A stretch of DNA of 64,000 nt from Gammaproteobacteria bacterium TMED78 (GTDB taxonomy: Bacteria > Pseudomonadota > Gammaproteobacteria > Steroidobacterales > Rariloculaceae), in assembly GCA_002171615.1 (NCBI GenBank), contig NHEF01000014.1, positions 80,974-144,973 of the forward strand. Direction: 5' to 3'. Within the stretch, counting starts at the first letter, position 1. The number at the start of each line of letters is the position of its first letter. The notes under the pieces were generated by a model. That model saw only the letters and a list, made by a program, of their open reading frames with translations, was not told where the DNA came from and did no database searches. The position numbers and the translations under genes were made by a program. Below are positions 1 to 64,000 of the stretch, one piece after another.

Positions 1-694
1 CTGATATGAAGTCTTTTTCTTCCATTATATTTTTTAAAGATCTACCTAAAGTTTTTCTTCTCATTGAAAAAACAAATTTAACTAAATATTCAAAGTTATT
101 TAAATTATAGATGTTATATTTATTTTTTCTTGAAATATTTAATTTGATAAATGTAGACCAAATTTTTGGAATAGGCTTAAAACTATTTGGACTAACATTG
201 AAACAAGCTATCTTTTCGCAAAATATAGAAATCATTATTGATAATCTACCATATTTTTTTGTACCTGGACTTGCTACAATTCTATCAACCACTTCTTTTT
301 GTAGCATAAAGTGCATATCTTTTATCAGAGATCTTTGCTTCAGTAGGTGGAAAATTAATGGGGTAGATATATTATAGGGTAAGTTACCTACCACTCTTAA
401 GAGATGCTTTTTCTCTGTTATTTTTTTTAAATCAAACTTTAAAGCATCTTGATTAAATAAATTTAAATTATTTTTTGCTTTAGTGCAAAGAAATTTGATC
501 ATTCTTTCATCTATTTCAACTACATTAAGTTCACTGACCTTTTCTTGCAAAGGGAGCGTAATCGAACCTGTACCTCCACCAATTTCCAAAAAGGTATCAT
601 TAATTTCTGGCTGTAGAGTATCAAGTATTTTATTTACAATATTTTGATCAACTAAAAAATTCTGACCAAATTTTTTTTTTGCACTTAAGATCAT
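1..694 (-). CDS. rsmA: 16S rRNA (adenine1518-N6/adenine1519-N6)-dimethyltransferase RsmA (KsgA), 3' end cut by window edge
   Basis: RsmA dimethylates two adjacent adenines in the 3' hairpin of 16S rRNA during late 30S assembly. The frame stays open from an ATG at 694 to the left edge, giving about 231 of the usual roughly 270 residues, so the C-terminus lies outside. The N-terminus carries the family signature KKFGQNFLVD. It is followed by the SAM-binding LEIGGGTGSIT and an acidic VVEIDE, then the catalytic NLPYNIS. The start shares one base with the pdxA stop (TAATG), which indicates translational coupling. The order lptD-surA-pdxA-rsmA is classic for gammaproteobacteria. No frameshift is visible. 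Identification is secure from the motifs plus synteny. Confidence 0.95.
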   Translation of the reverse strand, partial: MILSAKKKFGQNFLVDQNIVNKILDTLQPEINDTFLEIGGGTGSITLPLQEKVSELNVVEIDERMIKFLCTKAKNNLNLFNQDALKFDLKKITEKKHLLRVVGNLPYNISTPLIFHLLKQRSLIKDMHFMLQKEVVDRIVASPGTKKYGRLSIMISIFCEKIACFNVSPNSFKPIPKIWSTFIKLNISRKNKYNIYNLNNFEYLVKFVFSMRRKTLGRSLKNIMEEKDFIS

Positions 695-1683
695 TAGAGT
701 GAATCTAGTATTGTTGATATCTGATTTATAGCATATACCAAGCTATTTATTTTAGCTTTACCAGTTCCAGCAAGCTCGAGTGCAGTTCCATGATCTACCG
801 AAGCTCTTGTGATTGGTAGCCCTAGACTGATATTAACTATATTACCAAAAGACAAAGCCTTTATAACTGGTAACCCTTGGTCATGGTACATAGCTAAAAA
901 AGCATCATATTTATCAATCATTTTGGGATTAAATGCAGTATCTGCTGGAAATGGACCATCGAGAAAGTAGCCTTTGCTTTTAAACTCAGAAATGATTGGT
1001 TTGATAGAAATAAGCTCTTCTTTTCCTAAATAGCCATTCTCTCCAGCATGAGGATTTAGTCCAATGACAGCTATTTTTGGGTTATTAATAAAAAATATTT
1101 TGTTTAAGTCCCTAAATATTGTGCTTATTATAATCCTTAATTTTTTTTCACTTATATTTTTCGTAACTTGATTTAGAGGTATATGATCAGTGGCTAAAGC
1201 AACTCTTAGCTTATCTGAAGCTAACATCATGACTGGATTAGCTACTCCACATAAATTCGCTATATAGTCAGTATGGCCATTAAATTTAATACCATAATCA
1301 TTAATTATACTTTTTTGTATTGGGCAATTTATCATTCCAATTTTTTTGTTTCTTTTACAAGAATGAGTAGCTAAATCGATCATGTTTAATACATATTTAG
1401 AATTATTTTTATTCAAGATCCCAGCAATAACTTTTTCTTTTACTGGCACGTGTAAAATTTGTAATTCATTTTTTCTATGTATCTCTACATGATCAATTTC
1501 TTTAATATTTTTTATTTTTATTTTTAAAGATAGTAATTTTATTCTTGATTGGATTACATCATGATCACACAATACAACTATCCTTTTATTGATATTTTCA
1601 TTAGCTAGAAAAGCACAAATATCTGGACCAATACCTGCTGGCTCTCCAGATGTAAGGATAATTATTGAATCTGTAGATTTCAA
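694..1683 (-). CDS. pdxA: 4-hydroxythreonine-4-phosphate dehydrogenase PdxA
   Basis: PdxA oxidises 4-phosphohydroxy-L-threonine in the DXP-dependent branch of pyridoxal 5'-phosphate synthesis in the cytoplasm. The 329-residue length is normal for the family. Visible motifs are GEPAGIGPD at residues 13-21, GHTDYI around 136-141 and NPHAGENG around 210-217. The divalent-metal histidines fall at H167, H212 and H267, essentially the E. coli positions 166/211/266. The conserved AMYHDQGLPV and a DHGTA segment near the C-terminus are also present. It lies 21 nt after surA and overlaps rsmA by one base, so it sits inside the lptD-surA-pdxA-rsmA operon. Nothing looks damaged. Confidence 0.97.
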   Translation of the reverse strand: MKSTDSIIILTSGEPAGIGPDICAFLANENINKRIVVLCDHDVIQSRIKLLSLKIKIKNIKEIDHVEIHRKNELQILHVPVKEKVIAGILNKNNSKYVLNMIDLATHSCKRNKKIGMINCPIQKSIINDYGIKFNGHTDYIANLCGVANPVMMLASDKLRVALATDHIPLNQVTKNISEKKLRIIISTIFRDLNKIFFINNPKIAVIGLNPHAGENGYLGKEELISIKPIISEFKSKGYFLDGPFPADTAFNPKMIDKYDAFLAMYHDQGLPVIKALSFGNIVNISLGLPITRASVDHGTALELAGTGKAKINSLVYAINQISTILDSL

Positions 1684-1704
1684 GGCTTACAAAATATGAA
1701 AAAA

Positions 1705-3033
1705 TTATATCTTATTATCAACGAAAGCCTCGTCTCGAATTCTCCTAAGCCAAAGTTCTAGCTCTTCTTCAGCTTTACTGCCTCTTATTTGATCAACACA
1801 GCTTCTTTCTTTTAATTCTTCTGTGTTGTTGTACCTCCGTGTATCAGTGATTTCAACAATATGCCAACCGTACCTTGTTTTAAAAGGCTGGCTTATTTCG
1901 TTATGATTAAGTTGATTAAGCTGCTCATCAAATTCTGGAACAAATATACCTGGCTCTACCCAGCCAAGGTCTCCACCTTCAGCTGCTGATGCATTATCCT
2001 CAGAAAGAGCTTGGGCAAGCGTTGAAAAATCATCACCATTAATTATTTGATTTCTGATTTCAGTTATTTTTTGTTGGGTTGCGTCATCATCTAAAATTTC
2101 GTTAGGTTGAATTAAGATATGTCTAGCTCTAATTTGATCAATAATTACTTCTGTTACACCTCTAGCTTCATTTAATTTTACTATGTGAAACCCACTAGCA
2201 CTTTGGATTGGTTGAGAGTACTCTTCCTCTTCCATATTTATAACATCTTCATTAAATAAAGTTGGTAATTGTGAGCCCTTTCTCCAGCCCAGAGAGCCAC
2301 CATCTAGGGCATTCTGTCCATCTGAGTAAGTGATAGCAAGTTGGGAGAAATCGATTCCATCTTCTATACTTTTATATATCTCATCTATTTTATTCTGTGC
2401 ATTAGTCATATCAGCTTGAGAGGGGTTAGAGGGAAGAGAGATTAATATTTGAGATACGTTATAGTCAGTTTCTTCAGCTAGAGATACAGAGCTTTTTTGG
2501 AGACAAAGCCCAATTTCTCTAGGAGAAACTATGATTCTTGCAAATACATCTCTTTGCTGTAGTTGCTCTATTATCATTCTTTGTCTAGTCTCTTCTCTAT
2601 AGGCATTATAGTTTATCCCTTGTAATAATAATGCTTCTGGTAAAGAGTCTAGAGATAGTCCTAAATCTTCAGCAAAGCTACTAAGTGTTAGATTGACCAT
2701 CTCATCGTTAACTCTAATTCCAAACCTTTCAGCTCTTTGTAGTTGTATTTCTTGAAGTATTAATTGTTCTAGGACCTGCTCTTCTAAAATTGACAAAGGA
2801 GGCATTGGAGCAATCTGTTCAGGAGGAAGGCTTTCTTGTGATAGTTTGATATTTTCTATAACTATATCTATTCTATTATTAAGCTCACTCCTAAGAACTA
2901 CTCCTTCATCTACAATTGCAATAACACCATCAAGCATCTCACCTACGCCACCTAATTCTCTTGTTTGAGAATAAGAGGGGTTGGTAAAAGTAAATATATA
3001 TAAACCAAACAGTATTAAAATTCTTTTTTTCAA
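1705..3033 (-). CDS. surA: Periplasmic chaperone / peptidyl-prolyl isomerase SurA
   Basis: SurA escorts unfolded outer-membrane proteins, LptD among them, across the periplasm to the Bam machine. The 442-residue product starts with a Sec signal peptide (basic KKR, hydrophobic core, probable cleavage after SYSQ around residue 23). An N-terminal chaperone domain follows to about residue 170, then two parvulin (PPIC) domains at roughly 188-290 and 300-405. Both parvulin domains keep the GG-S/D-LGW and G-hydrophobic-HIV elements. The gene starts 4 nt after the lptD stop, matching the conserved lptD-surA pair. Residue C177 and a cysteine near 419 could be oxidised in the periplasm, but that is only an inference. 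Confidence 0.96.
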   Translation of the reverse strand: MKKRILILFGLYIFTFTNPSYSQTRELGGVGEMLDGVIAIVDEGVVLRSELNNRIDIVIENIKLSQESLPPEQIAPMPPLSILEEQVLEQLILQEIQLQRAERFGIRVNDEMVNLTLSSFAEDLGLSLDSLPEALLLQGINYNAYREETRQRMIIEQLQQRDVFARIIVSPREIGLCLQKSSVSLAEETDYNVSQILISLPSNPSQADMTNAQNKIDEIYKSIEDGIDFSQLAITYSDGQNALDGGSLGWRKGSQLPTLFNEDVINMEEEEYSQPIQSASGFHIVKLNEARGVTEVIIDQIRARHILIQPNEILDDDATQQKITEIRNQIINGDDFSTLAQALSEDNASAAEGGDLGWVEPGIFVPEFDEQLNQLNHNEISQPFKTRYGWHIVEITDTRRYNNTEELKERSCVDQIRGSKAEEELELWLRRIRDEAFVDNKI

Positions 3034-3037
3034 TGCA

Positions 3038-5224
3038 CTAAAATCTTTCTAAATAGTTTCTAACGCCAAGAATACCACGATTGAGTGCACCTAAAGAAGA
3101 GCTTCCGTTATTTGTAATACCTTTAAGTTGAAACTGTATAGAAATAGAGCTATCAAATTCACTATTTCTACCACTAATATATCTTCGGCCAACCAATCTT
3201 GTACGCCAACAGCAAGACTCATACTCTAGACCTACAAATTGGTCTAATGTTTGTTTTTCAAGGAATGAGTGGCTATAAAGCCCAATAAATTTCCACTGTG
3301 AATTAATTGGTAGTATAGCGATAATATCACCTTGCTCAAGTAATTCCTGTCTAGATCTATATGATATTTGAATAAGGCTATCATCTTTTAGTAAATATTG
3401 AAAATTTGCCTCTATCCGCTCATTTTTTTTATGATCACTCCCTTTACTGTAGCCTAGATTGACTTTCCAACTATCATCAAGATTGAAAGATAATTGACCT
3501 ACTAGATCGGAGCTCCCCTTTTTGTTGGGGGATTCCTCAATTAAACCAACCTTTTGATCTTCAAGGTATTTTGTTTGGCCTAAGGTAGCAGTAACCTTCT
3601 CTTCTCCAGAGCTACTTTCAATTATTCTAGTTGTAGCTCCAAAGCTTATTTGTCTAGTGTTTGCGATCCTATCAATACCAAGATATTGCCTCCTATTAAA
3701 TAATTGGACTAAACTGTAATCTGGAATAATGGTATCGAATATCGGAAAGTTTGTTTGATCAATATATGGTATATAAGTCATCAAGAGTCTGGGCTCAAGA
3801 GTTTGATAATATTTAGCCCCTTTGAGTGACCTACTTAAGTTTATTCCCATATCAAAACTAGATATAGGAATGGTTCTAGAGTGTTTTTTATTTGATGTAT
3901 TTTTCAAGTCATAATTAGTATGGTCTAACTCTATCCTAGGGTTAAAATATACCCCTTTTTTCCTTAAGGTAATTCCAATTTCTTGATTGCTATTAAATCT
4001 CCATCCTAAAGGAGTACCCTCTTTTACAAAATTGACTAACTCATTAGCAGTCTTTAAGGAAAAGAAACTCTTTCTCCATTGACCACCAAGCTTTATTTGA
4101 GGCTTATAATCATAAGGTTTGTAAGAATCAAGTATATAAGAGTTAATAGTCTGATAGTTTTGAAATTTTGTAGAGAAAAATAAATTTTTAGATTTATAGT
4201 TTATTAAAATATTTCTTTTAAGATGTGTCTGACTTGCTGAAATTTGATTGTTTGAAAGATCTTCAAAATACATATCATCAGATATATTTGCTATATCAGC
4301 AGCAATAAACCAATTGCTCCATAAATTAGATTTATGACTAAAAGTTATGAATTTTCTATCTTTTTTTAATATTTTATCTCTTGCCAGGTATTCTAAATTA
4401 AGTTTTCCTTCACCTATATTTGTAAGGTATCTAAATTCATTATTAAGCTGTAAGCCTCTTTTACTCATATATCTCGATTCAGTGGTTAGGTCATAATTTT
4501 CAGCTAAATTAAAATAATAGGGAATAGATATATCAGTTCCTGTTCGGCCTCTTTCAGCGAAATTAGGAATAAGAATACCACTTTTCCTTTTATTGCTAAT
4601 TGGAAAATTAAAATAAGGAGAGTATAGAATTGGAATCCCTTTAAATCTAAAAGTTATATTCCTCGCATCGCCAAATCCTTCTTCAACGTCTAGATTAATG
4701 CTTCTAGCATTAATGTTCCAATCATCGTCTCCAGCAGGACAGGTAGTAAAATCTGCATCAGATAGAATTATATTTTGGTTGCTACTTATTTTAATATTCT
4801 GTGCATTAGCTCTCGCAGTACCTTCTTTCAATTGAAATCCAGAATTACGAAAATTAATTTCTTCTTGATCAGTATTTATTTCTGCAACTTCACCAAACAC
4901 AAGGATATCAGGATCTTGATAACTAACAGATCCAATAGCCTCTACTTTTTTTTCCTTATCATTATATGCAGCTTGACTTGCTGAGAGTATTTTATTTTCA
5001 TATCTAAATTCTACTTTATCAAGAAATTCTAATTTCTCACTATTAGATAAATCAATTTCACCAACAATTATTTGAATTTTTTCAGGATCAGTATCAAGAT
5101 CGTTTTCTTCAGTGATTTCTCTACTAATATCATAAACTTTATGAATACATGAGAGATCTTCTGCCATCAATATAATGGGTAGAAAAAATAATAACAAAAA
5201 ATTTAAAATTTCTTTATTTAACAC
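3038..5224 (-). CDS. lptD: LPS-assembly outer-membrane protein LptD
   Basis: LptD is the outer-membrane beta-barrel that, with LptE, inserts lipopolysaccharide into the outer leaflet. The 728-residue product has a signal peptide (hydrophobic run 7-20, cleavage likely near AED). An OstA/LptA-like N-domain follows to about residue 180, then a long beta-barrel rich in alternating aromatic/polar strands. Four cysteines, C26, C162 and the adjacent pair C671-C672, match the E. coli arrangement (31, 173, 724, 725) that forms the two essential non-consecutive disulfides. It is the first gene of the operon with surA-pdxA-rsmA. The protein is somewhat shorter than E. coli LptD (784), mainly in the barrel loops. 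Confidence 0.96.
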   Translation of the reverse strand: MLNKEILNFLLLFFLPIILMAEDLSCIHKVYDISREITEENDLDTDPEKIQIIVGEIDLSNSEKLEFLDKVEFRYENKILSASQAAYNDKEKKVEAIGSVSYQDPDILVFGEVAEINTDQEEINFRNSGFQLKEGTARANAQNIKISSNQNIILSDADFTTCPAGDDDWNINARSINLDVEEGFGDARNITFRFKGIPILYSPYFNFPISNKRKSGILIPNFAERGRTGTDISIPYYFNLAENYDLTTESRYMSKRGLQLNNEFRYLTNIGEGKLNLEYLARDKILKKDRKFITFSHKSNLWSNWFIAADIANISDDMYFEDLSNNQISASQTHLKRNILINYKSKNLFFSTKFQNYQTINSYILDSYKPYDYKPQIKLGGQWRKSFFSLKTANELVNFVKEGTPLGWRFNSNQEIGITLRKKGVYFNPRIELDHTNYDLKNTSNKKHSRTIPISSFDMGINLSRSLKGAKYYQTLEPRLLMTYIPYIDQTNFPIFDTIIPDYSLVQLFNRRQYLGIDRIANTRQISFGATTRIIESSSGEEKVTATLGQTKYLEDQKVGLIEESPNKKGSSDLVGQLSFNLDDSWKVNLGYSKGSDHKKNERIEANFQYLLKDDSLIQISYRSRQELLEQGDIIAILPINSQWKFIGLYSHSFLEKQTLDQFVGLEYESCCWRTRLVGRRYISGRNSEFDSSISIQFQLKGITNNGSSSLGALNRGILGVRNYLERF

Positions 5225-5333
5225 TTAGATAAAAAATATCATATTTATACTTATAATTTAACTTTTATAATTTTCTAGGTTATGCTCAGATTATATTATA
5301 TATAGTTTTGTAGATGTAACTAGAGGAAAAAAT
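5225..5333. promoter_or_regulatory. Divergent intergenic region between lptD and phhB
   Basis: This very AT-rich spacer should carry both the lptD operon promoter (minus) and the phhB cassette promoter (plus). A good Shine-Dalgarno AGAGG lies just upstream of the phhB ATG. Several TATAAT/TATATT-like boxes occur, but in this composition I cannot pick the true -10 with confidence. Confidence 0.3.
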
Positions 5334-5663
5334 ATGAGTTTAGCAGATAATAAATGTATTCCATGTGAGGGCGGAGTTCCACCGCTTGATGATATGAGAG
5401 CAAAAGATTTATTGATGGAGCTTCATAAAGATTGGTTATTAAATGACCTGGGACATCTTGAGAGATCAATCAAGCTTAATGATTTTGATCAGTCTATAAA
5501 AATAGCTAATGAGGTAGCTAAAATAGCTAATGAAGAGAATCATCATCCTGACCTTTTCGTAAGCTGGGGCTTATGTAAGATAGAGATTTGGACACACAAA
5601 ATAGACGGCTTGACTGAAAGTGATTTTTTTTTAGCGGCCAAAGTTGATAGGAGTATTGTATGA
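5334..5663 (+). CDS. phhB: Pterin-4a-carbinolamine dehydratase
   Basis: This enzyme dehydrates 4a-hydroxytetrahydropterin, recycling the pterin cofactor of aromatic amino acid hydroxylases. The 109-residue product has the family length. It carries the catalytic histidines in ENHHPDL (H70, H71) and EIWTHKIDGLT (H88), followed by the typical ESDFFLAAKVD ending. A clear AGAGG ribosome-binding site precedes the ATG. Unusually, no phenylalanine hydroxylase gene (phhA) is next to it. Instead it overlaps a cupin gene by 4 nt (ATGA) and heads a four-gene cassette. A role in pterin turnover for another enzyme, or a moonlighting role, is possible but not shown by the sequence. Confidence 0.93.
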   Translation: MSLADNKCIPCEGGVPPLDDMRAKDLLMELHKDWLLNDLGHLERSIKLNDFDQSIKIANEVAKIANEENHHPDLFVSWGLCKIEIWTHKIDGLTESDFFLAAKVDRSIV

Positions 5664-6268
5664 AAATTGATAAAAAAATAGCAAGAAGAAGTTTTTTGGC
5701 AGCCTCTTCTTTTTTTGGAATATCTCTTTTTAATAATAGATCAAGTTCTCAGGACTCACCAGAGCCTAATTTATTTAATCAGGAACTAGGAGATGAGTTA
5801 AGGGTTAGACGAGTTGTAACTGGGCATCATTCCGATGGAAGATCACGTGTTGATATTGATGAGATAAATACAGAAACGCTTTCAAGAAGAGAAGGACATC
5901 AAAGTGCAACTATTTGGTCAACAGGTGTATTTCCTGCAGATAATCAAGTTGAAGAAGATGGCTCAAAGCGGTCTCTTGCAACGTCTGATCCTAATGGAAC
6001 TGTTTTTAGAATAGGAAAATATGATCCTGGAGTAGCCCCTAGAAATCATAGAACAGAATCAATTGATTATGCAGTTGTTTTATCAGGAGAAATCCATATG
6101 GGCCTTGATGATGGGGTGGTTCATCTCAGGCAAGGGGATGTTTTAGTGCAAAAAGGAACTATGCATAATTGGGAGAATAGGGGGAATATACCTTGCGTAA
6201 TTGCTTTTATTCTATGTGCCGCTAAACCATTAGTTTTTGGCGGAGAGGTTATTAGTGCTGAAGGGTAA
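5660..6268 (+). CDS. Exported single-cupin-domain protein
   Basis: The function is not assignable beyond the fold. The N-terminus ARRSFLAASSFFG (residues 8-20) resembles a Tat or Sec signal with a twin arginine, so the product is probably periplasmic. A cupin_2 barrel occupies about residues 116-190, with APRNHRTES for motif 1 and GTMHNWENRG for motif 2. These supply metal-ligand histidines (H130 and H169), although the HxH of motif 1 is reduced to one obvious histidine. The segment 50-110 is charged and unassigned. The start codon overlaps the phhB stop (ATGA), so translation is coupled. With the exported hydrolase and the oxygenase downstream, it may act in a small-molecule catabolic step (inference). 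Confidence 0.8.
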   Translation: MKIDKKIARRSFLAASSFFGISLFNNRSSSQDSPEPNLFNQELGDELRVRRVVTGHHSDGRSRVDIDEINTETLSRREGHQSATIWSTGVFPADNQVEEDGSKRSLATSDPNGTVFRIGKYDPGVAPRNHRTESIDYAVVLSGEIHMGLDDGVVHLRQGDVLVQKGTMHNWENRGNIPCVIAFILCAAKPLVFGGEVISAEG

Positions 6269-6291
6269 GGCATTAAGAAATAGGAGTAAGT

Positions 6292-7485
6292 ATGATTATA
6301 AAATATATATTTTTTTCTCTCTCTATAGTAGTAGCGTTTAGCCCTATTAATGCCCAAGATTGGGGTCCAAGATCTTTAGAAGAGTTAAAACTAGAGACAA
6401 TAAGAAGAGCTGGTAATAATCTTAATCCTATTACTGGTGTTACTTTAGAAGATGCTCATAAAGCTATGTCTAATTTCACTAGACCAGATAAGGATCTATG
6501 GGCCTCGGTTTGGATGGAGAATGGCGATAAATATATGGAGATTGCTACCAGCACAAGATCTTCCGAGAAGTTGCTAGAGCTTTATTATAATGCGTGGAGA
6601 AATTATAACGTTGGCAGATGGCCAACAGAAAAGCACTCTGATGGAAAGAGATTGTCTTATGAGAAAGGTTTAGATGCATTTTTAAAATATGGCAAACTCA
6701 TAAGCCCATCATTAGAAAGAGTGGTAATACCTTTTGAGAATTCAGAAATTATTGCCTACTTAAGGATTCCTTATAGCAATAAGCCAGTTCCTCTAATCTT
6801 TGCATTGAATGGCCTTGATTCTAGGAAAGAAGATATCATTGCTGGGACAGATAATTATATTAAGAACGGAGTAGCTGTTTTTGCAATGGATATGCCTGGT
6901 ACTGGAGAGTCGCCAGTTCTAATAGATATTGGCTCAGAAAGAATTTTTTCTGTTGCCTTAGATTATCTAGCAACAAGAGAAGAGATTGATTCAGAAAACA
7001 TTGCAGTCCAAGGGAGAAGTTGGAGTGGGTATTGGGCCGCTATACTAGCTTATACCGAAAAAGAAAGAATTAAAGGCTCAGCCGTTCATGGAGTTCAAGT
7101 CCATGGATATTTTCAGCCTGATTGGCAAAAAACGGCATTGTTGAGTGAGGAATATTTATTTGATTTATTTCCAGCTAGATCAGTAGTTTACAATATAGAC
7201 AACATGATAGATTTCCTTGCGTATGGACCTAGACTATCTTTGGTTGAGAGGGGTTTTATAGATCAGTCTTCAGCTCCAATGCTCTTAGTTAATGGACATC
7301 AAGATTCTCAACAGCCAATTTCTGACCTCTATTTATTGATGCAGCATGGTGACCCTAAAGAGGCGTGGATAAATCCTGTTGGCGGTCATCTTGGACGTTC
7401 TGAGTTCTGGAGTATGAGGAAGATACTTAATGAAGTTGTAGAACCTTGGCTTATGAGAAAGGTTGGCGTTGAGCCAATTAGATAA
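6292..7485 (+). CDS. Exported alpha/beta hydrolase (FrsA/DUF1100-like esterase)
   Basis: This is a probable periplasmic esterase or C-C hydrolase of unknown substrate. Residues 1-21 form a signal peptide ending PINA. An all-alpha cap-like N-terminal region (about 30-140) precedes the hydrolase fold. The nucleophile is S243 in GRSWSG, the likely acid lies in NGHQDSQQP, and the likely histidine in GGHLGRS. The layout, with a helical region before the hydrolase core, recalls the FrsA/2,6-dihydroxypseudooxynicotine hydrolase group. It starts 23 nt after the cupin gene and is followed 15 nt later by an oxygenase. Family placement is good; substrate specificity cannot be read from the sequence. Confidence 0.82.
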   Translation: MIIKYIFFSLSIVVAFSPINAQDWGPRSLEELKLETIRRAGNNLNPITGVTLEDAHKAMSNFTRPDKDLWASVWMENGDKYMEIATSTRSSEKLLELYYNAWRNYNVGRWPTEKHSDGKRLSYEKGLDAFLKYGKLISPSLERVVIPFENSEIIAYLRIPYSNKPVPLIFALNGLDSRKEDIIAGTDNYIKNGVAVFAMDMPGTGESPVLIDIGSERIFSVALDYLATREEIDSENIAVQGRSWSGYWAAILAYTEKERIKGSAVHGVQVHGYFQPDWQKTALLSEEYLFDLFPARSVVYNIDNMIDFLAYGPRLSLVERGFIDQSSAPMLLVNGHQDSQQPISDLYLLMQHGDPKEAWINPVGGHLGRSEFWSMRKILNEVVEPWLMRKVGVEPIR

Positions 7486-7500
7486 TTACAAGTATGTAAT

Positions 7501-8472
7501 ATGTTTAAAGAAATTCCTACTATTGATCTAAGTAGCTATTTTTCTGATAGTAAAAATACTTTAGAAGTTTTGGCTCAAGAAATTTCGTTCATACAGGAAA
7601 ATATTGGATTCTACGTAATTACTAATCATGGTATTCCAAGAAGTATAATTGATAAAGCTTATTATGAGCTTAAGAATTTTTTTAATCTGCCACTTGAGGA
7701 AAAATTAGCATTAAGAATTAATGAAAAATCATCAGGCTATATTCCTGCTAAATCTACTATTTATGTGACCTCAAAATATAACAAAAATACAAAACCTGAT
7801 TTAAATGAAACTCTTACTTTAGCAAGAGAGAGAGAATCTAATGATATGTACTTAAAAAAAAACCTTCGCTTTGTAGGTCCAAATCAATGGCCTTCTAGTT
7901 TAGAGGATTTTAAAGTTGCAATGTTAGACTACCAGCAGCAACTTGCTAGGCTTGCATTAAGCTTATTACCACTCTATGCTAGAGCGCTTGGCTTAAGTAA
8001 GGATTATTTTTCTAAATATTTCACTAATCCTTTATGGTGGACAAGAAATTCCTATTATCCTGCTATTGATCCAGAAGAGAATCAGTTCGGAATTTCACCA
8101 CATTCTGATCATAGCTTTATGACTCTTTTACCAATGTCAGATGTTCCGGGTCTTCAGGTTCTTTCTAAAGAAGGAGACTGGATACCAGTTGAGCCAGTCA
8201 ATAATGGAATAGTTGTAAATACAGGGGAGTTTTTAAATAGATGGTCTAATGGGAAGTTCTTGGCCACTCCTCATAGGGTAATCCCTCCTAATAAAGATAG
8301 GTATTCAATGGCTATGTTTTTTAATCCTAATCCAGATACTATGGCAATTCCTCTTTCAACTTGCGTCAGTAAGGAAAACCCATCTAAGTTTGAGCCTATT
8401 TCAGTATATGATTATATGTGTTGGTATATTGATAGCAATTATAAGGTTGGCGGTGGTGGTAAACAGAATTAA
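7501..8472 (+). CDS. 2-oxoglutarate/Fe(II)-dependent oxygenase (isopenicillin-N-synthase-like)
   Basis: This is a non-heme iron dioxygenase of the isopenicillin N synthase/DIN11 superfamily. The N-terminal DIOX_N region reads IPTIDLS near residue 5 and NIGFYVITNHGIP around 34-46. The iron triad is H201, D203 and H258, and the 2-oxoglutarate-binding R267 and S269 lie in the RYSMAMFF segment. The length (323 residues) is typical. There is no signal peptide, so it is cytoplasmic although its two upstream neighbours look exported. It closes the cassette and ends 8 nt before the oppositely oriented tRNA-Met. The substrate is unknown. Relatives act on amino acids, flavonoid-like compounds, or nucleobases and nucleosides, so I leave it open. 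Confidence 0.88.
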   Translation: MFKEIPTIDLSSYFSDSKNTLEVLAQEISFIQENIGFYVITNHGIPRSIIDKAYYELKNFFNLPLEEKLALRINEKSSGYIPAKSTIYVTSKYNKNTKPDLNETLTLARERESNDMYLKKNLRFVGPNQWPSSLEDFKVAMLDYQQQLARLALSLLPLYARALGLSKDYFSKYFTNPLWWTRNSYYPAIDPEENQFGISPHSDHSFMTLLPMSDVPGLQVLSKEGDWIPVEPVNNGIVVNTGEFLNRWSNGKFLATPHRVIPPNKDRYSMAMFFNPNPDTMAIPLSTCVSKENPSKFEPISVYDYMCWYIDSNYKVGGGGKQN

Positions 8473-8480
8473 ATAAGACT

Positions 8481-8557
8481 TGGTGGTGATGGGTGGACTT
8501 GAACCACCGACCTGCGGGTTATGAGTCCGCCGCTCTGACCGCCTGAGCTACATCACC
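8481..8557 (-). tRNA. tRNA-Met (anticodon CAT; elongator, or possibly tRNA-Ile2)
   Basis: The reverse strand folds as a complete 77-nt cloverleaf. It has acceptor GGTGATG/CATCACC with discriminator A and an encoded CCA, D-stem GCTC/GAGC, anticodon loop CTCATAA and T-stem GGTGG/CCACC. G1:C72 pairing rules out the initiator tRNA. The anticodon stem GCGGA/CCCGC leaves an A31-C39 mismatch next to the loop. A CAT anticodon is shared by elongator Met and lysidine-modified Ile2; the GCGGA stem and overall look favour Met, but the isotype is not certain. Confidence 0.9.
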
Positions 8558-8615
8558 AACTATTTGTAATTATAAACTAGTAATCATTTTTTTGCGTTGT
8601 TACATTAATAGCATA

Positions 8616-9518
8616 ATGAGAAAAAAACAATCAATACTTGTTTCTACTGAGAATGGAGGCTTAGGTAATAGGCTAAAATCTTGGGTATCAGTAATGCGAA
8701 TGACCGATCAAGCTTTAGTTTATTGGGAAACAAATAACTCAATGCCTGCAAATTTCTCTGAATTGTTTACCAATGAATGCGAAGTTAAGGCTCTATCTAA
8801 GGAGATGGCTACCCATAAATCATGGCTTTTATCGATTTTGCCAGAAGATGAGAAACTACTACCATATATGTTTTCAGCAGTTTGTTCTCCTACCCATCCT
8901 TTAATCCGCGGAATAGGAAAGGCGTATTGGCGGTTGTCAAAAAAAAATGATGATAAATATAGATACATGATATTTCCAAAAACTCATTCAAAAAAAATGG
9001 TAAGACCGGATGCTCGTCATATTGACATGGAATATGAAAGAATACCTCTGTATTTTAAAGAACTATATTCAAAGCTATTTCAAAAAATACAAGTTAATGA
9101 GGTTATAAAAAATATTTCTGACTCATGGTCTAGAGAAAATATTGAAGAAAATACAGTTGGTATACAGATAAGAACTTGGAGAGATTATCCATATAGGCAT
9201 AATAAGTATTATAAACCTTCTATTAAAAGACTAATTAAGCTTATAGAAAAAGAGGCTAATTGTAAGTTTCTAGTTGTTAGTGATAATGATGAGGTAGTCG
9301 ATTTTCTAATCAGCATGTTCGGCAAAGATAGGATATTATCATTTCCAAGAAAGACATCTCGCTCAGATAGCTGGAACTCTATTAGTGGGATTAAAGAAGA
9401 TTTGATTGATATGCTAATTTTATCGAAGACAAATAAAATATTTGCGAGCTATCTTAGTACATTTAGTGAATGTGCATGGTGGATTGGAGGAGCAAAGGCA
9501 ACAGTCACCGTCTTTTAG
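8616..9518 (+). CDS. Fucosyltransferase-like protein (GT23/NodZ-type fold), putative
   Basis: This is probably a glycosyltransferase of the alpha-1,6-fucosyltransferase (NodZ/FUT8)-like superfamily. It has an N-terminal GGLGNRL (about residues 14-20) typical of GDP-fucose-type transferases, and an IQIRTWRD motif at 183-190 that resembles the donor-binding arginine loop. Near the C-terminus there is a FASYLSTFSECAWW segment. I chose the ATG at 8616, since the open frame also permits a TTG at 8592 that has no ribosome-binding site. Neighbours are FkbM methyltransferase, AsnB and GT4 genes, and a GDP-L-fucose synthase gene lies at 46326. Together they make a fucose-type sugar plausible. Substrate and family are inferences. 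Confidence 0.6.
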   Translation: MRKKQSILVSTENGGLGNRLKSWVSVMRMTDQALVYWETNNSMPANFSELFTNECEVKALSKEMATHKSWLLSILPEDEKLLPYMFSAVCSPTHPLIRGIGKAYWRLSKKNDDKYRYMIFPKTHSKKMVRPDARHIDMEYERIPLYFKELYSKLFQKIQVNEVIKNISDSWSRENIEENTVGIQIRTWRDYPYRHNKYYKPSIKRLIKLIEKEANCKFLVVSDNDEVVDFLISMFGKDRILSFPRKTSRSDSWNSISGIKEDLIDMLILSKTNKIFASYLSTFSECAWWIGGAKATVTVF

Positions 9519-10318
9519 TTTTTGTACCAACACTTGGGTAAAGTAAGTGTCCTTCTTTTTGTGAGATTATCTCTATCTAGCTTATGAGGAAAGTTTTTTT
9601 CAGGGAACTTTTTCTTAAACCTATCGTTTCTTAAGAAAGTAAATTCTGCCACTCTCGGTATTTCTAAATTCTTAAATTTTATTGAACCACAATGATTATT
9701 TGGGTGAATATGGACTACAGTATGAGTTTGTAGTATTTTCTTAAATGCTTTTGAGGCCAGGTTATAGAATGGTTTATTTAGTAATTCATGGAGATAATGA
9801 AACTCAATAATAATGATTCTAAATTGCGAGAGTATTTTTGAAGAAGTGCTAGTAATCACCTCAAACTCTTCTCCTTCTATATCCATTTGTAATATAAGGT
9901 CATTTTTGTAGTTAGGTATTTTAGTCTTAACCCATTCATCAAGGGTAAGGCAGTTATTATTAGAAATGCTACTAATGAATTTTTTTGTAAAGTTAAAATT
10001 ATTATGTTTTTGTTTAGTTTCATCTACTGAATAATCAGCTAAAAATATGTTTATACCTAAGTTAGCTAAATCAAGTTCAAATCCTGATTCATTAGATACA
10101 CCAGGCGAGAAAGCATATCTTATATCTTGTAAATCATTTGGTATTAAGTAGCCACCATCACCTTCAGGTCCGAGCCTAATCAATTCAATACCAGAATTAA
10201 ACGGCTTAAGAGTTGAGATGAAATTTTCCAATTCATTATGATCAGTTCTATGGACAATATCTATCCCTAAATAATGAATAAATCTAAGTAATAGGTCTTT
10301 AATATATTTATTTCTCAA
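9515..10318 (-). CDS. FkbM-family SAM-dependent methyltransferase
   Basis: FkbM-family enzymes O-methylate sugars or polyketides; in glycan islands they usually cap polysaccharide residues. The 267-residue product shows the family hallmarks GPEGDGGYLIP near residue 50, a FSPGVSNESGFELDLA SAM-binding region, and LQMDIEGEEFEV, the characteristic D-I-E-G-x-E motif. The start overlaps the end of the upstream asnB by 11 nt, so the two are co-transcribed. The 3' end overlaps the convergent fucosyltransferase-like gene by 4 nt. There is no signal peptide. The acceptor sugar cannot be predicted. Confidence 0.85.
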   Translation of the reverse strand: MRNKYIKDLLLRFIHYLGIDIVHRTDHNELENFISTLKPFNSGIELIRLGPEGDGGYLIPNDLQDIRYAFSPGVSNESGFELDLANLGINIFLADYSVDETKQKHNNFNFTKKFISSISNNNCLTLDEWVKTKIPNYKNDLILQMDIEGEEFEVITSTSSKILSQFRIIIIEFHYLHELLNKPFYNLASKAFKKILQTHTVVHIHPNNHCGSIKFKNLEIPRVAEFTFLRNDRFKKKFPEKNFPHKLDRDNLTKRRTLTLPKCWYKN

Positions 10319-12050
10319 AATTTATCCCTTCCCGTAAATTTTTATATAAATTCTCTTGTAAATATTTACCTTCATTAATACCTCTTAAGTAGTAACTAGG
10401 TAAACCAAACCCTTGTTTTTTTCTATCTAGAATTTGATTTGATAAAGTATCTCTATAGGCTTCTTTAAAAATACCTTTGGGTTGATTTTTGTAGTATCTA
10501 ATATTTTCTGGCATAGAGAAAGAAAACTCAATTATATCTCTAGACAATAGAGGAACTCTTGCTTCTAAAGAGACTGCCATAGTCGTTCTATCAACTTTTG
10601 TAAGTATCATACCTGGTAAATATGTATGAAAATCAAGAAATTGCAGTCTAGTTTTTATGGGTAGGTTTTTATCCCAAAAAGCCTTATAAAACCACCAATC
10701 ATCATAGTCTTCAGGAACTCCTAACTCTTTTGCATAAGTTAATTTAGATGATTTCGTCATTCCCGACATAACTATAGACCATAAATTCAAGTCTTTATTA
10801 AAAATCATCTCAAGGTTTGTCATCAATTTATTAATAAGTTTTTCATGATTAAAAACTTTTTTTATTTTATTTGTCATATTATTAAAATTTTTTCCTAAGG
10901 AAGGAAATTTATTATAGCGAATATATCTAGGATAAGTTCTGTAACCTCCAAAAATCTCATCGCCTCCATCGCCTGTCAAAACGACTTTTACATTTTCTCT
11001 AGCTAATTTAGATACTAAAAAAGTTGGCACGGCAGATTCATCAGCAAATGGTTCATCAAACCATTTATTTAAGCTAGGCAAGAGATTTATTGTATTTTTT
11101 TGGGATAGTATTTTTTCATGATGTTTCGTTCTAAACTGCTGTGCTACTATTCTTGAGTATTTAGTTTCTGATACTTTATCTGATTCAAATCCTATTGAAA
11201 AAGTTGAGATATTTTTTTCTAATGAGGAGCCTACGGCTGTTACGATGCTTGAGTCAACTCCTCCAGATAAGAAAAAACCAAGTGGAACATCGGAAATCAT
11301 TTGGTCACTAATTGAGCTAGTTATTAAATGCCTTAGCTCTTCACAATAGTCTTCTATATTTCTTTTTTTTCTATTTACCTCACATTGTAGATGCCAATAT
11401 TTCTTAGGCGTAGTTATTCTATTATTAGAAGGATCAAACTCAATAAAATGAGCTGGAGGGAGCTTATAGCAATTTTTATATAAAGTTTTAGGATCAGGTA
11501 TATATTTATATCCTAGAAAATCATATAAAGCAGTATTGTCTATTTGTAAGTTTTCATTTTCTAGTAGAGCCTCTAGGCCTTTTAATTCAGATGAAAATGC
11601 AAATTTTGACCCGTTATAATAATAATATAATGGTTTTATACCTGGCCTATCTCTATAAAGCTTAAGTTTGCTAATTTTTTCGTCCCATATAGCTATAGCA
11701 AACATACCATCTAAATAGCTAATAAAATTATCTTTCCATTCAGAATAGGCATTTAAAATAACTTCTGTATCAGAATTTGTATAAAATTTTTGACCAAGAG
11801 ATTCAAGCTGCTTTCTGATTTTTTGGTATCCATATATCTCACCATTAAAAACTAACCATATAGAACGGTCTTTGGAATACATTGGTTGGTTAGCTTTTAT
11901 ACTAAGATCAATAATAGAAAGCCGTCTAAAACCAACTTTTACCTTACCATCTAAAGAAAGCTTATCTGCATCAGGACCTCTATGACTAATAGTGTTGAGT
12001 GCCGATCTATAATCCCAATTAGCTTCAGTACCACCTAAAAAACCACACAC
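10308..12050 (-). CDS. asnB: Glutamine-hydrolysing asparagine synthetase-like amidotransferase
   Basis: The enzyme hydrolyses glutamine and passes ammonia to an adenylated carboxylate. The N-terminal Ntn glutaminase begins MCGFLGG, with C2 as nucleophile, then RGPD at 24-27 and NGEIY around 69-73. The C-terminal ATP-pyrophosphatase domain carries SGGVDSS at 262-268 and VLTGDGGDEIFGGY later. The 580-residue length is usual for the AsnB group found in surface-polysaccharide loci. There, homologues amidate uronic acids or other carboxylated sugars rather than making free asparagine. Its coupling to an FkbM methyltransferase supports a glycan-modifying role, but ordinary asparagine synthesis cannot be excluded. 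Confidence 0.9.
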   Translation of the reverse strand: MCGFLGGTEANWDYRSALNTISHRGPDADKLSLDGKVKVGFRRLSIIDLSIKANQPMYSKDRSIWLVFNGEIYGYQKIRKQLESLGQKFYTNSDTEVILNAYSEWKDNFISYLDGMFAIAIWDEKISKLKLYRDRPGIKPLYYYYNGSKFAFSSELKGLEALLENENLQIDNTALYDFLGYKYIPDPKTLYKNCYKLPPAHFIEFDPSNNRITTPKKYWHLQCEVNRKKRNIEDYCEELRHLITSSISDQMISDVPLGFFLSGGVDSSIVTAVGSSLEKNISTFSIGFESDKVSETKYSRIVAQQFRTKHHEKILSQKNTINLLPSLNKWFDEPFADESAVPTFLVSKLARENVKVVLTGDGGDEIFGGYRTYPRYIRYNKFPSLGKNFNNMTNKIKKVFNHEKLINKLMTNLEMIFNKDLNLWSIVMSGMTKSSKLTYAKELGVPEDYDDWWFYKAFWDKNLPIKTRLQFLDFHTYLPGMILTKVDRTTMAVSLEARVPLLSRDIIEFSFSMPENIRYYKNQPKGIFKEAYRDTLSNQILDRKKQGFGLPSYYLRGINEGKYLQENLYKNLREGINFEK

Positions 12051-12168
12051 TTTTTATCCTTTCCATATACCTTAAATGCTTAATTCTATATATTAAATAT
12101 AAAAATTTCATTTATTCAATTAATAATTATATAAACTTATAAATCTTTTTTTATGTATTATTAGCTTT
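12051..12168. promoter_or_regulatory. Divergent AT-rich spacer between asnB and the GT4 gene
   Basis: Both flanking genes point away from this region, so each needs a promoter here. It is nearly pure A/T, with many possible -10 boxes and no distinctive operator. On the minus strand AAAAGGATAAAAAG just upstream of the asnB ATG supplies a Shine-Dalgarno site. Confidence 0.3.
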
Positions 12169-13230
12169 ATGTTTAAATTAACGCATATAAATGTATCAAG
12201 AGGTTATAGGGGGGGAGAGCGCCAGACTGAACTTCTTGTTAGAGAATTAGATAGTTTTCCTATAAAGCAGACTCTAGTTGCTAGAAAGAATCAACCGCTA
12301 TCAAGAAGATTAAATGATCTAGATATCAATATTATTGAAAATAATGGAGACCCTTTTTCAGTATTTTTCGCTTCAAGAAATTCTGATTTGATACATTGCC
12401 ATGAAGGAAGAAGTCCATATGGAGCATATTTAACTAAATTTTTTTTAAATAAGCCCTACATAGTAACTAGAAGAGTTGATAATCCAATAAGATCTAATAT
12501 CTTTTCTCATGGAGTTTATAGAGGTGCATCTTCTGTGGTTTGTGTTGCTAATAAAGTTGCTAGCATAGTTAATAATTATGATAGTAATGTCAGAACAGAG
12601 GTAGTTCATAGTTGTGGTAGTGATTTATTTGTTAATAAAGATAATGTTATAAAAATTAGAAATAAGCACATAGAAAAATTTTTAGTTGGCCATGTTGGGG
12701 CCTTAGATAATAACCAAAAGAGGCAAGAATATCTTATAAGCATAGCAAGAGATATTAGTAATGATTTTCCAGACATACATTTTTTATTTGTTGGAGGAGG
12801 AGATGATGAATCTTACTTAAGAGATCTCTCAAGTGGTTTAAAAAATATAACTTTTACTGGATTTGTAGATAATGTTGGAGATTATTTAGCTGCTTTTGAT
12901 TTATTCGTCTTGCCTTCAAGAAGAGAGGGAGTAGGAAGTATACTTATAGATGCTATGCAAAAATCGCTACCTATAATAGCTTCAGATGTAGGCGGCGTTT
13001 CTGAAATAATTAAAGATGGAATAAACGGTTTTTTAGTAAAAGAAGGAGATATAGAAGATATAAAGAAAAAAATTATTTTATTAAAAGAAAATAAGAAAAT
13101 TAGATCTGATATGGGTAAAAGAGGAAAAAAATTATCAGAAAAAATGCATTCTAAAGATATGTGCTCTAAGTATATTAATATATATAGTAAAGCTAATACA
13201 AAGACTAAGTTTCCAAAAGTTAGTGAATGA
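12169..13230 (+). CDS. Glycosyltransferase family 4 protein
   Basis: This is a GT-B-fold glycosyltransferase that probably adds a sugar to lipopolysaccharide core or another surface glycan at the cytoplasmic face of the inner membrane. The N-terminal acceptor domain shows RGYRGGERQTE, typical of GT4 enzymes. The C-terminal nucleotide-sugar domain has VGHVGALDNNQKRQEYLI, then FVGGG, FTGFVDNV and LPSRREGVGSILIDAM. It ends with a PIIASDVGGVSEII loop and GFLVKEGD. There is no transmembrane segment. It is the only plus-strand glycosyltransferase downstream of the divergent asnB promoter region. Donor and acceptor sugars are unknown. Confidence 0.88.
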   Translation: MFKLTHINVSRGYRGGERQTELLVRELDSFPIKQTLVARKNQPLSRRLNDLDINIIENNGDPFSVFFASRNSDLIHCHEGRSPYGAYLTKFFLNKPYIVTRRVDNPIRSNIFSHGVYRGASSVVCVANKVASIVNNYDSNVRTEVVHSCGSDLFVNKDNVIKIRNKHIEKFLVGHVGALDNNQKRQEYLISIARDISNDFPDIHFLFVGGGDDESYLRDLSSGLKNITFTGFVDNVGDYLAAFDLFVLPSRREGVGSILIDAMQKSLPIIASDVGGVSEIIKDGINGFLVKEGDIEDIKKKIILLKENKKIRSDMGKRGKKLSEKMHSKDMCSKYINIYSKANTKTKFPKVSE

Positions 13231-13294
13231 AAAAGTAAATCTGTATTAATTTAAAAATAAAAGAATATCACTTATATTTTTTATAGTCTTGATT

Positions 13295-14383
13295 TTAAAC
13301 ATTAAATCTAAAGTGGATTATATCTCCATCATTAACTTTATATTCTTTCCCCTCTAACCTTAATTTTCCAGCTTCTTTTGCCCCAGCTTCACCATTCAGA
13401 GTTATGAAATCTTCATAGCTAATTACCTCTGCCTTTATGAAACCCTTTTGGAAGTCTGTGTGAATTATCCCTGCAGCATCAAAAGCGCTCGAATTTTTTT
13501 TTATAGCCCAAGCTTTTGTTTCTTTAGGGCCAGCTGTATAAAAAGTTTGTAAGCCAAGGAGATCATAAGCGGTCCTGATCATCTTACTAAGCCCCGATTC
13601 TTCTATCCCTAATTCTTTCATTAGAGCTTCTCTGTCATTAGAATCAAGCTGAGCTAGTTCTGATTCTAATCTTGCACAAATTTTAATTTTATTTAAATTT
13701 AATCCTTCACCTATAGCTACACTAATGGATTTGAAATTATCTGGAGATATTTCTTCATTAGTATTTTGAACATACATCATTGGTTTGGCTGTTATAAGAT
13801 TTAGCTGCTTTATTAATAAAAGATCTTCATCTATAAATTTTATATTTCTTATAGGGGTTTCTTTTTCTAATTGACAGAGCAGTTCTTGCAATAATTTATA
13901 CCATTTTGTCGCCTCTTTGTTACCAGATTTAATTTTTTTTTCTGCTTTGATTAATGATTTATTTACTGAATCGATATCAGCAAGCAATAGCTCAGTATTA
14001 ATTGTTTCAATATCATTATTCGGATTAATTTCTCCAGATACATGCGAAATATTTTTATCACTAAAATACCTAACTAAATGAATAATAGCGTCTGTTTCTC
14101 TTATGTGAGATAGAAATTTATTTCCCAACCCTTCACCTTCTGATGCCCCAGAGACGAGGCCGGCAATATCTACAAACTCTATATATGTAGGTATTAAATT
14201 ATTAGATTTAACTATTTCTGATATTTTATTAAGCCTTAAATCAGGAACCTGGACGATTCCAATATTAGGATCTATAGTGCAGAATGGATAGTTTTCTGCT
14301 GGGATTGAAGACTCAGTAAGAGCATTAAAAAGAGTAGACTTACCTACATTAGGTAAACCAACTATTCCACATTTTATATTCAA
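13295..14383 (-). CDS. ychF: Redox/ribosome-associated GTPase (ATPase) YchF/OLA1
   Basis: YchF is a universally conserved Obg-family P-loop protein that prefers ATP, binds ribosomes and modulates stress responses. The 362-residue product has the usual length. It has the P-loop GLPNVGKST at about residues 8-16 and the switch region [20 protein letters not shown]. In place of the G4 NKxD there is the family-specific VQNTNEE. It ends in a TGS domain containing [15 protein letters not shown] and [10 protein letters not shown]. It follows pth by 33 nt in the conserved prs-rplY-pth-ychF order. Identification is secure. Confidence 0.97.
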
Positions 14384-14416
14384 GTAAGCTTAACCATATT
14401 TGGTAACATATTATCC

Positions 14417-15001
14417 CTAATTCTTGTTATGTAGTTTATTAATTGCATAATCAGAGCCTTTTGTAAGAAAGCAATGTAAGATTGAGACTGAGAATTCTAT
14501 AGTACTGTTAATAGAAGATATTTCTTCGTCATTCATCTTGCCAAGGACATGATTAGTGACTTTATCTTTATCATTATTACCTGGATGGCCGATTCCTAAT
14601 CTTAATCTCCAAAAATCTTTACCTACTTGATTGATAATATCTCTAACACCATTATGGCCACCATGGCCACCAGAGAATTTTAATTTAGATATGCCTATTG
14701 GAAGATCTAAATCATCATGAACAATTAAAATATTTTCTGGTTTAATTTTATAGTAGGATGCTACTGAAAAGACAGATTTTCCACTATTATTCATGTAATT
14801 TAGAGGCTTCAGTAAAAAAATTTTTCTTGATTCAATATAAATATCTGTAATCTCTCCTTCAAATCTTTTTTCTAGTAATAAATTTTTATTAAAGGCTTTT
14901 GATAGGTAGTTGGTAAAGTTAAATCCAACATTGTGTCTAGTATTTGAATATTCTTCTTCAGGATTCCCTAGTCCAGCGATTAGACTAATAAATTCTTTCA
15001 T
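14417..15001 (-). CDS. pth: Peptidyl-tRNA hydrolase
   Basis: Pth cleaves the ester bond of peptidyl-tRNAs released during abortive translation and so recycles tRNA. The 194-residue product carries GLGNPEEEYSNTRHNVG, in which H23 is the catalytic base. The substrate-binding LKPLNYMNNSG is followed by VHDDLDLPIG and GGHGGHNGVRDI, then LRLGIGHPG. It lies 20 nt after rplY, the order seen across gammaproteobacteria. Length and motifs are all normal. Confidence 0.97.
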   Translation of the reverse strand: MKEFISLIAGLGNPEEEYSNTRHNVGFNFTNYLSKAFNKNLLLEKRFEGEITDIYIESRKIFLLKPLNYMNNSGKSVFSVASYYKIKPENILIVHDDLDLPIGISKLKFSGGHGGHNGVRDIINQVGKDFWRLRLGIGHPGNNDKDKVTNHVLGKMNDEEISSINSTIEFSVSILHCFLTKGSDYAINKLHNKN

Positions 15002-15021
15002 ATTACTATTTTATCGTATAT

Positions 15022-15705
15022 TTATTCTGATGAAGTTTCATCATCTGGTGTACCTTCGTCAGCAGGAGATTCGCTATCATCAGTTTCTTGGACTACATCA
15101 TCTTCGATAATTTCCTCTTCTTCTCTTCTTGGAGGATTGATTGAGACAACGGCATTATTTTGTTCAATCATAATTGTGTTTAGCTCCACCCCCTCAGGTA
15201 ACTTAAGGTCACTAATATATAAAGACTGATTAAGCTCTAGATTAGAAAGATCAATTTCTAGATATTCAGGAAGATTTTTCGGTAAGCATGATACTTCTAT
15301 ATCATTAAGGAGTTTTGAAATTTCACCACCTTGCATTTTTACACCTATTGCAACATCTTCTCCAAGGAAGCGAATAGGAACATTAAGAGATATTTTCTGG
15401 TCTTCTAAAATTCTTTGGAAATCCATATGAAGAATTTTTCTTTTAACAGGATGTCGATGTACATTTTTAACTACTACGGATTCCGAAGTATTATCTAGAT
15501 TAAGCTTTAGTATACTTGTATAAAAGGCATCATTTTCCATTTGGTTGATTAATTGATCATGGTTTAGAGATATTGTTTTCGGATCTGCACCGCCTCCATA
15601 AATTACTCCTGGCACAGAGCCTTTTCCTCGTATTCGCCTGCTATTTCCTTTTCCGGTAGCATTACGCGATTTTATAGTTAGCTCAAAACTAGTTTCAGTA
15701 TTCAT
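15022..15705 (-). CDS. rplY: 50S ribosomal protein L25/general stress protein Ctc
   Basis: L25 binds 5S rRNA in the central protuberance of the large subunit. This is the long Ctc-type form (227 residues). The N-terminal L25 domain (residues 4 to about 95, with RNATGKGNSRRIR and GVIYGGG) is followed by a C-terminal TL5-like beta domain to about 190. A very acidic tail rich in E, D, S and T follows, and such tails are common in this form. A good ribosome-binding site, AAGGAG, precedes the ATG on the minus strand. It sits between prs and pth, as expected from synteny. Confidence 0.96.
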   Translation of the reverse strand: MNTETSFELTIKSRNATGKGNSRRIRGKGSVPGVIYGGGADPKTISLNHDQLINQMENDAFYTSILKLNLDNTSESVVVKNVHRHPVKRKILHMDFQRILEDQKISLNVPIRFLGEDVAIGVKMQGGEISKLLNDIEVSCLPKNLPEYLEIDLSNLELNQSLYISDLKLPEGVELNTIMIEQNNAVVSINPPRREEEEIIEDDVVQETDDSESPADEGTPDDETSSE

Positions 15706-15744
15706 TAATAACTCCTTTTAGGCGCCGAATGATAACAGAGTTAG

Positions 15745-16698
15745 TTAGTCTAGGTACAGAGAACTTACTGATTCTCCATCCGATATTCTTCTAATTGTTT
15801 CAGCCAGAAGCTCTGCAACGCTCAATTGCTTAATTTTACTACAATTGCTAGCTTCTTTTGTAAGCGGAATAGTATCTGTAACCACCAGCTCATCTAATGG
15901 AGAGGACTGGATTTTTTCAATAGCGCTACCAGAAAGGACGGGATGTGTAATATAAGCAACTACTTTTTTCGCACCTTTTTCCTTCAATACTTTACTTGCT
16001 TCACATAAAGTACCTGCTGTATCAATAAGATCATCAACCATAACACAGGTTTTTCCCTTAACCTCTCCAATAATATTCATCACTTGTGTCGTATTAGCTT
16101 TTGGCCTTCTCTTATCAATTATTGCCAGACCAGCGTCATCTAGCCTTTTAGCTAGAGCTCTTGCACGGACTACGCCACCAATATCAGGTGAGACTACAAC
16201 AATATCTTCATATTTTTGTTTCCATACATCACCCAATAAAACTGGTGATGCGTAAACATTATCAACTGGGATGTCAAAAAATCCCTGTATTTGATCAGCA
16301 TGGAGATCGAGTGTGAGTAATCTATTGATCCCTGAGCTAGCAATTAGATTAGCTACTAATTTAGCTGTTATTGGTACTCTACTAGCCCGAGGTCTTCTAT
16401 CTTGTCTAGCAAATCCAAAATATGGAATAACAGCAGTTATTCTATTCGGAGAGGCTCTTTGGCATGCGTCTGCAATAACTAATAACTCCATTAAATTATC
16501 ATTACCAGGAGGGCAGGTAGGCTGAATTATAAATATATCTCTTCCCCTAATATTTTCCATAATCTCAAGATTAACCTCTCCATCGCTGAAGCGATCAACA
16601 AGAATTTTTCCAATTGGTAAGTGGAGGTTTTTAGCAATACTTTCTGCTAACTTTTTATGAGCATTACCTGAGAAAATAGTTATTAATTCAGTATTCAA
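15745..16698 (-). CDS. prs: Ribose-phosphate pyrophosphokinase (PRPP synthetase)
   Basis: Prs transfers pyrophosphate from ATP to ribose 5-phosphate, making PRPP for nucleotide, histidine, tryptophan and NAD synthesis. NadA and NadB, encoded at 47305-49898, feed the same NAD branch. The 317-residue length is standard for class I enzymes. Visible motifs are [10 protein letters not shown], the regulatory/ATP loop RQDRRPRAS and the KRRPKAN flexible loop. The PRPP-binding [13 protein letters not shown] is also present. tRNA-Gln lies just upstream on the same strand and rplY just downstream, matching the conserved gammaproteobacterial order. Confidence 0.98.
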
Positions 16699-16725
16699 TA
16701 TTAACTCCCATTAGCTTATTGGTTA

Positions 16726-16800
16726 TGGCTGGGGTGGCAGGATTCGAACCTGCGCATGACGGGATCAAAACCCGTTGCCTTACCGCTTGGCTACACCCCA
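16726..16800 (-). tRNA. tRNA-Gln (anticodon TTG)
   Basis: The reverse strand forms a 75-nt cloverleaf. It has acceptor TGGGGTG/CACCCCA, discriminator G, an encoded CCA, anticodon loop TTTTGAT with anticodon TTG, and T-stem GCAGG/CCTGC. The U1-A72 pair is typical of bacterial tRNA-Gln. Its position immediately upstream of prs is conserved in gammaproteobacteria. Confidence 0.97.
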
Positions 16801-16867
16801 TTTTTAATAAAATAATCTTCATTATTAACTATATTTTAATCTTCTTATCGGAAAAAGTTAATAAATA

Positions 16868-17437
16868 TTAGGGCCGGAAGCTATCAATTCGTAATTTAAT
16901 CTCATAATTATCATTAGTTAAGTTAATTTCCTTAGGTATTAAAACCTTACCAGTCAATTGATAGCTTTCATAGTTTACCGCCCAAGATCTTTGGTTTAAT
17001 TTACTAATATAGCCTTCTTCAGCTGTAATTATTTTGGAAGGGTAGTTAGGATCTTCTAGTCCTATTAACCAAAAATTGAAGCTTTCATAAACTTTAGCCC
17101 AAAAAAAAGCTTCTTGTGTTTGAAGATTATTATTATCAATTCTAGTAATTCTATTATCATCATGTAAGTAAATACCTTCATTTGAGATACTTAACTTAAT
17201 TGAATTTATCCCAAAAGGACCAAACATATATAAATTGATATCGTCTCCTAATTTCTCCCAAGAAAAGCTTGATCCTATATTTAGATTACTATTTTTTATA
17301 AGGAGTCTTCCATTTATTGTCCAATTATCTAATGAGCTCAGATATTTTTTTTTATCAAGAATAGAATTAGTATCATCAGTAGTTTTTATGCTTATACAGG
17401 AGGCTAATAATAAGCTAATAATTAAGATGTACTTCAT
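16868..17437 (-). CDS. lolB: Outer-membrane lipoprotein receptor LolB
   Basis: LolB receives lipoproteins from LolA and inserts them into the inner leaflet of the outer membrane. The 189-residue product has a lipoprotein signal with the lipobox LLASC (C14). A short linker follows, then a LolB-like half-barrel containing LDNWTINGRLLI, a GSSFSWEKLGDDI region and FGPFGINSIKL. Sequence identity to E. coli LolB is low, but the motif order and the locus, between tRNA-Gln/prs and prfA, fit. Its start overlaps the TPR lipoprotein gene by 4 nt. In relatives ispE lies between lolB and tRNA-Gln; here it is absent. Confidence 0.85.
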   Translation of the reverse strand: MKYILIISLLLASCISIKTTDDTNSILDKKKYLSSLDNWTINGRLLIKNSNLNIGSSFSWEKLGDDINLYMFGPFGINSIKLSISNEGIYLHDDNRITRIDNNNLQTQEAFFWAKVYESFNFWLIGLEDPNYPSKIITAEEGYISKLNQRSWAVNYESYQLTGKVLIPKEINLTNDNYEIKLRIDSFRP

Positions 17438-19221
17438 TTAAGTATAGTATTTTTTATTTTTTCTAAATCTTGGTTTTCAGGGTTTTTAATTAATTCTCTA
17501 TCTAGAAGCTCCAATGCTTTTTCTTGGAACCCATTTCTCCAGTAGGCTATAACTAAATGAGCCGAAACTTCTGGATCTGGAAGTAAGCTATATGCTTTCT
17601 CAAGATATGGTAATGCCTCTTCATAGTCTCCTAAATTAAATAGAACCCAACCCATGCTATCTAGAAACGCTGGATTATTTGGCTCTGCTATTAATGCTTC
17701 CTCTATATAGACCAACGCTTGCTTATGATCATTTAGTTTATTTGTTAATAGATAACCTGTTGCATTTAATATATTAGGGTTATTAGGATTTTTATTTAAT
17801 AAATATTCGTATGCGTTATAAGATTTTTTATAATCACCATTTTCTTGATATAAGTTAGCTAAAGAATAAGATAAAGATATATCTTCGTTATAAGTTTCTA
17901 ATCCTTCATTTAAAGTTTTTTCTGCATCATCATATTTTTTATTTTTTATATGTTCTTGTGATACTGCTAAGTATAGATCTATATGAAGTAATTTTAATTT
18001 TTTACTATTAGAATCTAAACTAAGAGCATGGCTTATTTCACTAAAGGCTTCTTCATAATTACTTATTAAAAATAGTATATTAATTTTTTTCTTAAGCATT
18101 TCATTGGTATATGATGGATTTGAGGCTCCAAACTCACTCAAGTGAGTTATCGCACCATCTGTATCATTGAGCATTTCAAGTAGTATATCTGCAACCCTGA
18201 ATTGAGACTCAACTGCATATTGTCCAGAAGTCACTCTAGAATAGAATCTCATAGCTTCTAATATATTTTCTCTATTTTCTGCTATACGAGCTAAAAAATA
18301 GTTTGATTCTTCCTTATAGTTATTTAATGACCTCAATATAATGAAGCTTTCCCTAGATGCATCGTAATCTTCTAATGATAGCTTAAATAAGGCTAACGTT
18401 CTTCTGGCCTCATGAAAATTAGGATACTCACTTATTATCTGAGAAAGGAGACTATCTGCCTCTTCATTTTTAAGAGCTGTAATTAATAGCTTTATATGCT
18501 CAAGTTTTATCTCAGGATCATAGTATTGAAAATAAAGACTCTCTGTTATTGAAAGTGCTTTTTCTTCTTGCTGATTATAAAAAAGAGTTTTAGCATGCAA
18601 AAGTTTGATCTCTACCCATTCTGGTTTAAGGGCACTAATTTTTTCAAAATATTCATCTGCCAGATCTAGCTGGCTATTTTGAATCGCTAATCTTGCTAAA
18701 CCATAATAATAACCAGCAGAGGCGGGATTAATTTTTTGACCTAATAAATTTATCTGTGAGATCCACTCATCTTCTGTAAGCTCAGAAATTAGTAAGTCGA
18801 TAATCATTACATATGTTTCATCTACTTTTTCAGCTCTTTCAATTAATTTTATAAAATCTTCTATAGCTCTATCTTTTTCTCCTAAGAACAGTTTAAAAAA
18901 ACCTAGATATTGATATACCTGCGGATCATTTGGTGTGAGTAACTGCCATTTTTGAGCGGAACTAAGCCCCATTTCATATAAATTCAATTCTCTTAGTAGT
19001 TCTGTGGTATATGCTGCAATTTCTGGATCATCTGAAATAAGGGTAGCGTTTAAGTAGTATTCTGCTGATTCGTAATATCTTTGCTCTTCTCTAGCAATTT
19101 CTGCTCTTAATAGATAAGTATCTAAATTTACCCTTTGATTTATCTTTTTGGGTACCATTGAGCATGAACAAGCAATAAGGTAGATGGAGATAAGTAATGT
19201 AACTTTAGTAAATTTATTCAT
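17434..19221 (-). CDS. TPR-repeat lipoprotein (lolB-associated)
   Basis: This is a tetratricopeptide-repeat lipoprotein of unknown precise function, encoded beside lolB in many gammaproteobacteria. I place the start at the second Met (19221), because that gives a standard lipoprotein signal with lipobox LIAC and the modified cysteine at residue 18. The ATG at 19239 would add six residues. About 580 residues of helical TPR repeats follow. The clearest repeats are at the C-terminus: NPNILNATGYLL, NPAFLDSMGWVLFNLGDYEEALPYLEKA-type units. It is probably an envelope scaffold. A 4-nt overlap with lolB implies co-translation. Confidence 0.85.
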   Translation of the reverse strand: MNKFTKVTLLISIYLIACSCSMVPKKINQRVNLDTYLLRAEIAREEQRYYESAEYYLNATLISDDPEIAAYTTELLRELNLYEMGLSSAQKWQLLTPNDPQVYQYLGFFKLFLGEKDRAIEDFIKLIERAEKVDETYVMIIDLLISELTEDEWISQINLLGQKINPASAGYYYGLARLAIQNSQLDLADEYFEKISALKPEWVEIKLLHAKTLFYNQQEEKALSITESLYFQYYDPEIKLEHIKLLITALKNEEADSLLSQIISEYPNFHEARRTLALFKLSLEDYDASRESFIILRSLNNYKEESNYFLARIAENRENILEAMRFYSRVTSGQYAVESQFRVADILLEMLNDTDGAITHLSEFGASNPSYTNEMLKKKINILFLISNYEEAFSEISHALSLDSNSKKLKLLHIDLYLAVSQEHIKNKKYDDAEKTLNEGLETYNEDISLSYSLANLYQENGDYKKSYNAYEYLLNKNPNNPNILNATGYLLTNKLNDHKQALVYIEEALIAEPNNPAFLDSMGWVLFNLGDYEEALPYLEKAYSLLPDPEVSAHLVIAYWRNGFQEKALELLDRELIKNPENQDLEKIKNTILK

Positions 19222-19259
19222 ATCTATATACTTAACCATAAATATTGAAGTGTAATCAA

Positions 19260-20339
19260 GTGAAGCAATCTATTCGAGAAAAACTTACCCATCTGTTAGA
19301 AAAATTTGATGAGATTAGTCATCAACTAGCTAGCCCTTCTATAATTTCAGATATGGATAGGTTTAGAGAGCTTTCTAAAGAGTATGCTGCTTTAGAGGAT
19401 CCAGTAAAGGATTTTAAGGCATATACGCAGTGTGAGGATGAAATTCATGAAGCTAGGCTTATGGCTGATAGTGATGATAAAGAGCTTCAAGAACTTGGAG
19501 AAGAGGAGCTAGCTATACTTTTAGAAAGGAAAACAATTTGCGAAGAATCACTAAAAAAACATTTAATACCTATTGATCCCGATGATAATGCAAATCTATA
19601 TTTAGAAATTAGAGCAGGAGCTGGCGGAGATGAGGCAGCTATCTTTGCTGGAGATCTATTTAGAATGTATACAAGATATGCGGAACAAAAAAAATGGAAA
19701 GTTGAAGTTTTGAGTATTAGTGAAGGTGATCATGGGGGGTACAAAGAGATTATTTCTAGGCTAGTTGGAGATGGTGCCTACTCAAAATTAAAATTTGAAT
19801 CCGGGGCTCATCGTGTTCAGAGAATACCAGAGACTGAATCACAAGGAAGAATTCATACATCGGCATGTACAATAGCTGTATTGCCAGAGTCTGAGGATAT
19901 AGAGGATATAGAAATTAATACTTCAGATTTGAGAGTAGATACTTATAGAGCTTCAGGTGCTGGGGGTCAGCATGTAAATAAGACAGACTCAGCTGTTAGG
20001 TTAACTCATATACCTTCTGGAATAGTTGTAGAGTGTCAGGATGAAAGATCTCAGCATAAAAATCGCGCAAGGGCATTATCATTATTAAAGGTGCGATTGA
20101 GAGACGAGGAGTTGGCAAAAAGAAGGACAGAGACCGAAGAGAAAAGAAGAAGCCTTGTTGGGAGAGGAGATCGCTCCGAAAGAATTAGGAGTTACAACTT
20201 TCCAGAAGGAAGGGTTACAGATCACCGGATAGATTTAAAAATATATAAATTAAATGAAATACTTGAAGGAGGTTTAGATCTATTGATAGAGCCTCTAGTT
20301 AACGAGCATCAAGCTGATCAATTATCAGCTATTGAGTAA
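19260..20339 (+). CDS. prfA: Peptide chain release factor 1
   Basis: RF1 recognises UAA and UAG stop codons and triggers peptide release. Homology fixes the start at a GTG (19260), since VKQSIREKL aligns with the E. coli MKPSIVAKL start and gives 359 residues against 360. An in-frame TTG at 19245 would add five residues with no better ribosome-binding site. The GGQ motif lies in [10 protein letters not shown] and is the PrmC methylation target. The codon-recognition region and the RAGAGGDEA segment are intact. prmC follows 24 nt later and modifies this glutamine. hemA, which normally precedes prfA, is absent. Confidence 0.97.
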
Positions 20340-20363
20340 ATTTTTAAGAAGCTAAAATATAAA

Positions 20364-21203
20364 TTGAAACATAATTATAAAAATTTAAGATTATGGGGAT
20401 ATGAATTCCTTAAGAACTTTAGCTCCTCGCCTATGCTAGATAGCGAATTACTTCTCTCTATATCAGAGGACTGTAATAGGTCAGATATTATTGCTCATTC
20501 TGATAAGGTAGTCAGTGATATTGATTATCAGAGATATAAAAATTTATTATCCTTAAGAAGGAATGGTTTCCCAATACATTATCTTATAGGAAAGAAAGAA
20601 TTTTTTTCTATTGATTTTTTTGTTTCATCAAATACTTTAATACCAAGACCTGAAACAGAGCTTTTAGTTGATACTGCTCTATCATTATTCGGTAAGAATG
20701 AAAAAATAAATATATTAGAGTTAGGAACAGGGTGTGGGGCTATAGCACTTACATTAAAAAAAAATAGACCAATGTTTTCTGTAACTGCTACAGATAAGAG
20801 TATTAAGGCTTTAGATATGGCTAAGATTAATGCTGATAAATTAGGCCTAGAAGTCAATTTTGTTGTTTCAGATTGGTTTAAAAAAGTTAAATATAATAAC
20901 TATGATCTGATTATTTCAAATCCTCCATATGTTGAAGAAAGGGCTCTAGAATTTAATAATAATTTAAAATATGAGCCTAGATTGGCACTATATGGCGGGA
21001 AGACTGGTCTTAATTCATTAAATTTAATTATTTCAGAGGCTATTTTTCATCTAAATAGCGGAGGCTATCTGGTTCTCGAGCATGGAGCGGAGCAGGCTAA
21101 AAAAGTTATAGAGTTTGCACTAGAAAATAAATATATTTCTTGTCAGAGCCTGAAGGACATGAATAATAAGGATAGATGCTTAATAGCTCAGAGGTCAATA
21201 TGA
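20364..21203 (+). CDS. prmC: Release factor glutamine N5-methyltransferase PrmC (HemK)
   Basis: PrmC methylates the GGQ glutamine of RF1 and RF2. The 279-residue product starts at a TTG, with AAGAAG upstream as a modest ribosome-binding site and no closer ATG. A helical N-terminal substrate-binding domain ends near residue 85 (FFSIDFFVSSNTLIPRPETE). The Rossmann methyltransferase domain follows with LELGTGCGAIAL and the catalytic NPPYVEE. The C-terminus contains GGYLVLEHGAEQ. It overlaps moeB by 4 nt (ATGA) and follows its substrate gene prfA. Confidence 0.96.
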   Translation: MKHNYKNLRLWGYEFLKNFSSSPMLDSELLLSISEDCNRSDIIAHSDKVVSDIDYQRYKNLLSLRRNGFPIHYLIGKKEFFSIDFFVSSNTLIPRPETELLVDTALSLFGKNEKINILELGTGCGAIALTLKKNRPMFSVTATDKSIKALDMAKINADKLGLEVNFVVSDWFKKVKYNNYDLIISNPPYVEERALEFNNNLKYEPRLALYGGKTGLNSLNLIISEAIFHLNSGGYLVLEHGAEQAKKVIEFALENKYISCQSLKDMNNKDRCLIAQRSI

Positions 21204-21928
21204 ATAATAGATATTCTAGACATATATCTCTAAAAGAAGTAGGTGATCAAGGGCAGGATAGATTATTAAAAAAAACTATTTTTATATTAGGTTTAGGTGG
21301 AATTGGTTCCCCAGCTGCACTTTATCTAGCTAGTAGTGGGATTGGGAGGTTAGTTTTAAATGATTTTGATCTAATCGATGAGTCTAACCTTTCAAGACAA
21401 ATACTATTTAATGAAAGTGATCTAGGTAATCTAAAAGTTGATGTGGTCAAGAAAAAACTAAATGCAATAAATAGTAATTTGAAAGTTGATACTATAGATG
21501 AGAAGCTCTCCGTAAACGAGTATTCAAAAATAATTTCAAAAACTTCATTTGTTTTAGATTGTAGTGATAATTTTGAAACTAGGCTTTCTATTTCTCAGGC
21601 GGCTTATGAAAGTAATATTCCAATTATTCATGGTTCAGCTATTCGTTTTGAAGGGCAATTAGTAGTTTTTCTTAATAATGGAAAGGGCCCTTGTTACTCT
21701 TGTGTGTATAGTGATAATGAGTGGTTAGAAAATTGTCAAGGTAATGGAGTTTTATCGACAGTACCAGGCTTAATAGGATTAATGATGACATCAGAATTAC
21801 TAAAAATTATTTTTGGTATTAAGTCACAGCTAGTAAATATACTTTTACTTTGGGACCTCAAAGATAATACCTGGAAGAAATTAAATATAAAGCCTAATCC
21901 TAATTGTAAAATTTGTTCTAGATGCTAA
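21200..21928 (+). CDS. moeB: Molybdopterin-synthase adenylyltransferase MoeB / ThiF-family E1-like protein
   Basis: E1-like enzymes adenylate the C-terminal glycine of a ubiquitin-like sulfur carrier (MoaD or ThiS). I start at the ATG at 21200, which overlaps the prmC stop (ATGA), rather than the ATG 24 nt upstream, because NNRYSRHISL matches family N-termini. The nucleotide loop is LGLGGIGSPAALYLASSG, then NDFDLIDESNLSRQI. Zinc cysteines occur as PCYSC in the middle and CKICSRC at the C-terminus. The 242-residue length is normal. The prfA-prmC-moeB order is widespread. MoeB rather than ThiF is favoured by the molybdenum genes at the right end of the window. Confidence 0.87.
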   Translation: MNNRYSRHISLKEVGDQGQDRLLKKTIFILGLGGIGSPAALYLASSGIGRLVLNDFDLIDESNLSRQILFNESDLGNLKVDVVKKKLNAINSNLKVDTIDEKLSVNEYSKIISKTSFVLDCSDNFETRLSISQAAYESNIPIIHGSAIRFEGQLVVFLNNGKGPCYSCVYSDNEWLENCQGNGVLSTVPGLIGLMMTSELLKIIFGIKSQLVNILLLWDLKDNTWKKLNIKPNPNCKICSRC

Positions 21929-21938
21929 TTTCTTTAAA

Positions 21939-24900
21939 TTATTTATAGCTAAGAATAGGTGCAAGCCATTTTTCAGCTTTATCTAGCCCCCATCCTTTTC
22001 TATTAGCATAGTCTTGTGTTTGATCTTTATTTATTTTACCAACAGAGAAATAATGTGAATCCGGATGAGAAATGTACCATCCGCTTACTGATGCAGTAGG
22101 AAGCATTGCAAAGTTCTCGGTTAATTTTATCCCTGTATTTTGCTCTACATCAATCAATGACCATAGAGATTTTTTTTCTGTATGATCAGGGCATGCTGGA
22201 TAACCAGGTGCAGGTCTTATGCCTTTATAATCTTCATTAATAAGATCAGCATTACAAAGTTTTTCAGCATAACTATAGCCCCATATTTCTTTTCTAACCT
22301 TCTGATGTAGAGCTTCAGCAAAAGCTTCAGCCAGCCTGTCTGCCAATGCTTTTAATAGTATATTTGAGTAATCGTCATGATTTTTTTGAAAATTATCTGA
22401 ATAACTATCTATATTTAGACCAGTAGTAACTGCGAATGCTCCAATATAGTCTTCTGCAGTATTTTTTGGAGCTATATAGTCTGATAGACACTCATTATAT
22501 TGATTTTTATTTTTAATTTTTTGTTGCCTAAGGCAAAAAATTATTTGTTTTATTTTTGTTCTAGAGCAATCAGTATATATTTCAATATCATCTTCTTTTG
22601 AATTAGCGGCAAATAAACCAGTAACACCAATAGGAGTTAGCCATTTTTCTGAAATGATCTTTTCTAGTAGTTTATTAGCATCAGAAAAAAGTGCATTAGC
22701 TGCATCTGCTGTTGATTTATTAGTTAGAATTTCAGGGTATGTACCTTTAAAGCTCCATGCATTAAAAAAAGGCATCCAATCTATATATTTTGCAATATAA
22801 TCTAGTGAGAAATTATCAATTACTTTTATTCCTAGCGAATTTGGTTTAAAAGGTTTATTTTTTTTCCAATTAATTTTAACAGCATTGTTTCTTGCATCTA
22901 GTATTGGTATAGAGGAATCTTTTTTATTCCTTTTTTTATGGCGCGCCTTTCTTAATAAATGATTATTATCATTCTCTTCTATGAATGATAATTTATTTTT
23001 ACCCAAAAGATTTTGAGCTATAGAAACTGATTTCGAGGCATCTTTTACATAGACTACTGGCCCACTATAATTAGGATATATTTTTACGCTTGTATGTGCT
23101 GGGGATGTTGTTGCGCCTCCAATTAAAAGAGGTAGAGATAAATTCCTTCTTTCCATTTCACTTGCAACGTAAGTCATTTCTTCAAGAGATGGTGTAATCA
23201 GGCCAGAAAGGCCAATTAAATCTGCATTTATCTCTAGGGCCTTATCAATTATTTTTTCAGCAGGGACCATTACACCCATATCAATTACTTCAAAATTATT
23301 GCACTGTAATACTACTGAAACAATATTTTTTCCAATATCATGGACATCACCCTTTACGGTAGCAATAACTAGTTTTGATTTAGATTTTACACTTCCTTTT
23401 TCATCTTCAATAAAAGGCACTAAATGAGCTACAGCTTTTTTCATTACTCGGGCAGATTTTACTACTTGTGGTAGAAACATTTTACCACTGCCAAATAGAT
23501 CACCGACAATATTCATTCCATCCATAAGAGGCCCTTCTATTACATCGAGAGGCCTAGATGAATCTTTTCGGGCATTTTCAGTATCTTCAACAATAAATTT
23601 ATCTATCCCATGAACAAGCGCATATTCAAGTCTTTTGTTTATAGATAATTTTCTCCATTCTTCTAGATTTTTTTTTGGCTGCTTTTTTTTATTTTCACCA
23701 AAATTTTCAGCTAGGCTTATAAGATCCTCAGTTGCGTTCTTAGATTTATTTAAGATAACATTTTCTATTGTTTTTTTAATGGTTAGAGGTATTGTTTTAT
23801 ATACTACTAGTTGACCTGGGTTAACAATACCCATATCCATTCCAGCATTTACAGCATGGTATAAAAAAACAGAATGGATAGCTTCTCTTATGGCGTTATT
23901 CCCTCTGAATGAAAAAGAAATATTACTTACCCCTCCACTAGTGAGACTCCTAGGGAACCTTTTTTTTATTTCTCTTATAGCTTCAATAAATGACTTGCCA
24001 TAAGAATTATGCTCCTCTATTCCAGTTGCAACAGCAAATATATTTGGATCAAAAATAATGTCTTCTGGCTCAATATTTATTTTTTTTGTAAGTAAGTTAT
24101 AAGATTTTTCGCAAATTTCAATCTTCCTTTCAATAGTATCTGCTTGTCCTTTCTCATCAAATGCCATTACAACCATTGATGCTCCAAATTTTTTTATTTC
24201 TTCTGCTTGTTGAAGGAAAATTTCCTCTCCTTCCTTAAGACTTATAGAGTTAACAATGCATTTACCTTGAATGCATTTTAATCCAGATAAAATTACGCTC
24301 CATTTTGATGAATCAATCATAATTGGTACTTTTGAAATATCTGGCTCAGATGCTACTAGCTTAAGAAAGTGCTCCATAGCAAATTCAGAATCGAGCATCC
24401 CTTCATCCATATTAATATCTATTATTTGAGCACCATTTATAACTTGATCCCTTGCAACTGATAGTGCTTCATCATAATTTTCTTCTTTAATTAATTTTCT
24501 AAATTTAGCCGAACCAGTAATATTTGTTCTTTCCCCAATATTTATAAATAAGCTATCTTTATCTACATTTAAACTTTCTAAACCAGAAAATCGATTTATG
24601 CTTTTCCTTTTAGTTAGTTTTCGTGGCTTTATTTTTTTTGCATTATCAGCTATTTTTTTTATATGTTCAGGAGTCGTTCCACAACATCCCCCAACTAGAT
24701 TGATCCAATTATTATTCATATATTCATTAAGAGTGTTGGACATATCTTCAGGTGTATCGTCATATCCGCCAAATTCATTAGGAAGACCCGCATTAGGGTG
24801 AATACTAGTATATGTTTCTGATAAATAAGATAATTCTTTTATATATGGACGAAGCTCTTCTGCCCCAAGAGCACAATTTAGTCCAATCAAAAGAGGTTTG

Positions 24901-25610
24901 GCATGTCTTACTGAATTATAAAAAGCTTCTAATGTTTGTCCTGAGAGCGTTCTGCCTGAAGCATCTGTAATAGTGCCAGAAATCATTATAGGTATATCTA
25001 TTTTTTTTTGTTCTAAAACACTTTTAATTGTGTAAATAGCAGCCTTAGCATTTAAAGTATCAAAAATAGTTTCGACCATAAAAATATCAATACCACCATC
25101 AATTAATCCTTCACATGCTATGGTGTATGTTTCAATAAGTTCATCAAAACTTATATTCCTTTCGCTAGGATCATTGACGTTAGGTGATATTGAGCAGGTT
25201 TTATTAGTAGGTCCAATTACACCTGCTACAAATCTAGGAATGTTATCTTTTTTAGAGATAATATTAGCCGCTTCTTTAGCAAGCTCTGCTGATTTAAAAT
25301 TAAGTTCCCTTACATATTTTTCCATCCCATAGTCTAATTGGGCAGGAATACTAGAATTAAATGTATTAGTAGATATGATATCTGCACCAGCCTCTAAATA
25401 TTTTAAATGCACTTCTTTGATTAATTTAGGGGATGTTAAGCTAAGTAGATCAATATTTCCCTTCAAAGGTTTGTTATGGTTTTTAAATCTTTGTCCTCTA
25501 AAATCATCTTCATTTAGTTTGTTTTCTTGTATAACAGTACCCATGGCGCCATCTTTTATTAAGATGCGCTTGTCGAGTAAAGATTTTATAATTTTATATT
25601 TTGAAGACAT
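21939..25610 (-). CDS. metH: Cobalamin-dependent methionine synthase MetH
   Basis: MetH transfers the methyl group of 5-methyltetrahydrofolate to homocysteine via methylcobalamin. The 1223-residue protein has all four modules. The homocysteine domain has zinc cysteines C246, C309 and C310 (E. coli 247/310/311). The pterin-binding domain (about 355-640) contains INIGERTN. The B12 domain has the cobalt-ligating H757 in GDVHDIG. The C-terminal reactivation domain carries the SAM-binding [12 protein letters not shown]. It ends 10 nt from the convergent moeB and follows metF by 33 nt. The organism must obtain or make cobalamin. No cobalamin riboswitch can sit directly upstream, because metF is there. 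Confidence 0.98.
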
Positions 25611-25643
25611 AAATAATTATTTAAATAAAGTCTATGTATTATT

Positions 25644-26465
25644 TTATTCCTCCAAAATTTTTGAAATTAGTTCGGATTTATTTAGTGTGTAAAAGTGGCA
25701 ATTTTTAACACCAGCTTTACTTAATAATTCAATTTGCTTTTTACAGTAGTCAATTGATATATTTTTTTTTGTTTCATTATCTATTTTTTTATCTAAAAAT
25801 TTTTCAAATAAATATTTAGGAACTGAGACACCACATTTTTCTGAAAAATTTAACATACTATCAAAATTATTTATAGGAAGTATGCCTGGGATAATTTCAG
25901 CTTCTATACCAGAATTTTTACATCTATCTCTAAATCTGAGATAAATATCCACGTCGAAAAAAAATTGAGTAATAGCTCGACTAGCTCCGGCGTCAATCTT
26001 TTTTTTCAAATAATCTATATCTTCTTCTGCATTCTTTGCTTCTGGATGAACTTCAGGATAAGCTGCTACTGAAATATTAAAACTATTTAAGTTCGAAATA
26101 AGGTCTACTAACTCAACAGCATGACTAAATTCATTACCTCTCTTCATAGAAGTATCATATTTTGGCAAATCTCCTCTTAGGGCAACAATATCTCTTATAC
26201 CTTGATCCCAATAGCTATTAATTATAGTAATTAGTTTTTCTTTATTACTACCAACACATGTAAGATGAGGCGCACATACTAAGCTAGTTTCCTCAGCTAT
26301 TTTTTTTACAATATTATGAGTTCTATCTCTAGTTGAGCCGTCAGCTCCATAAGTTACAGAGACAAATTTGGGTAAAAATACTGATAGTTCTGACAAACAA
26401 CCTAATAATCTTTTGTTCATATTTTGATCTTTAGGAGGAAAAAACTCGAAAGATAATCCAATCAT
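25644..26465 (-). CDS. metF: 5,10-methylenetetrahydrofolate reductase
   Basis: MetF is a FAD enzyme that reduces methylene-THF to methyl-THF, the direct substrate of MetH encoded downstream. The 273-residue TIM barrel shows the N-terminal SFEFFPPKD (catalytic glutamate region). It continues with SVTYGADGSTRDRT, then HLTCVG and ALRGDLP. A KKKIDAGASRAITQFFFD segment is followed by PGILPI. The length is slightly below E. coli MetF (296). It starts 6 nt after the gatB stop, so metF and metH appear appended to the gatCAB operon, an order I do not recognise as common. Confidence 0.96.
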   Translation of the reverse strand: MIGLSFEFFPPKDQNMNKRLLGCLSELSVFLPKFVSVTYGADGSTRDRTHNIVKKIAEETSLVCAPHLTCVGSNKEKLITIINSYWDQGIRDIVALRGDLPKYDTSMKRGNEFSHAVELVDLISNLNSFNISVAAYPEVHPEAKNAEEDIDYLKKKIDAGASRAITQFFFDVDIYLRFRDRCKNSGIEAEIIPGILPINNFDSMLNFSEKCGVSVPKYLFEKFLDKKIDNETKKNISIDYCKKQIELLSKAGVKNCHFYTLNKSELISKILEE

Positions 26466-26471
26466 AATTTA

Positions 26472-27905
26472 TTAGCCTAACTTTTTTTTAAGTAATTGAT
26501 TAACCTTTTTCGGATTAACTTTTCCTTCCGCTGCTTGCATTGCCTTTCCAACAAAAAAACCAATAATTTTTTGGTTTCCATTTTTATATTGCTCTACTTG
26601 TTCTGGAAAATTTTTAACTATATCATCGATAATTTTGGTTATTATATTATCATCTGATATTAGTTTATAACCATTTTTCTCAATTATGCTTTCAATAGGT
26701 TCTTTTGAGCCCCAAGCAAGATGAAGCACTTCTTTTGCTAAGTTAGAAGATAATTCATCTTCTTCAATAAGATCAAGAATCTTTGCAAAATCCTCTGTAG
26801 ATATTTTACATTCTTTTATACCTATATTTTTAGTATTAAGCATAGAAAGTAATTCGCCTTGTATCCAGTTAGAAATTAATTTAGCTTTAGCTGATTTTGT
26901 TTTTTTAAATACACCCTCAAAAAAATTAGCTATATCTATATTTGAGGTTAAAACTTCTGAATCATATTCAGAAAAATCATATTCAGAAATAAATCTCAAA
27001 TATTTCTGTTCTGGCAGTTCAGGTAAGTTTTCTTTTATTTTATTAATCAATTCGTCATCTATTGTTATTGGGAGCAAATCGGGGTCTGGGAAGTACCTGT
27101 AGTCATTTGCTTCTTCCTTACTTCTCATAGAGCGTGTTTCATTTTTTATATCATCGTATAGTCTTGTTTCTTGATTAATTATTTGACCATTTTCTATTAG
27201 TTCAATTTGCCTTTCTGCTTCAAGCTCTATCGCTTTCTCTACAAATCTGAATGAATTTAAGTTTTTTATCTCTGTTCTAGTTCCAAGTTTTTTATCACCT
27301 TTCTCTCTAATAGACACATTTGCATCACAGCGAAAGGATCCTTCTTGCATATTTCCATCTGATATCCCTAGATAACATACTAATTTATGAATTTTTCTCA
27401 TATATGCACCGGCCTCAATAGCAGATCTAATATCTGGCTCTGATACTATTTCTAAAAGAGGTGTGCCAGCTCTATTCAAATCTACTCCACTCGCTTCGTC
27501 AAAGCTTTGATGTAGAGATTTACCTGCATCTTCTTCTAAATGTGCTCTAGTAATTTTAATGTTTTTAGTAGTCGAGTTAATCTCTATATCAATATTTCCG
27601 TCGTAAACAATTGGATGTTCATATTGAGATATTTGATATCCCTTTGGGAGATCTGGATAAAAGTAATTTTTTCTAGCAAAAATAGAATTTGGAGAAATTT
27701 TGCAATTAGTAGCTAGACCAAATTTTATTGCCATTATTAATGCTTCTTTATTAAATACTGGAAGGACTCCGGGGTAGCCTAAGTCAATAATAGAGGCTTG
27801 TGTATTTGGAGGGGCTCCATATTTTGTTGAAGCTCCAGAGAACAGCTTGCTCTTAGTAGCTAATTGAGTATGAATTTCTAAACCTATTACTATTTCCCAG
27901 TTCAT
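26472..27905 (-). CDS. gatB: Aspartyl/glutamyl-tRNA(Asn/Gln) amidotransferase subunit B
   Basis: GatB binds mischarged Glu-tRNA(Gln) or Asp-tRNA(Asn), activates the acyl carboxylate with ATP and receives ammonia from GatA. I choose the ATG at 27905: MNWEIVIGLEIHTQL is the true family start, and an AGGGA ribosome-binding site lies just upstream. The longer open frame only reads through gatA's end. The 477-residue length is standard. The kinase-like core has GYPGVLP, PDLPKGYQISQYE and RAHLEEDAGK, then RCDANVS and YFPDPDL. A C-terminal YqeY-type helical domain ends the protein. It follows gatA by 10 nt. Confidence 0.97.
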   Translation of the reverse strand: MNWEIVIGLEIHTQLATKSKLFSGASTKYGAPPNTQASIIDLGYPGVLPVFNKEALIMAIKFGLATNCKISPNSIFARKNYFYPDLPKGYQISQYEHPIVYDGNIDIEINSTTKNIKITRAHLEEDAGKSLHQSFDEASGVDLNRAGTPLLEIVSEPDIRSAIEAGAYMRKIHKLVCYLGISDGNMQEGSFRCDANVSIREKGDKKLGTRTEIKNLNSFRFVEKAIELEAERQIELIENGQIINQETRLYDDIKNETRSMRSKEEANDYRYFPDPDLLPITIDDELINKIKENLPELPEQKYLRFISEYDFSEYDSEVLTSNIDIANFFEGVFKKTKSAKAKLISNWIQGELLSMLNTKNIGIKECKISTEDFAKILDLIEEDELSSNLAKEVLHLAWGSKEPIESIIEKNGYKLISDDNIITKIIDDIVKNFPEQVEQYKNGNQKIIGFFVGKAMQAAEGKVNPKKVNQLLKKKLG

Positions 27906-27915
27906 AAATTTTTCC

Positions 27916-29370
27916 CTATAAAAATTCGGCGGGTAAATGTGTATGCCAGTTTGTTTCCTTCTGAAAATGGTGACCAATTTTAAGTATTAGATCTTCTTTT
28001 AGATAAGGACCAATCAACTGCATTCCTATGGGCAATCCTGAAGAAAAGCCGCAAGGAATTGATAGCGCTGGAAGGCCTGCTAGATTCGCCCCAATAGTAT
28101 AAATATCATTTAGATACATTTGGATAGGATCATCCATTTTTTGACCAATTTTAAATGCAGGGGTTGGTGTTGTAGGGCCAATTATTATATCTACTTCTTT
28201 AAAAGCATTAACAAAGCTCTGGCTAATTAATTTTCTAACTTTCTGAGCTTGTAAATAATATGCATCATAATATCCAGCCGATAAAACATATGTTCCGATA
28301 ATAATTCTTCTCTTTACTTCATCACCGAATCCTTTGCTTCTTGATAACTTGTAAAGCTCGTTAAGATTTTGTGTATTTTTTTCTCTATATCCATATCTAA
28401 CTCCATCAAATCTAGATAGGTTTGATGAGGCTTCAGCAGGAGCTACTACATAGTAGGATGGTACAGATAGGTCTATATGCTTAAGATCAAGGTTTATAAT
28501 CTTTGCGCCTAATTTTTCAATTATTTTGATAGCCTCCATTACTAAATTTGAGCTTTCTGAATCAAGACCACTATCAAAAAAATTATTAGGTATGCCAATT
28601 CTGATTTTATCCCAAGAAGTATTTATTTCCTTTGAAAAATTAGGGACAGGAGCCATGAGAGAAGTAGAGTCTTTTTTATCAAAGCCTGATATTGTTTCTA
28701 GCATTAGAGCGCTATCTTCTACTGTCTGGGTTAAAGTTCCACCTTGATCAAGGCTAGAGGCAAAAGCAATCATTCCGTACCTCGAAACTCTCCCATAAGT
28801 TGGTTTGATTCCAGTCACCCCACAAAAGGCTGCAGGTTGTCTTATTGAGCCGCCTGTATCTGATCCAGTTGCACCACAAACTAGTCTTGCTGCGATAGCA
28901 GCTGCTGATCCCCCAGACGAGCCACCAGGAACATTTTCAATATTCCATGGATTATGAACTGGACCATAAAAGCTAGTTTCATTTGATGAGCCCATAGCAA
29001 ATTCATCCATATTGGTTTTTCCAATACAAACAGCTCCTGCTTCTTTTAGCCTCTTTACAATAGTTGCATCGTAAGGAGATATGAAATTATCAAGCATTTT
29101 AGAGCCACAGCTAGTTTTAATTCCTTTGGTACAGAAAATATCTTTATGTGCTATTGGTATACCAGTAAGGAATGTATTAGCTCCTTTTTTTATCAAGACA
29201 TCTGCTTCTTTTGCTTCAGCTAAGGCTCTTTCTTCATCAATCGTAATGAATGAATTTATTTTACTATCATAAAGTCTAACTCTTTTTAAAAACTCCTTGG
29301 TTAGTTCAACAGAGGAAATTTTTTTTAATGTTAGTTCTGAAGAGAGCTGCTTAATGGTCTTCTGATGCAT
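27916..29370 (-). CDS. gatA: Glutamyl-tRNA(Gln) amidotransferase subunit A
   Basis: GatA is the amidase-signature subunit that releases ammonia from glutamine for GatB. The 484-residue protein has the Ser-cisSer-Lys triad: Lys in IAHKDIFC, the cis-Ser in [11 protein letters not shown] and the nucleophile in [12 protein letters not shown]. The sequences [16 protein letters not shown] and [17 protein letters not shown] are also family-typical. It lies 9 nt after gatC in the order C-A-B on the minus strand. Presence of the complex suggests that at least one of Gln-tRNA or Asn-tRNA is made by transamidation here. Confidence 0.97.
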
Positions 29371-29379
29371 AAGTTATTT

Positions 29380-29667
29380 CTACTCAACAAATTTAGGTAC
29401 GATATAGTGAGAGTTTTTTATTTCCGGAGCACTTCTTTCTATTTCTTTAATTTGATTTTTCTCAGTTATATCATCTTTTCTTAGGATTTGTTTTTGATCT
29501 AACGGGTGCGCCATAGGCTCAACTCCTTTTACGTTAACTGTGTTAAGTTCATCAACTAACTTTATAATATTTTTTAGCTTTAGCTCAAAATCTTCAAAAT
29601 CTTCTTCCGATATATCTATTTTTGATAATTCAGCCATTTTTTTTAAATCTTTCTCTTGAATTGACAT
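29380..29667 (-). CDS. gatC: Glutamyl-tRNA(Gln) amidotransferase subunit C
   Basis: GatC is a small belt-like subunit that stabilises the GatA-GatB complex. The 95-residue product has the family length and the pattern DLKKMAELSKIDISEE at the N-terminus. The conserved VKGVEPMAHPLD loop is in the middle, followed by LRKDDITE and an APEIKNSHYIVPKFVE ending. It is the first gene of the gatCAB-metF-metH operon and is divergent from mreB. Confidence 0.95.
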   Translation of the reverse strand: MSIQEKDLKKMAELSKIDISEEDFEDFELKLKNIIKLVDELNTVNVKGVEPMAHPLDQKQILRKDDITEKNQIKEIERSAPEIKNSHYIVPKFVE

Positions 29668-30828
<1,161 letters not shown>

Positions 30829-30843
30829 TTAGTTTGGTTTTAT

Positions 30844-31692
30844 ATGTTTAATTATTTTTTTAGAGATAAAGATAGCTCTAGACATACTTTAGGGTATAAG
30901 TTTTTTCTCTCTACCATTATATGTATATTTTTAATGTTTGTTGACTATAGGTTTGATCATCTCAATACGTTTCGTCAAACGATCTCATCACTTTTATATC
31001 CAATACAATTAGCAGTAAACTATCCCCTGCAGAAAATAGTTGATATTAATTATTGGCTAACTGATCATTCTGAATTAGTTCAGGAAAATAAAACCTTAAG
31101 AGCAGAAAGGCTTTTGAATAATATCGCACTTCAGCGATTAGAATCTATAGAGTCAGAAAATAATCGTTTACGCTCTCTTCTTCAAACTAGCCAAAGATTG
31201 AAAGAAAGAATATTAGTAGCAGAGACGCTAAAGGTTGATTTAGATCCTTATAGGCAAAGATTTCTAGTTAATCATGGCCTTAACGATGAGGTCTATCTTG
31301 GGCAAGCCGTAATAGATTCTCAAGGTATTGTTGGTCAAGTTATTAGGGTGAATGCATACACTTCAGAAATTTTATTAATAAGTGATTTAGATCATGCAAT
31401 ACCTGTTTCATTAGATCGAACAGGTTTGAGAACAATTGCTGTTGGGACAGGAGATAGCTCTAGACTCTTTTTACCATATTTAACTAGTTCAGCAGATATT
31501 GAAATTGGTGACTTAGTTGTCACTTCTGGCTTAGGGGGTATTTTTCCATCTGGCTACCCTGTTGGTTATATTAGTAGTATATCTTTTGAGACCGAAAGAT
31601 CTTTTGCAAATATTTTACTTACACCAGCAGCTCAGCTGGATAGGGATACAGAGGTTGTTTTAATTTGGCCATCAATGGATAGAGACCTATAG
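30844..31692 (+). CDS. mreC: Rod shape-determining protein MreC
   Basis: MreC is a bitopic inner-membrane protein that links MreB to PBP2/RodA and activates PBP2. The 282-residue product has one transmembrane helix near residues 20-37. A coiled coil with HSELVQENKTLRAE and ESENNRLRSLL heptads follows (about 75-115), then the periplasmic beta domain with VNHGLNDEVYLGQAV, GIVGQV and VTSGLGGIFPSGYPVG. It starts 15 nt after mreB, and its stop shares a base with the mreD start. Confidence 0.96.
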   Translation: MFNYFFRDKDSSRHTLGYKFFLSTIICIFLMFVDYRFDHLNTFRQTISSLLYPIQLAVNYPLQKIVDINYWLTDHSELVQENKTLRAERLLNNIALQRLESIESENNRLRSLLQTSQRLKERILVAETLKVDLDPYRQRFLVNHGLNDEVYLGQAVIDSQGIVGQVIRVNAYTSEILLISDLDHAIPVSLDRTGLRTIAVGTGDSSRLFLPYLTSSADIEIGDLVVTSGLGGIFPSGYPVGYISSISFETERSFANILLTPAAQLDRDTEVVLIWPSMDRDL

Positions 31693-32171
31693 TGGTGAAA
31701 CGAAATTTTCTTATACCTTCTTTGTTTTTAGTTGCTATTTTTTTGTCAATACTACCTTTTCCAGCAACTTTAAAGAGCTTCCTGCCCGAATGGGTTCCTT
31801 TATTAGTGTTATTTTTTTCAGTAATGAATCCTGAAAGGGTAAGTATTTTTTTAGCATTAATATTAGGACTAATTTTAGACTCCCTATCCGGTTCACTTCT
31901 TGGTCAGCATGCTTTAGCTTTAGTAATAGTTTTCTCTATTTGTATAAAATTTCACTTGATTGTTAGGGTCTTTCCTATTTGGCAATTAAATACATTTATT
32001 ATACTTATGCTTATTATCTACGAATTTATTCTTTTTTGGATTGATGGAGCGGTAGGAAATAATGTACCAATAGCAGAGAGGATTTTTCCTATAATTTCTA
32101 GTATTCTAGTATGGCCTGTAATATTGAGATGGCTTCCAGCATTGAAAGATGATGCTGGCAATAGAGAATAG
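31692..32171 (+). CDS. mreD: Rod shape-determining protein MreD
   Basis: MreD is a small polytopic membrane protein of the elongasome. The 159-residue product starts at a GTG that shares its G with the mreC stop codon (TAGTG). Hydrophobic segments suggest five to six transmembrane helices, and the region LILGLILDSLSGSLLGQHAL is the family's most conserved stretch. The primary sequence is otherwise poorly conserved, so the assignment relies on that segment plus operon position. Confidence 0.92.
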   Translation: MVKRNFLIPSLFLVAIFLSILPFPATLKSFLPEWVPLLVLFFSVMNPERVSIFLALILGLILDSLSGSLLGQHALALVIVFSICIKFHLIVRVFPIWQLNTFIILMLIIYEFILFWIDGAVGNNVPIAERIFPIISSILVWPVILRWLPALKDDAGNRE

Positions 32172-32174
32172 AAG

Positions 32175-34082
32175 ATGAAGCCGATATTATTCAAAGATAA
32201 CTGGAAAGAAAATAAATTATTTCAATCTAGATTAATTGTTTCTTTAGTCATAGCTATTTCCCTTTTTTTAGTTTTAGTAACACAGCTATATCAGTTACAG
32301 ATTGTAAATTACCAAGAGTTTTCAGATTTATCTCAGGGTAATAGGCTAAAGCTAAAGTCTTTAGCGCCAACTAGAGGATTAATTAAAGATCGTAATGGTA
32401 TTATACTTGCAGAAAATGTACCTAATTGGGAGTTAGTTATTATTCCTGAGGAGGTAGATGATCTAAATTTTACCCTTAATAGGCTTATAGCTTTAAAATT
32501 ACTTGATGTTCCAAATATAGATAATTTAGAAAAATTAATTTCTTCCCATAGGCAGTTTGAGACAGTTGTATTATCAAATTTAACAGATGAGCAGGTAGCA
32601 ATATTTGCTTCTAGAAGACATCAATTCTCAGGAGTAGGCTTTAGAGAAGGGCTAAAAAGATACTACCCTTATAATGAATTAGCATCACATGCAATAGGCT
32701 ATGTTTCTTCAATTTCTATTGAGGATTTAGAGTATATAGACAAAAGTGAATATGTTGCTACTTCTGTAATAGGAAAAACAGGAATAGAGAGAAGTTTTGA
32801 GAATGAATTATTTGGCTTTTCTGGTTACCATCATGAGATTGTCAATGCACAAGGGAGAGTTTTTTATCCTGACTCAGGTTTTAATGAAATTTCTTTAGTT
32901 CGGTCATTTGATACAAGACTTGCTCACAAATTACCAGAATCAGGAAAAAATATAATTATTTCAATAGACTCAGAGCTTCAAAAGGTGGCTGAAAAAGCTA
33001 TGGATGGATTTAGGGGTGCTGTAGTAGTTTTAGATACAAATAATGGAGATATTCTTTCTATGGTAAGCTCTCCTTCATATGATTTAAATTTATTATCAGA
33101 TGGTATAAGTAGAGCAGATTTTCTAAGTTTAAGTGAGAATCAAGCAAAGCCTCTTTTCAATAGAGCTCTATCCGGTTTGTATCCTCCAGGTTCGATAGTT
33201 AAGCCCTTTATAGGCTTAGGAGCTTTAGAGCACGATGTAGTTAATGCGGGCTCTAGATCAGTATGTTTAGGTCATTTTACTCTTCCTAATCAAACTCATA
33301 GATATAGAGACTGGAAAATTACTGGACATGGTCCCGTTAATCTTACTCAGGCTATAGCAGAATCTTGCGATGTTTATTTTTATGAGTTGGCTGTAAATAT
33401 TGGTATAGAAGGCATTAATGATTATCTTGAGTCGTTTGGCTTCGGAGAAAAATTAGGAGTCAATTTTTCTAGCGAATCCGAAGGTATTGTTCCTTCAAGA
33501 AAGTGGAAAGAGGAAAATTTTAGAAACCCTGAAGATAAAATATGGTATCCAGGAGAAACTGTAATTACGGGTATAGGACAAGGATTTACTTTGACTACTC
33601 CAATGCAGATTGCATTTGCAAACTCTTTAATTGCTAATCAGGGAATAGGCTTTAGACCAAGAATGGTTATAGGATATGAGGATAGCAGAAATGGAAGAAT
33701 AGAATTAATTGAAAATGATTCAATTATTAACTTAGATATCAAAAAAGAAAATTGGGATATTATTCGTGAAGCAATGAAAGATGTTGTAGCAGATGAAAGA
33801 GGAACTGGGTTTTCAGTTTTAAGGGATATTGACTATTCAATTGCTGGCAAAACAGGAACAGTTCAAGTTTTTTCTATTGGCCAGGATGAGTTTTATGAAG
33901 AAGAAAATATAGATGAGAGTCTTAGAGATCATGGTATTTTTATGGCTTTTGCTCCATATGAAAAACCTGAGATTTCAATAGCGGTTGTTATAGAGAATAT
34001 GGGAAGTAGCTCTGTAACTGCTGTGCCAGTTGCAAAGCAAATTCTAGATTTTTATTTTAATAATAGAAGATCAATAAATTGA
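32175..34082 (+). CDS. mrdA: Penicillin-binding protein 2 (elongation transpeptidase)
   Basis: PBP2 crosslinks peptidoglycan during rod elongation together with RodA. The 635-residue protein has an N-terminal membrane anchor (about 20-42) and a pedestal/dimerisation region beginning APTRGLIKDRNG (64-75). The transpeptidase domain has the catalytic S340 in PPGSIVKPF (SxxK), S397-C-D399 as the second motif, and K559-T-G561. These correspond to S330, SAD and KTG of E. coli PBP2. It starts 3 nt after mreD and overlaps rodA by 4 nt. Confidence 0.97.
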   Translation: MKPILFKDNWKENKLFQSRLIVSLVIAISLFLVLVTQLYQLQIVNYQEFSDLSQGNRLKLKSLAPTRGLIKDRNGIILAENVPNWELVIIPEEVDDLNFTLNRLIALKLLDVPNIDNLEKLISSHRQFETVVLSNLTDEQVAIFASRRHQFSGVGFREGLKRYYPYNELASHAIGYVSSISIEDLEYIDKSEYVATSVIGKTGIERSFENELFGFSGYHHEIVNAQGRVFYPDSGFNEISLVRSFDTRLAHKLPESGKNIIISIDSELQKVAEKAMDGFRGAVVVLDTNNGDILSMVSSPSYDLNLLSDGISRADFLSLSENQAKPLFNRALSGLYPPGSIVKPFIGLGALEHDVVNAGSRSVCLGHFTLPNQTHRYRDWKITGHGPVNLTQAIAESCDVYFYELAVNIGIEGINDYLESFGFGEKLGVNFSSESEGIVPSRKWKEENFRNPEDKIWYPGETVITGIGQGFTLTTPMQIAFANSLIANQGIGFRPRMVIGYEDSRNGRIELIENDSIINLDIKKENWDIIREAMKDVVADERGTGFSVLRDIDYSIAGKTGTVQVFSIGQDEFYEEENIDESLRDHGIFMAFAPYEKPEISIAVVIENMGSSSVTAVPVAKQILDFYFNNRRSIN

Positions 34083-35170
34083 AAGTTAAAATTTTTAATG
34101 ATTTTAATATAGTAATGGATAAGACTATATTATTGACATCTTTATTAATTGCTTCTTACGGATTTGTTGTTCTTTATAGTGCTGTTGATGGTAATGATTT
34201 TTTGATATATAGACAAGGAATTAGATTAGGGGTAGCATTTTTCTGTTTCTTTTTGTTTGCTCAGATCCCTCCAACCTATTTTAAAATTTTTACTCCTTGG
34301 GTTTTTGGATTTTCTATTACTTTATTAGTTCTGGTTATGTTTTCAGGTATCGTTGGTCAAGGAGCACAAAGATGGCTAAATTTAGGCCTGATTACTTTTC
34401 AGCCCTCCGAGCTTTTAAAAATATTCGTACCTATGATGATTGCTTGGTACATGCACGATAAGCATCTTCCTCCGAGGAAAAATGAAATTATTATAATAAT
34501 ATTTATTATTTTAGTTCCTACCTGTTTGATTGGTTTCCAGCCTGATTTAGGAACAGCGGCTTTAGTTTTCTTTTCTGGAGCTTTAACGTTATTGTTAACA
34601 GGGATAAGTGTTAAGATTATACTTTTCTTAAATGCTATTGTAATTAGCACAGTTCCGATACTTTGGTATTTTATGCTAGATTATCAAAGAGCACGGGTAA
34701 TTACTTTCTTTAATCCAGGCAGCGACCCTCTTGGTTCAGGTTATAATATTATTCAATCAAAAATAGCTCTAGGATCTGGTGGATTATTTGGAAAGGGGTG
34801 GATGAATGGCTCTCAAAGTCATCTAGATTTTCTTCCTGAGCAGTCAACAGATTTTATTTTTGCAGTTGCAGGAGAAGAGTTTGGATTTTTGGGCTTGTTA
34901 CTTTTATTATTTATGTATTTGGTTCTTTTAGGAAGGGGTATTTGGATTGCATCTCAGGCTAGCGGGACATTCAATAGATTATTATCAGGTGCTTTAAGTC
35001 TTACTTTTTTCTTTTATGTTTTTGTTAATGCAGGGATGGTTTGTGGAATATTACCAGTTGTTGGCGTTACTTTACCATTAATTAGCGCTGGGGGTACCTC
35101 TATGTTAGCATTAATGATCACTTTAGGAATGATTGTCTCTGTTCATAAGCATAAAAATTTATTAACCTAA
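34079..35170 (+). CDS. rodA: Peptidoglycan glycosyltransferase RodA (SEDS family)
   Basis: RodA polymerises lipid II into glycan strands in partnership with PBP2. The 363-residue product has about ten transmembrane helices and the SEDS signatures QRWLNLGLITFQPSEL, FQPDLGTA and SQSHLDFLPEQSTDFIF-AVAGEE. The last includes the conserved loop next to the catalytic aspartate region. The start is a TTG that overlaps the mrdA stop (TTGA). An ATG twelve codons later would shorten the N-terminus, and the longer form agrees better with the usual cytoplasmic lead. Confidence 0.96.
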   Translation: MKVKIFNDFNIVMDKTILLTSLLIASYGFVVLYSAVDGNDFLIYRQGIRLGVAFFCFFLFAQIPPTYFKIFTPWVFGFSITLLVLVMFSGIVGQGAQRWLNLGLITFQPSELLKIFVPMMIAWYMHDKHLPPRKNEIIIIIFIILVPTCLIGFQPDLGTAALVFFSGALTLLLTGISVKIILFLNAIVISTVPILWYFMLDYQRARVITFFNPGSDPLGSGYNIIQSKIALGSGGLFGKGWMNGSQSHLDFLPEQSTDFIFAVAGEEFGFLGLLLLLFMYLVLLGRGIWIASQASGTFNRLLSGALSLTFFFYVFVNAGMVCGILPVVGVTLPLISAGGTSMLALMITLGMIVSVHKHKNLLT

Positions 35171-35174
35171 CTCA

Positions 35175-36185
35175 ATGCTAAAAAAAATAAAATATTTTTC
35201 TTTATTAGGGTTGTTATTTTTTTCTATTACTTGTTTTTCACAAGAGTTAGATTTGAATATTATCAATGAGTCAAAAAATAATTTTATAACTTTTATGGTA
35301 GAAAACCATACATTTGATAGAGATAGTCTCGAGAATTTATTTGATAATACAGAAATCCTCTATGGAGTTCTAGAGTCTATCTCTAATCCAGCAGAAAGAG
35401 TTATTCCTTGGTATGAGTACAAGGATATCTTTCTTACAGATAGAAGGATTGAATTAGGTGTAGAATTCTGGATAAATAATTATGATCTAGTTTCATCAAT
35501 ATCTGAAGAATATGGTATTGCTGCAGAGATTATAGTTTCTATTTTAGGAATTGAAACTTATTATGGTAGGTATACAGGAAATTATTCTGTCCTAGATTCT
35601 TTATATACATTGGCTTTTGCTTATCCACCAAGATCTCAATTTTTTTTAAGAGAGTTAGAAAATTTTTTATTACTTACCAGAGAAGAGGGTATAGATCCTT
35701 TTTTGATTAATGGATCTTATGCTGGTGCAATGGGGAATAGCCAGTTTATATCTTCTAGCTATAGAGCCTATGCTGTTGATGGAGATGGAGATGGAAAGAG
35801 GGACCTATGGAAAAGTTGGCCAGATATAATTTCTAGCATATGTAATTACTTTTTGATCCATGGATGGAAAAAGGACGCACCTATTTTACAGAGAGCATCC
35901 TTTCCTGATGCTATAGATGTTGAAATAGAAGGAAACTCAATAAACTTAAATCATACTATTGGGTCTCTCATTGCTAAAGGATTTGTATTTTCGTCTGATT
36001 TGGCCTTAGATTCTCCAGCTACCTCAGTTGTCCTTAATGGTGAAGAAGGGGTTGAGTATTGGGTTGGTTTTAATAACTTTTACGTTATAACTCGCTATAA
36101 TCGAAGTGAAAAGTATGCTATGGCGGCCTATCAACTTGCTGAACAAATAAGATATAATTTTGAATTAACAACTAATAAACAATAA
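35175..36185 (+). CDS. mltB: Lytic murein transglycosylase B
   Basis: MltB cleaves the MurNAc-GlcNAc bond with formation of 1,6-anhydro-MurNAc. The 336-residue product has an N-terminal export signal ending near CFSQ. The cysteine context (ITC) lacks a good lipobox, so it may be a soluble periplasmic form rather than the lipoprotein known in E. coli. The catalytic glutamate is E127 in GIETYYGRYTG. The sequences YAGAMGNSQFISSSYRAYA and DGDGDGKRDLW match the family core. It lies 4 nt after rodA. The septal-ring gene rlpA, often located here, is absent. Confidence 0.95.
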   Translation: MLKKIKYFSLLGLLFFSITCFSQELDLNIINESKNNFITFMVENHTFDRDSLENLFDNTEILYGVLESISNPAERVIPWYEYKDIFLTDRRIELGVEFWINNYDLVSSISEEYGIAAEIIVSILGIETYYGRYTGNYSVLDSLYTLAFAYPPRSQFFLRELENFLLLTREEGIDPFLINGSYAGAMGNSQFISSSYRAYAVDGDGDGKRDLWKSWPDIISSICNYFLIHGWKKDAPILQRASFPDAIDVEIEGNSINLNHTIGSLIAKGFVFSSDLALDSPATSVVLNGEEGVEYWVGFNNFYVITRYNRSEKYAMAAYQLAEQIRYNFELTTNKQ

Positions 36186-36208
36186 AAATTTTAAGGAGCC
36201 ATACAAAA

Positions 36209-37339
36209 ATGTTCCAAATGCTAATATTTTTTTCTTTTCTTATTTCAGGATTAGCTTATTCTGCTGATTTTCCCGTACCATCGCCTCCACAAGTTGGTGC
36301 TTCTAGTTATATCATTCTTGATGCTTCAAGTGGCAAGGTAATTATTGAGTCAAATTCTACTGAGAGAGTTGAACCGGCTAGTATTACTAAATTGATGACT
36401 GCGTATGTTGTTTTTAATGAGTTAAGAAGTGGTCAGATATCTTTAGAGGATGAGGTTTTAATTAGTGAGAAAGCTTGGAGAACTGAAGGCTCTAGGATGT
36501 TTATTGAAGTAGATACATATGTATCAGTGATAAATCTATTAAAGGGCATGATAATACAATCTGGAAATGATGCTAGCGTTGCATTAGCAGAATATGTAGG
36601 AGGTTCTGAGGAGATATTTGCTGATCTAATGAATCAATATGCCTCTATTTTAGGTATGAGCGATAGTCAATTTAGAAATTCTACTGGCCTGCCTGCTGAT
36701 AATCACTATGTGTCAACTAAAGATGTAGCGATATTATCACAGGCTCTGATTAGAGAGTTTCCTGAGTACTATAGTTGGTATTCAGAAAGAGAGTTCGCAT
36801 TTAATGACATTAATCAATACAACCGCAATCTCCTATTATGGAGAGATGATTCGGTCGACGGCTTGAAAACAGGATATACAGAAAAAGCAGGCTATTGTTT
36901 AGTGAGCTCAGCTAAAAGATCTGATATGAGGTTAATATCTGTTGTTATGGGTATGGATTCAGCAGAGTCTAGAGCTGAAGCAAGCCAATCTCTTTTAAAC
37001 TTTGGATTCCGTTTTTATGAAACACATAAGCTTTATAGTCGAGATGAGGAAGTGGTTTTAGCAAGAGTATGGGGTGGTGAGCCTAAAGAAGTTCAGCTAG
37101 GAGTTGATCAGGACGTTTTCATTACAGTCCCCAGAGGGAGCTATGATTCACTTTCAGCTTTTATGAATTACAATCAAGAGCTTCAGGCGCCTATAGAAAA
37201 AGATTTAATTGTGGGGGAGGTGAATATAAGTTTAGATGGTAATGACCTAGTAACCTTTCCCTTAAAAACTTTATTTCCTGTTTATGAAGCAACCATTTGG
37301 GAGAGAATAAAGGATCAATTCTATCTCTGGACAAACTAA
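36209..37339 (+). CDS. dacA: D-alanyl-D-alanine carboxypeptidase (PBP5/6 type)
   Basis: DacA trims the terminal D-Ala of peptidoglycan pentapeptides in the periplasm. The 376-residue product carries a signal peptide (cleavage near AYSA). The catalytic triad motifs are S58-I-T-K61, S118-G-N120 and K220-T-G222. A PBP5 C-terminal beta domain follows, and a terminal amphipathic helix (ATIWERIKDQFYLW) probably anchors the protein to the membrane. The ribosome-binding site AAGGAG precedes the ATG. It sits between mltB and ybeD as in most gammaproteobacteria. Confidence 0.96.
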   Translation: MFQMLIFFSFLISGLAYSADFPVPSPPQVGASSYIILDASSGKVIIESNSTERVEPASITKLMTAYVVFNELRSGQISLEDEVLISEKAWRTEGSRMFIEVDTYVSVINLLKGMIIQSGNDASVALAEYVGGSEEIFADLMNQYASILGMSDSQFRNSTGLPADNHYVSTKDVAILSQALIREFPEYYSWYSEREFAFNDINQYNRNLLLWRDDSVDGLKTGYTEKAGYCLVSSAKRSDMRLISVVMGMDSAESRAEASQSLLNFGFRFYETHKLYSRDEEVVLARVWGGEPKEVQLGVDQDVFITVPRGSYDSLSAFMNYNQELQAPIEKDLIVGEVNISLDGNDLVTFPLKTLFPVYEATIWERIKDQFYLWTN

Positions 37340-37349
37340 TAAGAACGTC

Positions 37350-37613
37350 ATGTCAAAAGATCAGATTTTAGAATTTCCATGTGATATTCCCATAAAAGTA
37401 ATTGGACAAAAAGTAGATAATTTTAAATCTGACGTTTTGGCAATAATTTATGCTTTTTGTAATGAATCAGAAGTAAGTATTTTGAGTGAGAACTCTAGTA
37501 GATCTAGTAAATATATTAGCCTCACTATAAATGTTAAAGCAACTGATAGAAAACATATTGATAATATATATATTGCATTATCTGCCTCAAAAAAAATTAA
37601 AATGGTTTTGTGA
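37350..37613 (+). CDS. ybeD: YbeD/DUF493 family small regulatory protein
   Basis: This is an 87-residue DUF493 protein with the ACT-like ferredoxin fold known from E. coli YbeD. It begins with LEFPCDIPIKVIG, as in relatives, and ends in a VNVKATDRKHIDNIYIALSA-like region close to the family pattern. Its biochemical role is not established; the fold and the lasting linkage with lipB suggest regulation. It overlaps lipB by 4 nt and follows dacA by 10 nt. Confidence 0.9.
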   Translation: MSKDQILEFPCDIPIKVIGQKVDNFKSDVLAIIYAFCNESEVSILSENSSRSSKYISLTINVKATDRKHIDNIYIALSASKKIKMVL

Positions 37614-38236
37614 AAAAATTAACTTTTAGATATTTGGGCAAGCAGCCACTTTATAAAGTTTGGCAAGAGATGAAATATTTTACTCATAATAGAAACTTTA
37701 AAACAAATGACGAAGTTTGGTTCGCTGAGCATCCTCCAGTTTACACAATGGGAATGAATTCAAATGAATCACATATTTTAGAAAAAAGTGAAATTCCAAT
37801 TTTAAATCTAGATAGAGGAGGTCAGGTTACGTATCACGGCCCTGGACAATTAATTGTTTATATGATGTTTGATTTAAAAAGATTAAAAATTGGTATTCGT
37901 GATTATGTAATATCAATTGAGAAAATAATTATAGAGACAGTTAAGTATTTTGGAGTAGATGCTATAGGCAAAAGGTCAGCACCTGGTGTATATGTAGGAG
38001 GAAGGAAAATAGCTGCAATAGGACTAAAAGTTAAAAAAAACTGCTCTTATCATGGCTTTTCGTTAAATATTGATATGGATACTAAGCCTTTTAATATAAT
38101 TAATCCTTGCGGCTATGAAGGATTAGAAGTTACACAGCTTAAGGATTTGTGTGGTGTAAGTGATTTAGAGTTAGTTTCAAGTAAGGTCAAGAGCAATATA
38201 AACTTAATATTTAATGATATAGCCAATGGAAGATAA
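37610..38236 (+). CDS. lipB: Octanoyl-[acyl-carrier-protein]:protein octanoyltransferase LipB
   Basis: LipB moves octanoate from ACP to lipoyl domains of 2-oxoacid dehydrogenases and GcvH. The 208-residue product starts at a GTG overlapping the ybeD stop (GTGA). It carries RGGQVTYHGPGQ with H76, GGRKIAAIG with the acid-base K133, and NPCGYEG with the acyl-thioester C167. These align with the E. coli Lys135/Cys169 pair. lipA, the sulfur-insertion enzyme normally next in this operon, is not in the window; an aminotransferase gene takes its place. Confidence 0.97.
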   Translation: MKKLTFRYLGKQPLYKVWQEMKYFTHNRNFKTNDEVWFAEHPPVYTMGMNSNESHILEKSEIPILNLDRGGQVTYHGPGQLIVYMMFDLKRLKIGIRDYVISIEKIIIETVKYFGVDAIGKRSAPGVYVGGRKIAAIGLKVKKNCSYHGFSLNIDMDTKPFNIINPCGYEGLEVTQLKDLCGVSDLELVSSKVKSNINLIFNDIANGR

Positions 38237-39158
38237 AGATATAGGCGCAGCCAGTGTAGATGGAGTTATTAGTAGTTTAGGAAACGCTAAAATTTCTGTA
38301 ATGGATAGAGGTTTTTTATATGGAGACTCAATTTATGAGGTAATTAGAACCTTTGATGGCACCCCGTTATTTTTTGATGAGCACTGGAATAGATTTAAAA
38401 ATTCTGCAAAATTAGTTAATTTAAAACTAAGTTTTTCAAAACAAGAATTGCTTGTTGAAATCAGGAAAATTTTTGATGAGGTTAAACTACCAAAAGGTAT
38501 TGATTTTTATATAAGATATATAGTGACTAGAGGGCAAGGACCTATAGATTTATTTCCCCATTCTAATCTTAATCAAAGCCTAATAGTGATAGTTAAAAAA
38601 ATGAGATCCTGGGAAGAAGTTTTTTATCGTAGAGGAATAAAATTAGCCGTGCCTCAGATTAAAAGAAATTCAATAAATACCCTAGATCCTAATATTAAAG
38701 GAGGCAACTATCTTAATAATATACTAGGTTTGATGAGTTCAAGAGAGTTAGGTGCTGATGATTGTTTGATGCTCAATGAAGGTGGACATATAACTGAATC
38801 TTCAAGTAGTAATATATTTTTTGTAATTAAAAATAATTTAGTAACTCCATCAAAATCTAGTGGGAATTTAAACGGACTTACGAAATGTGCTGTACAAGAA
38901 ATATGTAAAAATAAAGGAATAGAAAATTCTGAAATATATATAGATCTTAATATGATAGATCAAGCTAATGAATGTTTTATTACTAGCTCAACTAGAGGAA
39001 TTATGCCAGTAGCATCAATTATACTGTCAAATGGTAAAGTAATTAAATTTCCTGATGGCGGAGGAAAATATACTAGGAAGTTAATTTCTTATTATGAGGA
39101 CTATTTAAATAACTACGTTGCTAGCAATAAAGATTTTCTATTATATAAAAAGCTTTGA
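38226..39158 (+). CDS. PLP-dependent class IV aminotransferase (BCAT/D-amino acid transaminase family)
   Basis: This is a fold-type IV PLP enzyme of 310 residues. Seen directly: VMDRGFLYGDSIYEVIRTFDG near the N-terminus, the PLP lysine K158 in DPNIKGGNYLNN, and E191 in NEGGHITESSSSNIFFV. The family covers branched-chain aminotransferase, D-alanine aminotransferase and aminodeoxychorismate lyase. In several gammaproteobacteria a D-amino acid transaminase gene (dat) occurs beside dacA-ybeD-lipB, so supply of D-amino acids for peptidoglycan is my favoured inference. The sequence alone does not decide this. The start overlaps lipB by 11 nt. Confidence 0.85.
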   Translation: MEDKDIGAASVDGVISSLGNAKISVMDRGFLYGDSIYEVIRTFDGTPLFFDEHWNRFKNSAKLVNLKLSFSKQELLVEIRKIFDEVKLPKGIDFYIRYIVTRGQGPIDLFPHSNLNQSLIVIVKKMRSWEEVFYRRGIKLAVPQIKRNSINTLDPNIKGGNYLNNILGLMSSRELGADDCLMLNEGGHITESSSSNIFFVIKNNLVTPSKSSGNLNGLTKCAVQEICKNKGIENSEIYIDLNMIDQANECFITSSTRGIMPVASIILSNGKVIKFPDGGGKYTRKLISYYEDYLNNYVASNKDFLLYKKL

Positions 39159-39181
39159 ATGAGAGTAGAAATTATTATAAT
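39153..39181 (+). promoter_or_regulatory. Putative promoter of tRNA-Arg
   Basis: A perfect TATAAT (39176-39181) lies 17 nt before the mature tRNA 5' end. A weak -35 (CTTTGA, 39153-39158) is 17 nt upstream, inside the end of the aminotransferase gene. This is a by-eye assignment in AT-rich sequence. Confidence 0.35.
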
Positions 39182-39198
39182 GAATAATCAGTTTCTTT

Positions 39199-39275
39199 GC
39201 GCCCGTAGCTCAGCTGGATAGAGTACCTGGCTACGAACCAGGCGGTCGGGAGTTCGAATCTCTCCGGGCGCGCCA
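39199..39275 (+). tRNA. tRNA-Arg (anticodon ACG)
   Basis: This is a 77-nt cloverleaf with acceptor GCGCCCG/CGGGCGC, discriminator G and an encoded CCA. The D-stem is GCTC/GAGT, anticodon stem CTGGC/ACCAG with loop containing ACG, and T-stem GGGAG/CTCTCC-type pairing. ACG is the inosine-modified arginine anticodon that reads CGU/CGC/CGA. It is much more G+C-rich than the flanks. Confidence 0.96.
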
Positions 39276-39296
39276 TAAATTAATTTAGAGGTTTCT

Positions 39297-40364
39297 ATGC
39301 AAAAACTTATTTTAATATTTTTTTTAATTAACTTACCTTTTTCTGTTTTTTCTCAGAATGAAAATTCTGGTATCTATTGGATAGATTCTGATGGCTCTGC
39401 TGCAACTTTGATTGTTACTCCAGGTGGCACATCTATTTTAGCTGATGCCTCTTGGGATAGAGAGCCTTATCTTGAGCGTATTCTTGAGGTCATCGAGCTT
39501 GCAGGCGTTACTCAAATAGATTATATGATAGCAACACATTTTCATGGCGATCATAGTGGTGGCATTTTACCATTATCAAAGGTTGTACCTATTTGTGAAT
39601 TTATTGATTATGGGGATAGTGCTTATAAAGATCTTGATCGTGGCAGAGATAACTGGAATAACTATCTTGCTGCTATTGACCATAGTATTTCGACTGCCGG
39701 TTTTTGCGGCCAAGCTGGTGGAAAAAGAACTTCGGTTAGACCAGGGGATATGCTGCCATTAAGTGATGGGTCTAGCCTAACTATTGTGGCTAGCGATAAA
39801 TTAGTTTTACCAAATCCATTGATATCTACTGAGTATAATCAATTATGTGACAATGCTATACCTGGCTTAGATCCTTGGATAGGTAGAGATCCCGCTCACG
39901 GCGAAGATCCAAGAAGTATAGGGTATGTCTTCTCAGTTGGTGATTTTCAGTTTCTTGATACAACAGACATAAGTTGGAATGGCTTACACAATCTTGCTTG
40001 TCCATTAAATTTAGTTGGTAAAATAGATTTATTACAGTTGCCTCACCATGGTAACGATGTAGCTCCTCAGTTGATCCATGCGATAGAGCCCGTTGCATCT
40101 GTTTCAAATGGAGGGCCTACTAAAGGAGGTAGTGCTGAGGGATATGAAGTAATTTCTTCTAGTCCGGGAATCCAAGGCGTTTGGCAATTACACAGATCGA
40201 TCAATAATGATGATCAGCACAATACTGAAAATGAGAAAATTGCTAATGATTCAGAATTAGAACAGCATGGAAACTGGATCAAGGCTATCGTTAGTAGTGA
40301 TGGAAAGTCATTTCAGATAACTAACTCTAGAAATGGGCATACAGAGAGTTATAATTCTAGATAG
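39297..40364 (+). CDS. Exported metallo-beta-lactamase-fold hydrolase (ComEC C-domain-like)
   Basis: This 355-residue secreted protein has a Sec signal peptide (hydrophobic residues 3-18, cleavage after FSQ). An MBL-fold domain follows, and its di-metal motif is H81-x-H83-x-D85-H86 in THFHGDHSGG. A later FLDTTDISWN probably supplies the bridging aspartate, and LQLPHHGND a further histidine. The PHHG element is characteristic of the ComEC/Rec2-like branch, which acts on nucleic acid or phosphodiester substrates. No ComEC membrane channel is present. It starts just downstream of tRNA-Arg and converges on a TctC-type gene 15 nt away. The substrate is unknown. Confidence 0.82.
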   Translation: MQKLILIFFLINLPFSVFSQNENSGIYWIDSDGSAATLIVTPGGTSILADASWDREPYLERILEVIELAGVTQIDYMIATHFHGDHSGGILPLSKVVPICEFIDYGDSAYKDLDRGRDNWNNYLAAIDHSISTAGFCGQAGGKRTSVRPGDMLPLSDGSSLTIVASDKLVLPNPLISTEYNQLCDNAIPGLDPWIGRDPAHGEDPRSIGYVFSVGDFQFLDTTDISWNGLHNLACPLNLVGKIDLLQLPHHGNDVAPQLIHAIEPVASVSNGGPTKGGSAEGYEVISSSPGIQGVWQLHRSINNDDQHNTENEKIANDSELEQHGNWIKAIVSSDGKSFQITNSRNGHTESYNSR

Positions 40365-40379
40365 GGTGTGTTTGTTAAG

Positions 40380-41342
40380 TTAGTCAGTGATTGATAAGTT
40401 ATACTTTTCTGAAGCTAGCTTAAGTCTATTGCCTTCTTCTTGAATGTATTCAAAGAATTCATTTGGACTATTACTTGGCGATATGCTCATTCCTAATTTT
40501 TCTATTTCTTCTTTTACTTGTGAATCTTGCAATGTTCGATTAATGGCTATATAAATTTCTTCAATCCTTTTTTCTGATATATCGGCTGGTGCAAATATTC
40601 CTGCCCATGAGCCATGCGGAAAGCTAGATAAATTGTATTCCAGCATGGTAGGCACATTAGGGAATATTTCAATCCTTAATGGGTGAGCTACAAGCAAGGG
40701 TATGGCATCACCATCATTAACTAAAGGTGCTACGTAGGGAGAGGTGGTCATTGCTAGATCTATATTTTTTTCTCTAATAGCTTTCATTACATTAGCAGAG
40801 CCTCTTAAGGATTCATCTAGAAGAAGATTCAGACCGAGTTCATTTATTAGACCGGCGAACTCAAGCCTATGAATACTAGTTGGAGCGATATAAGAATATT
40901 TTAGTGCTTCATCATTATTTCTAGAATAATCAATTAGTTGGTCAATAGTATTTATCCCAAGGCCAGATCTAATAATCAAAACATCTGGTGTAGAAGTAGT
41001 TCTAGATATAGGTCTAGTATCAATTGATGGATCAAATTTAAAATTAGGTGAAATGTTTGGAAGAAGTGAAACAACTCCAATTGTTGAAATATAGATAAAA
41101 TTTTCATTACCTCTTTCATTGATTATCTCAAGAGCAGAAGAGGATCCACTTCCAAACTTTATATTGATATTTTGGTCTAATTCTTCAGCAAGCTTGTCTT
41201 TCATTATCTTAATCGTTTTACTTGAAGAGCCCGTTTCTGCAAAGGTGGTGAGAATTGTTAATGTCTCATCAGCCTGTATAAAGCTACTAGTTAAAAAAAT
41301 AAAAGAAAGAAATAATAAGAAAGTTTTTATTTTAATCATCAT
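40380..41342 (-). CDS. Tripartite tricarboxylate transporter-type solute-binding protein (TctC/Bug family)
   Basis: This is a periplasmic binding protein of 320 residues with a signal peptide ending QADE. The Bug/TctC fold is indicated by an internal HPLRIEIFPNVPTMLEYNL, where the FPNVPTM element is the family signature. A GSWAGIFAPADI stretch and a LIDYSRNN-type helix also fit. Normally TctC works with membrane subunits TctA/TctB to import carboxylates; neither is in the window. It is the last gene of the minus-strand cytochrome/propeller operon (21 nt gap), so it may deliver or sense a ligand for that system rather than transport it (inference). Confidence 0.82.
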   Translation of the reverse strand: MMIKIKTFLLFLSFIFLTSSFIQADETLTILTTFAETGSSSKTIKIMKDKLAEELDQNINIKFGSGSSSALEIINERGNENFIYISTIGVVSLLPNISPNFKFDPSIDTRPISRTTSTPDVLIIRSGLGINTIDQLIDYSRNNDEALKYSYIAPTSIHRLEFAGLINELGLNLLLDESLRGSANVMKAIREKNIDLAMTTSPYVAPLVNDGDAIPLLVAHPLRIEIFPNVPTMLEYNLSSFPHGSWAGIFAPADISEKRIEEIYIAINRTLQDSQVKEEIEKLGMSISPSNSPNEFFEYIQEEGNRLKLASEKYNLSITD

Positions 41343-41363
41343 TTAGAGACCCAATATTTATTG

Positions 41364-42476
41364 TTAGTGACAAACATTGTTAGATAATCCAATATTAAAA
41401 GCACCTATTCCCTTATTTGTTGCTTTTATATATTTTACTTGTTTATTTTCTAAATTTATCGCTCCAATATATGGGCTATCTTTAAAAGGAATGTAAGCTG
41501 TCTTTCCATCGTGCGAGCCTAGTGATGTTAGTGGGGTATATTTAAATTCACCTTGAGCAACAATAGACTTTTTTACATTATCATAGATATAGTAATTTTT
41601 GTTTTCTGAGCTAGCTAAAAGATTCATTCTATCAAATCTACCAACTGTAATAAGATTAATTTTCTGACCTATGATTGTATCCTCATATTTTTCAAAATAC
41701 TGTTGATCTACAGAAATAAATCTCCCTGTTTCTTGATCTATCATATATAAAAAGATACCTTCTGGTGTTGTGTAAGGCCTTATAGGATTTTTTCCTACTT
41801 CGAAAGTCTGAAAAACTATTTTTGAAAAAGTATTTAGAGCAAACACTTCTCCTGACATAAGATTTGAAAAGTAAATATTCCTTCCATCAAGGCTACGAGA
41901 TGGAGAAGAAAGATCAATAATATTTTGATCTTTAATAATAGGTATTTCAAATATTTTTCTAGTATTAACATTAAGAATACCGATTGATCCATTTTCATTA
42001 TTTGTATAGAAAATTTCGTTTTCATTTGGATCAAACAAAACATCTTTTGTAGGAGGAAAGTCTTCAATATAAAAAATTATATCAGCTGCGTAAGGAGAGA
42101 ATAAGACAAATCCACCTTTATGGTTATCTGAGAAAGCAATCTTTGTACCAGTTGTATCAAGTACCATGTTTCTAGGTGATATAGGCAAAGCAATTTCTTT
42201 TACTAGTTTTTTAGATTTAAGGTCATAAACAGATACGAGATTTTTTTCTATATTAGTATATATCAGTATTGGCGCATAAGGAGTAGATAGTAAGCTATCT
42301 ATATGATTGTTAGTTTCAATTTCATATACTACTATCTCTTCATTTAAATTAATTACATCAATAATGTTTTCTTCATTGTCAGCTGCAAACATAAGTGCTC
42401 TAGGATTTGATATATCAACCTGACTAAAAGCAGATAAAGAGTAAAAAAGAATAAATAAAAAGAAATAAATACGCAT
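41364..42476 (-). CDS. Periplasmic YncE-like beta-propeller protein
   Basis: This 370-residue exported protein has a signal peptide (hydrophobic 4-17, cleavage after AFSQ). Repeated 40-45-residue beta-propeller blades follow, such as SVYDLKSKKLVKEIALPISP, GILNVNTRKIFEIPI and AINLENKQVKYIKATNKGI. No heme c motif is present. It starts one base after the CcdA-like gene's stop, so it is clearly part of the same operon. It could be a partner or structural homologue of the heme-containing propeller encoded first in the operon. No catalytic residues can be assigned. Confidence 0.75.
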   Translation of the reverse strand: MRIYFFLFILFYSLSAFSQVDISNPRALMFAADNEENIIDVINLNEEIVVYEIETNNHIDSLLSTPYAPILIYTNIEKNLVSVYDLKSKKLVKEIALPISPRNMVLDTTGTKIAFSDNHKGGFVLFSPYAADIIFYIEDFPPTKDVLFDPNENEIFYTNNENGSIGILNVNTRKIFEIPIIKDQNIIDLSSPSRSLDGRNIYFSNLMSGEVFALNTFSKIVFQTFEVGKNPIRPYTTPEGIFLYMIDQETGRFISVDQQYFEKYEDTIIGQKINLITVGRFDRMNLLASSENKNYYIYDNVKKSIVAQGEFKYTPLTSLGSHDGKTAYIPFKDSPYIGAINLENKQVKYIKATNKGIGAFNIGLSNNVCH

Positions 42477-42477
42477 T

Positions 42478-43836
42478 TTATGTTAGACCTAGATAGGGAT
42501 AAATTAAATCACTAACAGTATGGAAATTATCTGTGATTAGTATTAATCCAAAAGTTATAATGATAATCATGCTCAAAATGCTCAGATATCTAGAGTTTTG
42601 GCTTAGAAATGAGATAATAGTTTTAGACTTAGAAATATAAAGAGCTGATAATAAAAAAGGCACAGCTACTCCGACAGCAAAAGCCAGCATAATTCCAGCA
42701 CCAATTAGAGCGCTTCCTATTGCACCAACATATACAATTAGTGTTGCAACAATAGCGCCACCAAAACAAGCTGTACACCCGAGAGCATATCCCATTGAAG
42801 CAATAATAGCTGCTAAGGAATCTTTATTCGAAAGCTCCTTTATTTTTTCAGAGCCTTTTATAGAACAAGTTAAATTCTGTCTACCTCTAATTCCTACCCA
42901 TAGACCAAGAAAAATTACTATCATGCCTGATATTATTGAAACTAATCTACTATATTCAGCAAATAAAAGTTGAGCCTGATTTCCAATTGCTCCAATCACT
43001 GCTCCAGCAATTGCGTAGAGAAGAACAAAGCCTATAACAAAAAATATAGCTATATTTAAGACTTTCTTTCTAATTATTGGAGATGTAAAGCTAGAGTTAT
43101 TTTGACTACTAGGTATAGTTGAGAATCCAGCTATAACCCCACTAAAAACAATTACTAATTGTAATAAGCAAGGCGTTAGTACTGAAGACAGCAAGCCAGC
43201 TCCAAGTGCAAGCATAGCAATAGGAGTGATATAAGAATTAGTTTTTATTTCTGGGGGGATAGAGTAAGGAAGATCCCAGCTTGCTACAAATGTCATATCT
43301 TTTTCACTTCCAAGGTAAGGATTTGAAATATAGAGTCTAATTCTATCAGATGAAGATAGGTCAATTATTTCTCCATCATCTGTAATTTTAGGAAAACTAA
43401 AGATACTCATTCTATGATGCTCAACATTTCTGGGGCCTTCTTCAAAGTTTGGTAGATATGTTTTTTCTCCTATATGCAAAACTGCTTTCGGTAGTTGGGT
43501 CGGTAACTCTCCTCTATGTATAGTTTCGTTTAAGAAAAATATAATATTTTTATCAGGCCTAAGCTCAGAAATAATATTAGCTCTATCAACAAATTGAAAA
43601 TATTCGCTACTAGCTAAAGTAGCGGTAATTTCTATATCTGAAGTATTTATCAACTGTCTTGTAAGATATAATGAAATATTCCCGGCCCTTATATTTCTAG
43701 ATTCATTGCCAACATTTTGCATTAATTGAGGGCCTTGGAAGAAATATGGCATAGCAAGCCATGAGCAGGCAATAAGAAGGCTAGTTAAGACAAGCAAGCC
43801 TAATTTAAATGGATTATTTTTATTTATAGTACTCAT
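42478..43836 (-). CDS. CcdA/DsbD-like membrane thiol/electron-relay protein with an N-terminal periplasmic domain
   Basis: The 452-residue protein has a first transmembrane helix around 12-31 and a periplasmic domain to about residue 200. A C-terminal membrane part with about seven helices follows. That part carries LTPCLLQLV with C223 and CTACFGG with C354 and C357, the arrangement expected of CcdA/DsbD-type carriers that pass reducing equivalents across the membrane. The N-terminal domain, unlike that of DsbD, has no obvious redox cysteine pair. It lies 4 nt after the Sco gene and 1 nt before the YncE-like gene. I infer that it keeps the Sco thiols or the heme-binding cysteines reduced during assembly. 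Confidence 0.75.
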   Translation of the reverse strand: MSTINKNNPFKLGLLVLTSLLIACSWLAMPYFFQGPQLMQNVGNESRNIRAGNISLYLTRQLINTSDIEITATLASSEYFQFVDRANIISELRPDKNIIFFLNETIHRGELPTQLPKAVLHIGEKTYLPNFEEGPRNVEHHRMSIFSFPKITDDGEIIDLSSSDRIRLYISNPYLGSEKDMTFVASWDLPYSIPPEIKTNSYITPIAMLALGAGLLSSVLTPCLLQLVIVFSGVIAGFSTIPSSQNNSSFTSPIIRKKVLNIAIFFVIGFVLLYAIAGAVIGAIGNQAQLLFAEYSRLVSIISGMIVIFLGLWVGIRGRQNLTCSIKGSEKIKELSNKDSLAAIIASMGYALGCTACFGGAIVATLIVYVGAIGSALIGAGIMLAFAVGVAVPFLLSALYISKSKTIISFLSQNSRYLSILSMIIIITFGLILITDNFHTVSDLIYPYLGLT

Positions 43837-43840
43837 GAAA

Positions 43841-44422
43841 TTACAGTTTATTTATTCTATCAATTAGCTCACTTGAGCTAGTATTGAAGGGTACAATATC
43901 TAATAGTTCTCCAGATGGAGTGATAATATAAATATTTGAGGTATGTTGAACAGTATAGTTATTTTGAGTCTTTGTTATCGCATAACTAATATTAAAATTA
44001 TTTGCTACTTTATTTATTTCTTCAAAACTACCACTAAGCCCAATCATGTTTTCACCAAAATTAGAAGCATATTTATGAGTTATCTGAGGAGTGTCTCTTT
44101 CGCTATCTACACTTATAAAAATTCCTGTTGCATCTATTTCCAGAGAATTAATTGTATTTCCGATATTAAAAGCCATCATTGGGCAAACATTAGGGCAGTT
44201 TGTAAACCCAAAGCCAATAAAAATAAATTGACCAAAGAAATCTCTTACACTAATTTTGTTACCATTATGATCAGATAATTCAAAATCAATTTTAATTTCT
44301 TCAAAAATATTTCCTAATGAAGTATTTTCGATAGGATTGTGATTATGTACTTCATTATGTTGAGCTAATGAAATAGGATTTACGAGAACAAGAAAAGCGA
44401 TAAGAAAGTTTTTTGTATTCAT
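43841..44422 (-). CDS. SCO1/SenC-family copper chaperone / thiol reductant
   Basis: Sco proteins deliver copper to, or reduce the thiols of, copper sites such as CuA in periplasmic oxidases. The 193-residue product has a signal peptide ending ISLA followed by a histidine-rich QHNEVHNHNP. A thioredoxin-like domain follows with copper-ligand cysteines C76 and C80 in TNCPNVCPM and the third ligand H160 in VQHTSN. It lies 4 nt after the cytochrome-propeller gene and 4 nt before the CcdA-like gene. No cytochrome oxidase gene is nearby. Either the chaperone serves the propeller protein or it has been co-opted as its reductant (inference). Confidence 0.9.
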   Translation of the reverse strand: MNTKNFLIAFLVLVNPISLAQHNEVHNHNPIENTSLGNIFEEIKIDFELSDHNGNKISVRDFFGQFIFIGFGFTNCPNVCPMMAFNIGNTINSLEIDATGIFISVDSERDTPQITHKYASNFGENMIGLSGSFEEINKVANNFNISYAITKTQNNYTVQHTSNIYIITPSGELLDIVPFNTSSSELIDRINKL

Positions 44423-44426
44423 TGCT

Positions 44427-46214
44427 TTAGTAGTTTAGAGAAATTCCCTTTTGAGGATTTATCCCCCCGTGAAAATTACCTTGATCTCTTACAACTAAAG
44501 ATTCTCCAGATTCATTATAATAAACCCATATCATTCCATGGGCATCACCATTCTGTGGCATATCTATAATTTCAATAGTTTCTTTAGTGTCTACATCATA
44601 AACTGTCAATTTCCCTTCTCCATTACTCGTAGACCACATTTCTTTACCATTTGGTGAAAGCAAGACATGATCTACCTTGTAAGTTCCATAAAGAGTTTCA
44701 GTTGCATGGCCAGATTCAGTATCCATAACTGTAATAGTTCGGCCTAGGTGATGAGCTCCCTCACCCTTATCAGCTACCCAAAGTTCTGTTTCATCAGCAT
44801 TTAAACTTGCTCCATATGGGCCTATACCGGTTCCATTGCACCAGGCAACTTCACCTGTATTTGCATCATGCTTACATGCTTGTGAGTTCCCTGAGACAAC
44901 ATAAACAAATTCATTTTTTGAATCAATTACTGCCCAATTAGGTCGATATCCCGGAACGGGAAACTCAAGAACAACTTCCCAGGTATCTGCATCAATTTTA
45001 GCAACCCAGAAATTTCTCATTGCTACTAACTCACCTTGATAAAGGGATACGAGTCCAACCATTCCACTTGAGCGTCCTGGAGCATATCCTGTTGGTTCCA
45101 TTAGTGCATATATATATTTATGATCATTATCTGGCCAAACTGTATAGACCATTCCACCCATATCTATATCTTTTATGGCCCCAACTACCTCATCAGTCTC
45201 ATGATCATAAATAATTACTGCTGGACCCCCGGGGTCACGATGAAACATATCGAATAACATCTTACCTCTAAAAACTTGTCCATGATGAAGTCTCGCTCCA
45301 ATAGTAATTTGAGAAATTGGCTGAAGTGTTAAAGCATCAACTTTTACCATTGTTTGAGCACCACTTGGATCAGGAGTGCCATCGATACCTGGTTCCCTTG
45401 GTCCAGTAAAGTAGGCATATTTGCCGTCAGGAGACATCGCTGATGTGTGAACTGTAGCTCTCAGCGCTTCTGGAAATTCATAGCTAGCAATAACTTCAAG
45501 AGACTCTGCGTCTCCTACAACTAATTGGTTACTTTTTGGGCTTACGTATCCATCATATAAAATAGAGGGCGAGCTATTTGTTCCAACATTCTCGTAAAAG
45601 TATGTACGATCATTTTCTGGGAAAAACTTTTGTTCTCCTGGTTCAAAAGTTGCAACTACTCTCGAATCATATTGAGTTAATACGCTTCCTACTTTTGATC
45701 TCCTCTCCCAGTTATTAGCAAATGATTCAAAAGTTTCAATTGCTTCAATCTGATCATCTCTAGCAGATCTAGGGAAAACTTGTTCATTAGCTTCAGATCC
45801 TTTAACAGCCGCTAAGTCTTGTCTCCACCCATTTGCTATGTCTATTGCATCATCAAGCGGGAGATTGGCCAGTGTCCTGATATACATTGACATTGCCACA
45901 AGATCCTCATCAGAAGGATCCATTTCTGTTCTAATTACATCCATCAACGCATTGCTTTGTAATTGGAAATATATTTCAGATGGAGAAGGTCCAAATAACA
46001 AAGTTGGGCCTACTAAGCCTTCGCCGCTTTGAGCATGACATACCCAGCAGCCTATGTCAGAATCAAATAGCATTTTACCTCTCTGTACCAACTGATCTAT
46101 AGATGATTCATTAGAACTTATTAAACCACTTTCTTGTTGGTGTTGTGACAAGACAGGATTACCAAGGAAAGAGGCAGACAAGAGAATGAAGGACACTAAA
46201 GGTAAATTTTTCAT
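44427..46214 (-). CDS. Exported monoheme c-type cytochrome fused to a histidine-rich beta-propeller
   Basis: This 595-residue periplasmic protein has a signal peptide ending VLSQ. A short cytochrome c domain (about 35-120) has the heme motif C56-W-V-C59-H60 and possible axial methionines M91 or M98. A beta-propeller occupies about 215-590. Blade-associated histidines include H256, H310-H311, H325, H488-H489, H516, H559 and H582, many in conserved-looking contexts (VDHVLLSPNG, GDAHGMIWV). The architecture recalls heme d1 (NirS/NirF-type) and multi-His copper propellers such as NosZ, but clear signatures of either are missing. It heads the operon with a Sco chaperone and a CcdA-like protein. 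Function unknown; probably an electron-transfer enzyme. Confidence 0.72.
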   Translation of the reverse strand: MKNLPLVSFILLSASFLGNPVLSQHQQESGLISSNESSIDQLVQRGKMLFDSDIGCWVCHAQSGEGLVGPTLLFGPSPSEIYFQLQSNALMDVIRTEMDPSDEDLVAMSMYIRTLANLPLDDAIDIANGWRQDLAAVKGSEANEQVFPRSARDDQIEAIETFESFANNWERRSKVGSVLTQYDSRVVATFEPGEQKFFPENDRTYFYENVGTNSSPSILYDGYVSPKSNQLVVGDAESLEVIASYEFPEALRATVHTSAMSPDGKYAYFTGPREPGIDGTPDPSGAQTMVKVDALTLQPISQITIGARLHHGQVFRGKMLFDMFHRDPGGPAVIIYDHETDEVVGAIKDIDMGGMVYTVWPDNDHKYIYALMEPTGYAPGRSSGMVGLVSLYQGELVAMRNFWVAKIDADTWEVVLEFPVPGYRPNWAVIDSKNEFVYVVSGNSQACKHDANTGEVAWCNGTGIGPYGASLNADETELWVADKGEGAHHLGRTITVMDTESGHATETLYGTYKVDHVLLSPNGKEMWSTSNGEGKLTVYDVDTKETIEIIDMPQNGDAHGMIWVYYNESGESLVVRDQGNFHGGINPQKGISLNY

Positions 46215-46325
46215 TGAATATGTTTCCTATTTAATTTTCTATAAGTACTATATTATATTTAAAATTGCTACATTAATTGAGTTATTTTTAAGTTTTCTGC
46301 AAATATTTCAAAATTGGGGAATTCT
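46215..46325. promoter_or_regulatory. Divergent region between the cytochrome-propeller operon and fcl
   Basis: Both flanking operons start here. On the minus strand AGGAAA precedes the cytochrome-propeller ATG; on the plus strand GGGGA lies just upstream of the fcl GTG. The rest is A/T-rich with TATAAT-like strings but no clear operator or FNR/ArcA-like palindrome that I can see. Confidence 0.3.
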
Positions 46326-47276
46326 GTGAAAAAAGTTTATCTAGCTGGCCATGAGGGAATGGTAGGTTCTGCTATACTGAGATCTATTAGAAATAGAGAT
46401 ATTTTTGATATTGTCACTGCTACTCATAAAGAGCTTGATTTAACCAATCAGTTAGACACTAGATCATTTATTAATAAGCATAAGCCTGATCTAATAATTA
46501 TTTCAGCTGCAAAGGTGGGCGGAATAGTTGCTAATAGTTTATATCCAGCTGATTTTTTGTATATAAATATTTTAATACAGTCTAACTTAATTCAATCAGC
46601 TTTCTCTGAGGGGGTTAGCAAATTATTATTTTTGGGGAGTAGTTGTATCTACCCAAAATTTTCTTTACAACCTATTAAAGAAGAGTATCTTTTATCTGGG
46701 AAATTAGAGCCAACAAATGAGCCTTATGCAATTGCTAAAATATCTGGTTTAAAGCTTTGTGAAGCTTTTAATATTCAACACGATACTGATTATAGATCGT
46801 TAATGCCAACTAATTTATATGGCCCTAGTGATACTTATCATGATCAAGATAGCCATGTTATTCCTGCTTTAATAAAAAGGTTTCATGAGGCAAAATTAAG
46901 AAAGACTGAAAAAGTATCAGTCTGGGGCTCTGGAAGCCCTAAAAGAGAGTTTTTGTATGTCGACGATCTAGCAAATGCATGTATTGATATAATTAATATT
47001 GATAAAGCTGATTATTGGAAGAAGGTACCCAAGATTAACTCACATATAAATATAGGCACTGGCGAAGATATTAGTATTAAAGATTTATCTAAAAAGATTG
47101 CAAGTACAGTTAACTATAAGGGAAAGATAGATTTTGATGAAAGCAAGCCGGATGGAACCCCTAGGAAACTACTAAATATTGATATGATGAAATCTTTTGG
47201 AATTAGACCAAAGGTTTTATTAGATAATGGCCTAAATTATACTTACCAAGATTATTTAAAAAATTATCTGAAATAA
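46326..47276 (+). CDS. fcl: GDP-L-fucose synthase
   Basis: Fcl epimerises and reduces GDP-4-keto-6-deoxymannose to GDP-L-fucose. I choose the GTG at 46326 because GGGGA lies at Shine-Dalgarno distance and VKKVYLAGHEGMVGSA aligns with family starts. A TTG at 46314 would place that site inside the gene. Clear motifs are AGHEGMVGSAI (NADP loop), AAKVGGI, LGSSCIYPK, and EPYAIAKISG with the catalytic YxxxK. MPTNLYGPSDTYHDQDSHVIPAL-type residues are also present. The partner Gmd, which makes the substrate, is not in the window. The fucosyltransferase-like gene at 8616 could use the product. Confidence 0.95.
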   Translation: MKKVYLAGHEGMVGSAILRSIRNRDIFDIVTATHKELDLTNQLDTRSFINKHKPDLIIISAAKVGGIVANSLYPADFLYINILIQSNLIQSAFSEGVSKLLFLGSSCIYPKFSLQPIKEEYLLSGKLEPTNEPYAIAKISGLKLCEAFNIQHDTDYRSLMPTNLYGPSDTYHDQDSHVIPALIKRFHEAKLRKTEKVSVWGSGSPKREFLYVDDLANACIDIINIDKADYWKKVPKINSHINIGTGEDISIKDLSKKIASTVNYKGKIDFDESKPDGTPRKLLNIDMMKSFGIRPKVLLDNGLNYTYQDYLKNYLK

Positions 47277-47304
47277 TAAAGTAAATGATATAATTAACTT
47301 ATAT

Positions 47305-48303
47305 ATGAGTAACAATCTATCCTACAATTCTAAAGTTGAAGCTGCTACGAGTCATATTTATGATCAGCTTAAAGATATCATTCCTGAAGTAGAGTGGCCT
47401 GTTCATGCGCCATATATTGCTATGATCAATCAGTTAAAGAGTGATCATAACGCAATTATTTTAGCTCATAATTATCAAACACCTGAGATATACCATGGAG
47501 TAGCAGATTATTCGGGAGATTCATTAGGACTCGCAGTAGAGGCAAGTAAAACTAATGCAGATATTATTATTTTATGCGGTGTTCATTTTATGGCAGAGAC
47601 AGCAAAGATAATTAATCCAGAAAAAAAAGTTCTAATACCTGATCTTCTAGCAGGTTGTTCTTTAGCTAGCTCAATTACTGGTGATGATGTTAGGCTTTTG
47701 AAGGAGAGACATCCTGGTGTTCCAGTTGTTTCTTATGTTAACACAAGTGCAGATGTAAAGGCTGAAACTGATGTTTGCTGTACGTCAGGTAATGCGGTTA
47801 AAGTTGTTGAGTCTCTAGATACAAATAAAGTTATTTTTTTGCCTGATAATTACTTAGGTAAATATGTGGCTCAGCAAACAGAGAAAGAGTTGGTTCTTTG
47901 GGAAGGGACATGCGAAGTGCATGAAAGGTTTACTGGTAAAGAGCTTTTGGATTATAGGAAAAGTATTCCAGGCATAGAAATTATTGCTCACCCAGAGTGT
48001 CCCCCAGATGTTTTAGCTGAGGCAGATTTTGTAGGATCAACTTCTGGAATGATAAACTATGTTGATAAACATAGACCAAAAAAAATTGTCATGATTACTG
48101 AATGCTCGATGAGTGATAATGTTGCTGTTGAGTTTCCTGATACTAATTTTATTAGGCCTTGCAACCTTTGTCCCCATATGAAGAGGATTACTTTGCCTAA
48201 GATATTAAATTGTCTTCAAAATTTTGAATTTGAAATTAAAATTGATGATGATATATCTTCTAAGGCTTACAGTTCTGTGAAAAGAATGATTGAAATTACC
48301 TAA
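47305..48303 (+). CDS. nadA: Quinolinate synthase NadA
   Basis: NadA condenses iminoaspartate with dihydroxyacetone phosphate to quinolinate, using a [4Fe-4S] cluster. The 332-residue protein has LAHNYQTPEIYHGVADYSGDS near residue 50. It contains cysteines in LLAGCSLASS, HPECPPDV and PCNLCPHMK that include the three cluster ligands. It also has CGVHFMAETAK and GSTSGMINYV. It forms an operon with nadB, which makes the iminoaspartate. It follows fcl by 28 nt. Confidence 0.97.
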   Translation: MSNNLSYNSKVEAATSHIYDQLKDIIPEVEWPVHAPYIAMINQLKSDHNAIILAHNYQTPEIYHGVADYSGDSLGLAVEASKTNADIIILCGVHFMAETAKIINPEKKVLIPDLLAGCSLASSITGDDVRLLKERHPGVPVVSYVNTSADVKAETDVCCTSGNAVKVVESLDTNKVIFLPDNYLGKYVAQQTEKELVLWEGTCEVHERFTGKELLDYRKSIPGIEIIAHPECPPDVLAEADFVGSTSGMINYVDKHRPKKIVMITECSMSDNVAVEFPDTNFIRPCNLCPHMKRITLPKILNCLQNFEFEIKIDDDISSKAYSSVKRMIEIT

Positions 48304-48311
48304 TTGTGTAT

Positions 48312-49898
48312 ATGGATATCAGGAGTTCAGATTCTACTGTTGTTGTTGGTGCCGGGATAGCTGGCTTAAGTACAGCTCTTCGATTGGCTGATGAAGGCCA
48401 TGAAGTAACAATACTTACAAAAAATAAACTATATAAAACAACAAGCTATTATGCACAGGGTGGTATCGCAGCTGTTATAGATTCTAAAGATTCTTTTGAT
48501 TCTCATCATTCTGACACTTTAGAGGCAGGAGCTGGACTTTGTGATTCTGAAACAGTAAAAAAGGTGATCCAAGAAGGCCCAGAGTGTATTAAATGGCTTG
48601 AAGATAATGGTGTTAAATTTACTAAGAATGAAGGAGATAGAAAGTTACATTTAATGCAAGAGGGAGGTCATAGTCAGAGAAGGATAGTACATGCTGATGA
48701 TGCCACTGGAATTGCGGTTATGAGTATTCTTTCTGAGAGGATTCGTAAGCATCAAAAAATCACTCTTATAGAGGATTGCTTTGTTGTGGATCTTATAACA
48801 ACTAAACAATTCTCTAAAAATGAAAAAAATAGATGTGCAGGTATAAGATTTTTTAAAGTAGATGAAACCGAGATAAATATTTTATGGGCAAATGCAGTAG
48901 TTCTTGCAACAGGAGGAGCTTCAGCAATCTATTCACACTCCACAAATAAATCAACAGGTGATGGTATTGCAATGGCTTGGCATGCTGGTTGTAGTATTTC
49001 AAATATGGAGTTTATTCAGTTTCATCCAACTTGCTTACACTATCCAAATGCTCCACCTATTCTTATAAGTGAGGCATTGAGAGGAGAGGGAGGTAGATTA
49101 GTTTTGCCTAATGGTTCTTCATTTATGCAGAATTATGATGCTAGAGGTGATCTAGCCCCAAGAGACATAGTTTCAAGATCAATTAAATCTGAGATGTTAT
49201 TAAATAATACTGATCACATCTATATTGATATTAGTCATCAACCACCTGAAGATGTTAAAAGAAGTTTCCCAAATATATTTAGACTTTGTTTAGATTATGG
49301 CTTAAATATAACTAAAGAGGCAATTCCAGTCACACCAGCCGCTCATTATACCTGTGGTGGCGTCACAGCTGATAAATATGGACAAACTGATTTACAGTGT
49401 TTATATGCAGTTGGTGAATGTAGCTTTACTGGTTTACACGGGGCAAATAGACTTGCTAGTAATTCACTATTGGAGGCCCTTTCATTTTCTAAGGCAGTTA
49501 GTAACCAGATAAGAGTTAAGTCTAAGGAAAGTTTTTTAAAATCATTTCCTCAGCCTAAAAATGATCTAAACATAGAAAATTCTATTTTTTCAGATTTTCT
49601 TGAGAAAAAAACTTCTGAACTTAGAGAGCTAATGTGGGAAAATGTTGGTATTGTTAGGTCACAACAGTCTTTGTTAACTGCATCTTCTTTACTAAACAGC
49701 ATAGATAAAGAAATATCTAAATATTGTTTGTCAGGAGTTATAAATAAGGGCGTACTTGAGGCCACTAATATGATTACTGTTTCAAGATTAATCATTAATT
49801 CTGCAAAGAAAAGACAAGAAAGTAGAGGCGGCCACTATAATACTGATTTTCCATCAGCAAAGAAAGAAGCTTACGATACTGCTTTATTTCCTAAATAG
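48312..49898 (+). CDS. nadB: L-aspartate oxidase NadB
   Basis: NadB is a FAD flavoenzyme that oxidises L-aspartate to iminoaspartate, the substrate of NadA. An in-frame GTG lies two codons upstream at 48306; neither start has a clear ribosome-binding site, and I take the ATG. The dinucleotide loop is VVVGAGIAGLSTAL. Typical features are YYAQGGIAAV, a GGHSQRRIVHADD active-site segment, GEALRGEGG-like SEALRGEGGRL and GLHGANRLASNSLLEAL. The C-terminal helical domain ends with SRGGHYNTDFP. The length is normal for the family. Confidence 0.96.
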   Translation: MDIRSSDSTVVVGAGIAGLSTALRLADEGHEVTILTKNKLYKTTSYYAQGGIAAVIDSKDSFDSHHSDTLEAGAGLCDSETVKKVIQEGPECIKWLEDNGVKFTKNEGDRKLHLMQEGGHSQRRIVHADDATGIAVMSILSERIRKHQKITLIEDCFVVDLITTKQFSKNEKNRCAGIRFFKVDETEINILWANAVVLATGGASAIYSHSTNKSTGDGIAMAWHAGCSISNMEFIQFHPTCLHYPNAPPILISEALRGEGGRLVLPNGSSFMQNYDARGDLAPRDIVSRSIKSEMLLNNTDHIYIDISHQPPEDVKRSFPNIFRLCLDYGLNITKEAIPVTPAAHYTCGGVTADKYGQTDLQCLYAVGECSFTGLHGANRLASNSLLEALSFSKAVSNQIRVKSKESFLKSFPQPKNDLNIENSIFSDFLEKKTSELRELMWENVGIVRSQQSLLTASSLLNSIDKEISKYCLSGVINKGVLEATNMITVSRLIINSAKKRQESRGGHYNTDFPSAKKEAYDTALFPK

Positions 49899-49939
49899 TT
49901 TTTGTTAAATTTGAATTTATTTCTAGAGGTATAATATCC

Positions 49940-50827
49940 ATGACAAGAAAGAAGTCTACTGATTTTCATCCTGAAGTACTTAAGTTGTTTGATGGCTACG
50001 TCCATGGCGTATTAAGTAGAAGAGATTTTCTCGATAGAGCTGCTGCTTATACTGTAGGTGGTGTAACTTCAGCTGCACTTCTGAAAAGCTTAAGTCCTGA
50101 TTTTGCTATGGGGCAACAAATTAATCCTGATGATAGTCGTTTAAGTACTTCCTATGAAACATTTGAATCACCTAGTGGCTATGGAGCAATTCGTGGTTAC
50201 ATGGCAAAACCTCAGCAATCAAATGATCAGCTTCCTGGAATCATTGTTATTCATGAAAATAGAGGACTAAACCCTCATATTGAGGATATAACAAGACGAT
50301 TAGGATTAGAGGGGTATATCGCTTTCGCACCAGATGGTCTTTCACCTGTAGGTGGTTATCCAGGTGATGAGGATAGCGCAAGAGCATTATTTGCAGATTT
50401 AGATCGCTCAAAAATTCTTCAAGACTTTATTTCTTCGGTGAGTTTTCTTCAGTCTCATGATAACTGTAATGGAAACGTTGGTTGTATAGGTTTTTGCTTT
50501 GGGGGTTCGATTTCGAACTTGCTCGCAATTAATGTTCCAAGTTTACTAGCTGCTGTTCCTTTTTATGGCACTTCTCCTTCACCAGATGAGGTTGATAATA
50601 TTAATGCATCCATACAGTTCCATTTTGCCAGTTTAGACGAGAGGATTAATTCTGGCTGGCCCCCTTCTAAGGACGCTTTAGATTCAGCAGGGAAATCTTA
50701 TGAGTACTATTTTTATGAAGAGGCACAGCATGGCTTTAATAATGATACTACACCCAGGTATGATGAGGCTTCAGCAAATTTAGCTTGGCAAAGATCTTTA
50801 GCCTTTTTTGATGCTCATTTGAGGTAA
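49940..50827 (+). CDS. Tat-exported dienelactone hydrolase-family protein
   Basis: This 295-residue alpha/beta hydrolase has the dienelactone hydrolase nucleophile C186 in GCIGFCFGGS and a histidine in EAQHGFNND. The likely acid is in LDERI. The N-terminus has a twin-arginine motif, SRRDFLDRAAAY (27-38), followed by a hydrophobic stretch and AMGQQ, so export by Tat is likely. Many Tat-exported homologues of this kind are known only as hypothetical carboxymethylenebutenolidases. It converges on a CitE-like gene with a 4-nt gap. The natural substrate is unknown. Confidence 0.86.
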   Translation: MTRKKSTDFHPEVLKLFDGYVHGVLSRRDFLDRAAAYTVGGVTSAALLKSLSPDFAMGQQINPDDSRLSTSYETFESPSGYGAIRGYMAKPQQSNDQLPGIIVIHENRGLNPHIEDITRRLGLEGYIAFAPDGLSPVGGYPGDEDSARALFADLDRSKILQDFISSVSFLQSHDNCNGNVGCIGFCFGGSISNLLAINVPSLLAAVPFYGTSPSPDEVDNINASIQFHFASLDERINSGWPPSKDALDSAGKSYEYYFYEEAQHGFNNDTTPRYDEASANLAWQRSLAFFDAHLR

Positions 50828-50831
50828 GTAT

Positions 50832-51683
50832 CTATTTTATTAGATTAAGTAAATCTTTAGCTCTTTTAACTACTGGAATATCTATTACTTGATCCTTTAA
50901 GGAAGTAGATCCTCTTCCTTTTTTTTCTGCTTTTTCATATGTAGCAACTATCTCTCTTGCTTCTAATATTTCTTTTTTAGATGGGAGAAATGCTTTATTA
51001 ATGGTTTTGATTTGATTAGGGTGAATAGCAAATTTACCTCTAAATCCAATTTCTTTAGATTTCTGACAATCTATTTTTAGTTTTTTGTTATCTTTGAATT
51101 TAAAAAAAGGAGTATCAAGAGCAATTATTTTTGCCGCTTTTGCCGAAATAGAAATAATATTTTTTGCATATTGAATTTCAGAATTATCTTCAAGTCTATT
51201 AATTCCCATATCGTGTGTAAAATCTTCAGCACCAAAAGCCACACCAGATATTCTCTTACTGCAACTACAAATATCATAGCTATTTACGATAGCTTCAGCA
51301 TTTTCTAACCAAGGAATAATTTTAATATTACCAATAGCAAGTTTATTTTTTATCTCAAGCTTAGATAATATTTGTTCTAGTTTCTCTATATCTTGAGGTT
51401 TTCTTATTTTTCCTATTGATATAGCTGTTATATGAGGGCCAATAATTGCTTCTATATCATATTTAACAAATTCCGTATTAAGTGAATTAACTCTAGGAAT
51501 AATCGGTATTTTCTTTTGAGCAAGCTTTGGTATGAAATCACTTATTAGATCTCTTGCATTAGATTTTTCCTTATCAGGAACAGAATCTTCCATATCCGGG
51601 ACAAATGCGTCGGGAGAGAATGAGGCTGCTTTAAGAAGCATATTTTCCTTATTACCAGGAATAAATAAAAGACTTCTATACAT
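50832..51683 (-). CDS. HpcH/HpaI aldolase / CitE-like acyl-CoA lyase
   Basis: CitE-like TIM-barrel enzymes cleave or hydrolyse beta-hydroxyacyl-CoAs, such as malyl-CoA or citramalyl-CoA, with Mg2+. The 283-residue protein begins MYRSLLFIPGNKENM, has VPDMEDSVPD and IPRVNSLNTEF, then the metal/catalytic FGAEDFTHDMG and a GFRGKFAIHPNQI near the C-terminus. There are no CitD/CitF genes, so it is a stand-alone lyase or thioesterase rather than a citrate lyase subunit. Its ATG shares a base with the PQQ-dehydrogenase stop (TAATG), suggesting co-translation and possibly a shared pathway. Confidence 0.86.
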   Translation of the reverse strand: MYRSLLFIPGNKENMLLKAASFSPDAFVPDMEDSVPDKEKSNARDLISDFIPKLAQKKIPIIPRVNSLNTEFVKYDIEAIIGPHITAISIGKIRKPQDIEKLEQILSKLEIKNKLAIGNIKIIPWLENAEAIVNSYDICSCSKRISGVAFGAEDFTHDMGINRLEDNSEIQYAKNIISISAKAAKIIALDTPFFKFKDNKKLKIDCQKSKEIGFRGKFAIHPNQIKTINKAFLPSKKEILEAREIVATYEKAEKKGRGSTSLKDQVIDIPVVKRAKDLLNLIK

Positions 51684-53800
51684 TACTCAGGCGAAAGATC
51701 TTCTAATACATAAGTACTTATATTATTAATATCTTCGGTACTTAAGGACAGTCCAAATCCAGGCATTGCATTTAATCCATTTGTTACCTGGTTAATAATG
51801 ACTCTTAGATCTACTGCATTGGCTAGTGTTGTTCCTCCACCATGTCCACCAGAGCCATCAGTGCCGTGACAAAAAGCACAAACACCATCGTAAAGTATTT
51901 TGCCTTTATTTTTATCAGTAATAATTTCAATTTGCGATGATGTATTTGGCGTAACTAAATTTTGTTGATTAGTAGCCATAGATTCTTCTTGTTGGTTTAC
52001 TTGTTCTAGGGCTCCATCAAGAGAAAAGAGCCAAACACTATCACCTCTTTTTGATCCCATAAAAAGATTTCCAGCAGAGTAGGCAACTAAGTATTGTTTT
52101 CCATTATGCTCGAACGTACTTGTAGGAGCATTCATGCCTGCTCCAGTTTGAAATTCCCAAAGCAATGAACCATCTGAAGAATCTAGAGCAGTCAATCTTC
52201 CATCATTTCTTCCAAGAAAAACTATATCTCCAGCTGTAGAAAGAAAGCCACTATAGCATGGATCCCTAAGTCTTTGGCGCCATACAATTTTATTAGTTCG
52301 CATATCCATAGCAGCAATAATTCCTGATCTTTGAAATGGAACTCCACCGAACCTTCCTCCTAAAAACCTCTCTCCGCTGACAAAAGGTAAATCTTCCCCT
52401 TCATATCCACCTCTAAAAAAAGACATATGATCAGTTGCGCAAACATACATTAATCCAGTCCTTGGATCATATGCACTTGGTGGCCAGTTAGCACCTCCAT
52501 CATCTCCAGGGGCCATAACCTTTCCTTCTTCCATGAAGGGTGTAAATATTTTCCCTTGGTTGACAAGTGGCGGGTATCCTTCAGGTGCAATTTCGACTTT
52601 TTGAGGAACAAAGGCGTCACCTATCGGAAAGGGTTGAGTTAATGAGGTTGCTTGTCTTGGTTCTTGCATTACATGTTTTTCTTCAATGCCTATCAAGGGC
52701 GTACCGTCTTCTCGGTTTAGAATATAAAACCAACCTGTTTTACTTGCTTCTGCAAGCGCCTTATGAGTTTCTCCATCGATTTCTATATCAAATAAAACTA
52801 CAGGATTAGGTGAGTCATAGTCCCATATATCATGATGAACCTGCTGAAAATGCCATTTATATTTTCCCGTACTTGCTTCTATAGCAACTATAGAGACAGA
52901 AAAAAGATTATCACCTGGTCTTACAATTCCATTGAAATCAGGAGCGGCATTACCAGTAGAAAAGTAAATTAAATCTAACTCGGGATCAACTGCAGGCGTT
53001 TGCCAGACTGGCGCTCCTCCATAAAGATAGACATCACTATCTTGTGGCCATGTATCATGACCAAACTCTCCAGGTCCAGGTATTGTATAAAATGTCCATT
53101 CTAAGGAACCATCATTAGCATTATATGCTTTAACTCTTCCTCTAGTTCCAAATTCCCCACCAGCAAATCCAGTAATAACTAACCCATCATAATATAAAGG
53201 AGCGCTAGTGATAGTAAATCCTTCTTGCCAATCCTCTGCTTGGATATCCCAGACAATACTACCGTTTTTTTGATCTAAGGCTATTAATTTTCCATCTAAC
53301 TGCCCTACATATATTTTTCCATCTCCAAGCCCTACTCCTCTACTGGTCCATCCACAACAAATAGTCGTAGGTACTTCTGGATCAATAGAATTTTCAAGAT
53401 GAGCCTCATATACCCAAATGATTTCTCCTGTTTCTACGCTAATAGCAAAAACATCATCATTCCCCGTTATGATATATATTACTCCATCATAGATTAGTGG
53501 TTGAGCCTCACCTGAATATTTAGCTCCAAGGCCAGAGCCGTTTAATCTAGTTCTCCAAACACCCTTAAGTTCAGAAACATTAGATTTATTTATTTGATTT
53601 AAGGGGGAAAACCTTTGGTTATAGACGTTACCTCCATTTGTGATCCAATTATCTCTTGGCAATTCAACAAGCTCTTCATTAGTAAATGGAGGAGAAGGAG
53701 TAATCTCTTGAGCAAATGCTGAGCTAAAGCAGATTAGGGTTATAACTATTAAGGAAAGCTGAATTCGTAATATCGAATTTATTAAAATATTAATATTCAT
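51683..53800 (-). CDS. PQQ-dependent quinohemoprotein dehydrogenase (alcohol/methanol-type)
   Basis: This is a periplasmic quinoprotein with a fused cytochrome c, as in type II alcohol dehydrogenases. The 705-residue protein has a signal peptide ending SAFA. An eight-bladed propeller follows with blade motifs such as GSIVWDIQ and GSLLWEFQTGAG. The vicinal disulfide typical of the PQQ site is C148-C149 in TTICCGWTS. A C-terminal monoheme domain has CAFCH at about 641-645 and a probable Met ligand in AMPGFG. A calcium-type metal site is expected from the NAAPDFNG region. PQQ biosynthesis genes are not in the window. The substrate is not deducible. Confidence 0.93.
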   Translation of the reverse strand: MNINILINSILRIQLSLIVITLICFSSAFAQEITPSPPFTNEELVELPRDNWITNGGNVYNQRFSPLNQINKSNVSELKGVWRTRLNGSGLGAKYSGEAQPLIYDGVIYIITGNDDVFAISVETGEIIWVYEAHLENSIDPEVPTTICCGWTSRGVGLGDGKIYVGQLDGKLIALDQKNGSIVWDIQAEDWQEGFTITSAPLYYDGLVITGFAGGEFGTRGRVKAYNANDGSLEWTFYTIPGPGEFGHDTWPQDSDVYLYGGAPVWQTPAVDPELDLIYFSTGNAAPDFNGIVRPGDNLFSVSIVAIEASTGKYKWHFQQVHHDIWDYDSPNPVVLFDIEIDGETHKALAEASKTGWFYILNREDGTPLIGIEEKHVMQEPRQATSLTQPFPIGDAFVPQKVEIAPEGYPPLVNQGKIFTPFMEEGKVMAPGDDGGANWPPSAYDPRTGLMYVCATDHMSFFRGGYEGEDLPFVSGERFLGGRFGGVPFQRSGIIAAMDMRTNKIVWRQRLRDPCYSGFLSTAGDIVFLGRNDGRLTALDSSDGSLLWEFQTGAGMNAPTSTFEHNGKQYLVAYSAGNLFMGSKRGDSVWLFSLDGALEQVNQQEESMATNQQNLVTPNTSSQIEIITDKNKGKILYDGVCAFCHGTDGSGGHGGGTTLANAVDLRVIINQVTNGLNAMPGFGLSLSTEDINNISTYVLEDLSPE

Positions 53801-53848
53801 AGCTTCTCACTTCTTTACTGCATATTAAAAACTTGTTGTTAAGATATC

Positions 53849-55036
53849 TTATTTATTAATTACTTTTATAGTTATTAATGAGGCTATTCCTAAAAAGGCA
53901 AAGCCTAGTAATAGTGGAATTACGGTTCCATTGTATAGCTGTCCAATTGATGCGCCAAGTATTAATGCGATTAAGGTTGTGCATGAGCCAATTATTGCTG
54001 AAGCAGTTCCTGCTATATGGCCCAAAGGCTCTATTGCTAAAGTATTGAAATTACTAAAAATTCCGCCTATACAAAAAAAAGTTATTAAGCCCCAAGTCAT
54101 GAATGACCATAATGGAGGAGTGCCCAAGTGATATATAGAAAAGAATAAGAAGATTAATGAAGTCAGGCTAAGAATTTGAAGAGCTTTCCAGCAGATAAGA
54201 CGCATTCCATATTGAACTACTATTTGTGAATTAGTATATGATGATGCGCCAATCGATAATGCTAAAATACCGAAATAGATAGGGAAGCTTATACCAAGGT
54301 TGTATTGAATTTGTAGAATTTGCTGCACTGAATTTAAATAACCCATAAACGCACCAAAAATAAAACCACTAGTTATTGTGTAGCATAAAGTTGTTTTTTG
54401 TTTAAAACACTCTATAAAAGATTTTAAAAAGAACTTTAAAGATATAGTACCTCTTTTAGAGAGAGGCAAAGTTTCTGGCTGTCTAAGGAATAGCCAACAG
54501 AAAGCTAAAATGGCTAGACTAAGGAGTAAGGTAAAAATTGTTCTCCAGTCTGTAAAGTATAATATTAGCTGACCAATTGTAGGGGCTAGGACTGGAACAA
54601 GTATAAAAATGGACATAACAAATGATAATATTTTTGCCATTTGTCTGCCCGTGTATTGATCTCTTACTAGTGCTAAACTTAAAACTCTCGGAGCCGCAGC
54701 CCCAAAGCCCTGCAGAACTCTTCCAGTTAACATTATCATATAGTTTGTAGCAATCATCGATAAGATTGAACCTAAGATAAAAATAGTAAGTCCTATATAC
54801 ATAGGTTTTTTTCTTCCAATAGCATCGGAAATAGGTCCGAAGATTAGCTGGCCTAATGCAAAACCTAGAAATAAAAATGAAATAATCAATTGATTGTCAT
54901 TTCTGTTATTTGTGCCTAGATCTTCACCAATGATTGATAACGCTGGAAGCATAGAATCAATTGAAAGCGCAACAAGTGATTGAAGCAAGGCCATGAGTAC
55001 TACAAATTCGACCAGTTTTATTTTTTTATTAGGTAT
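53849..55036 (-). CDS. Bcr/CflA-family major facilitator drug/metabolite transporter
   Basis: This is a 12-helix MFS protein with the Bcr/CflA-type motif FGPISDAIGRKKP (motif A) and LQGFGAAAPRVLSLALVRD. The first ATG (54994) would start inside helix 1, with only a few residues ahead of SIDSMLPALS. The frame stays open upstream to a stop at 55040-55042 and adds a normal, Lys-rich N-terminus if translation starts at an ATA (55034-55036) placed 5-6 nt after AAAGGAT. I therefore annotate the longer form tentatively. It lies 11 nt after the TauE-like gene. The substrate is unknown. Confidence 0.8.
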   Translation of the reverse strand: MPNKKIKLVEFVVLMALLQSLVALSIDSMLPALSIIGEDLGTNNRNDNQLIISFLFLGFALGQLIFGPISDAIGRKKPMYIGLTIFILGSILSMIATNYMIMLTGRVLQGFGAAAPRVLSLALVRDQYTGRQMAKILSFVMSIFILVPVLAPTIGQLILYFTDWRTIFTLLLSLAILAFCWLFLRQPETLPLSKRGTISLKFFLKSFIECFKQKTTLCYTITSGFIFGAFMGYLNSVQQILQIQYNLGISFPIYFGILALSIGASSYTNSQIVVQYGMRLICWKALQILSLTSLIFLFFSIYHLGTPPLWSFMTWGLITFFCIGGIFSNFNTLAIEPLGHIAGTASAIIGSCTTLIALILGASIGQLYNGTVIPLLLGFAFLGIASLITIKVINK

Positions 55037-55041
55037 GATTT

Positions 55042-55048
55042 ATCCTTT
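55042..55048 (-). promoter_or_regulatory. Strong ribosome-binding site ahead of a non-ATG start of the MFS gene
   Basis: The minus strand reads AAAGGAT here, one of the better Shine-Dalgarno matches in the window. No ATG, GTG or TTG occurs at usable distance. An ATC and an ATA in the MFS frame lie directly downstream, after an in-frame TAA. This suggests initiation at AUA or AUC. Confidence 0.45.
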
Positions 55049-55809
55049 TAAATATTTATAAATAATAAAATACTCATTGTTAGGCCAATAAATATTACTA
55101 TAGATCTTATTATATTTTGACTTAAGTTTTGTGCTAGTCTTGCCCCAAAATACCCACCTAATGATGTAAATATAATCATGATCATAGATATTTCCCATCT
55201 GATAAAATCCGCATAAGCGAAAGCTACTACTGATGTAAGAGTAACAACAAGTGCAATAACTGATTTAATAGCAATGATTTCATGAATTTTATTTTTTTTA
55301 TTTAAAGAAAGGATTGAAATTAAAGCTATTCCAAGCCCTCCATTAAAAAAACCACCATAAGTGCTGACAATGATAAGACCTATGTTTTGTAGACCTAAAC
55401 CTATTTTATTATTTACAATTTTTTTGTTTATTCTAGGGCTAATTATAAATAATATAGTAGTGATTAGTAGTAGCCATGGAGCAAGATTACTAAAAGTATT
55501 TTCTGGTGTATTAATCAGAACATATGAGCCTAAAATAGCAGATATTGATGTAATTATTATTAAGATTGTAATACGGGAAAAATTAACTTCTACTAAAATT
55601 TTTTTATAACCAAGTAGTGCACCTAAGTGACCTGGAATTACGGCAGCAACATTAGTTGTATGAGCATAAATAGGTGGAATACCAATAAATATAAGAGCAG
55701 GAAAAGAAATTAAAGTTCCGCCTCCAGCTATAGCATTCAATGCTCCTGCAAAAATAGAAGCCAAGGCTATTATCGGTAAATTTTCTAGAGTAATATATTC
55801 CAAGCTCAA
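55048..55809 (-). CDS. TauE/SafE-family sulfite/organosulfonate exporter-like membrane protein
   Basis: This 253-residue polytopic inner-membrane protein has about eight hydrophobic helices. It carries the TauE/SafE signature AGALNAIAGGGTLISFPALIFIGIPP near the N-terminus, then TTNVAAVIPGHLGA. A second repeat contains YGGFFNGGLGIALIS. Family members are proposed to export sulfite, sulfoacetate or similar anions, but many are uncharacterised. It is followed by the MFS transporter gene in the same operon. No sulfur-oxidation gene is adjacent, so the substrate is open. Confidence 0.88.
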   Translation of the reverse strand: MSLEYITLENLPIIALASIFAGALNAIAGGGTLISFPALIFIGIPPIYAHTTNVAAVIPGHLGALLGYKKILVEVNFSRITILIIITSISAILGSYVLINTPENTFSNLAPWLLLITTILFIISPRINKKIVNNKIGLGLQNIGLIIVSTYGGFFNGGLGIALISILSLNKKNKIHEIIAIKSVIALVVTLTSVVAFAYADFIRWEISMIMIIFTSLGGYFGARLAQNLSQNIIRSIVIFIGLTMSILLFINI

Positions 55810-55909
55810 ACCAAAATAGAGAATAATTGATAAAGTGTCACAAAGTATTTAATATCTATTTTATCTTAATATTGTTTTTTTTATCCAAAAATTTAAATAA
55901 AGGTCAGTT

Positions 55910-57100
55910 GTGTTAGAAAATTTAAAACCTATATCTAAGGACGCAATTCTCGGAATTATGGCTCTATTTAGAGATGATAATAATGATGAGAAGATTGATC
56001 TCAGTGTAGGTGTTTACCAGAATCAAGAGGGTGTTACGCCTGTATTAAGTAGTGTTAAAAAAGCAGAATCTCAGCTAATTGAGGATCAGAAAACAAAAAG
56101 TTATGTCTCAATAGCAGGAAATTCTATTTTTAATTCTAGTATTCAGAACCTAATCTTTGGAAAGGATCATGATGCTATTCAGTCTGGCAGGGTATCCACT
56201 ATTCAGACACCTGGAGGGAGTGGTGGCTTATGTATCGCAGCACATTTAATTTTAAGATCTAATAGAAAAACTAAGGTCTGGCTTAGTAATCCTTCTTGGC
56301 CAAATCACTATCCTTTGCTTAAGTTAGCTGGTTTAAGCCTAGAGCAGTATCCATATTATAATTATCAAAATCATTCAATTGATTTTATTTCACTGCTATC
56401 AGCTGTAGAAAAAATGAATCAAGGCGATTTAATTTTATTGCATGGCTGTTGCCATAATCCTAGTGGTTCTGACTTTTCTATGGAGCAGTGGAAGGAGTTA
56501 GGATATCTCTTAAAAAAGAAAAAAGTTATTCCCTTTATTGATTTAGCCTATTTAGGTTTAGGAGATGGTATTGACAAGGATGCTTTTGGAGTGAGATTTA
56601 TGGCAGAGATTCTTCCAGAGCTAATAGTTGTCTCCTCTTGCTCAAAAAATTTTGGTTTATACAGGGAGAGGGTAGGCGCTGTAAGTGTTGTTTCAGAAAA
56701 TAAAGATATAGCAGATTTAACCTTGGCTAATATTTCAAATTTAGCTAGAGGGATTTACTCTATGCCTCCAGATCATGGAGCGGCAATAGTTGGTCATATC
56801 TTAACAAATCAAGATCTACATGATTTATGGGAAGCAGAAGTAAAACAAATAAGAGATAGACTTAATTCTATTAGGGCTCTTTTTGTAAAAAAAATGAAGG
56901 AAAATAATGCTTCTCAGGATTTTTCATTTATAGGTAGTGAGAAAGGCATGTTTTCTTTTCTAGGCATTGATAAAGACCAAATTATAAGATTGAGAGAGGA
57001 ATTTCATATATATATGGTTGAGTCAGGTAGAGTGAATTTAGCTGGCGTGAATGAAATTAATGTAGACAGAGTAACTAAATCTATAATAAAGGTGCTCTAA
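55910..57100 (+). CDS. Aspartate/aromatic aminotransferase (AspC/TyrB group)
   Basis: This is a fold-type I PLP aminotransferase of 396 residues that interconverts aspartate or aromatic amino acids with their 2-oxoacids. It starts at a GTG preceded by AAGG. Seen: VGVYQNQEGVTPVL near the N-terminus, PGGSGGL, a HGCCHNPSGSDF loop and IDLAYLGLGDG. The PLP lysine lies in SSCSKNFGLYRERVGA. These are close to the AspC/TyrB subfamily. Whether aspartate or an aromatic acid is preferred cannot be told from the motifs. Confidence 0.9.
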   Translation: MLENLKPISKDAILGIMALFRDDNNDEKIDLSVGVYQNQEGVTPVLSSVKKAESQLIEDQKTKSYVSIAGNSIFNSSIQNLIFGKDHDAIQSGRVSTIQTPGGSGGLCIAAHLILRSNRKTKVWLSNPSWPNHYPLLKLAGLSLEQYPYYNYQNHSIDFISLLSAVEKMNQGDLILLHGCCHNPSGSDFSMEQWKELGYLLKKKKVIPFIDLAYLGLGDGIDKDAFGVRFMAEILPELIVVSSCSKNFGLYRERVGAVSVVSENKDIADLTLANISNLARGIYSMPPDHGAAIVGHILTNQDLHDLWEAEVKQIRDRLNSIRALFVKKMKENNASQDFSFIGSEKGMFSFLGIDKDQIIRLREEFHIYMVESGRVNLAGVNEINVDRVTKSIIKVL

Positions 57101-57130
57101 TTTTTAAATTTATAAGATATGAGGTGAAAA

Positions 57131-57877
57131 ATGAGTATTAATAAATTAGCCAAAAAAAATCTAGTCACCCTTTTTTTTCTATTCGGATTTTCTATAAATA
57201 TTTCAGCTGAAACTGTTGCTTTAATTGGCACTGGATCAGTTTCAAGCGCTCTGGGTCCTAAAATTGCCAATCTCGGTCATAAGGTTATTTACGGTTCAAG
57301 AAATCCTCAAAGCGATTCTGTTAAGTTATTAGTTGAGAAAACAGGGCCTAATTCTTCAGCTACTTCACAAAATTTAGCAGTACAAGATGCGCAGATTGTA
57401 ATTATTGCTGTTCCATGGGATGTTGCTGAAGAAGTAGTAAGGAATTTAGGTGATTTATCTGGAAAAATAATTATTGATCCAATAAATCCTAGAATAATGT
57501 CTGATGATGGGTTTGTAGATTACCCTTCGAATATGTCAATATCAGAGAAAATACAAAATATAGCTCCAGAGGCTAAGGTAGTAAAGGCATTCAATACTTT
57601 AGGAGCAGATACTATGGCAAATCCAGATTTAGTTAAATACCCAATTACAATTCCAGTTGTTGGTAATGATCGTTCTGCAAAATTAACGGTGATGGCGCTA
57701 ATAAAAGCCTTAGGTTTTAATTCTGTAGATTTAGGACCAATAAGATTTGCTCATATTGTTGAAGGTTTTTATTTATTAAGAGCAAATGCCAGATTATACG
57801 GCCAGTATTTTGAGTGGTACCTTTTTCCTACAACTACAAGAGAGCAGTATTCCGGACCAAATAATGTTAAGTTCTAA
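57131..57877 (+). CDS. F420/NADP-oxidoreductase-like Rossmann protein with an apparent signal peptide
   Basis: The mature part resembles the NADPH-dependent F420 reductase/ketopantoate reductase-type Rossmann family. The loop is VALIGTGSVSSALG, followed by GSRNP as the NADP phosphate-binding RN pair, AVPWDV, and VKAFNTLGADTM. Uniquely for a dinucleotide enzyme it is preceded by a convincing Sec signal: Lys-rich residues 5-9, a hydrophobic core 11-23 and ISA as cleavage site. The 248-residue length fits family plus leader. There is no twin arginine. It follows the aminotransferase by 30 nt. Localisation, cofactor and substrate are unproven. Confidence 0.72.
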   Translation: MSINKLAKKNLVTLFFLFGFSINISAETVALIGTGSVSSALGPKIANLGHKVIYGSRNPQSDSVKLLVEKTGPNSSATSQNLAVQDAQIVIIAVPWDVAEEVVRNLGDLSGKIIIDPINPRIMSDDGFVDYPSNMSISEKIQNIAPEAKVVKAFNTLGADTMANPDLVKYPITIPVVGNDRSAKLTVMALIKALGFNSVDLGPIRFAHIVEGFYLLRANARLYGQYFEWYLFPTTTREQYSGPNNVKF

Positions 57878-57884
57878 ATTTTAT

Positions 57885-58949
57885 TTAAATTAGAGACATT
57901 CCTTCAACTGATACTGATTTAATGAGTGCATAGACCTCTTGCCCTTTTTTTAGAGATAGGTCTTCGTATGATTTTTTTGTTATCTTTGCTTTTATGTATT
58001 TCTTATTTATTTTCAGATTTATTTCAACTAAAAATTCTTCCAGGTTATTTATCGATTCTATCTCTGCTTTCAGTACATTTCTTATACTAAGTCCTTTAGG
58101 AAAAATAGTAGATATAGCTACATCTTTTGAATTTATATTTAATCTTATTTTCTTGCCGTTATCTAAATTTAATTTAGGTATAGAGATAAATTGACCTGAT
58201 AAATCTATTTTCGATATATCTTCGTTATGACTAATTATTTTTCCCTCAATTAATGTACTTGATTCATTATTTTCATTAGATAAAGAGATTCCTGGGCCTG
58301 ATATTTTATTAATAGAGGTAATTTTTCCACTAGACATCGTAATAACTTTATCTGCCAATCTAGTAACTTCTTCTATATTATGAGTAACATATATTATGGG
58401 AATACCATACTCACTGGGTATTCTTTCAATATAGGGAATGATGTCTTTTCTTCTTTTTATGTCTATTGATGAAAGTGGCTCATCCATAAGCATCACTACT
58501 GGCTTCCTTATGGTTGCTCTGGCGATAGCTACTCTTTGTTTTTCACCAGAAGATAGTGTTAAAGGATGTCTATCTAAAAGACTTTCTAATTCAAGTATTC
58601 TGATAATTTCATCTAGATCGAATGAGTGGTTATTTAGAGCTCTTTTTTTTGCAAATAATAAATTATCCTTTACTGACATATTATTAAATAGTCTAGAGTC
58701 TTGAAAAACATAACCAACATCCCTCAAGTGAGGCTTAATAAATAAAGGAGAATCTTGCCAAATAGTATTATCTACTTTTATTAACCCTTTAGATTTTATT
58801 TCAAGACCAGATATACATCTGAGTAGTGAAGTTTTACCAGCACCATTAGGCCCCAAAATTAAATTAATTTTACTTAGCTGTATTTCTTCATTAACTAATA
58901 AGGAAAAGTTTCCCAACTGAAGGTTTATATCAAGTACCATTTTAATCAT
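57885..58949 (-). CDS. modC: Molybdate ABC transporter ATP-binding protein ModC
   Basis: ModC hydrolyses ATP to drive molybdate uptake through ModB. The 354-residue length matches E. coli ModC (352). Seen: Walker A GPNGAGKTS, Q-loop VFQDSRLF, signature LSSGEKQRVAIARA and Walker B VVMLMDEPLSSID. The H-loop YVTHNIEE follows. The C-terminal about 100 residues contain a Mop/TOBE molybdate-binding domain ending YALIKSVSVEG. The ATG directly follows the modB stop (TAAATG). A second in-frame ATG three codons later is possible. Confidence 0.96.
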   Translation of the reverse strand: MIKMVLDINLQLGNFSLLVNEEIQLSKINLILGPNGAGKTSLLRCISGLEIKSKGLIKVDNTIWQDSPLFIKPHLRDVGYVFQDSRLFNNMSVKDNLLFAKKRALNNHSFDLDEIIRILELESLLDRHPLTLSSGEKQRVAIARATIRKPVVMLMDEPLSSIDIKRRKDIIPYIERIPSEYGIPIIYVTHNIEEVTRLADKVITMSSGKITSINKISGPGISLSNENNESSTLIEGKIISHNEDISKIDLSGQFISIPKLNLDNGKKIRLNINSKDVAISTIFPKGLSIRNVLKAEIESINNLEEFLVEINLKINKKYIKAKITKKSYEDLSLKKGQEVYALIKSVSVEGMSLI

Positions 58950-59627
58950 TTATCTGTACCTATTTAGTGGAATCTTCCTATTCATGGTATATACCGTTAA
59001 TAGAATAACGAATGAAAATATTAGAAGTCCGAGAGATAAGATATGAGCTTGTTGATAATTCAAAGTTTCTACATTCTCATAAATAGCTATAGATATAACC
59101 TTTGTTGATCCAGGTATATTTCCACCTACCATCAAAACTACTCCAAATTCTCCAAGTGTATGAGCAAAAACTAACACTGCAGCAGTTATGTAGCCTCTAA
59201 TCGACAGAGGGGAGGCTATATTAAAAAAGGTGTCAATAGGAGATGCCCCTAATAAAGATGCTGATTCAAGAGTCTTTTTACCTAATGATTCAAACGAGTT
59301 TTGTATAGGTTGAACTGCGAATGGAAGAGAATAGATTATAGAAGCTATTACGAGTCCAGTGAAAGAGAAAGTTAATGAGGATCCAGTGATATCAATCCAA
59401 AAACTTCCTATTTTTCCAGCAGGGCCTAATATTATTAAGAGATAGAATCCTAGAACTGTAGGAGGTAGAACTAGAGGCATTGCTACAAGTGCTTCAATAA
59501 AAGGCTTAATTTTAGATGAAGAATTAGCGAGCCACCAAGCTAAAGGTGCTCCTATTAATAAAAGAATAGTCGTCGTTATAAACGCAAGCTTTATACTTAT
59601 CCAAACCGGTTCTAATTCATAAATCAT
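58950..59627 (-). CDS. modB: Molybdate ABC transporter permease ModB
   Basis: ModB is the membrane channel of the molybdate importer. The 225-residue product has five to six hydrophobic helices. It contains the permease signature LAWWLANS, PLVLPPTVLGFYLLI, and the EAA-type loop ESLGKKTLESASLLGASPIDTFFNIASPLS that docks ModC. HTLGEFGVVLMVGGNIPG near the C-terminus is nearly invariant in ModB. It lies 3 nt after modA. Confidence 0.97.
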   Translation of the reverse strand: MIYELEPVWISIKLAFITTTILLLIGAPLAWWLANSSSKIKPFIEALVAMPLVLPPTVLGFYLLIILGPAGKIGSFWIDITGSSLTFSFTGLVIASIIYSLPFAVQPIQNSFESLGKKTLESASLLGASPIDTFFNIASPLSIRGYITAAVLVFAHTLGEFGVVLMVGGNIPGSTKVISIAIYENVETLNYQQAHILSLGLLIFSFVILLTVYTMNRKIPLNRYR

Positions 59628-59630
59628 AAT

Positions 59631-60371
59631 CTATTTAGTAGTGTAACCAAATTTTTCAATAATATTTTTAGCTTTTTCAGATCTTAAGTAATCCATTAAG
59701 CTGTTTGCTAGTTTCTTGTCTTTTGAGTTTCTTAGGAGAACAACATCTTGAAAAATTGGATTATGGAGATCATCAGGTACTAAAAAAAAATTTGTAATAT
59801 CTTTTTCTAGAATTTTAGATAGTGATACTATCCCGACTTTCGCATTACCTGTTGAAACCATTGTGAAAGCATGATTTATATTTTCACCATGAGCTATTCT
59901 TCCTTCCCATTCATCATAGAAGTCTAAATTATTTAAAAAATTATAAGAGGCTTTACCATATGGCGCAGTTGCAGGATTTGCAACAGCCATGAATTTAATT
60001 TCTTTATCACCCAATAGATCATATAAATCATTATAGGAAAACTTATTAATAGTAAAAATAGCCAACCTTCCTATAGCAATAGTAAATTGAGAATCCTTTA
60101 TACCTAGATTATTTTCAACTAGAATATTTGGCCTTAATTGATCTGCTGAGATAAATATATCGTATGGTGCACCATTAACTATTTGTGCGTAAAGCTTGCC
60201 ACTAGACCCGCTTATAATATTAACGCCTTCTTCTCCAAATTCCTCTACTATCCTTTCAATAGCAGGCCTAAAGTTGGACGCAACTGCTACATAAATTTCC
60301 TCACACAGTAGTTTTTTTGTAGCTAGAGGCTGAAGAAGAAGAAAAAATAAAATATATGTTATGTTTTTCAC
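59631..60371 (-). CDS. modA: Molybdate-binding periplasmic protein ModA
   Basis: ModA captures molybdate in the periplasm for ModBC. The 246-residue product has a signal peptide ending near KLLCEE. Binding-site segments are VAVASNFRPAI, NIISGSSGKLYAQIVNGAPYDIFISAD, VANPATAPYG and STGNAKVGIVSLS. Ordered modA-modB-modC on the minus strand, the system pairs with moeA, xdhC and moeB in the window. It supplies molybdenum for a molybdopterin enzyme encoded elsewhere. No obvious ModE palindrome is visible upstream. Confidence 0.95.
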   Translation of the reverse strand: MKNITYILFFLLLQPLATKKLLCEEIYVAVASNFRPAIERIVEEFGEEGVNIISGSSGKLYAQIVNGAPYDIFISADQLRPNILVENNLGIKDSQFTIAIGRLAIFTINKFSYNDLYDLLGDKEIKFMAVANPATAPYGKASYNFLNNLDFYDEWEGRIAHGENINHAFTMVSTGNAKVGIVSLSKILEKDITNFFLVPDDLHNPIFQDVVLLRNSKDKKLANSLMDYLRSEKAKNIIEKFGYTTK

Positions 60372-60410
60372 TTTTATATTATTACTCTAACTAGATTAAT
60401 ATTCATTATA

Positions 60411-60440
60411 TTGATCATTTTTTTTAAATTGTAGTACAAT
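60411..60440 (+). promoter_or_regulatory. Putative sigma-70-like promoter of the DUF4102-UbiX gene
   Basis: TTGATC (60411-60416) and TACAAT (60435-60440) are spaced by 18 nt, a fair -35/-10 pair. Predicted transcription would begin near 60447, leaving a short leader that includes the AAAGGA ribosome-binding site. The hexamer GTAGTA is repeated ten bases apart at 60431 and 60441, and TACAATGTA is a near-palindrome; both could be a protein-binding site. Confidence 0.4.
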
Positions 60441-60457
60441 GTAGTAAAGGAAGGTTG

Positions 60458-61351
60458 ATGAAACTTGATGAAAAAATAATTAGATCAGTAAAAGCTACTG
60501 ATAAAAGGAAGCAGTTAGCTGACGGTGGCGGTCTTTATTTAGAGGTAATGCCAACTGGAAAAAAATTTTGGAGACAAAATTATAGGTATGAAGGAAAGGC
60601 AAGGACTCTAACGCATGGATTGTATCCAGATATCTCTATTAGTATTGCTAGAAGAAAAAGAGAAGAAGTTAAGTATTTATTATTAAAAAATTTAGACCCA
60701 GCTGAAAATATTAGTGATAGATACGAACAAGATATAGAGTTTTTAGAAACCCAGTTTTTATATAAACACCAAAATAAAAGAAAAATAATTATTGCGATTA
60801 CAGGCGCTTCTGGTTCTATTTATGGAATTAAAGCTCTTAAAGAGCTCAAAAATGATAGTAGTATTGAAACTCATCTTATTGTTTCAAGCTCTGGTTATTT
60901 AAATATTATTTCAGAACTAGGTATTAAAAAGAGTGCTCTAAAAAAATTGGCAGATGTAGTCCATTCTGAGAAAGATGTAGGCGCTTCAATAGCTAGTGGT
61001 TCTTTTAAAACTTCTGGGATGATTATTGCGCCGTGCTCAATGAAATCATTAGCTGCAATTGCTAATGGTTATGCAGATAATCTTATTTCTAGAGCAGCAG
61101 ATGTTACTCTTAAGGAGAGAAGAAAGCTATTACTAGTAGTAAGAGAAACACCTTTTAACTTAGCTCATCTAAAGAATATGACCAGTGTTACTCAAATGGG
61201 CGGGTTAATTTTTCCTCCTGTACCATCTTTTTATGCAAAATTAAATAATCTCGATGAGATGGTTGACCAAACTGTTGGAAGAATCTTAGACTATTTTGAT
61301 ATAGATACTGAGTTATTGAGAAGATGGGAAGGGATAAAGAATATAGAGTAA
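60458..61351 (+). CDS. ubiX: Fusion of an integrase DUF4102 arm-binding domain with UbiX flavin prenyltransferase
   Basis: UbiX attaches dimethylallyl phosphate to FMN, making the prenyl-FMN cofactor of the UbiD decarboxylase in ubiquinone synthesis. Residues 107-285 are a full UbiX: IIIAITGASGSIYG (110-123), SGSFKTSGMIIAPCSMKSLA (180-199) and VRETP (228-232). The later segment includes PPVPSFY. Residues 1-83 instead match the DUF4102 domain that precedes P4-type tyrosine recombinases: ADGGGLYLEVMPTGKKFW, TLTHGLYPDISISIARRK and NLDPAE. No ATG, GTG or TTG occurs in the linker, so one polypeptide is expected. AAAGGA supports the ATG at 60458; a TTG directly precedes it. The catalytic integrase domain is absent. 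Confidence 0.88.
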   Translation: MKLDEKIIRSVKATDKRKQLADGGGLYLEVMPTGKKFWRQNYRYEGKARTLTHGLYPDISISIARRKREEVKYLLLKNLDPAENISDRYEQDIEFLETQFLYKHQNKRKIIIAITGASGSIYGIKALKELKNDSSIETHLIVSSSGYLNIISELGIKKSALKKLADVVHSEKDVGASIASGSFKTSGMIIAPCSMKSLAAIANGYADNLISRAADVTLKERRKLLLVVRETPFNLAHLKNMTSVTQMGGLIFPPVPSFYAKLNNLDEMVDQTVGRILDYFDIDTELLRRWEGIKNIE

Positions 61352-61355
61352 TTTA

Positions 61356-61389
61356 ATATCTTTAGATATCTTATTAATTTTATAAGATA
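61356..61389. other. AT-rich inverted repeats in the ubiX-fusion/folE convergent gap
   Basis: Two overlapping hairpins occur: ATATC/GATAT with a 4-nt loop (61356-61369) and TATCTTAT/ATAAGATA with a 7-nt loop (61367-61389). Their position after the stop codon suggests a terminator or transcript end. There is no G+C-rich stem or U-run, so a canonical intrinsic terminator is not supported. Confidence 0.35.
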
Positions 61390-61540
61390 GATGATCCTTA
61401 TCTTCCTGATTTATATAAATATTAACTAGTTACTTATTATATTTTGAAGGGCATTAAAATAAGCCTTAAATTTATTCAACTTTTCTTTTTTAGATCTTTT
61501 GTGATTTGACCGCTCTTCTAGGCTTCAATATCAGCATATT

Positions 61541-62131
61541 TTATTTTGTACTTATGAGGTCTAAAAATTCTGATCTAGTTTTTGGGTCAGTTCTAAATTT
61601 TCCTAGTAGTTGATTTGTTACCATGGAAACTCCTGTTTTATGAACGCCTCTTGTAGTCATACATTGATGAACCCCCTCTATAACAACTCCTACACCTTTG
61701 GGTTTTAATACGTCTTGTATTGAATGTGCTATTTGAGAGGTCATTTTTTCTTGTACTTGTAGCCTTTTAGAAAACACATCAACTACTCTAGCGAGCTTAC
61801 TGATACCTACAACTTTTTTATCTGGAAGGTAACCTACGTGCGCTTTTCCTATAAATGGAGCCATATGATGCTCACAATGAGATTCAAAGCTAATATTTTT
61901 TAAAACTACCATTTCATCATAGCCGTCAGTTTCATAAAAAACTCTTTCTAGATAATCAATCGGATCGCTTTCATATCCTGAAAACCAATCTCCGTAGGCT
62001 TTTATGACTCTTCCTGGTGTATCAAGCAGTCCTTCTCTATTAGGGTCATCTCCTATCCAAGAGAGTAATGTCTTTACAGCATCCTGCGCTTCTTTTTTAG
62101 TAGGGCGGTCCACATTTTTTCCTTTTAACAT
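61541..62131 (-). CDS. folE: GTP cyclohydrolase I (type IA, FolE)
   Basis: FolE converts GTP to dihydroneopterin triphosphate, the first step of folate and tetrahydropterin synthesis. The 196-residue product carries the zinc ligands C86 and H89 in [10 protein letters not shown] and C157 in [31 protein letters not shown] is nearly invariant in the family. The length is somewhat below E. coli FolE (222). It could feed both folate (MetF/MetH) and, together with PhhB, a tetrahydropterin cycle. It stands alone between the ubiX fusion and xdhC. Confidence 0.97.
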
Positions 62132-62191
62132 TATGATTTTGAAGTTACATTATATATCTTATTAACTATTTTTTTAGTAAATTTAAAAGAA

Positions 62192-63259
62192 ATGACTATC
62201 AAAAATATTATAGAAACATTCGATATCTGGAAAGAGAAAGAAAATCCAGTGGTCTTAGCTACTGTTTATGAGACATCTGGCTCTACATACTCCAAGGCAG
62301 GGCAGAGAATAATTATTAACTCAGAAGGTGACTATCAAGGTCTTGTTAGCGGGGGATGTTTAGAGGGGGATATAGCAGAAAGGTCAAATTCAGTAATTAA
62401 AGAAAATAAAACCGAAGTTATAACTTATGATATGAGAGATGATGCTGATGATATTTTTGGATTAGGTGTTGGTTGTAACGGGCTATTAAGAATTATATTA
62501 CAGTCCTTAACCCCAGAAAAAAATTATGAGCCGCTAAATACAATCAATAAAGTTTTATATCAAGAGAGCAGAGGTCATGATGGCTTAGTTAAACTTCTAA
62601 CCATTATTAATTCTAGTAAAAAAGGATTTTTTCCAGGAGATAATCTAATACTAGATAAAAATTCAGAAATTTTATACTCGTCTTTTTCTGAGCATTCAAA
62701 AGAAAAGTATTTAATTGAACATGAAGAATTTCTACTAGAAGAAAAAAGTATTCTTAAGAATAGCAACTCGAATGAGATTTCAGTTTTGTGTACCCCGCTT
62801 GTACCAATTCCAAAATTATTAATTTTAGGAGCTGGTCTTGACTCTTTGCCTATTATTGATATGGCATCAATATTAGGATGGCGTACAACAGTAGTAGATC
62901 ATAGACCAGCTTATTTTGAAAAAAATAATTTTAGTAATGCAGAGGAAATATTATTGTTATCAAGCCCTAAAGAATTATCGAAAAAGTGTAAACTAGGATT
63001 ATTTGATGCAGTAGTAGTAATGAGTCACCATTTAGAGAGCGACCGGATATATTTAGATCAGCTTAAGGATATACAATTATCGTATTTAGGAGTACTAGGA
63101 CCATCTGATCGTAAAAATCGCTTAATTGAATCTATCGATAAAGGTAAAGATAATTTAAAGAATAAGTTAAAAGGGCCTGTAGGCTTATCTATTGGGGCAA
63201 ATTCTCCAGAGACTATCGCTCTTTCTTTGTTAGCTGAGATTTATACTAAGATAAATTAA
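62192..63259 (+). CDS. XdhC/CoxI-family molybdenum-cofactor insertion/maturation protein
   Basis: XdhC-type proteins bind, sulfurate or insert Moco into xanthine dehydrogenase-family enzymes. The 355-residue protein has an N-terminal XdhC domain with TVYETSGSTYSKAGQRI and LVSGGCLEGDI, the conserved cysteine segment. A C-terminal Rossmann domain has LILGAGLDSLPIIDMASILGWRTTVVDHRP and ends with GPVGLSIGANSPETIALSLLAEI. No molybdoenzyme structural gene is adjacent. It converges on moeA with a 5-nt gap. Assignment to XdhC versus CoxI cannot be refined. Confidence 0.92.
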   Translation: MTIKNIIETFDIWKEKENPVVLATVYETSGSTYSKAGQRIIINSEGDYQGLVSGGCLEGDIAERSNSVIKENKTEVITYDMRDDADDIFGLGVGCNGLLRIILQSLTPEKNYEPLNTINKVLYQESRGHDGLVKLLTIINSSKKGFFPGDNLILDKNSEILYSSFSEHSKEKYLIEHEEFLLEEKSILKNSNSNEISVLCTPLVPIPKLLILGAGLDSLPIIDMASILGWRTTVVDHRPAYFEKNNFSNAEEILLLSSPKELSKKCKLGLFDAVVVMSHHLESDRIYLDQLKDIQLSYLGVLGPSDRKNRLIESIDKGKDNLKNKLKGPVGLSIGANSPETIALSLLAEIYTKIN

Positions 63260-63264
63260 TTAAT

Positions 63265-64000
63265 TTACCACCTATATAGATCAGCACTATAGCCTTTTTT
63301 AAATATCTTAGGTTCTTTTTTTAGTTCAGCAAAACCATCTGTATTTGCCAAAGAAATAAAGTCTCCTGAAGTATTAGTAGTAACCGGACTTCCTTTTATT
63401 ACACCATTTTTATCTATATTAGTTATTACTGGAACAAAATAAGTTAAATTTGGAGAAAAAACTACATTCTTTTTTAGAACTATTTTTTCAGGATGGAAAG
63501 GTTTAGTGCTAAGGGCATAATTTAAAGCAGGTATAATAAATCTATTCATGCAGACCATAGTTGATACTGGATTACCTGGAAGGGCAAATATTGGTTTAGA
63601 TTCTTTACTCATTCCAAACCACATTGGTCTTCCTGGGCGTTGGCTAATTCCATGAAAAACTAGATTTACTTTTAATTCTTTTAATATTCCAGGGACAAAA
63701 TCGTATCTTCCCATAGATACCCCTCCTGTGAGAATTATCATGTCATGGGTGCTATGTAACTTTATGATTTTCTCTAAAATTTTTTTACGCTTATCTTTAA
63801 TGATGTATCTTGAGACCTTACCAATTCTTCTAGCTGAAATACTTGCTTCTATTGCTCTATCATTAGCAGATCGTATTTGGAAAGAATTAGTTTTATCAGC
63901 TACTTCTACTAATTCATCGCCATTTGAAATAATTGCTATTTTTGGAATTTTTGCAACTGATAACTTGTTGTATCCTGCACTAGCTAGAATTGCTATTTCT
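63265..64000 (-). CDS. moeA: Molybdopterin molybdenumtransferase MoeA, 5' part beyond the window edge
   Basis: MoeA inserts molybdate into adenylylated molybdopterin. The frame is open from the right edge to a TAA at 63265, about 244 C-terminal residues of the usual roughly 400. At the edge the frame reads EIAILASAGYNKL and AIISNGDELVE, which are MoeA domain-3 motifs. TGGVSMGRYDFV and FALPGNPVS follow, then the C-terminal beta domain. An ATG at 63741 is internal and not the start. The residue N in ISNGDEL replaces the more common T or S. Nearby modABC and xdhC support the role. Confidence 0.95.
   Translation of the reverse strand, partial: EIAILASAGYNKLSVAKIPKIAIISNGDELVEVADKTNSFQIRSANDRAIEASISARRIGKVSRYIIKDKRKKILEKIIKLHSTHDMIILTGGVSMGRYDFVPGILKELKVNLVFHGISQRPGRPMWFGMSKESKPIFALPGNPVSTMVCMNRFIIPALNYALSTKPFHPEKIVLKKNVVFSPNLTYFVPVITNIDKNGVIKGSPVTTNTSGDFISLANTDGFAELKKEPKIFKKGYSADLYRW

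Follow-up and report, generated by a model that had tools for sequence, protein, structure and literature searches.

The window, a stretch of 64,000 nucleotides from the genome of Gammaproteobacteria bacterium TMED78 (1.57 Mb, 98.77% complete), carries on its minus strand four open reading frames that encode proteins of 595, 193, 452, and 370 amino acids and are separated by gaps of 4, 4, and 1 nt (Table 1). A first-pass annotation had described them as an operon for a monoheme cytochrome joined to a beta-propeller, a Sco copper chaperone, a CcdA/DsbD-like membrane protein, and a second propeller, and the ORF coordinates agree with that layout. The four-gene system is real, conserved, and unclassified. 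Compared with that annotation, its case is now better supported with respect to histidine conservation and to the co-inherited partners with their Cys-His tail, and weaker with respect to linkage at the locus, which is absent for most copies of the propeller gene.

Table 1. Features of the four-gene locus, in window coordinates
Feature	Position	Strand	Evidence
595-aa secreted monoheme cytochrome c plus beta-propeller, six conserved histidines	44427..46214	-	ORF; 61 homologues aligned
Heme c motif C56-x-x-C59-H60	46035..46049	-	CxxCH in 44/61 genes
H256 codon, predicted start of strand A, blade 2	45447..45449	-	61/61
H310-H311 codons, predicted strand A, blade 3	45282..45287	-	61/61 each
H516 codon, predicted strand A, blade 7	44667..44669	-	61/61
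H559 codon, predicted strand A, blade 8	44538..44540	-	61/61
H582 codon, predicted loop after strand B, blade 8	44469..44471	-	58/61, Arg in 3
Sco (SCO1/SenC) copper chaperone, C76, C80, H160	43841..44422	-	PF02630, 122.9 bits
CcdA/DsbD-like membrane protein plus unassigned N-terminal domain	42478..43836	-	PF02683, 48.9 bits; alignment of 10
370-aa second propeller (YVTN type), P231-x-R233-x-Y235	41364..42476	-	Generic propeller models; 17-sequence alignment
C369-H370 C-terminal tail codons	41367..41372	-	17/17 sequences, five lineages

The heme c propeller protein and its conserved histidines

The 595-residue protein begins with a heme c domain whose single CxxCH motif bears out its annotation as a monoheme protein, and continues into a propeller that probably has eight blades. 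A profile search with this protein, proposed along with the first-pass annotation, brought no Pfam or NCBIfam family to its cut-off and did yield homologues; Cytochrom_D1 (PF02239) scored 22.3 bits, below its gathering cut-off of 25.5. We found no description of the family in the literature by title, and one may still exist in print.

At E ≤0.001, the 595-residue protein had matches in 19 of the 58 relatives searched (TMED78 itself counted), and in that search the strong matches fell only within its own taxonomic family, in 15 of the 21 other members. The family is multi-copy, with up to 13 matches per genome when fragments are counted; the TMED78 genome has two. Among 369 genomes of the class, the same query gave two matches beyond its own genome, both weak and partial. 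Across 398 genomes of the phylum, two matches were again weak and partial, and one other genome, G477, which belongs to another class, was found to have a full-length homologue (E 3e-209). It was the only one of 332 genomes of that class (Alphaproteobacteria) with a protein of this type at E ≤1e-20, and 394 genomes of its family contained one further homologue, in G811, that lacks heme c. Over the propeller, the G477 and G811 proteins are 48% and 36% identical to the 595-residue protein. All three named relatives are Gammaproteobacteria or Proteobacteria assembled from metagenomes. The viral contigs searched held no relative, and the plasmids searched held none of the G477 heme c propeller. 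Neighbors of the paralogues include PQQ (quinoprotein) dehydrogenases, FAD oxidases, an amidase, an amidohydrolase, and an RPE65-family oxygenase. DUF6152 proteins also occur near propeller paralogues and are noted here as conceivable partners.

We aligned 61 distinct genes, comprising 59 of at least ~360 residues (two from the TMED78 genome) and those of G477 and G811, and left out 13 shorter fragments and eight weak matches. All nine propeller histidines listed in the first-pass annotation exist in the protein, and six of them proved to be conserved: H256, H310, H311, H516, and H559 were invariant, and H582 gave way to Arg in three genes. The other three did not hold up, as H325 was present in one of the 61 genes, H488 in 15, and H489 in 20. 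Both G477 and G811 keep all six. Other invariant residues include R424, W427, D431, D577, and Q578, and conservation reached at least 97% at 81 of the 411 propeller columns, which means that conservation alone does not set the histidines apart. Seventeen genes had no CxxCH; at least one of these (L017) is cut by a contig end, and others are full genes without the cytochrome domain. Since paralogues without heme c retain the conserved histidines, these residues mark a site separate from the heme, and the proposal of a histidine cluster in the propeller is well supported in this respect. Set against the seven-histidine CuZ site, the family keeps six histidines together in 58 of 61 genes, and their spatial arrangement is taken from weak models.

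Two AlphaFold models were made, one of the whole protein and one of the propeller alone, each with five close sequences. Their mean pLDDT values were 50.0 and 54.8, respectively, and the better halves covered residues ~402 to 551 of the whole-protein model and ~184 to 375 of the propeller-only model. Joining the strand lists of these two weak models by hand gave a propeller of eight blades in which an N-terminal strand (~185 to 190) closes the last one. With this count, H256, H310-H311, H516, and H559 would lie at the starts of strand A in blades 2, 3, 7, and 8, and H582 would lie in the B-C loop of blade 8. The strand A starts of a propeller share one face around the central channel. Foldseek and VIA-align both returned many propellers at near-equal scores. 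NirN, BamB, and the eight-bladed design Tako8 were among the top matches, tied within 1 Z, a ranking that mildly favors eight blades; NirN came first in both lists, and in VIA-align many other propellers tied with it. NosZ and TcDH were not among the structural matches listed, which excludes nothing.

Partner genes and their co-inheritance

The product of the second gene scored well above the PF02630 cut-off of 22.8 bits and carries the cysteines and distal histidine previously assigned to it, a CxxxC-plus-His motif that is kept in all seven operon Scos. It is the only Sco in the TMED78 genome, which also holds one COX2. Because Sco was found in all 22 genomes of the family, with or without propellers, and because of this COX2, the TMED78 Sco may serve the oxidase. 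The third protein passed the PF02683 (DsbD_TM) cut-off of 27.1 bits and reached 33.6 bits with the NCBIfam DsbD model, for which the cut-off is 330. It stops after the membrane domain and has neither the C-terminal thioredoxin-like domain nor the classical N-terminal domain of DsbD. The N-terminal domain that it does have matched no Pfam family, and no other believable Pfam domain appeared in its 10 aligned members. Eight residues recur in this alignment as invariant (H107, H140, H141, C223, C324, C354, C357, and H439); they include the three cysteines reported earlier, C223, C354, and C357, and add C324, which that list had omitted. The plasmids searched held no relative of the G477 CcdA-like protein.

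The 370-residue protein matched only generic propeller models in Pfam and NCBIfam. Its C-terminal Cys-His is invariant in the alignment of 17, and all second propellers found in 13 genomes of the family, in G477, and in G811 end in this way. The 17 sequences share just ten invariant residues, among them P231, R233, Y235, C369, and H370. The first-pass annotation did not remark on this ending. A plasmid search with the G811 second propeller led on to Candidatus Manganitrophus and Photobacterium sp. DA100, each of which has a protein with this Cys-His terminus; the same search with the window's second propeller gave one weak, partial match. Three plasmid propeller relatives without the tail end in SPN, which shows that YVTN-type proteins do not generally carry it. 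In Photobacterium, the tailed propeller is surrounded by genes for a porin, PCuAC, a NapC/NirT cytochrome, an Lcl_C/cytochrome c protein, Sco, a DsbE-like thioredoxin, and a small cytochrome c. The Manganitrophus protein lies next to genes for an OprB porin and for cobalamin rather than copper genes. The case for copper at the tail thus depends on two contexts that include Sco, and one other points elsewhere. A propeller ending in Cys-His was not named as a copper-delivery partner in the literature titles or abstract openings that we found.

Sixteen of the 22 genomes of the family bear the propeller, and in 11 of these, TMED78 among them, the order propeller, Sco, CcdA-like gene, second propeller is present, whole or cut by contig ends (G000, G004, G005, G008, G009, G012, G013, G016, G018, G020, and G021). 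Sco is directly downstream of the propeller in 11 of the 16. Two other genomes (G007 and G011) have the pair of CcdA-like gene and second propeller without an adjacent Sco. Thirteen of the 22 genomes, every one of them propeller-bearing, contain the CcdA-like gene (E below 1e-40), and exactly these 13 also contain the second propeller (E below 1e-100; Fisher p 0.0011, uncorrected for kinship); the six genomes without a propeller lack both. Three genomes (G002, G015, and G019) have propellers and neither partner, an absence that may be real or may come from incomplete assemblies (88 to 94% complete). The first-pass annotation had expected the Sco and CcdA-like genes to accompany the propeller and had taken propeller genes without them as evidence against its reading. 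At the level of the locus this expectation failed, as most propeller paralogues stand alone, without Sco or CcdA-like neighbors. At the level of the genome, the CcdA-like gene is always found together with the second propeller and only where the 595-residue family is present.

In a tree of 50 propellers, nine operon copies fell inside one 23-row clade with support of 100/100, and the operon label needed three changes. In G477, genes for a CcdA-like protein (473 aa), a second propeller (385 aa), and a 589-residue heme c propeller lie head to tail on one strand. This cluster contains no Sco; the gene upstream is porin-like by eye, with no Pfam match, and the one downstream encodes a phosphonate-type binding protein. 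The G477 CcdA-like protein, adjoining the propeller, was the sole full-length match in the 332 Alphaproteobacteria genomes. Three others matched the membrane part only; as judged by eye, two of these have Sox-like genes around them and the third has unrelated genes. The genes for the heme-less propeller of G811 and for a second propeller there are divergently oriented, and the stretch read contains no CcdA-like gene.

A candidate copper propeller and its alternatives

We give a probability of roughly 0.5 to the reading that the 595-residue protein is a periplasmic copper oxidoreductase with a built-in heme c and that its partners form a copper-loading module. The propeller of this secreted enzyme would hold a copper centre with some or all of H256, H310, H311, H516, H559, and H582 as ligands, and the N-terminal heme c would relay electrons to or from it; heme-less paralogues would need a separate cytochrome. 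Sco would bring the copper. The CcdA-like protein would pass reductant across the membrane to the thiols of Sco and to the cysteine of the second propeller's tail, and the second propeller might hand on Cu(I) or hold the target while it is loaded. For copper itself, the context suggests about even odds, on circumstantial support from the operon Sco, the co-inheritance of the CcdA-like gene and second propeller, and the PCuAC and Sco genes in Photobacterium. In favor of the reading as a whole we counted the five invariant histidines and the nearly invariant sixth, their retention in heme-less paralogues and in two genomes of another class, the equivalent strand A starts predicted for them from the hand-joined strand lists, the position of Sco in 11 of 16 genomes, the co-inherited partners, the G477 cluster, the Cys-His tail, the Photobacterium context, and the known parallel of mtoX with SCO1/senC. 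Against it we counted the many propeller copies without Sco or CcdA-like neighbors, the three genomes without partners, the low pLDDT of both models, the presence of Sco in 22 of 22 genomes together with COX2, the conservation of 81 of 411 columns, the lack of Sco in the G477 cluster, and the position of the Manganitrophus tail among cobalamin genes.

Several propeller enzymes bind metals other than copper through histidines, and the site could hold non-heme iron, zinc, manganese, or cobalt, with Sco and the CcdA-like protein serving heme c maturation or a terminal oxidase. The presence of Sco in every genome of the family, the cobalamin genes around the Manganitrophus protein, and the distance of the majority of natural propeller copies from any Sco are all consistent with this. 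We nevertheless consider it unlikely, since the CcdA-like gene and second propeller track the propeller family rather than Sco or heme c generally, and since the Photobacterium protein sits beside two copper chaperones. In a related proposal, the operon would serve cytochrome oxidase in the maturation of copper sites or thiols, and the 595-residue gene would be no more than a neighbor. Sco and CcdA both count among the classical factors for the oxidase and for cytochrome c, and the single Sco and single COX2 of TMED78 fit that role; the retention of gene order in 11 genomes, the absence of the CcdA-like gene and second propeller from the six propeller-less genomes, and the adjacency of the one full-length alphaproteobacterial CcdA-like match to a propeller leave it only a slight chance.

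The protein might instead be related to cytochrome cd1, NirN, or NirF, in which case its propeller would bind heme d1 or another tetrapyrrole like it, and H256 would be the axial ligand. The order of domains is the same, NirN heads both structure lists (with the VIA-align tie given above), and weak Cytochrom_D1 matches occurred in 33 of 40 members at E 0.01, the 595-residue protein itself falling about three bits short of the gathering cut-off; the segment around H256 presumably resembles the axial-ligand segment of NirS. However, NirJ (TIGR04051), which is needed for heme d1, was above cut-off in none of the 22 genomes of the family, as in none of 14 controls, six conserved histidines exceed the needs of a tetrapyrrole pocket, and Sco would be left without a role, all of which makes this relationship very unlikely. 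Rather improbable, too, is the idea that the propeller has no catalytic role, acts as a scaffold or docking platform through which a cytochrome c reaches partner dehydrogenases, and uses its histidines structurally. Strong conservation well beyond the histidines would suit such a protein, as would paralogues adjoining quinoprotein and flavin dehydrogenases, but conserved histidines at equivalent strand positions, with one adjacent pair, would be unusual for a scaffold, and heme-less copies, unable to relay electrons, still keep the site.

If the protein is a copper oxidoreductase, its many copies and catabolic neighbors point to the oxidation of a range of small substrates more than to a single respiratory reduction, which we offer as a guess. 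Going further, we tentatively entertain, at clearly less than even odds, the idea that six-histidine copper propellers with their own heme c form a new class of copper enzyme, with many substrate-specific copies across a family of uncultured Gammaproteobacteria, loaded by a dedicated periplasmic module of Sco, CcdA-like conduit, and propeller carrying Cu(I) on its Cys-His tail, and that the tailed propeller is a general, unrecognized copper-insertion factor that serves other targets as well, as in Photobacterium. If this is true, a much-duplicated family from uncultured bacteria would join the few known copper propellers (NosZ, TcDH, and SBP56), and a new copper-loading factor would be recognizable by a simple signature, P-x-R-x-Y plus a terminal Cys-His. 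Proteins that Pfam and NCBIfam leave unclassified would gain a function, and the question of substrate could be addressed through reduction of the built-in heme c.

Comparison with known systems

NosZ is a copper propeller with an adjacent His pair, and the 595-residue protein resembles it, including the lactonase-type L-NosZ of clade III, in having such a pair in its propeller. Unlike NosZ, it has a heme c at its N-terminus and no second copper domain evident after the propeller. A NosZ-type NCBIfam model gave a short, weak match in 17 of 40 members, and the L-NosZ model (NF052460) gave 23.4 bits with the 595-residue protein, against a curated cut-off of 700. In cytochrome cd1 and NirN, as in our protein, a propeller comes after a heme c domain, and to judge from the two weak models ours probably has eight blades. 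The differences are that our protein falls below the PF02239 cut-off, has a different histidine set, and comes from a family in which none of the 22 genomes has NirJ above cut-off.

Among SBP56-type proteins, mtoX, a copper propeller gene, adjoins SCO1/senC (PMC5739008), and the propeller His-His pair of SELENBP1 is needed for copper-dependent activity (PMC10362175). SBP56, MtoX, and SELENBP1 resemble our candidate copper propeller in the His-His pair and the Sco neighbor, and MtoX would be the nearest parallel in gene context. The SBP56 Pfam model did not match the 595-residue protein at E ≤1, nor did it appear in the tallies of 40 members at 0.01. Our protein also differs from SBP56 and MtoX in carrying its own heme c, and where mtoX has SCO1/senC and mauG as neighbors, Sco is present here without MauG, alongside a CcdA-like gene and a propeller with a Cys-His tail. 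TcDH is a secreted propeller with three coppers in a tunnel that gives electrons to a separate cytochrome c (PMC9456337). The likeness would lie in a proposed copper centre that exchanges electrons with heme c, which in the case of TcDH is a separate protein; the profile match between the two was weak (E 1.1) and covered positions 247 to 333 only. TcDH loci carry Cop or Cus genes (PMC6504805), in contrast to the Sco, CcdA-like, and second propeller genes that accompany the 595-residue protein.

The operon also resembles systems of periplasmic copper delivery that use Sco, PCuAC, and thiol reductants, in that a Sco and a CcdA-type protein are encoded together. The Cys-His-tailed propeller of Photobacterium, found with PCuAC, Sco, and a DsbE-like protein, extends this resemblance.

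N-terminal domain of the CcdA-like protein

Three histidines (H107, H140 and H141) are invariant in the N-terminal domain of the CcdA-like protein, and a believable Pfam family was found for this domain in none of 10 members. The domain may bind metal.

Neighboring genes and propeller paralogues

The metallo-beta-lactamase-fold and TctC-type genes that adjoin the operon lie outside its conserved gene order. Elsewhere in the same genome (locus L090), an azurin-like protein, its likeness recognized by eye, is encoded immediately upstream of COX2. This protein is a possible electron acceptor.

Many propeller paralogues have DUF6152 proteins (PF19649) encoded nearby, and many of these proteins carry a His-His pair shortly past the signal peptide. 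A single DUF6152 sequence cluster accounted for 27 ORFs across 15 of the 41 loci examined, a raw count with no background frequency.

Features in the window and at other loci
Feature	Location	Remarks
N-terminal domain of CcdA-like protein	window 42478-43836, residues about 30-200	
Metallo-beta-lactamase-fold protein	window 39297-40364	adjoins operon
TctC-type binding protein	window 40380-41342	adjoins operon
PQQ alcohol-dehydrogenase-type protein	window 51683-53800	cytochrome c domain at C-terminus
Azurin-like protein (by eye)	L090:5446-5895	same genome as window, beside oxidase genes
DUF6152 (PF19649) proteins	L025:8597-10674	also at other paralogue loci
Cys-His-tailed propeller and OprB porin	L101:6520-9005	Candidatus Manganitrophus plasmid
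Cys-His-tailed propeller and OprB porin	L102:5431-7702	Candidatus Manganitrophus plasmid
Gene cluster with Cys-His-tailed propeller	L103:4789-11085	on a plasmid of Photobacterium sp. DA100, where it carries no annotation

Tailed propellers on plasmids

The Manganitrophus tailed propeller is possibly connected with cobalt or another metal. At both Manganitrophus loci (L101 and L102), cobalamin biosynthesis genes surround the pair formed by the OprB porin and the propeller. The Photobacterium cluster (L103) encodes a porin, PCuAC, a NapC/NirT cytochrome, an Lcl_C/cytochrome c protein, the Cys-His-tailed propeller, Sco, a DsbE-like protein and a cytochrome c.

Follow-up and report, generated by a model that had tools for sequence, protein, structure and literature searches.

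A probable in-frame capture of an integrase arm DNA-binding domain by the native ubiX gene of a gammaproteobacterium

Can the arm DNA-binding domain of a mobile-element integrase have become the N-terminus of a metabolic enzyme, and if so, what remains of either function? The question is raised by a frame in the genome of Gammaproteobacteria bacterium TMED78, located at 60458–61351 on the forward strand of the window (the whole stretch of 64,000 nucleotides that was analysed, C16:80974-144973, from a contig of 230 kb). From the ATG at 60458 to the stop codon ending at 61351 runs a single frame of 297 codons holding both domains, with a predicted product of 33.5 kDa: an Arm-DNA-bind_3 (DUF4102) domain (residues 1–83, 60458–60706), a linker with a GC content of 25% (residues 84–106, 60707–60775) and a complete UbiX flavin prenyltransferase (residues 107–297, 60776–61348), all on the forward strand. 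Coordinates, frame and domain limits had been claimed in an earlier, sequence-only reading, and came out the same when re-derived from the sequence and from profile searches. A TTG at 60455 adjoins the ATG on its 5' side and would give an alternative length of 298 aa. With the local intergenic composition, an open stretch of 106 codons has a chance of about 2e-4, and the E-values exclude that the arm-domain and UbiX profile matches arose by chance. The GC3 values of the arm (0.205), the linker (0.217) and UbiX (0.199) are similar to those of the neighbouring genes. Codon composition was also considered as a clock for the age of the fusion and rejected as uninformative, as AT-rich integrases exist (L327, L330).

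The earlier assignment of the N-terminal part to DUF4102 was borne out in Pfam, where PF13356 matched the whole protein with an E-value of 4e-19 (residues 6–84, profile positions 4–79 of 83; 69 bits against a gathering cut-off of 27). Every position that is fully invariant among 44 non-redundant integrase arms is kept in the fused arm, together with 25 of the 30 positions conserved in at least 80% of them (24–30 in the integrases), and the net charge of +8 compares with a mean of +7.8 for the integrase relatives. Searched alone, the arm part matches integrases of the family at 32–40% identity. AlphaFold2 yielded pLDDT values of 91–96 across the domain, Foldseek gave 0.7 Å between the arm model and the HAI7 integrase arm domain (PDB 3JU0), and the N-terminal domain is modelled as folded and basic, on a flexible linker in which confidence is low (pLDDT < 50 at residues 88–104). 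Short and seemingly degenerate remnants of DUF4102 integrases were also seen at two loci in the family to which the genome belongs (L140, G009:C61; L141, G008:C21).

That the C-terminal part is a complete UbiX, as had been proposed, was confirmed by NF004685 (UbiX; 7.5e-82, 274 bits against a cut-off of 188), TIGR00421 (8.8e-72, 240.6 bits against 108.9) and PF02441 (Flavoprotein; residues 109–278), which together span residues 108–292. All columns invariant among 22 relatives are kept, and the UbiX motifs PCSMK and RETP are present. Matched by motif, E153, Y259 and W290 correspond to E49, Y169 and W200 of PaUbiX, while Q271 occupies the F181 site, as in AnUbiX, whose substrate is DMAPP (PMC6541611). 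The AlphaFold2 model (pTM 0.60) has pLDDT values of mostly 85–94 in the UbiX part, which Foldseek aligned to 6QLG with a TM-score of 0.90 by target length. Crystallised UbiX proteins with a longer N-terminus are known in substrate complexes, the match to 6QLI beginning at chain residue 27 and that to 3ZQU at residue 6.

The sequence-only reading had described such an architecture as unheard of, and this agrees with what was found in the genomes, plasmids and phages searched. No second arm–UbiX fusion was found among the matches listed for 396 genomes of the order, and a search with both domain profiles in 369 genomes of the class revealed no other among the matches listed. The best 80 UbiX loci of a collection of genome contigs contained no such fusion, and among the matches listed for plasmids and phages, no record covered 80% of the fused protein. 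Any further fusion would be expected near the top of these ranked match lists. A literature search for DUF4102 together with UbiX found no joint report.

The surroundings of the gene indicate which of its two parts is foreign. A modA-like gene (59631–60371, reverse strand) lies divergently at a distance of 86 bp, beyond which follow the conserved modB-like (58950–59627, reverse strand) and modC-like (57885–58949, reverse strand) genes, while folE-like (61541–62131, reverse strand) and xdhC-like (62192–63259, forward strand) genes, likewise conserved, flank the other side. The order in the family is xdhC, folE, ubiX, (modA), modB, modC, and in one relative (G012) both gene order and orientations are identical to those of the window. 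In most relatives, ubiX starts 1–3 codons 5' of a (K/R)R-I-I motif, corresponding to residues ~104–107 of the fusion, where a start codon is missing in the window; the junction thereby falls at the UbiX start codon, as had been suggested from the sequence. Since gene order on both sides matches that of the relatives, and their ubiX starts coincide with the junction, the locus is native and the foreign DNA is confined to the 5' end of ubiX. The GGTATTCTGC element, which is present upstream of ubiX in several relatives, was not found in the window.

Some variation was observed around ubiX elsewhere. The modA-like gene is missing between ubiX and modB at four loci of g9 genomes (L282, L283, L284, L287), where modB and modC are retained. 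In G018, ubiX is immediately preceded on its 5' side by other genes, an HTH gene and a ParA-like one that hits PDC-M28B, and DISARM-like drmA/drmB genes are found close to ubiX/folE in both L285 (G018:C22, 1051–12713) and L286 (G017:C10, 11201–13660). These ParA-like, HTH and drmA/drmB genes show that foreign DNA has entered the ubiX neighbourhood in other members of the family, which suggests that the locus is an insertion hot spot. Farther away in the window, at 51683–53800, a PQQ-type dehydrogenase carries a cytochrome c domain at its C-terminus.

The genome as a whole (1.57 Mb, 28 contigs, 98.8% complete) encodes one PF13356 domain, that of the fused gene, and only two tyrosine recombinases, each in a Xer-sized frame, from which it follows that no arm-type integrase is left. 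Besides the fused gene, one further frame contains PF02441 (426 aa, CoaBC-sized), and UbiD occurs once; the fused gene is apparently the genome's only UbiX, with UbiD present. Because the active-site residues are intact and no other UbiX is encoded, the fused enzyme is presumably active. The probable explanation, in which we have fairly high confidence, is a genuine fusion at the native ubiX locus, where the 5' end of an integrase gene was captured and the product is still a working UbiX. An integrative element whose integrase was of the IntSXT/P4 type would probably have inserted between modA and ubiX, after which a deletion may have fused integrase codon ~83–95 in frame to the ubiX start, the rest of the element being lost. 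The single product would then be a functional flavin prenyltransferase supplying prFMN to the one UbiD. Weighing against this explanation, the evidence base is one metagenome-assembled genome, the sole member of its genus among the genomes compared, so that junction and selection are without independent confirmation, and neither an att site nor another element remnant was found. Similarly, a search of the genome for a second att end found no copy of the 86-bp upstream region beyond short AT-rich matches.

If the fusion is genuine, the arm may have contributed a leader and a start codon only, its DNA binding being lost or irrelevant and the domain either drifting or cleaved off. We regard the case for such a passenger as evenly balanced. 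The genome has no integrase or element for the arm to serve, and the arm profile score of 107 bits lies near the low end of the 103–144 bits of the integrase relatives (leave-one-out), a comparison that is indicative only, as the reference integrases had been selected for their similarity to the fused arm. Moreover, the arm-site motif of the relatives was not found upstream of the fused gene: with a matrix built from the tandem repeats of 14 relatives, this region scored at background, 49% of segments scoring as well or better. On the other hand, fold, invariant residues and charge are all kept, which fits constraint on the domain and recent origin from an AT-rich donor equally well.

A second sub-case of the fusion is that an operator was captured along with the arm, which would bind a tandem repeat and repress transcription of its own gene and perhaps of the divergent modABC. 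Residual DNA binding may be expected from the invariant residues, the conserved positions and the charge shared with integrases, and arm integrases, including the relatives, commonly have tandem repeats upstream of the start. Upstream of the fused gene, a sigma-70-like promoter (TTGATC-18-TACAAT, 60411–60440, forward strand), of a kind no commoner in the region than in shuffles, has its TACAAT (-10-like) box overlapped by the direct repeat TGTAGTACAA/TGTAGTAAAG (60430–60449, forward strand). This candidate operator is the sole such pair in the genome (shuffle p ~0.02, for a repeat noticed after the fact). There is also a precedent in the KplE1 integrase IntS, which represses its own gene and whose binding sites overlap the intS promoter (PMC2951348). 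However, the copies are 10 bp apart, read TGTAGTAC and lie at -28, whereas in the integrase relatives most repeats have a spacing of 12 bp, resemble GTGGGTAC and are located between about -50 and -95, and the background score of the relatives' matrix counts against an operator as well. A collection scan for TGTAGTAC pairs gave hits mostly unconnected with arm integrases; among viral loci with the pair, only 4 of 120 had a related integrase, and this was kilobases away. Hypothetical autoregulation of this kind is therefore unlikely. Still less likely is its full extension, a self-repressing DNA-binding multimer in which UbiX, with integrase arm and operator, would tie transcription of ubiX, and perhaps that of the divergent molybdate transporter, to the supply of prFMN (ubiquinone). 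The new promoter and the dodecamer displaying twelve arms, both put forward in the sequence-only reading, are likewise hypothetical.

As regards the integrase loci themselves, those with DUF4102 (L119, L130, L005 and others) showed tandem GGGGTAC/GGGGCAAC-type repeats, spaced by 10–12 bp and located ~50–95 bp ahead of the start codon; an inverted copy often lies at the start codon itself. The arrangement seems to be a common signature of the arm sites of DUF4102 integrases.

Whether UbiX could be made on its own depends on the start signals. The canonical in-frame starts are ATG 1, ATG 31 and TTG 55, the next being TTG 164, which lies within UbiX behind the GASG loop. Between codons 55 and 164, ATG, GTG, TTG and CTG are all absent in frame, a longer gap than the residues 73–110 for which the absence of ATG, GTG and TTG had been noted. 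Among the in-frame starts, a Shine-Dalgarno-like sequence (AAAGGAAGG, 60446–60454, forward strand) precedes ATG 60458 only, consistent with the claim that none stands ahead of the UbiX part. Start and AAAGGAAGG both belong to the integrase part, in line with the proposed gain of a new ribosome-binding site; read from the DNA, ubiX certainly now takes its start codon and ribosome-binding site from the integrase-derived N-terminal part. Owing to the start-free gap after codon 55 and the lack of a Shine-Dalgarno sequence at the junction, there is little scope for UbiX to be produced free of the arm domain. ATT and ATA are rare start codons; they are the only candidates in the vicinity of the junction, and one near residues 110–114 could serve for separate translation of UbiX, leaving the fusion a by-product, but this is very unlikely, as no Shine-Dalgarno sequence stands ahead of them and the first strand (108–114 in the model) would be truncated. 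An assembly chimera, conceivable for a single metagenome-assembled genome from a genus without a second one, is scarcely credible, since it requires an in-frame foreign piece of ~250–290 bp with host codon usage, placed exactly between natively ordered flanks in a 230-kb contig.

A genuine capture at the native locus would mean that the DNA-binding end of a phage-type integrase has provided a housekeeping enzyme with a new start signal, perhaps with a new switch as well. Both flanks being intact, this one locus would show how debris of a mobile element can become part of a metabolic enzyme of which the genome apparently has no other copy. If the arm still binds DNA, the gene offers a natural test of how enzyme-regulators of the PutA/BirA kind begin; if it does not, UbiX is shown to tolerate a large N-terminal passenger.

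PutA is an enzyme with a DNA-binding domain that regulates transcription. The same is described for BirA of group II (PMC4016012), and the fusion resembles both in the covalent joining of a metabolic enzyme to a DNA-binding domain; in the fusion, however, regulation is hypothetical and the DNA-binding domain derives from a mobile-element integrase. With the tyrosine recombinases of the IntSXT subgroup carrying DUF4102/PF13356 (3JU0, HAI7; 3JTZ, HPI; PMC8138268) it shares the complete arm fold and the invariant residues, but UbiX follows the arm in place of core-binding and catalytic domains, the tyrosine recombinase catalytic domain PF00589 that marks IntSXT integrases being missing, and the repeat ahead of the gene has another spacing and another sequence. 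Compared with UbiX/Pad1 (6QLG, 1SBZ, 3ZQU), the complete fold, the active-site motifs, the native genomic locus and the presence of UbiD are alike, whereas 106 residues that include a DNA-binding domain are added at the N-terminus and UbiX has no start codon of its own. Finally, F-box genes are reported as a case in which DNA-binding domains of transposases were captured by genes of the host (PMC12062965); in both cases a DNA-binding domain from a mobile element is fused to a host protein, though the UbiX fusion is bacterial, a single case and concerns a metabolic enzyme.
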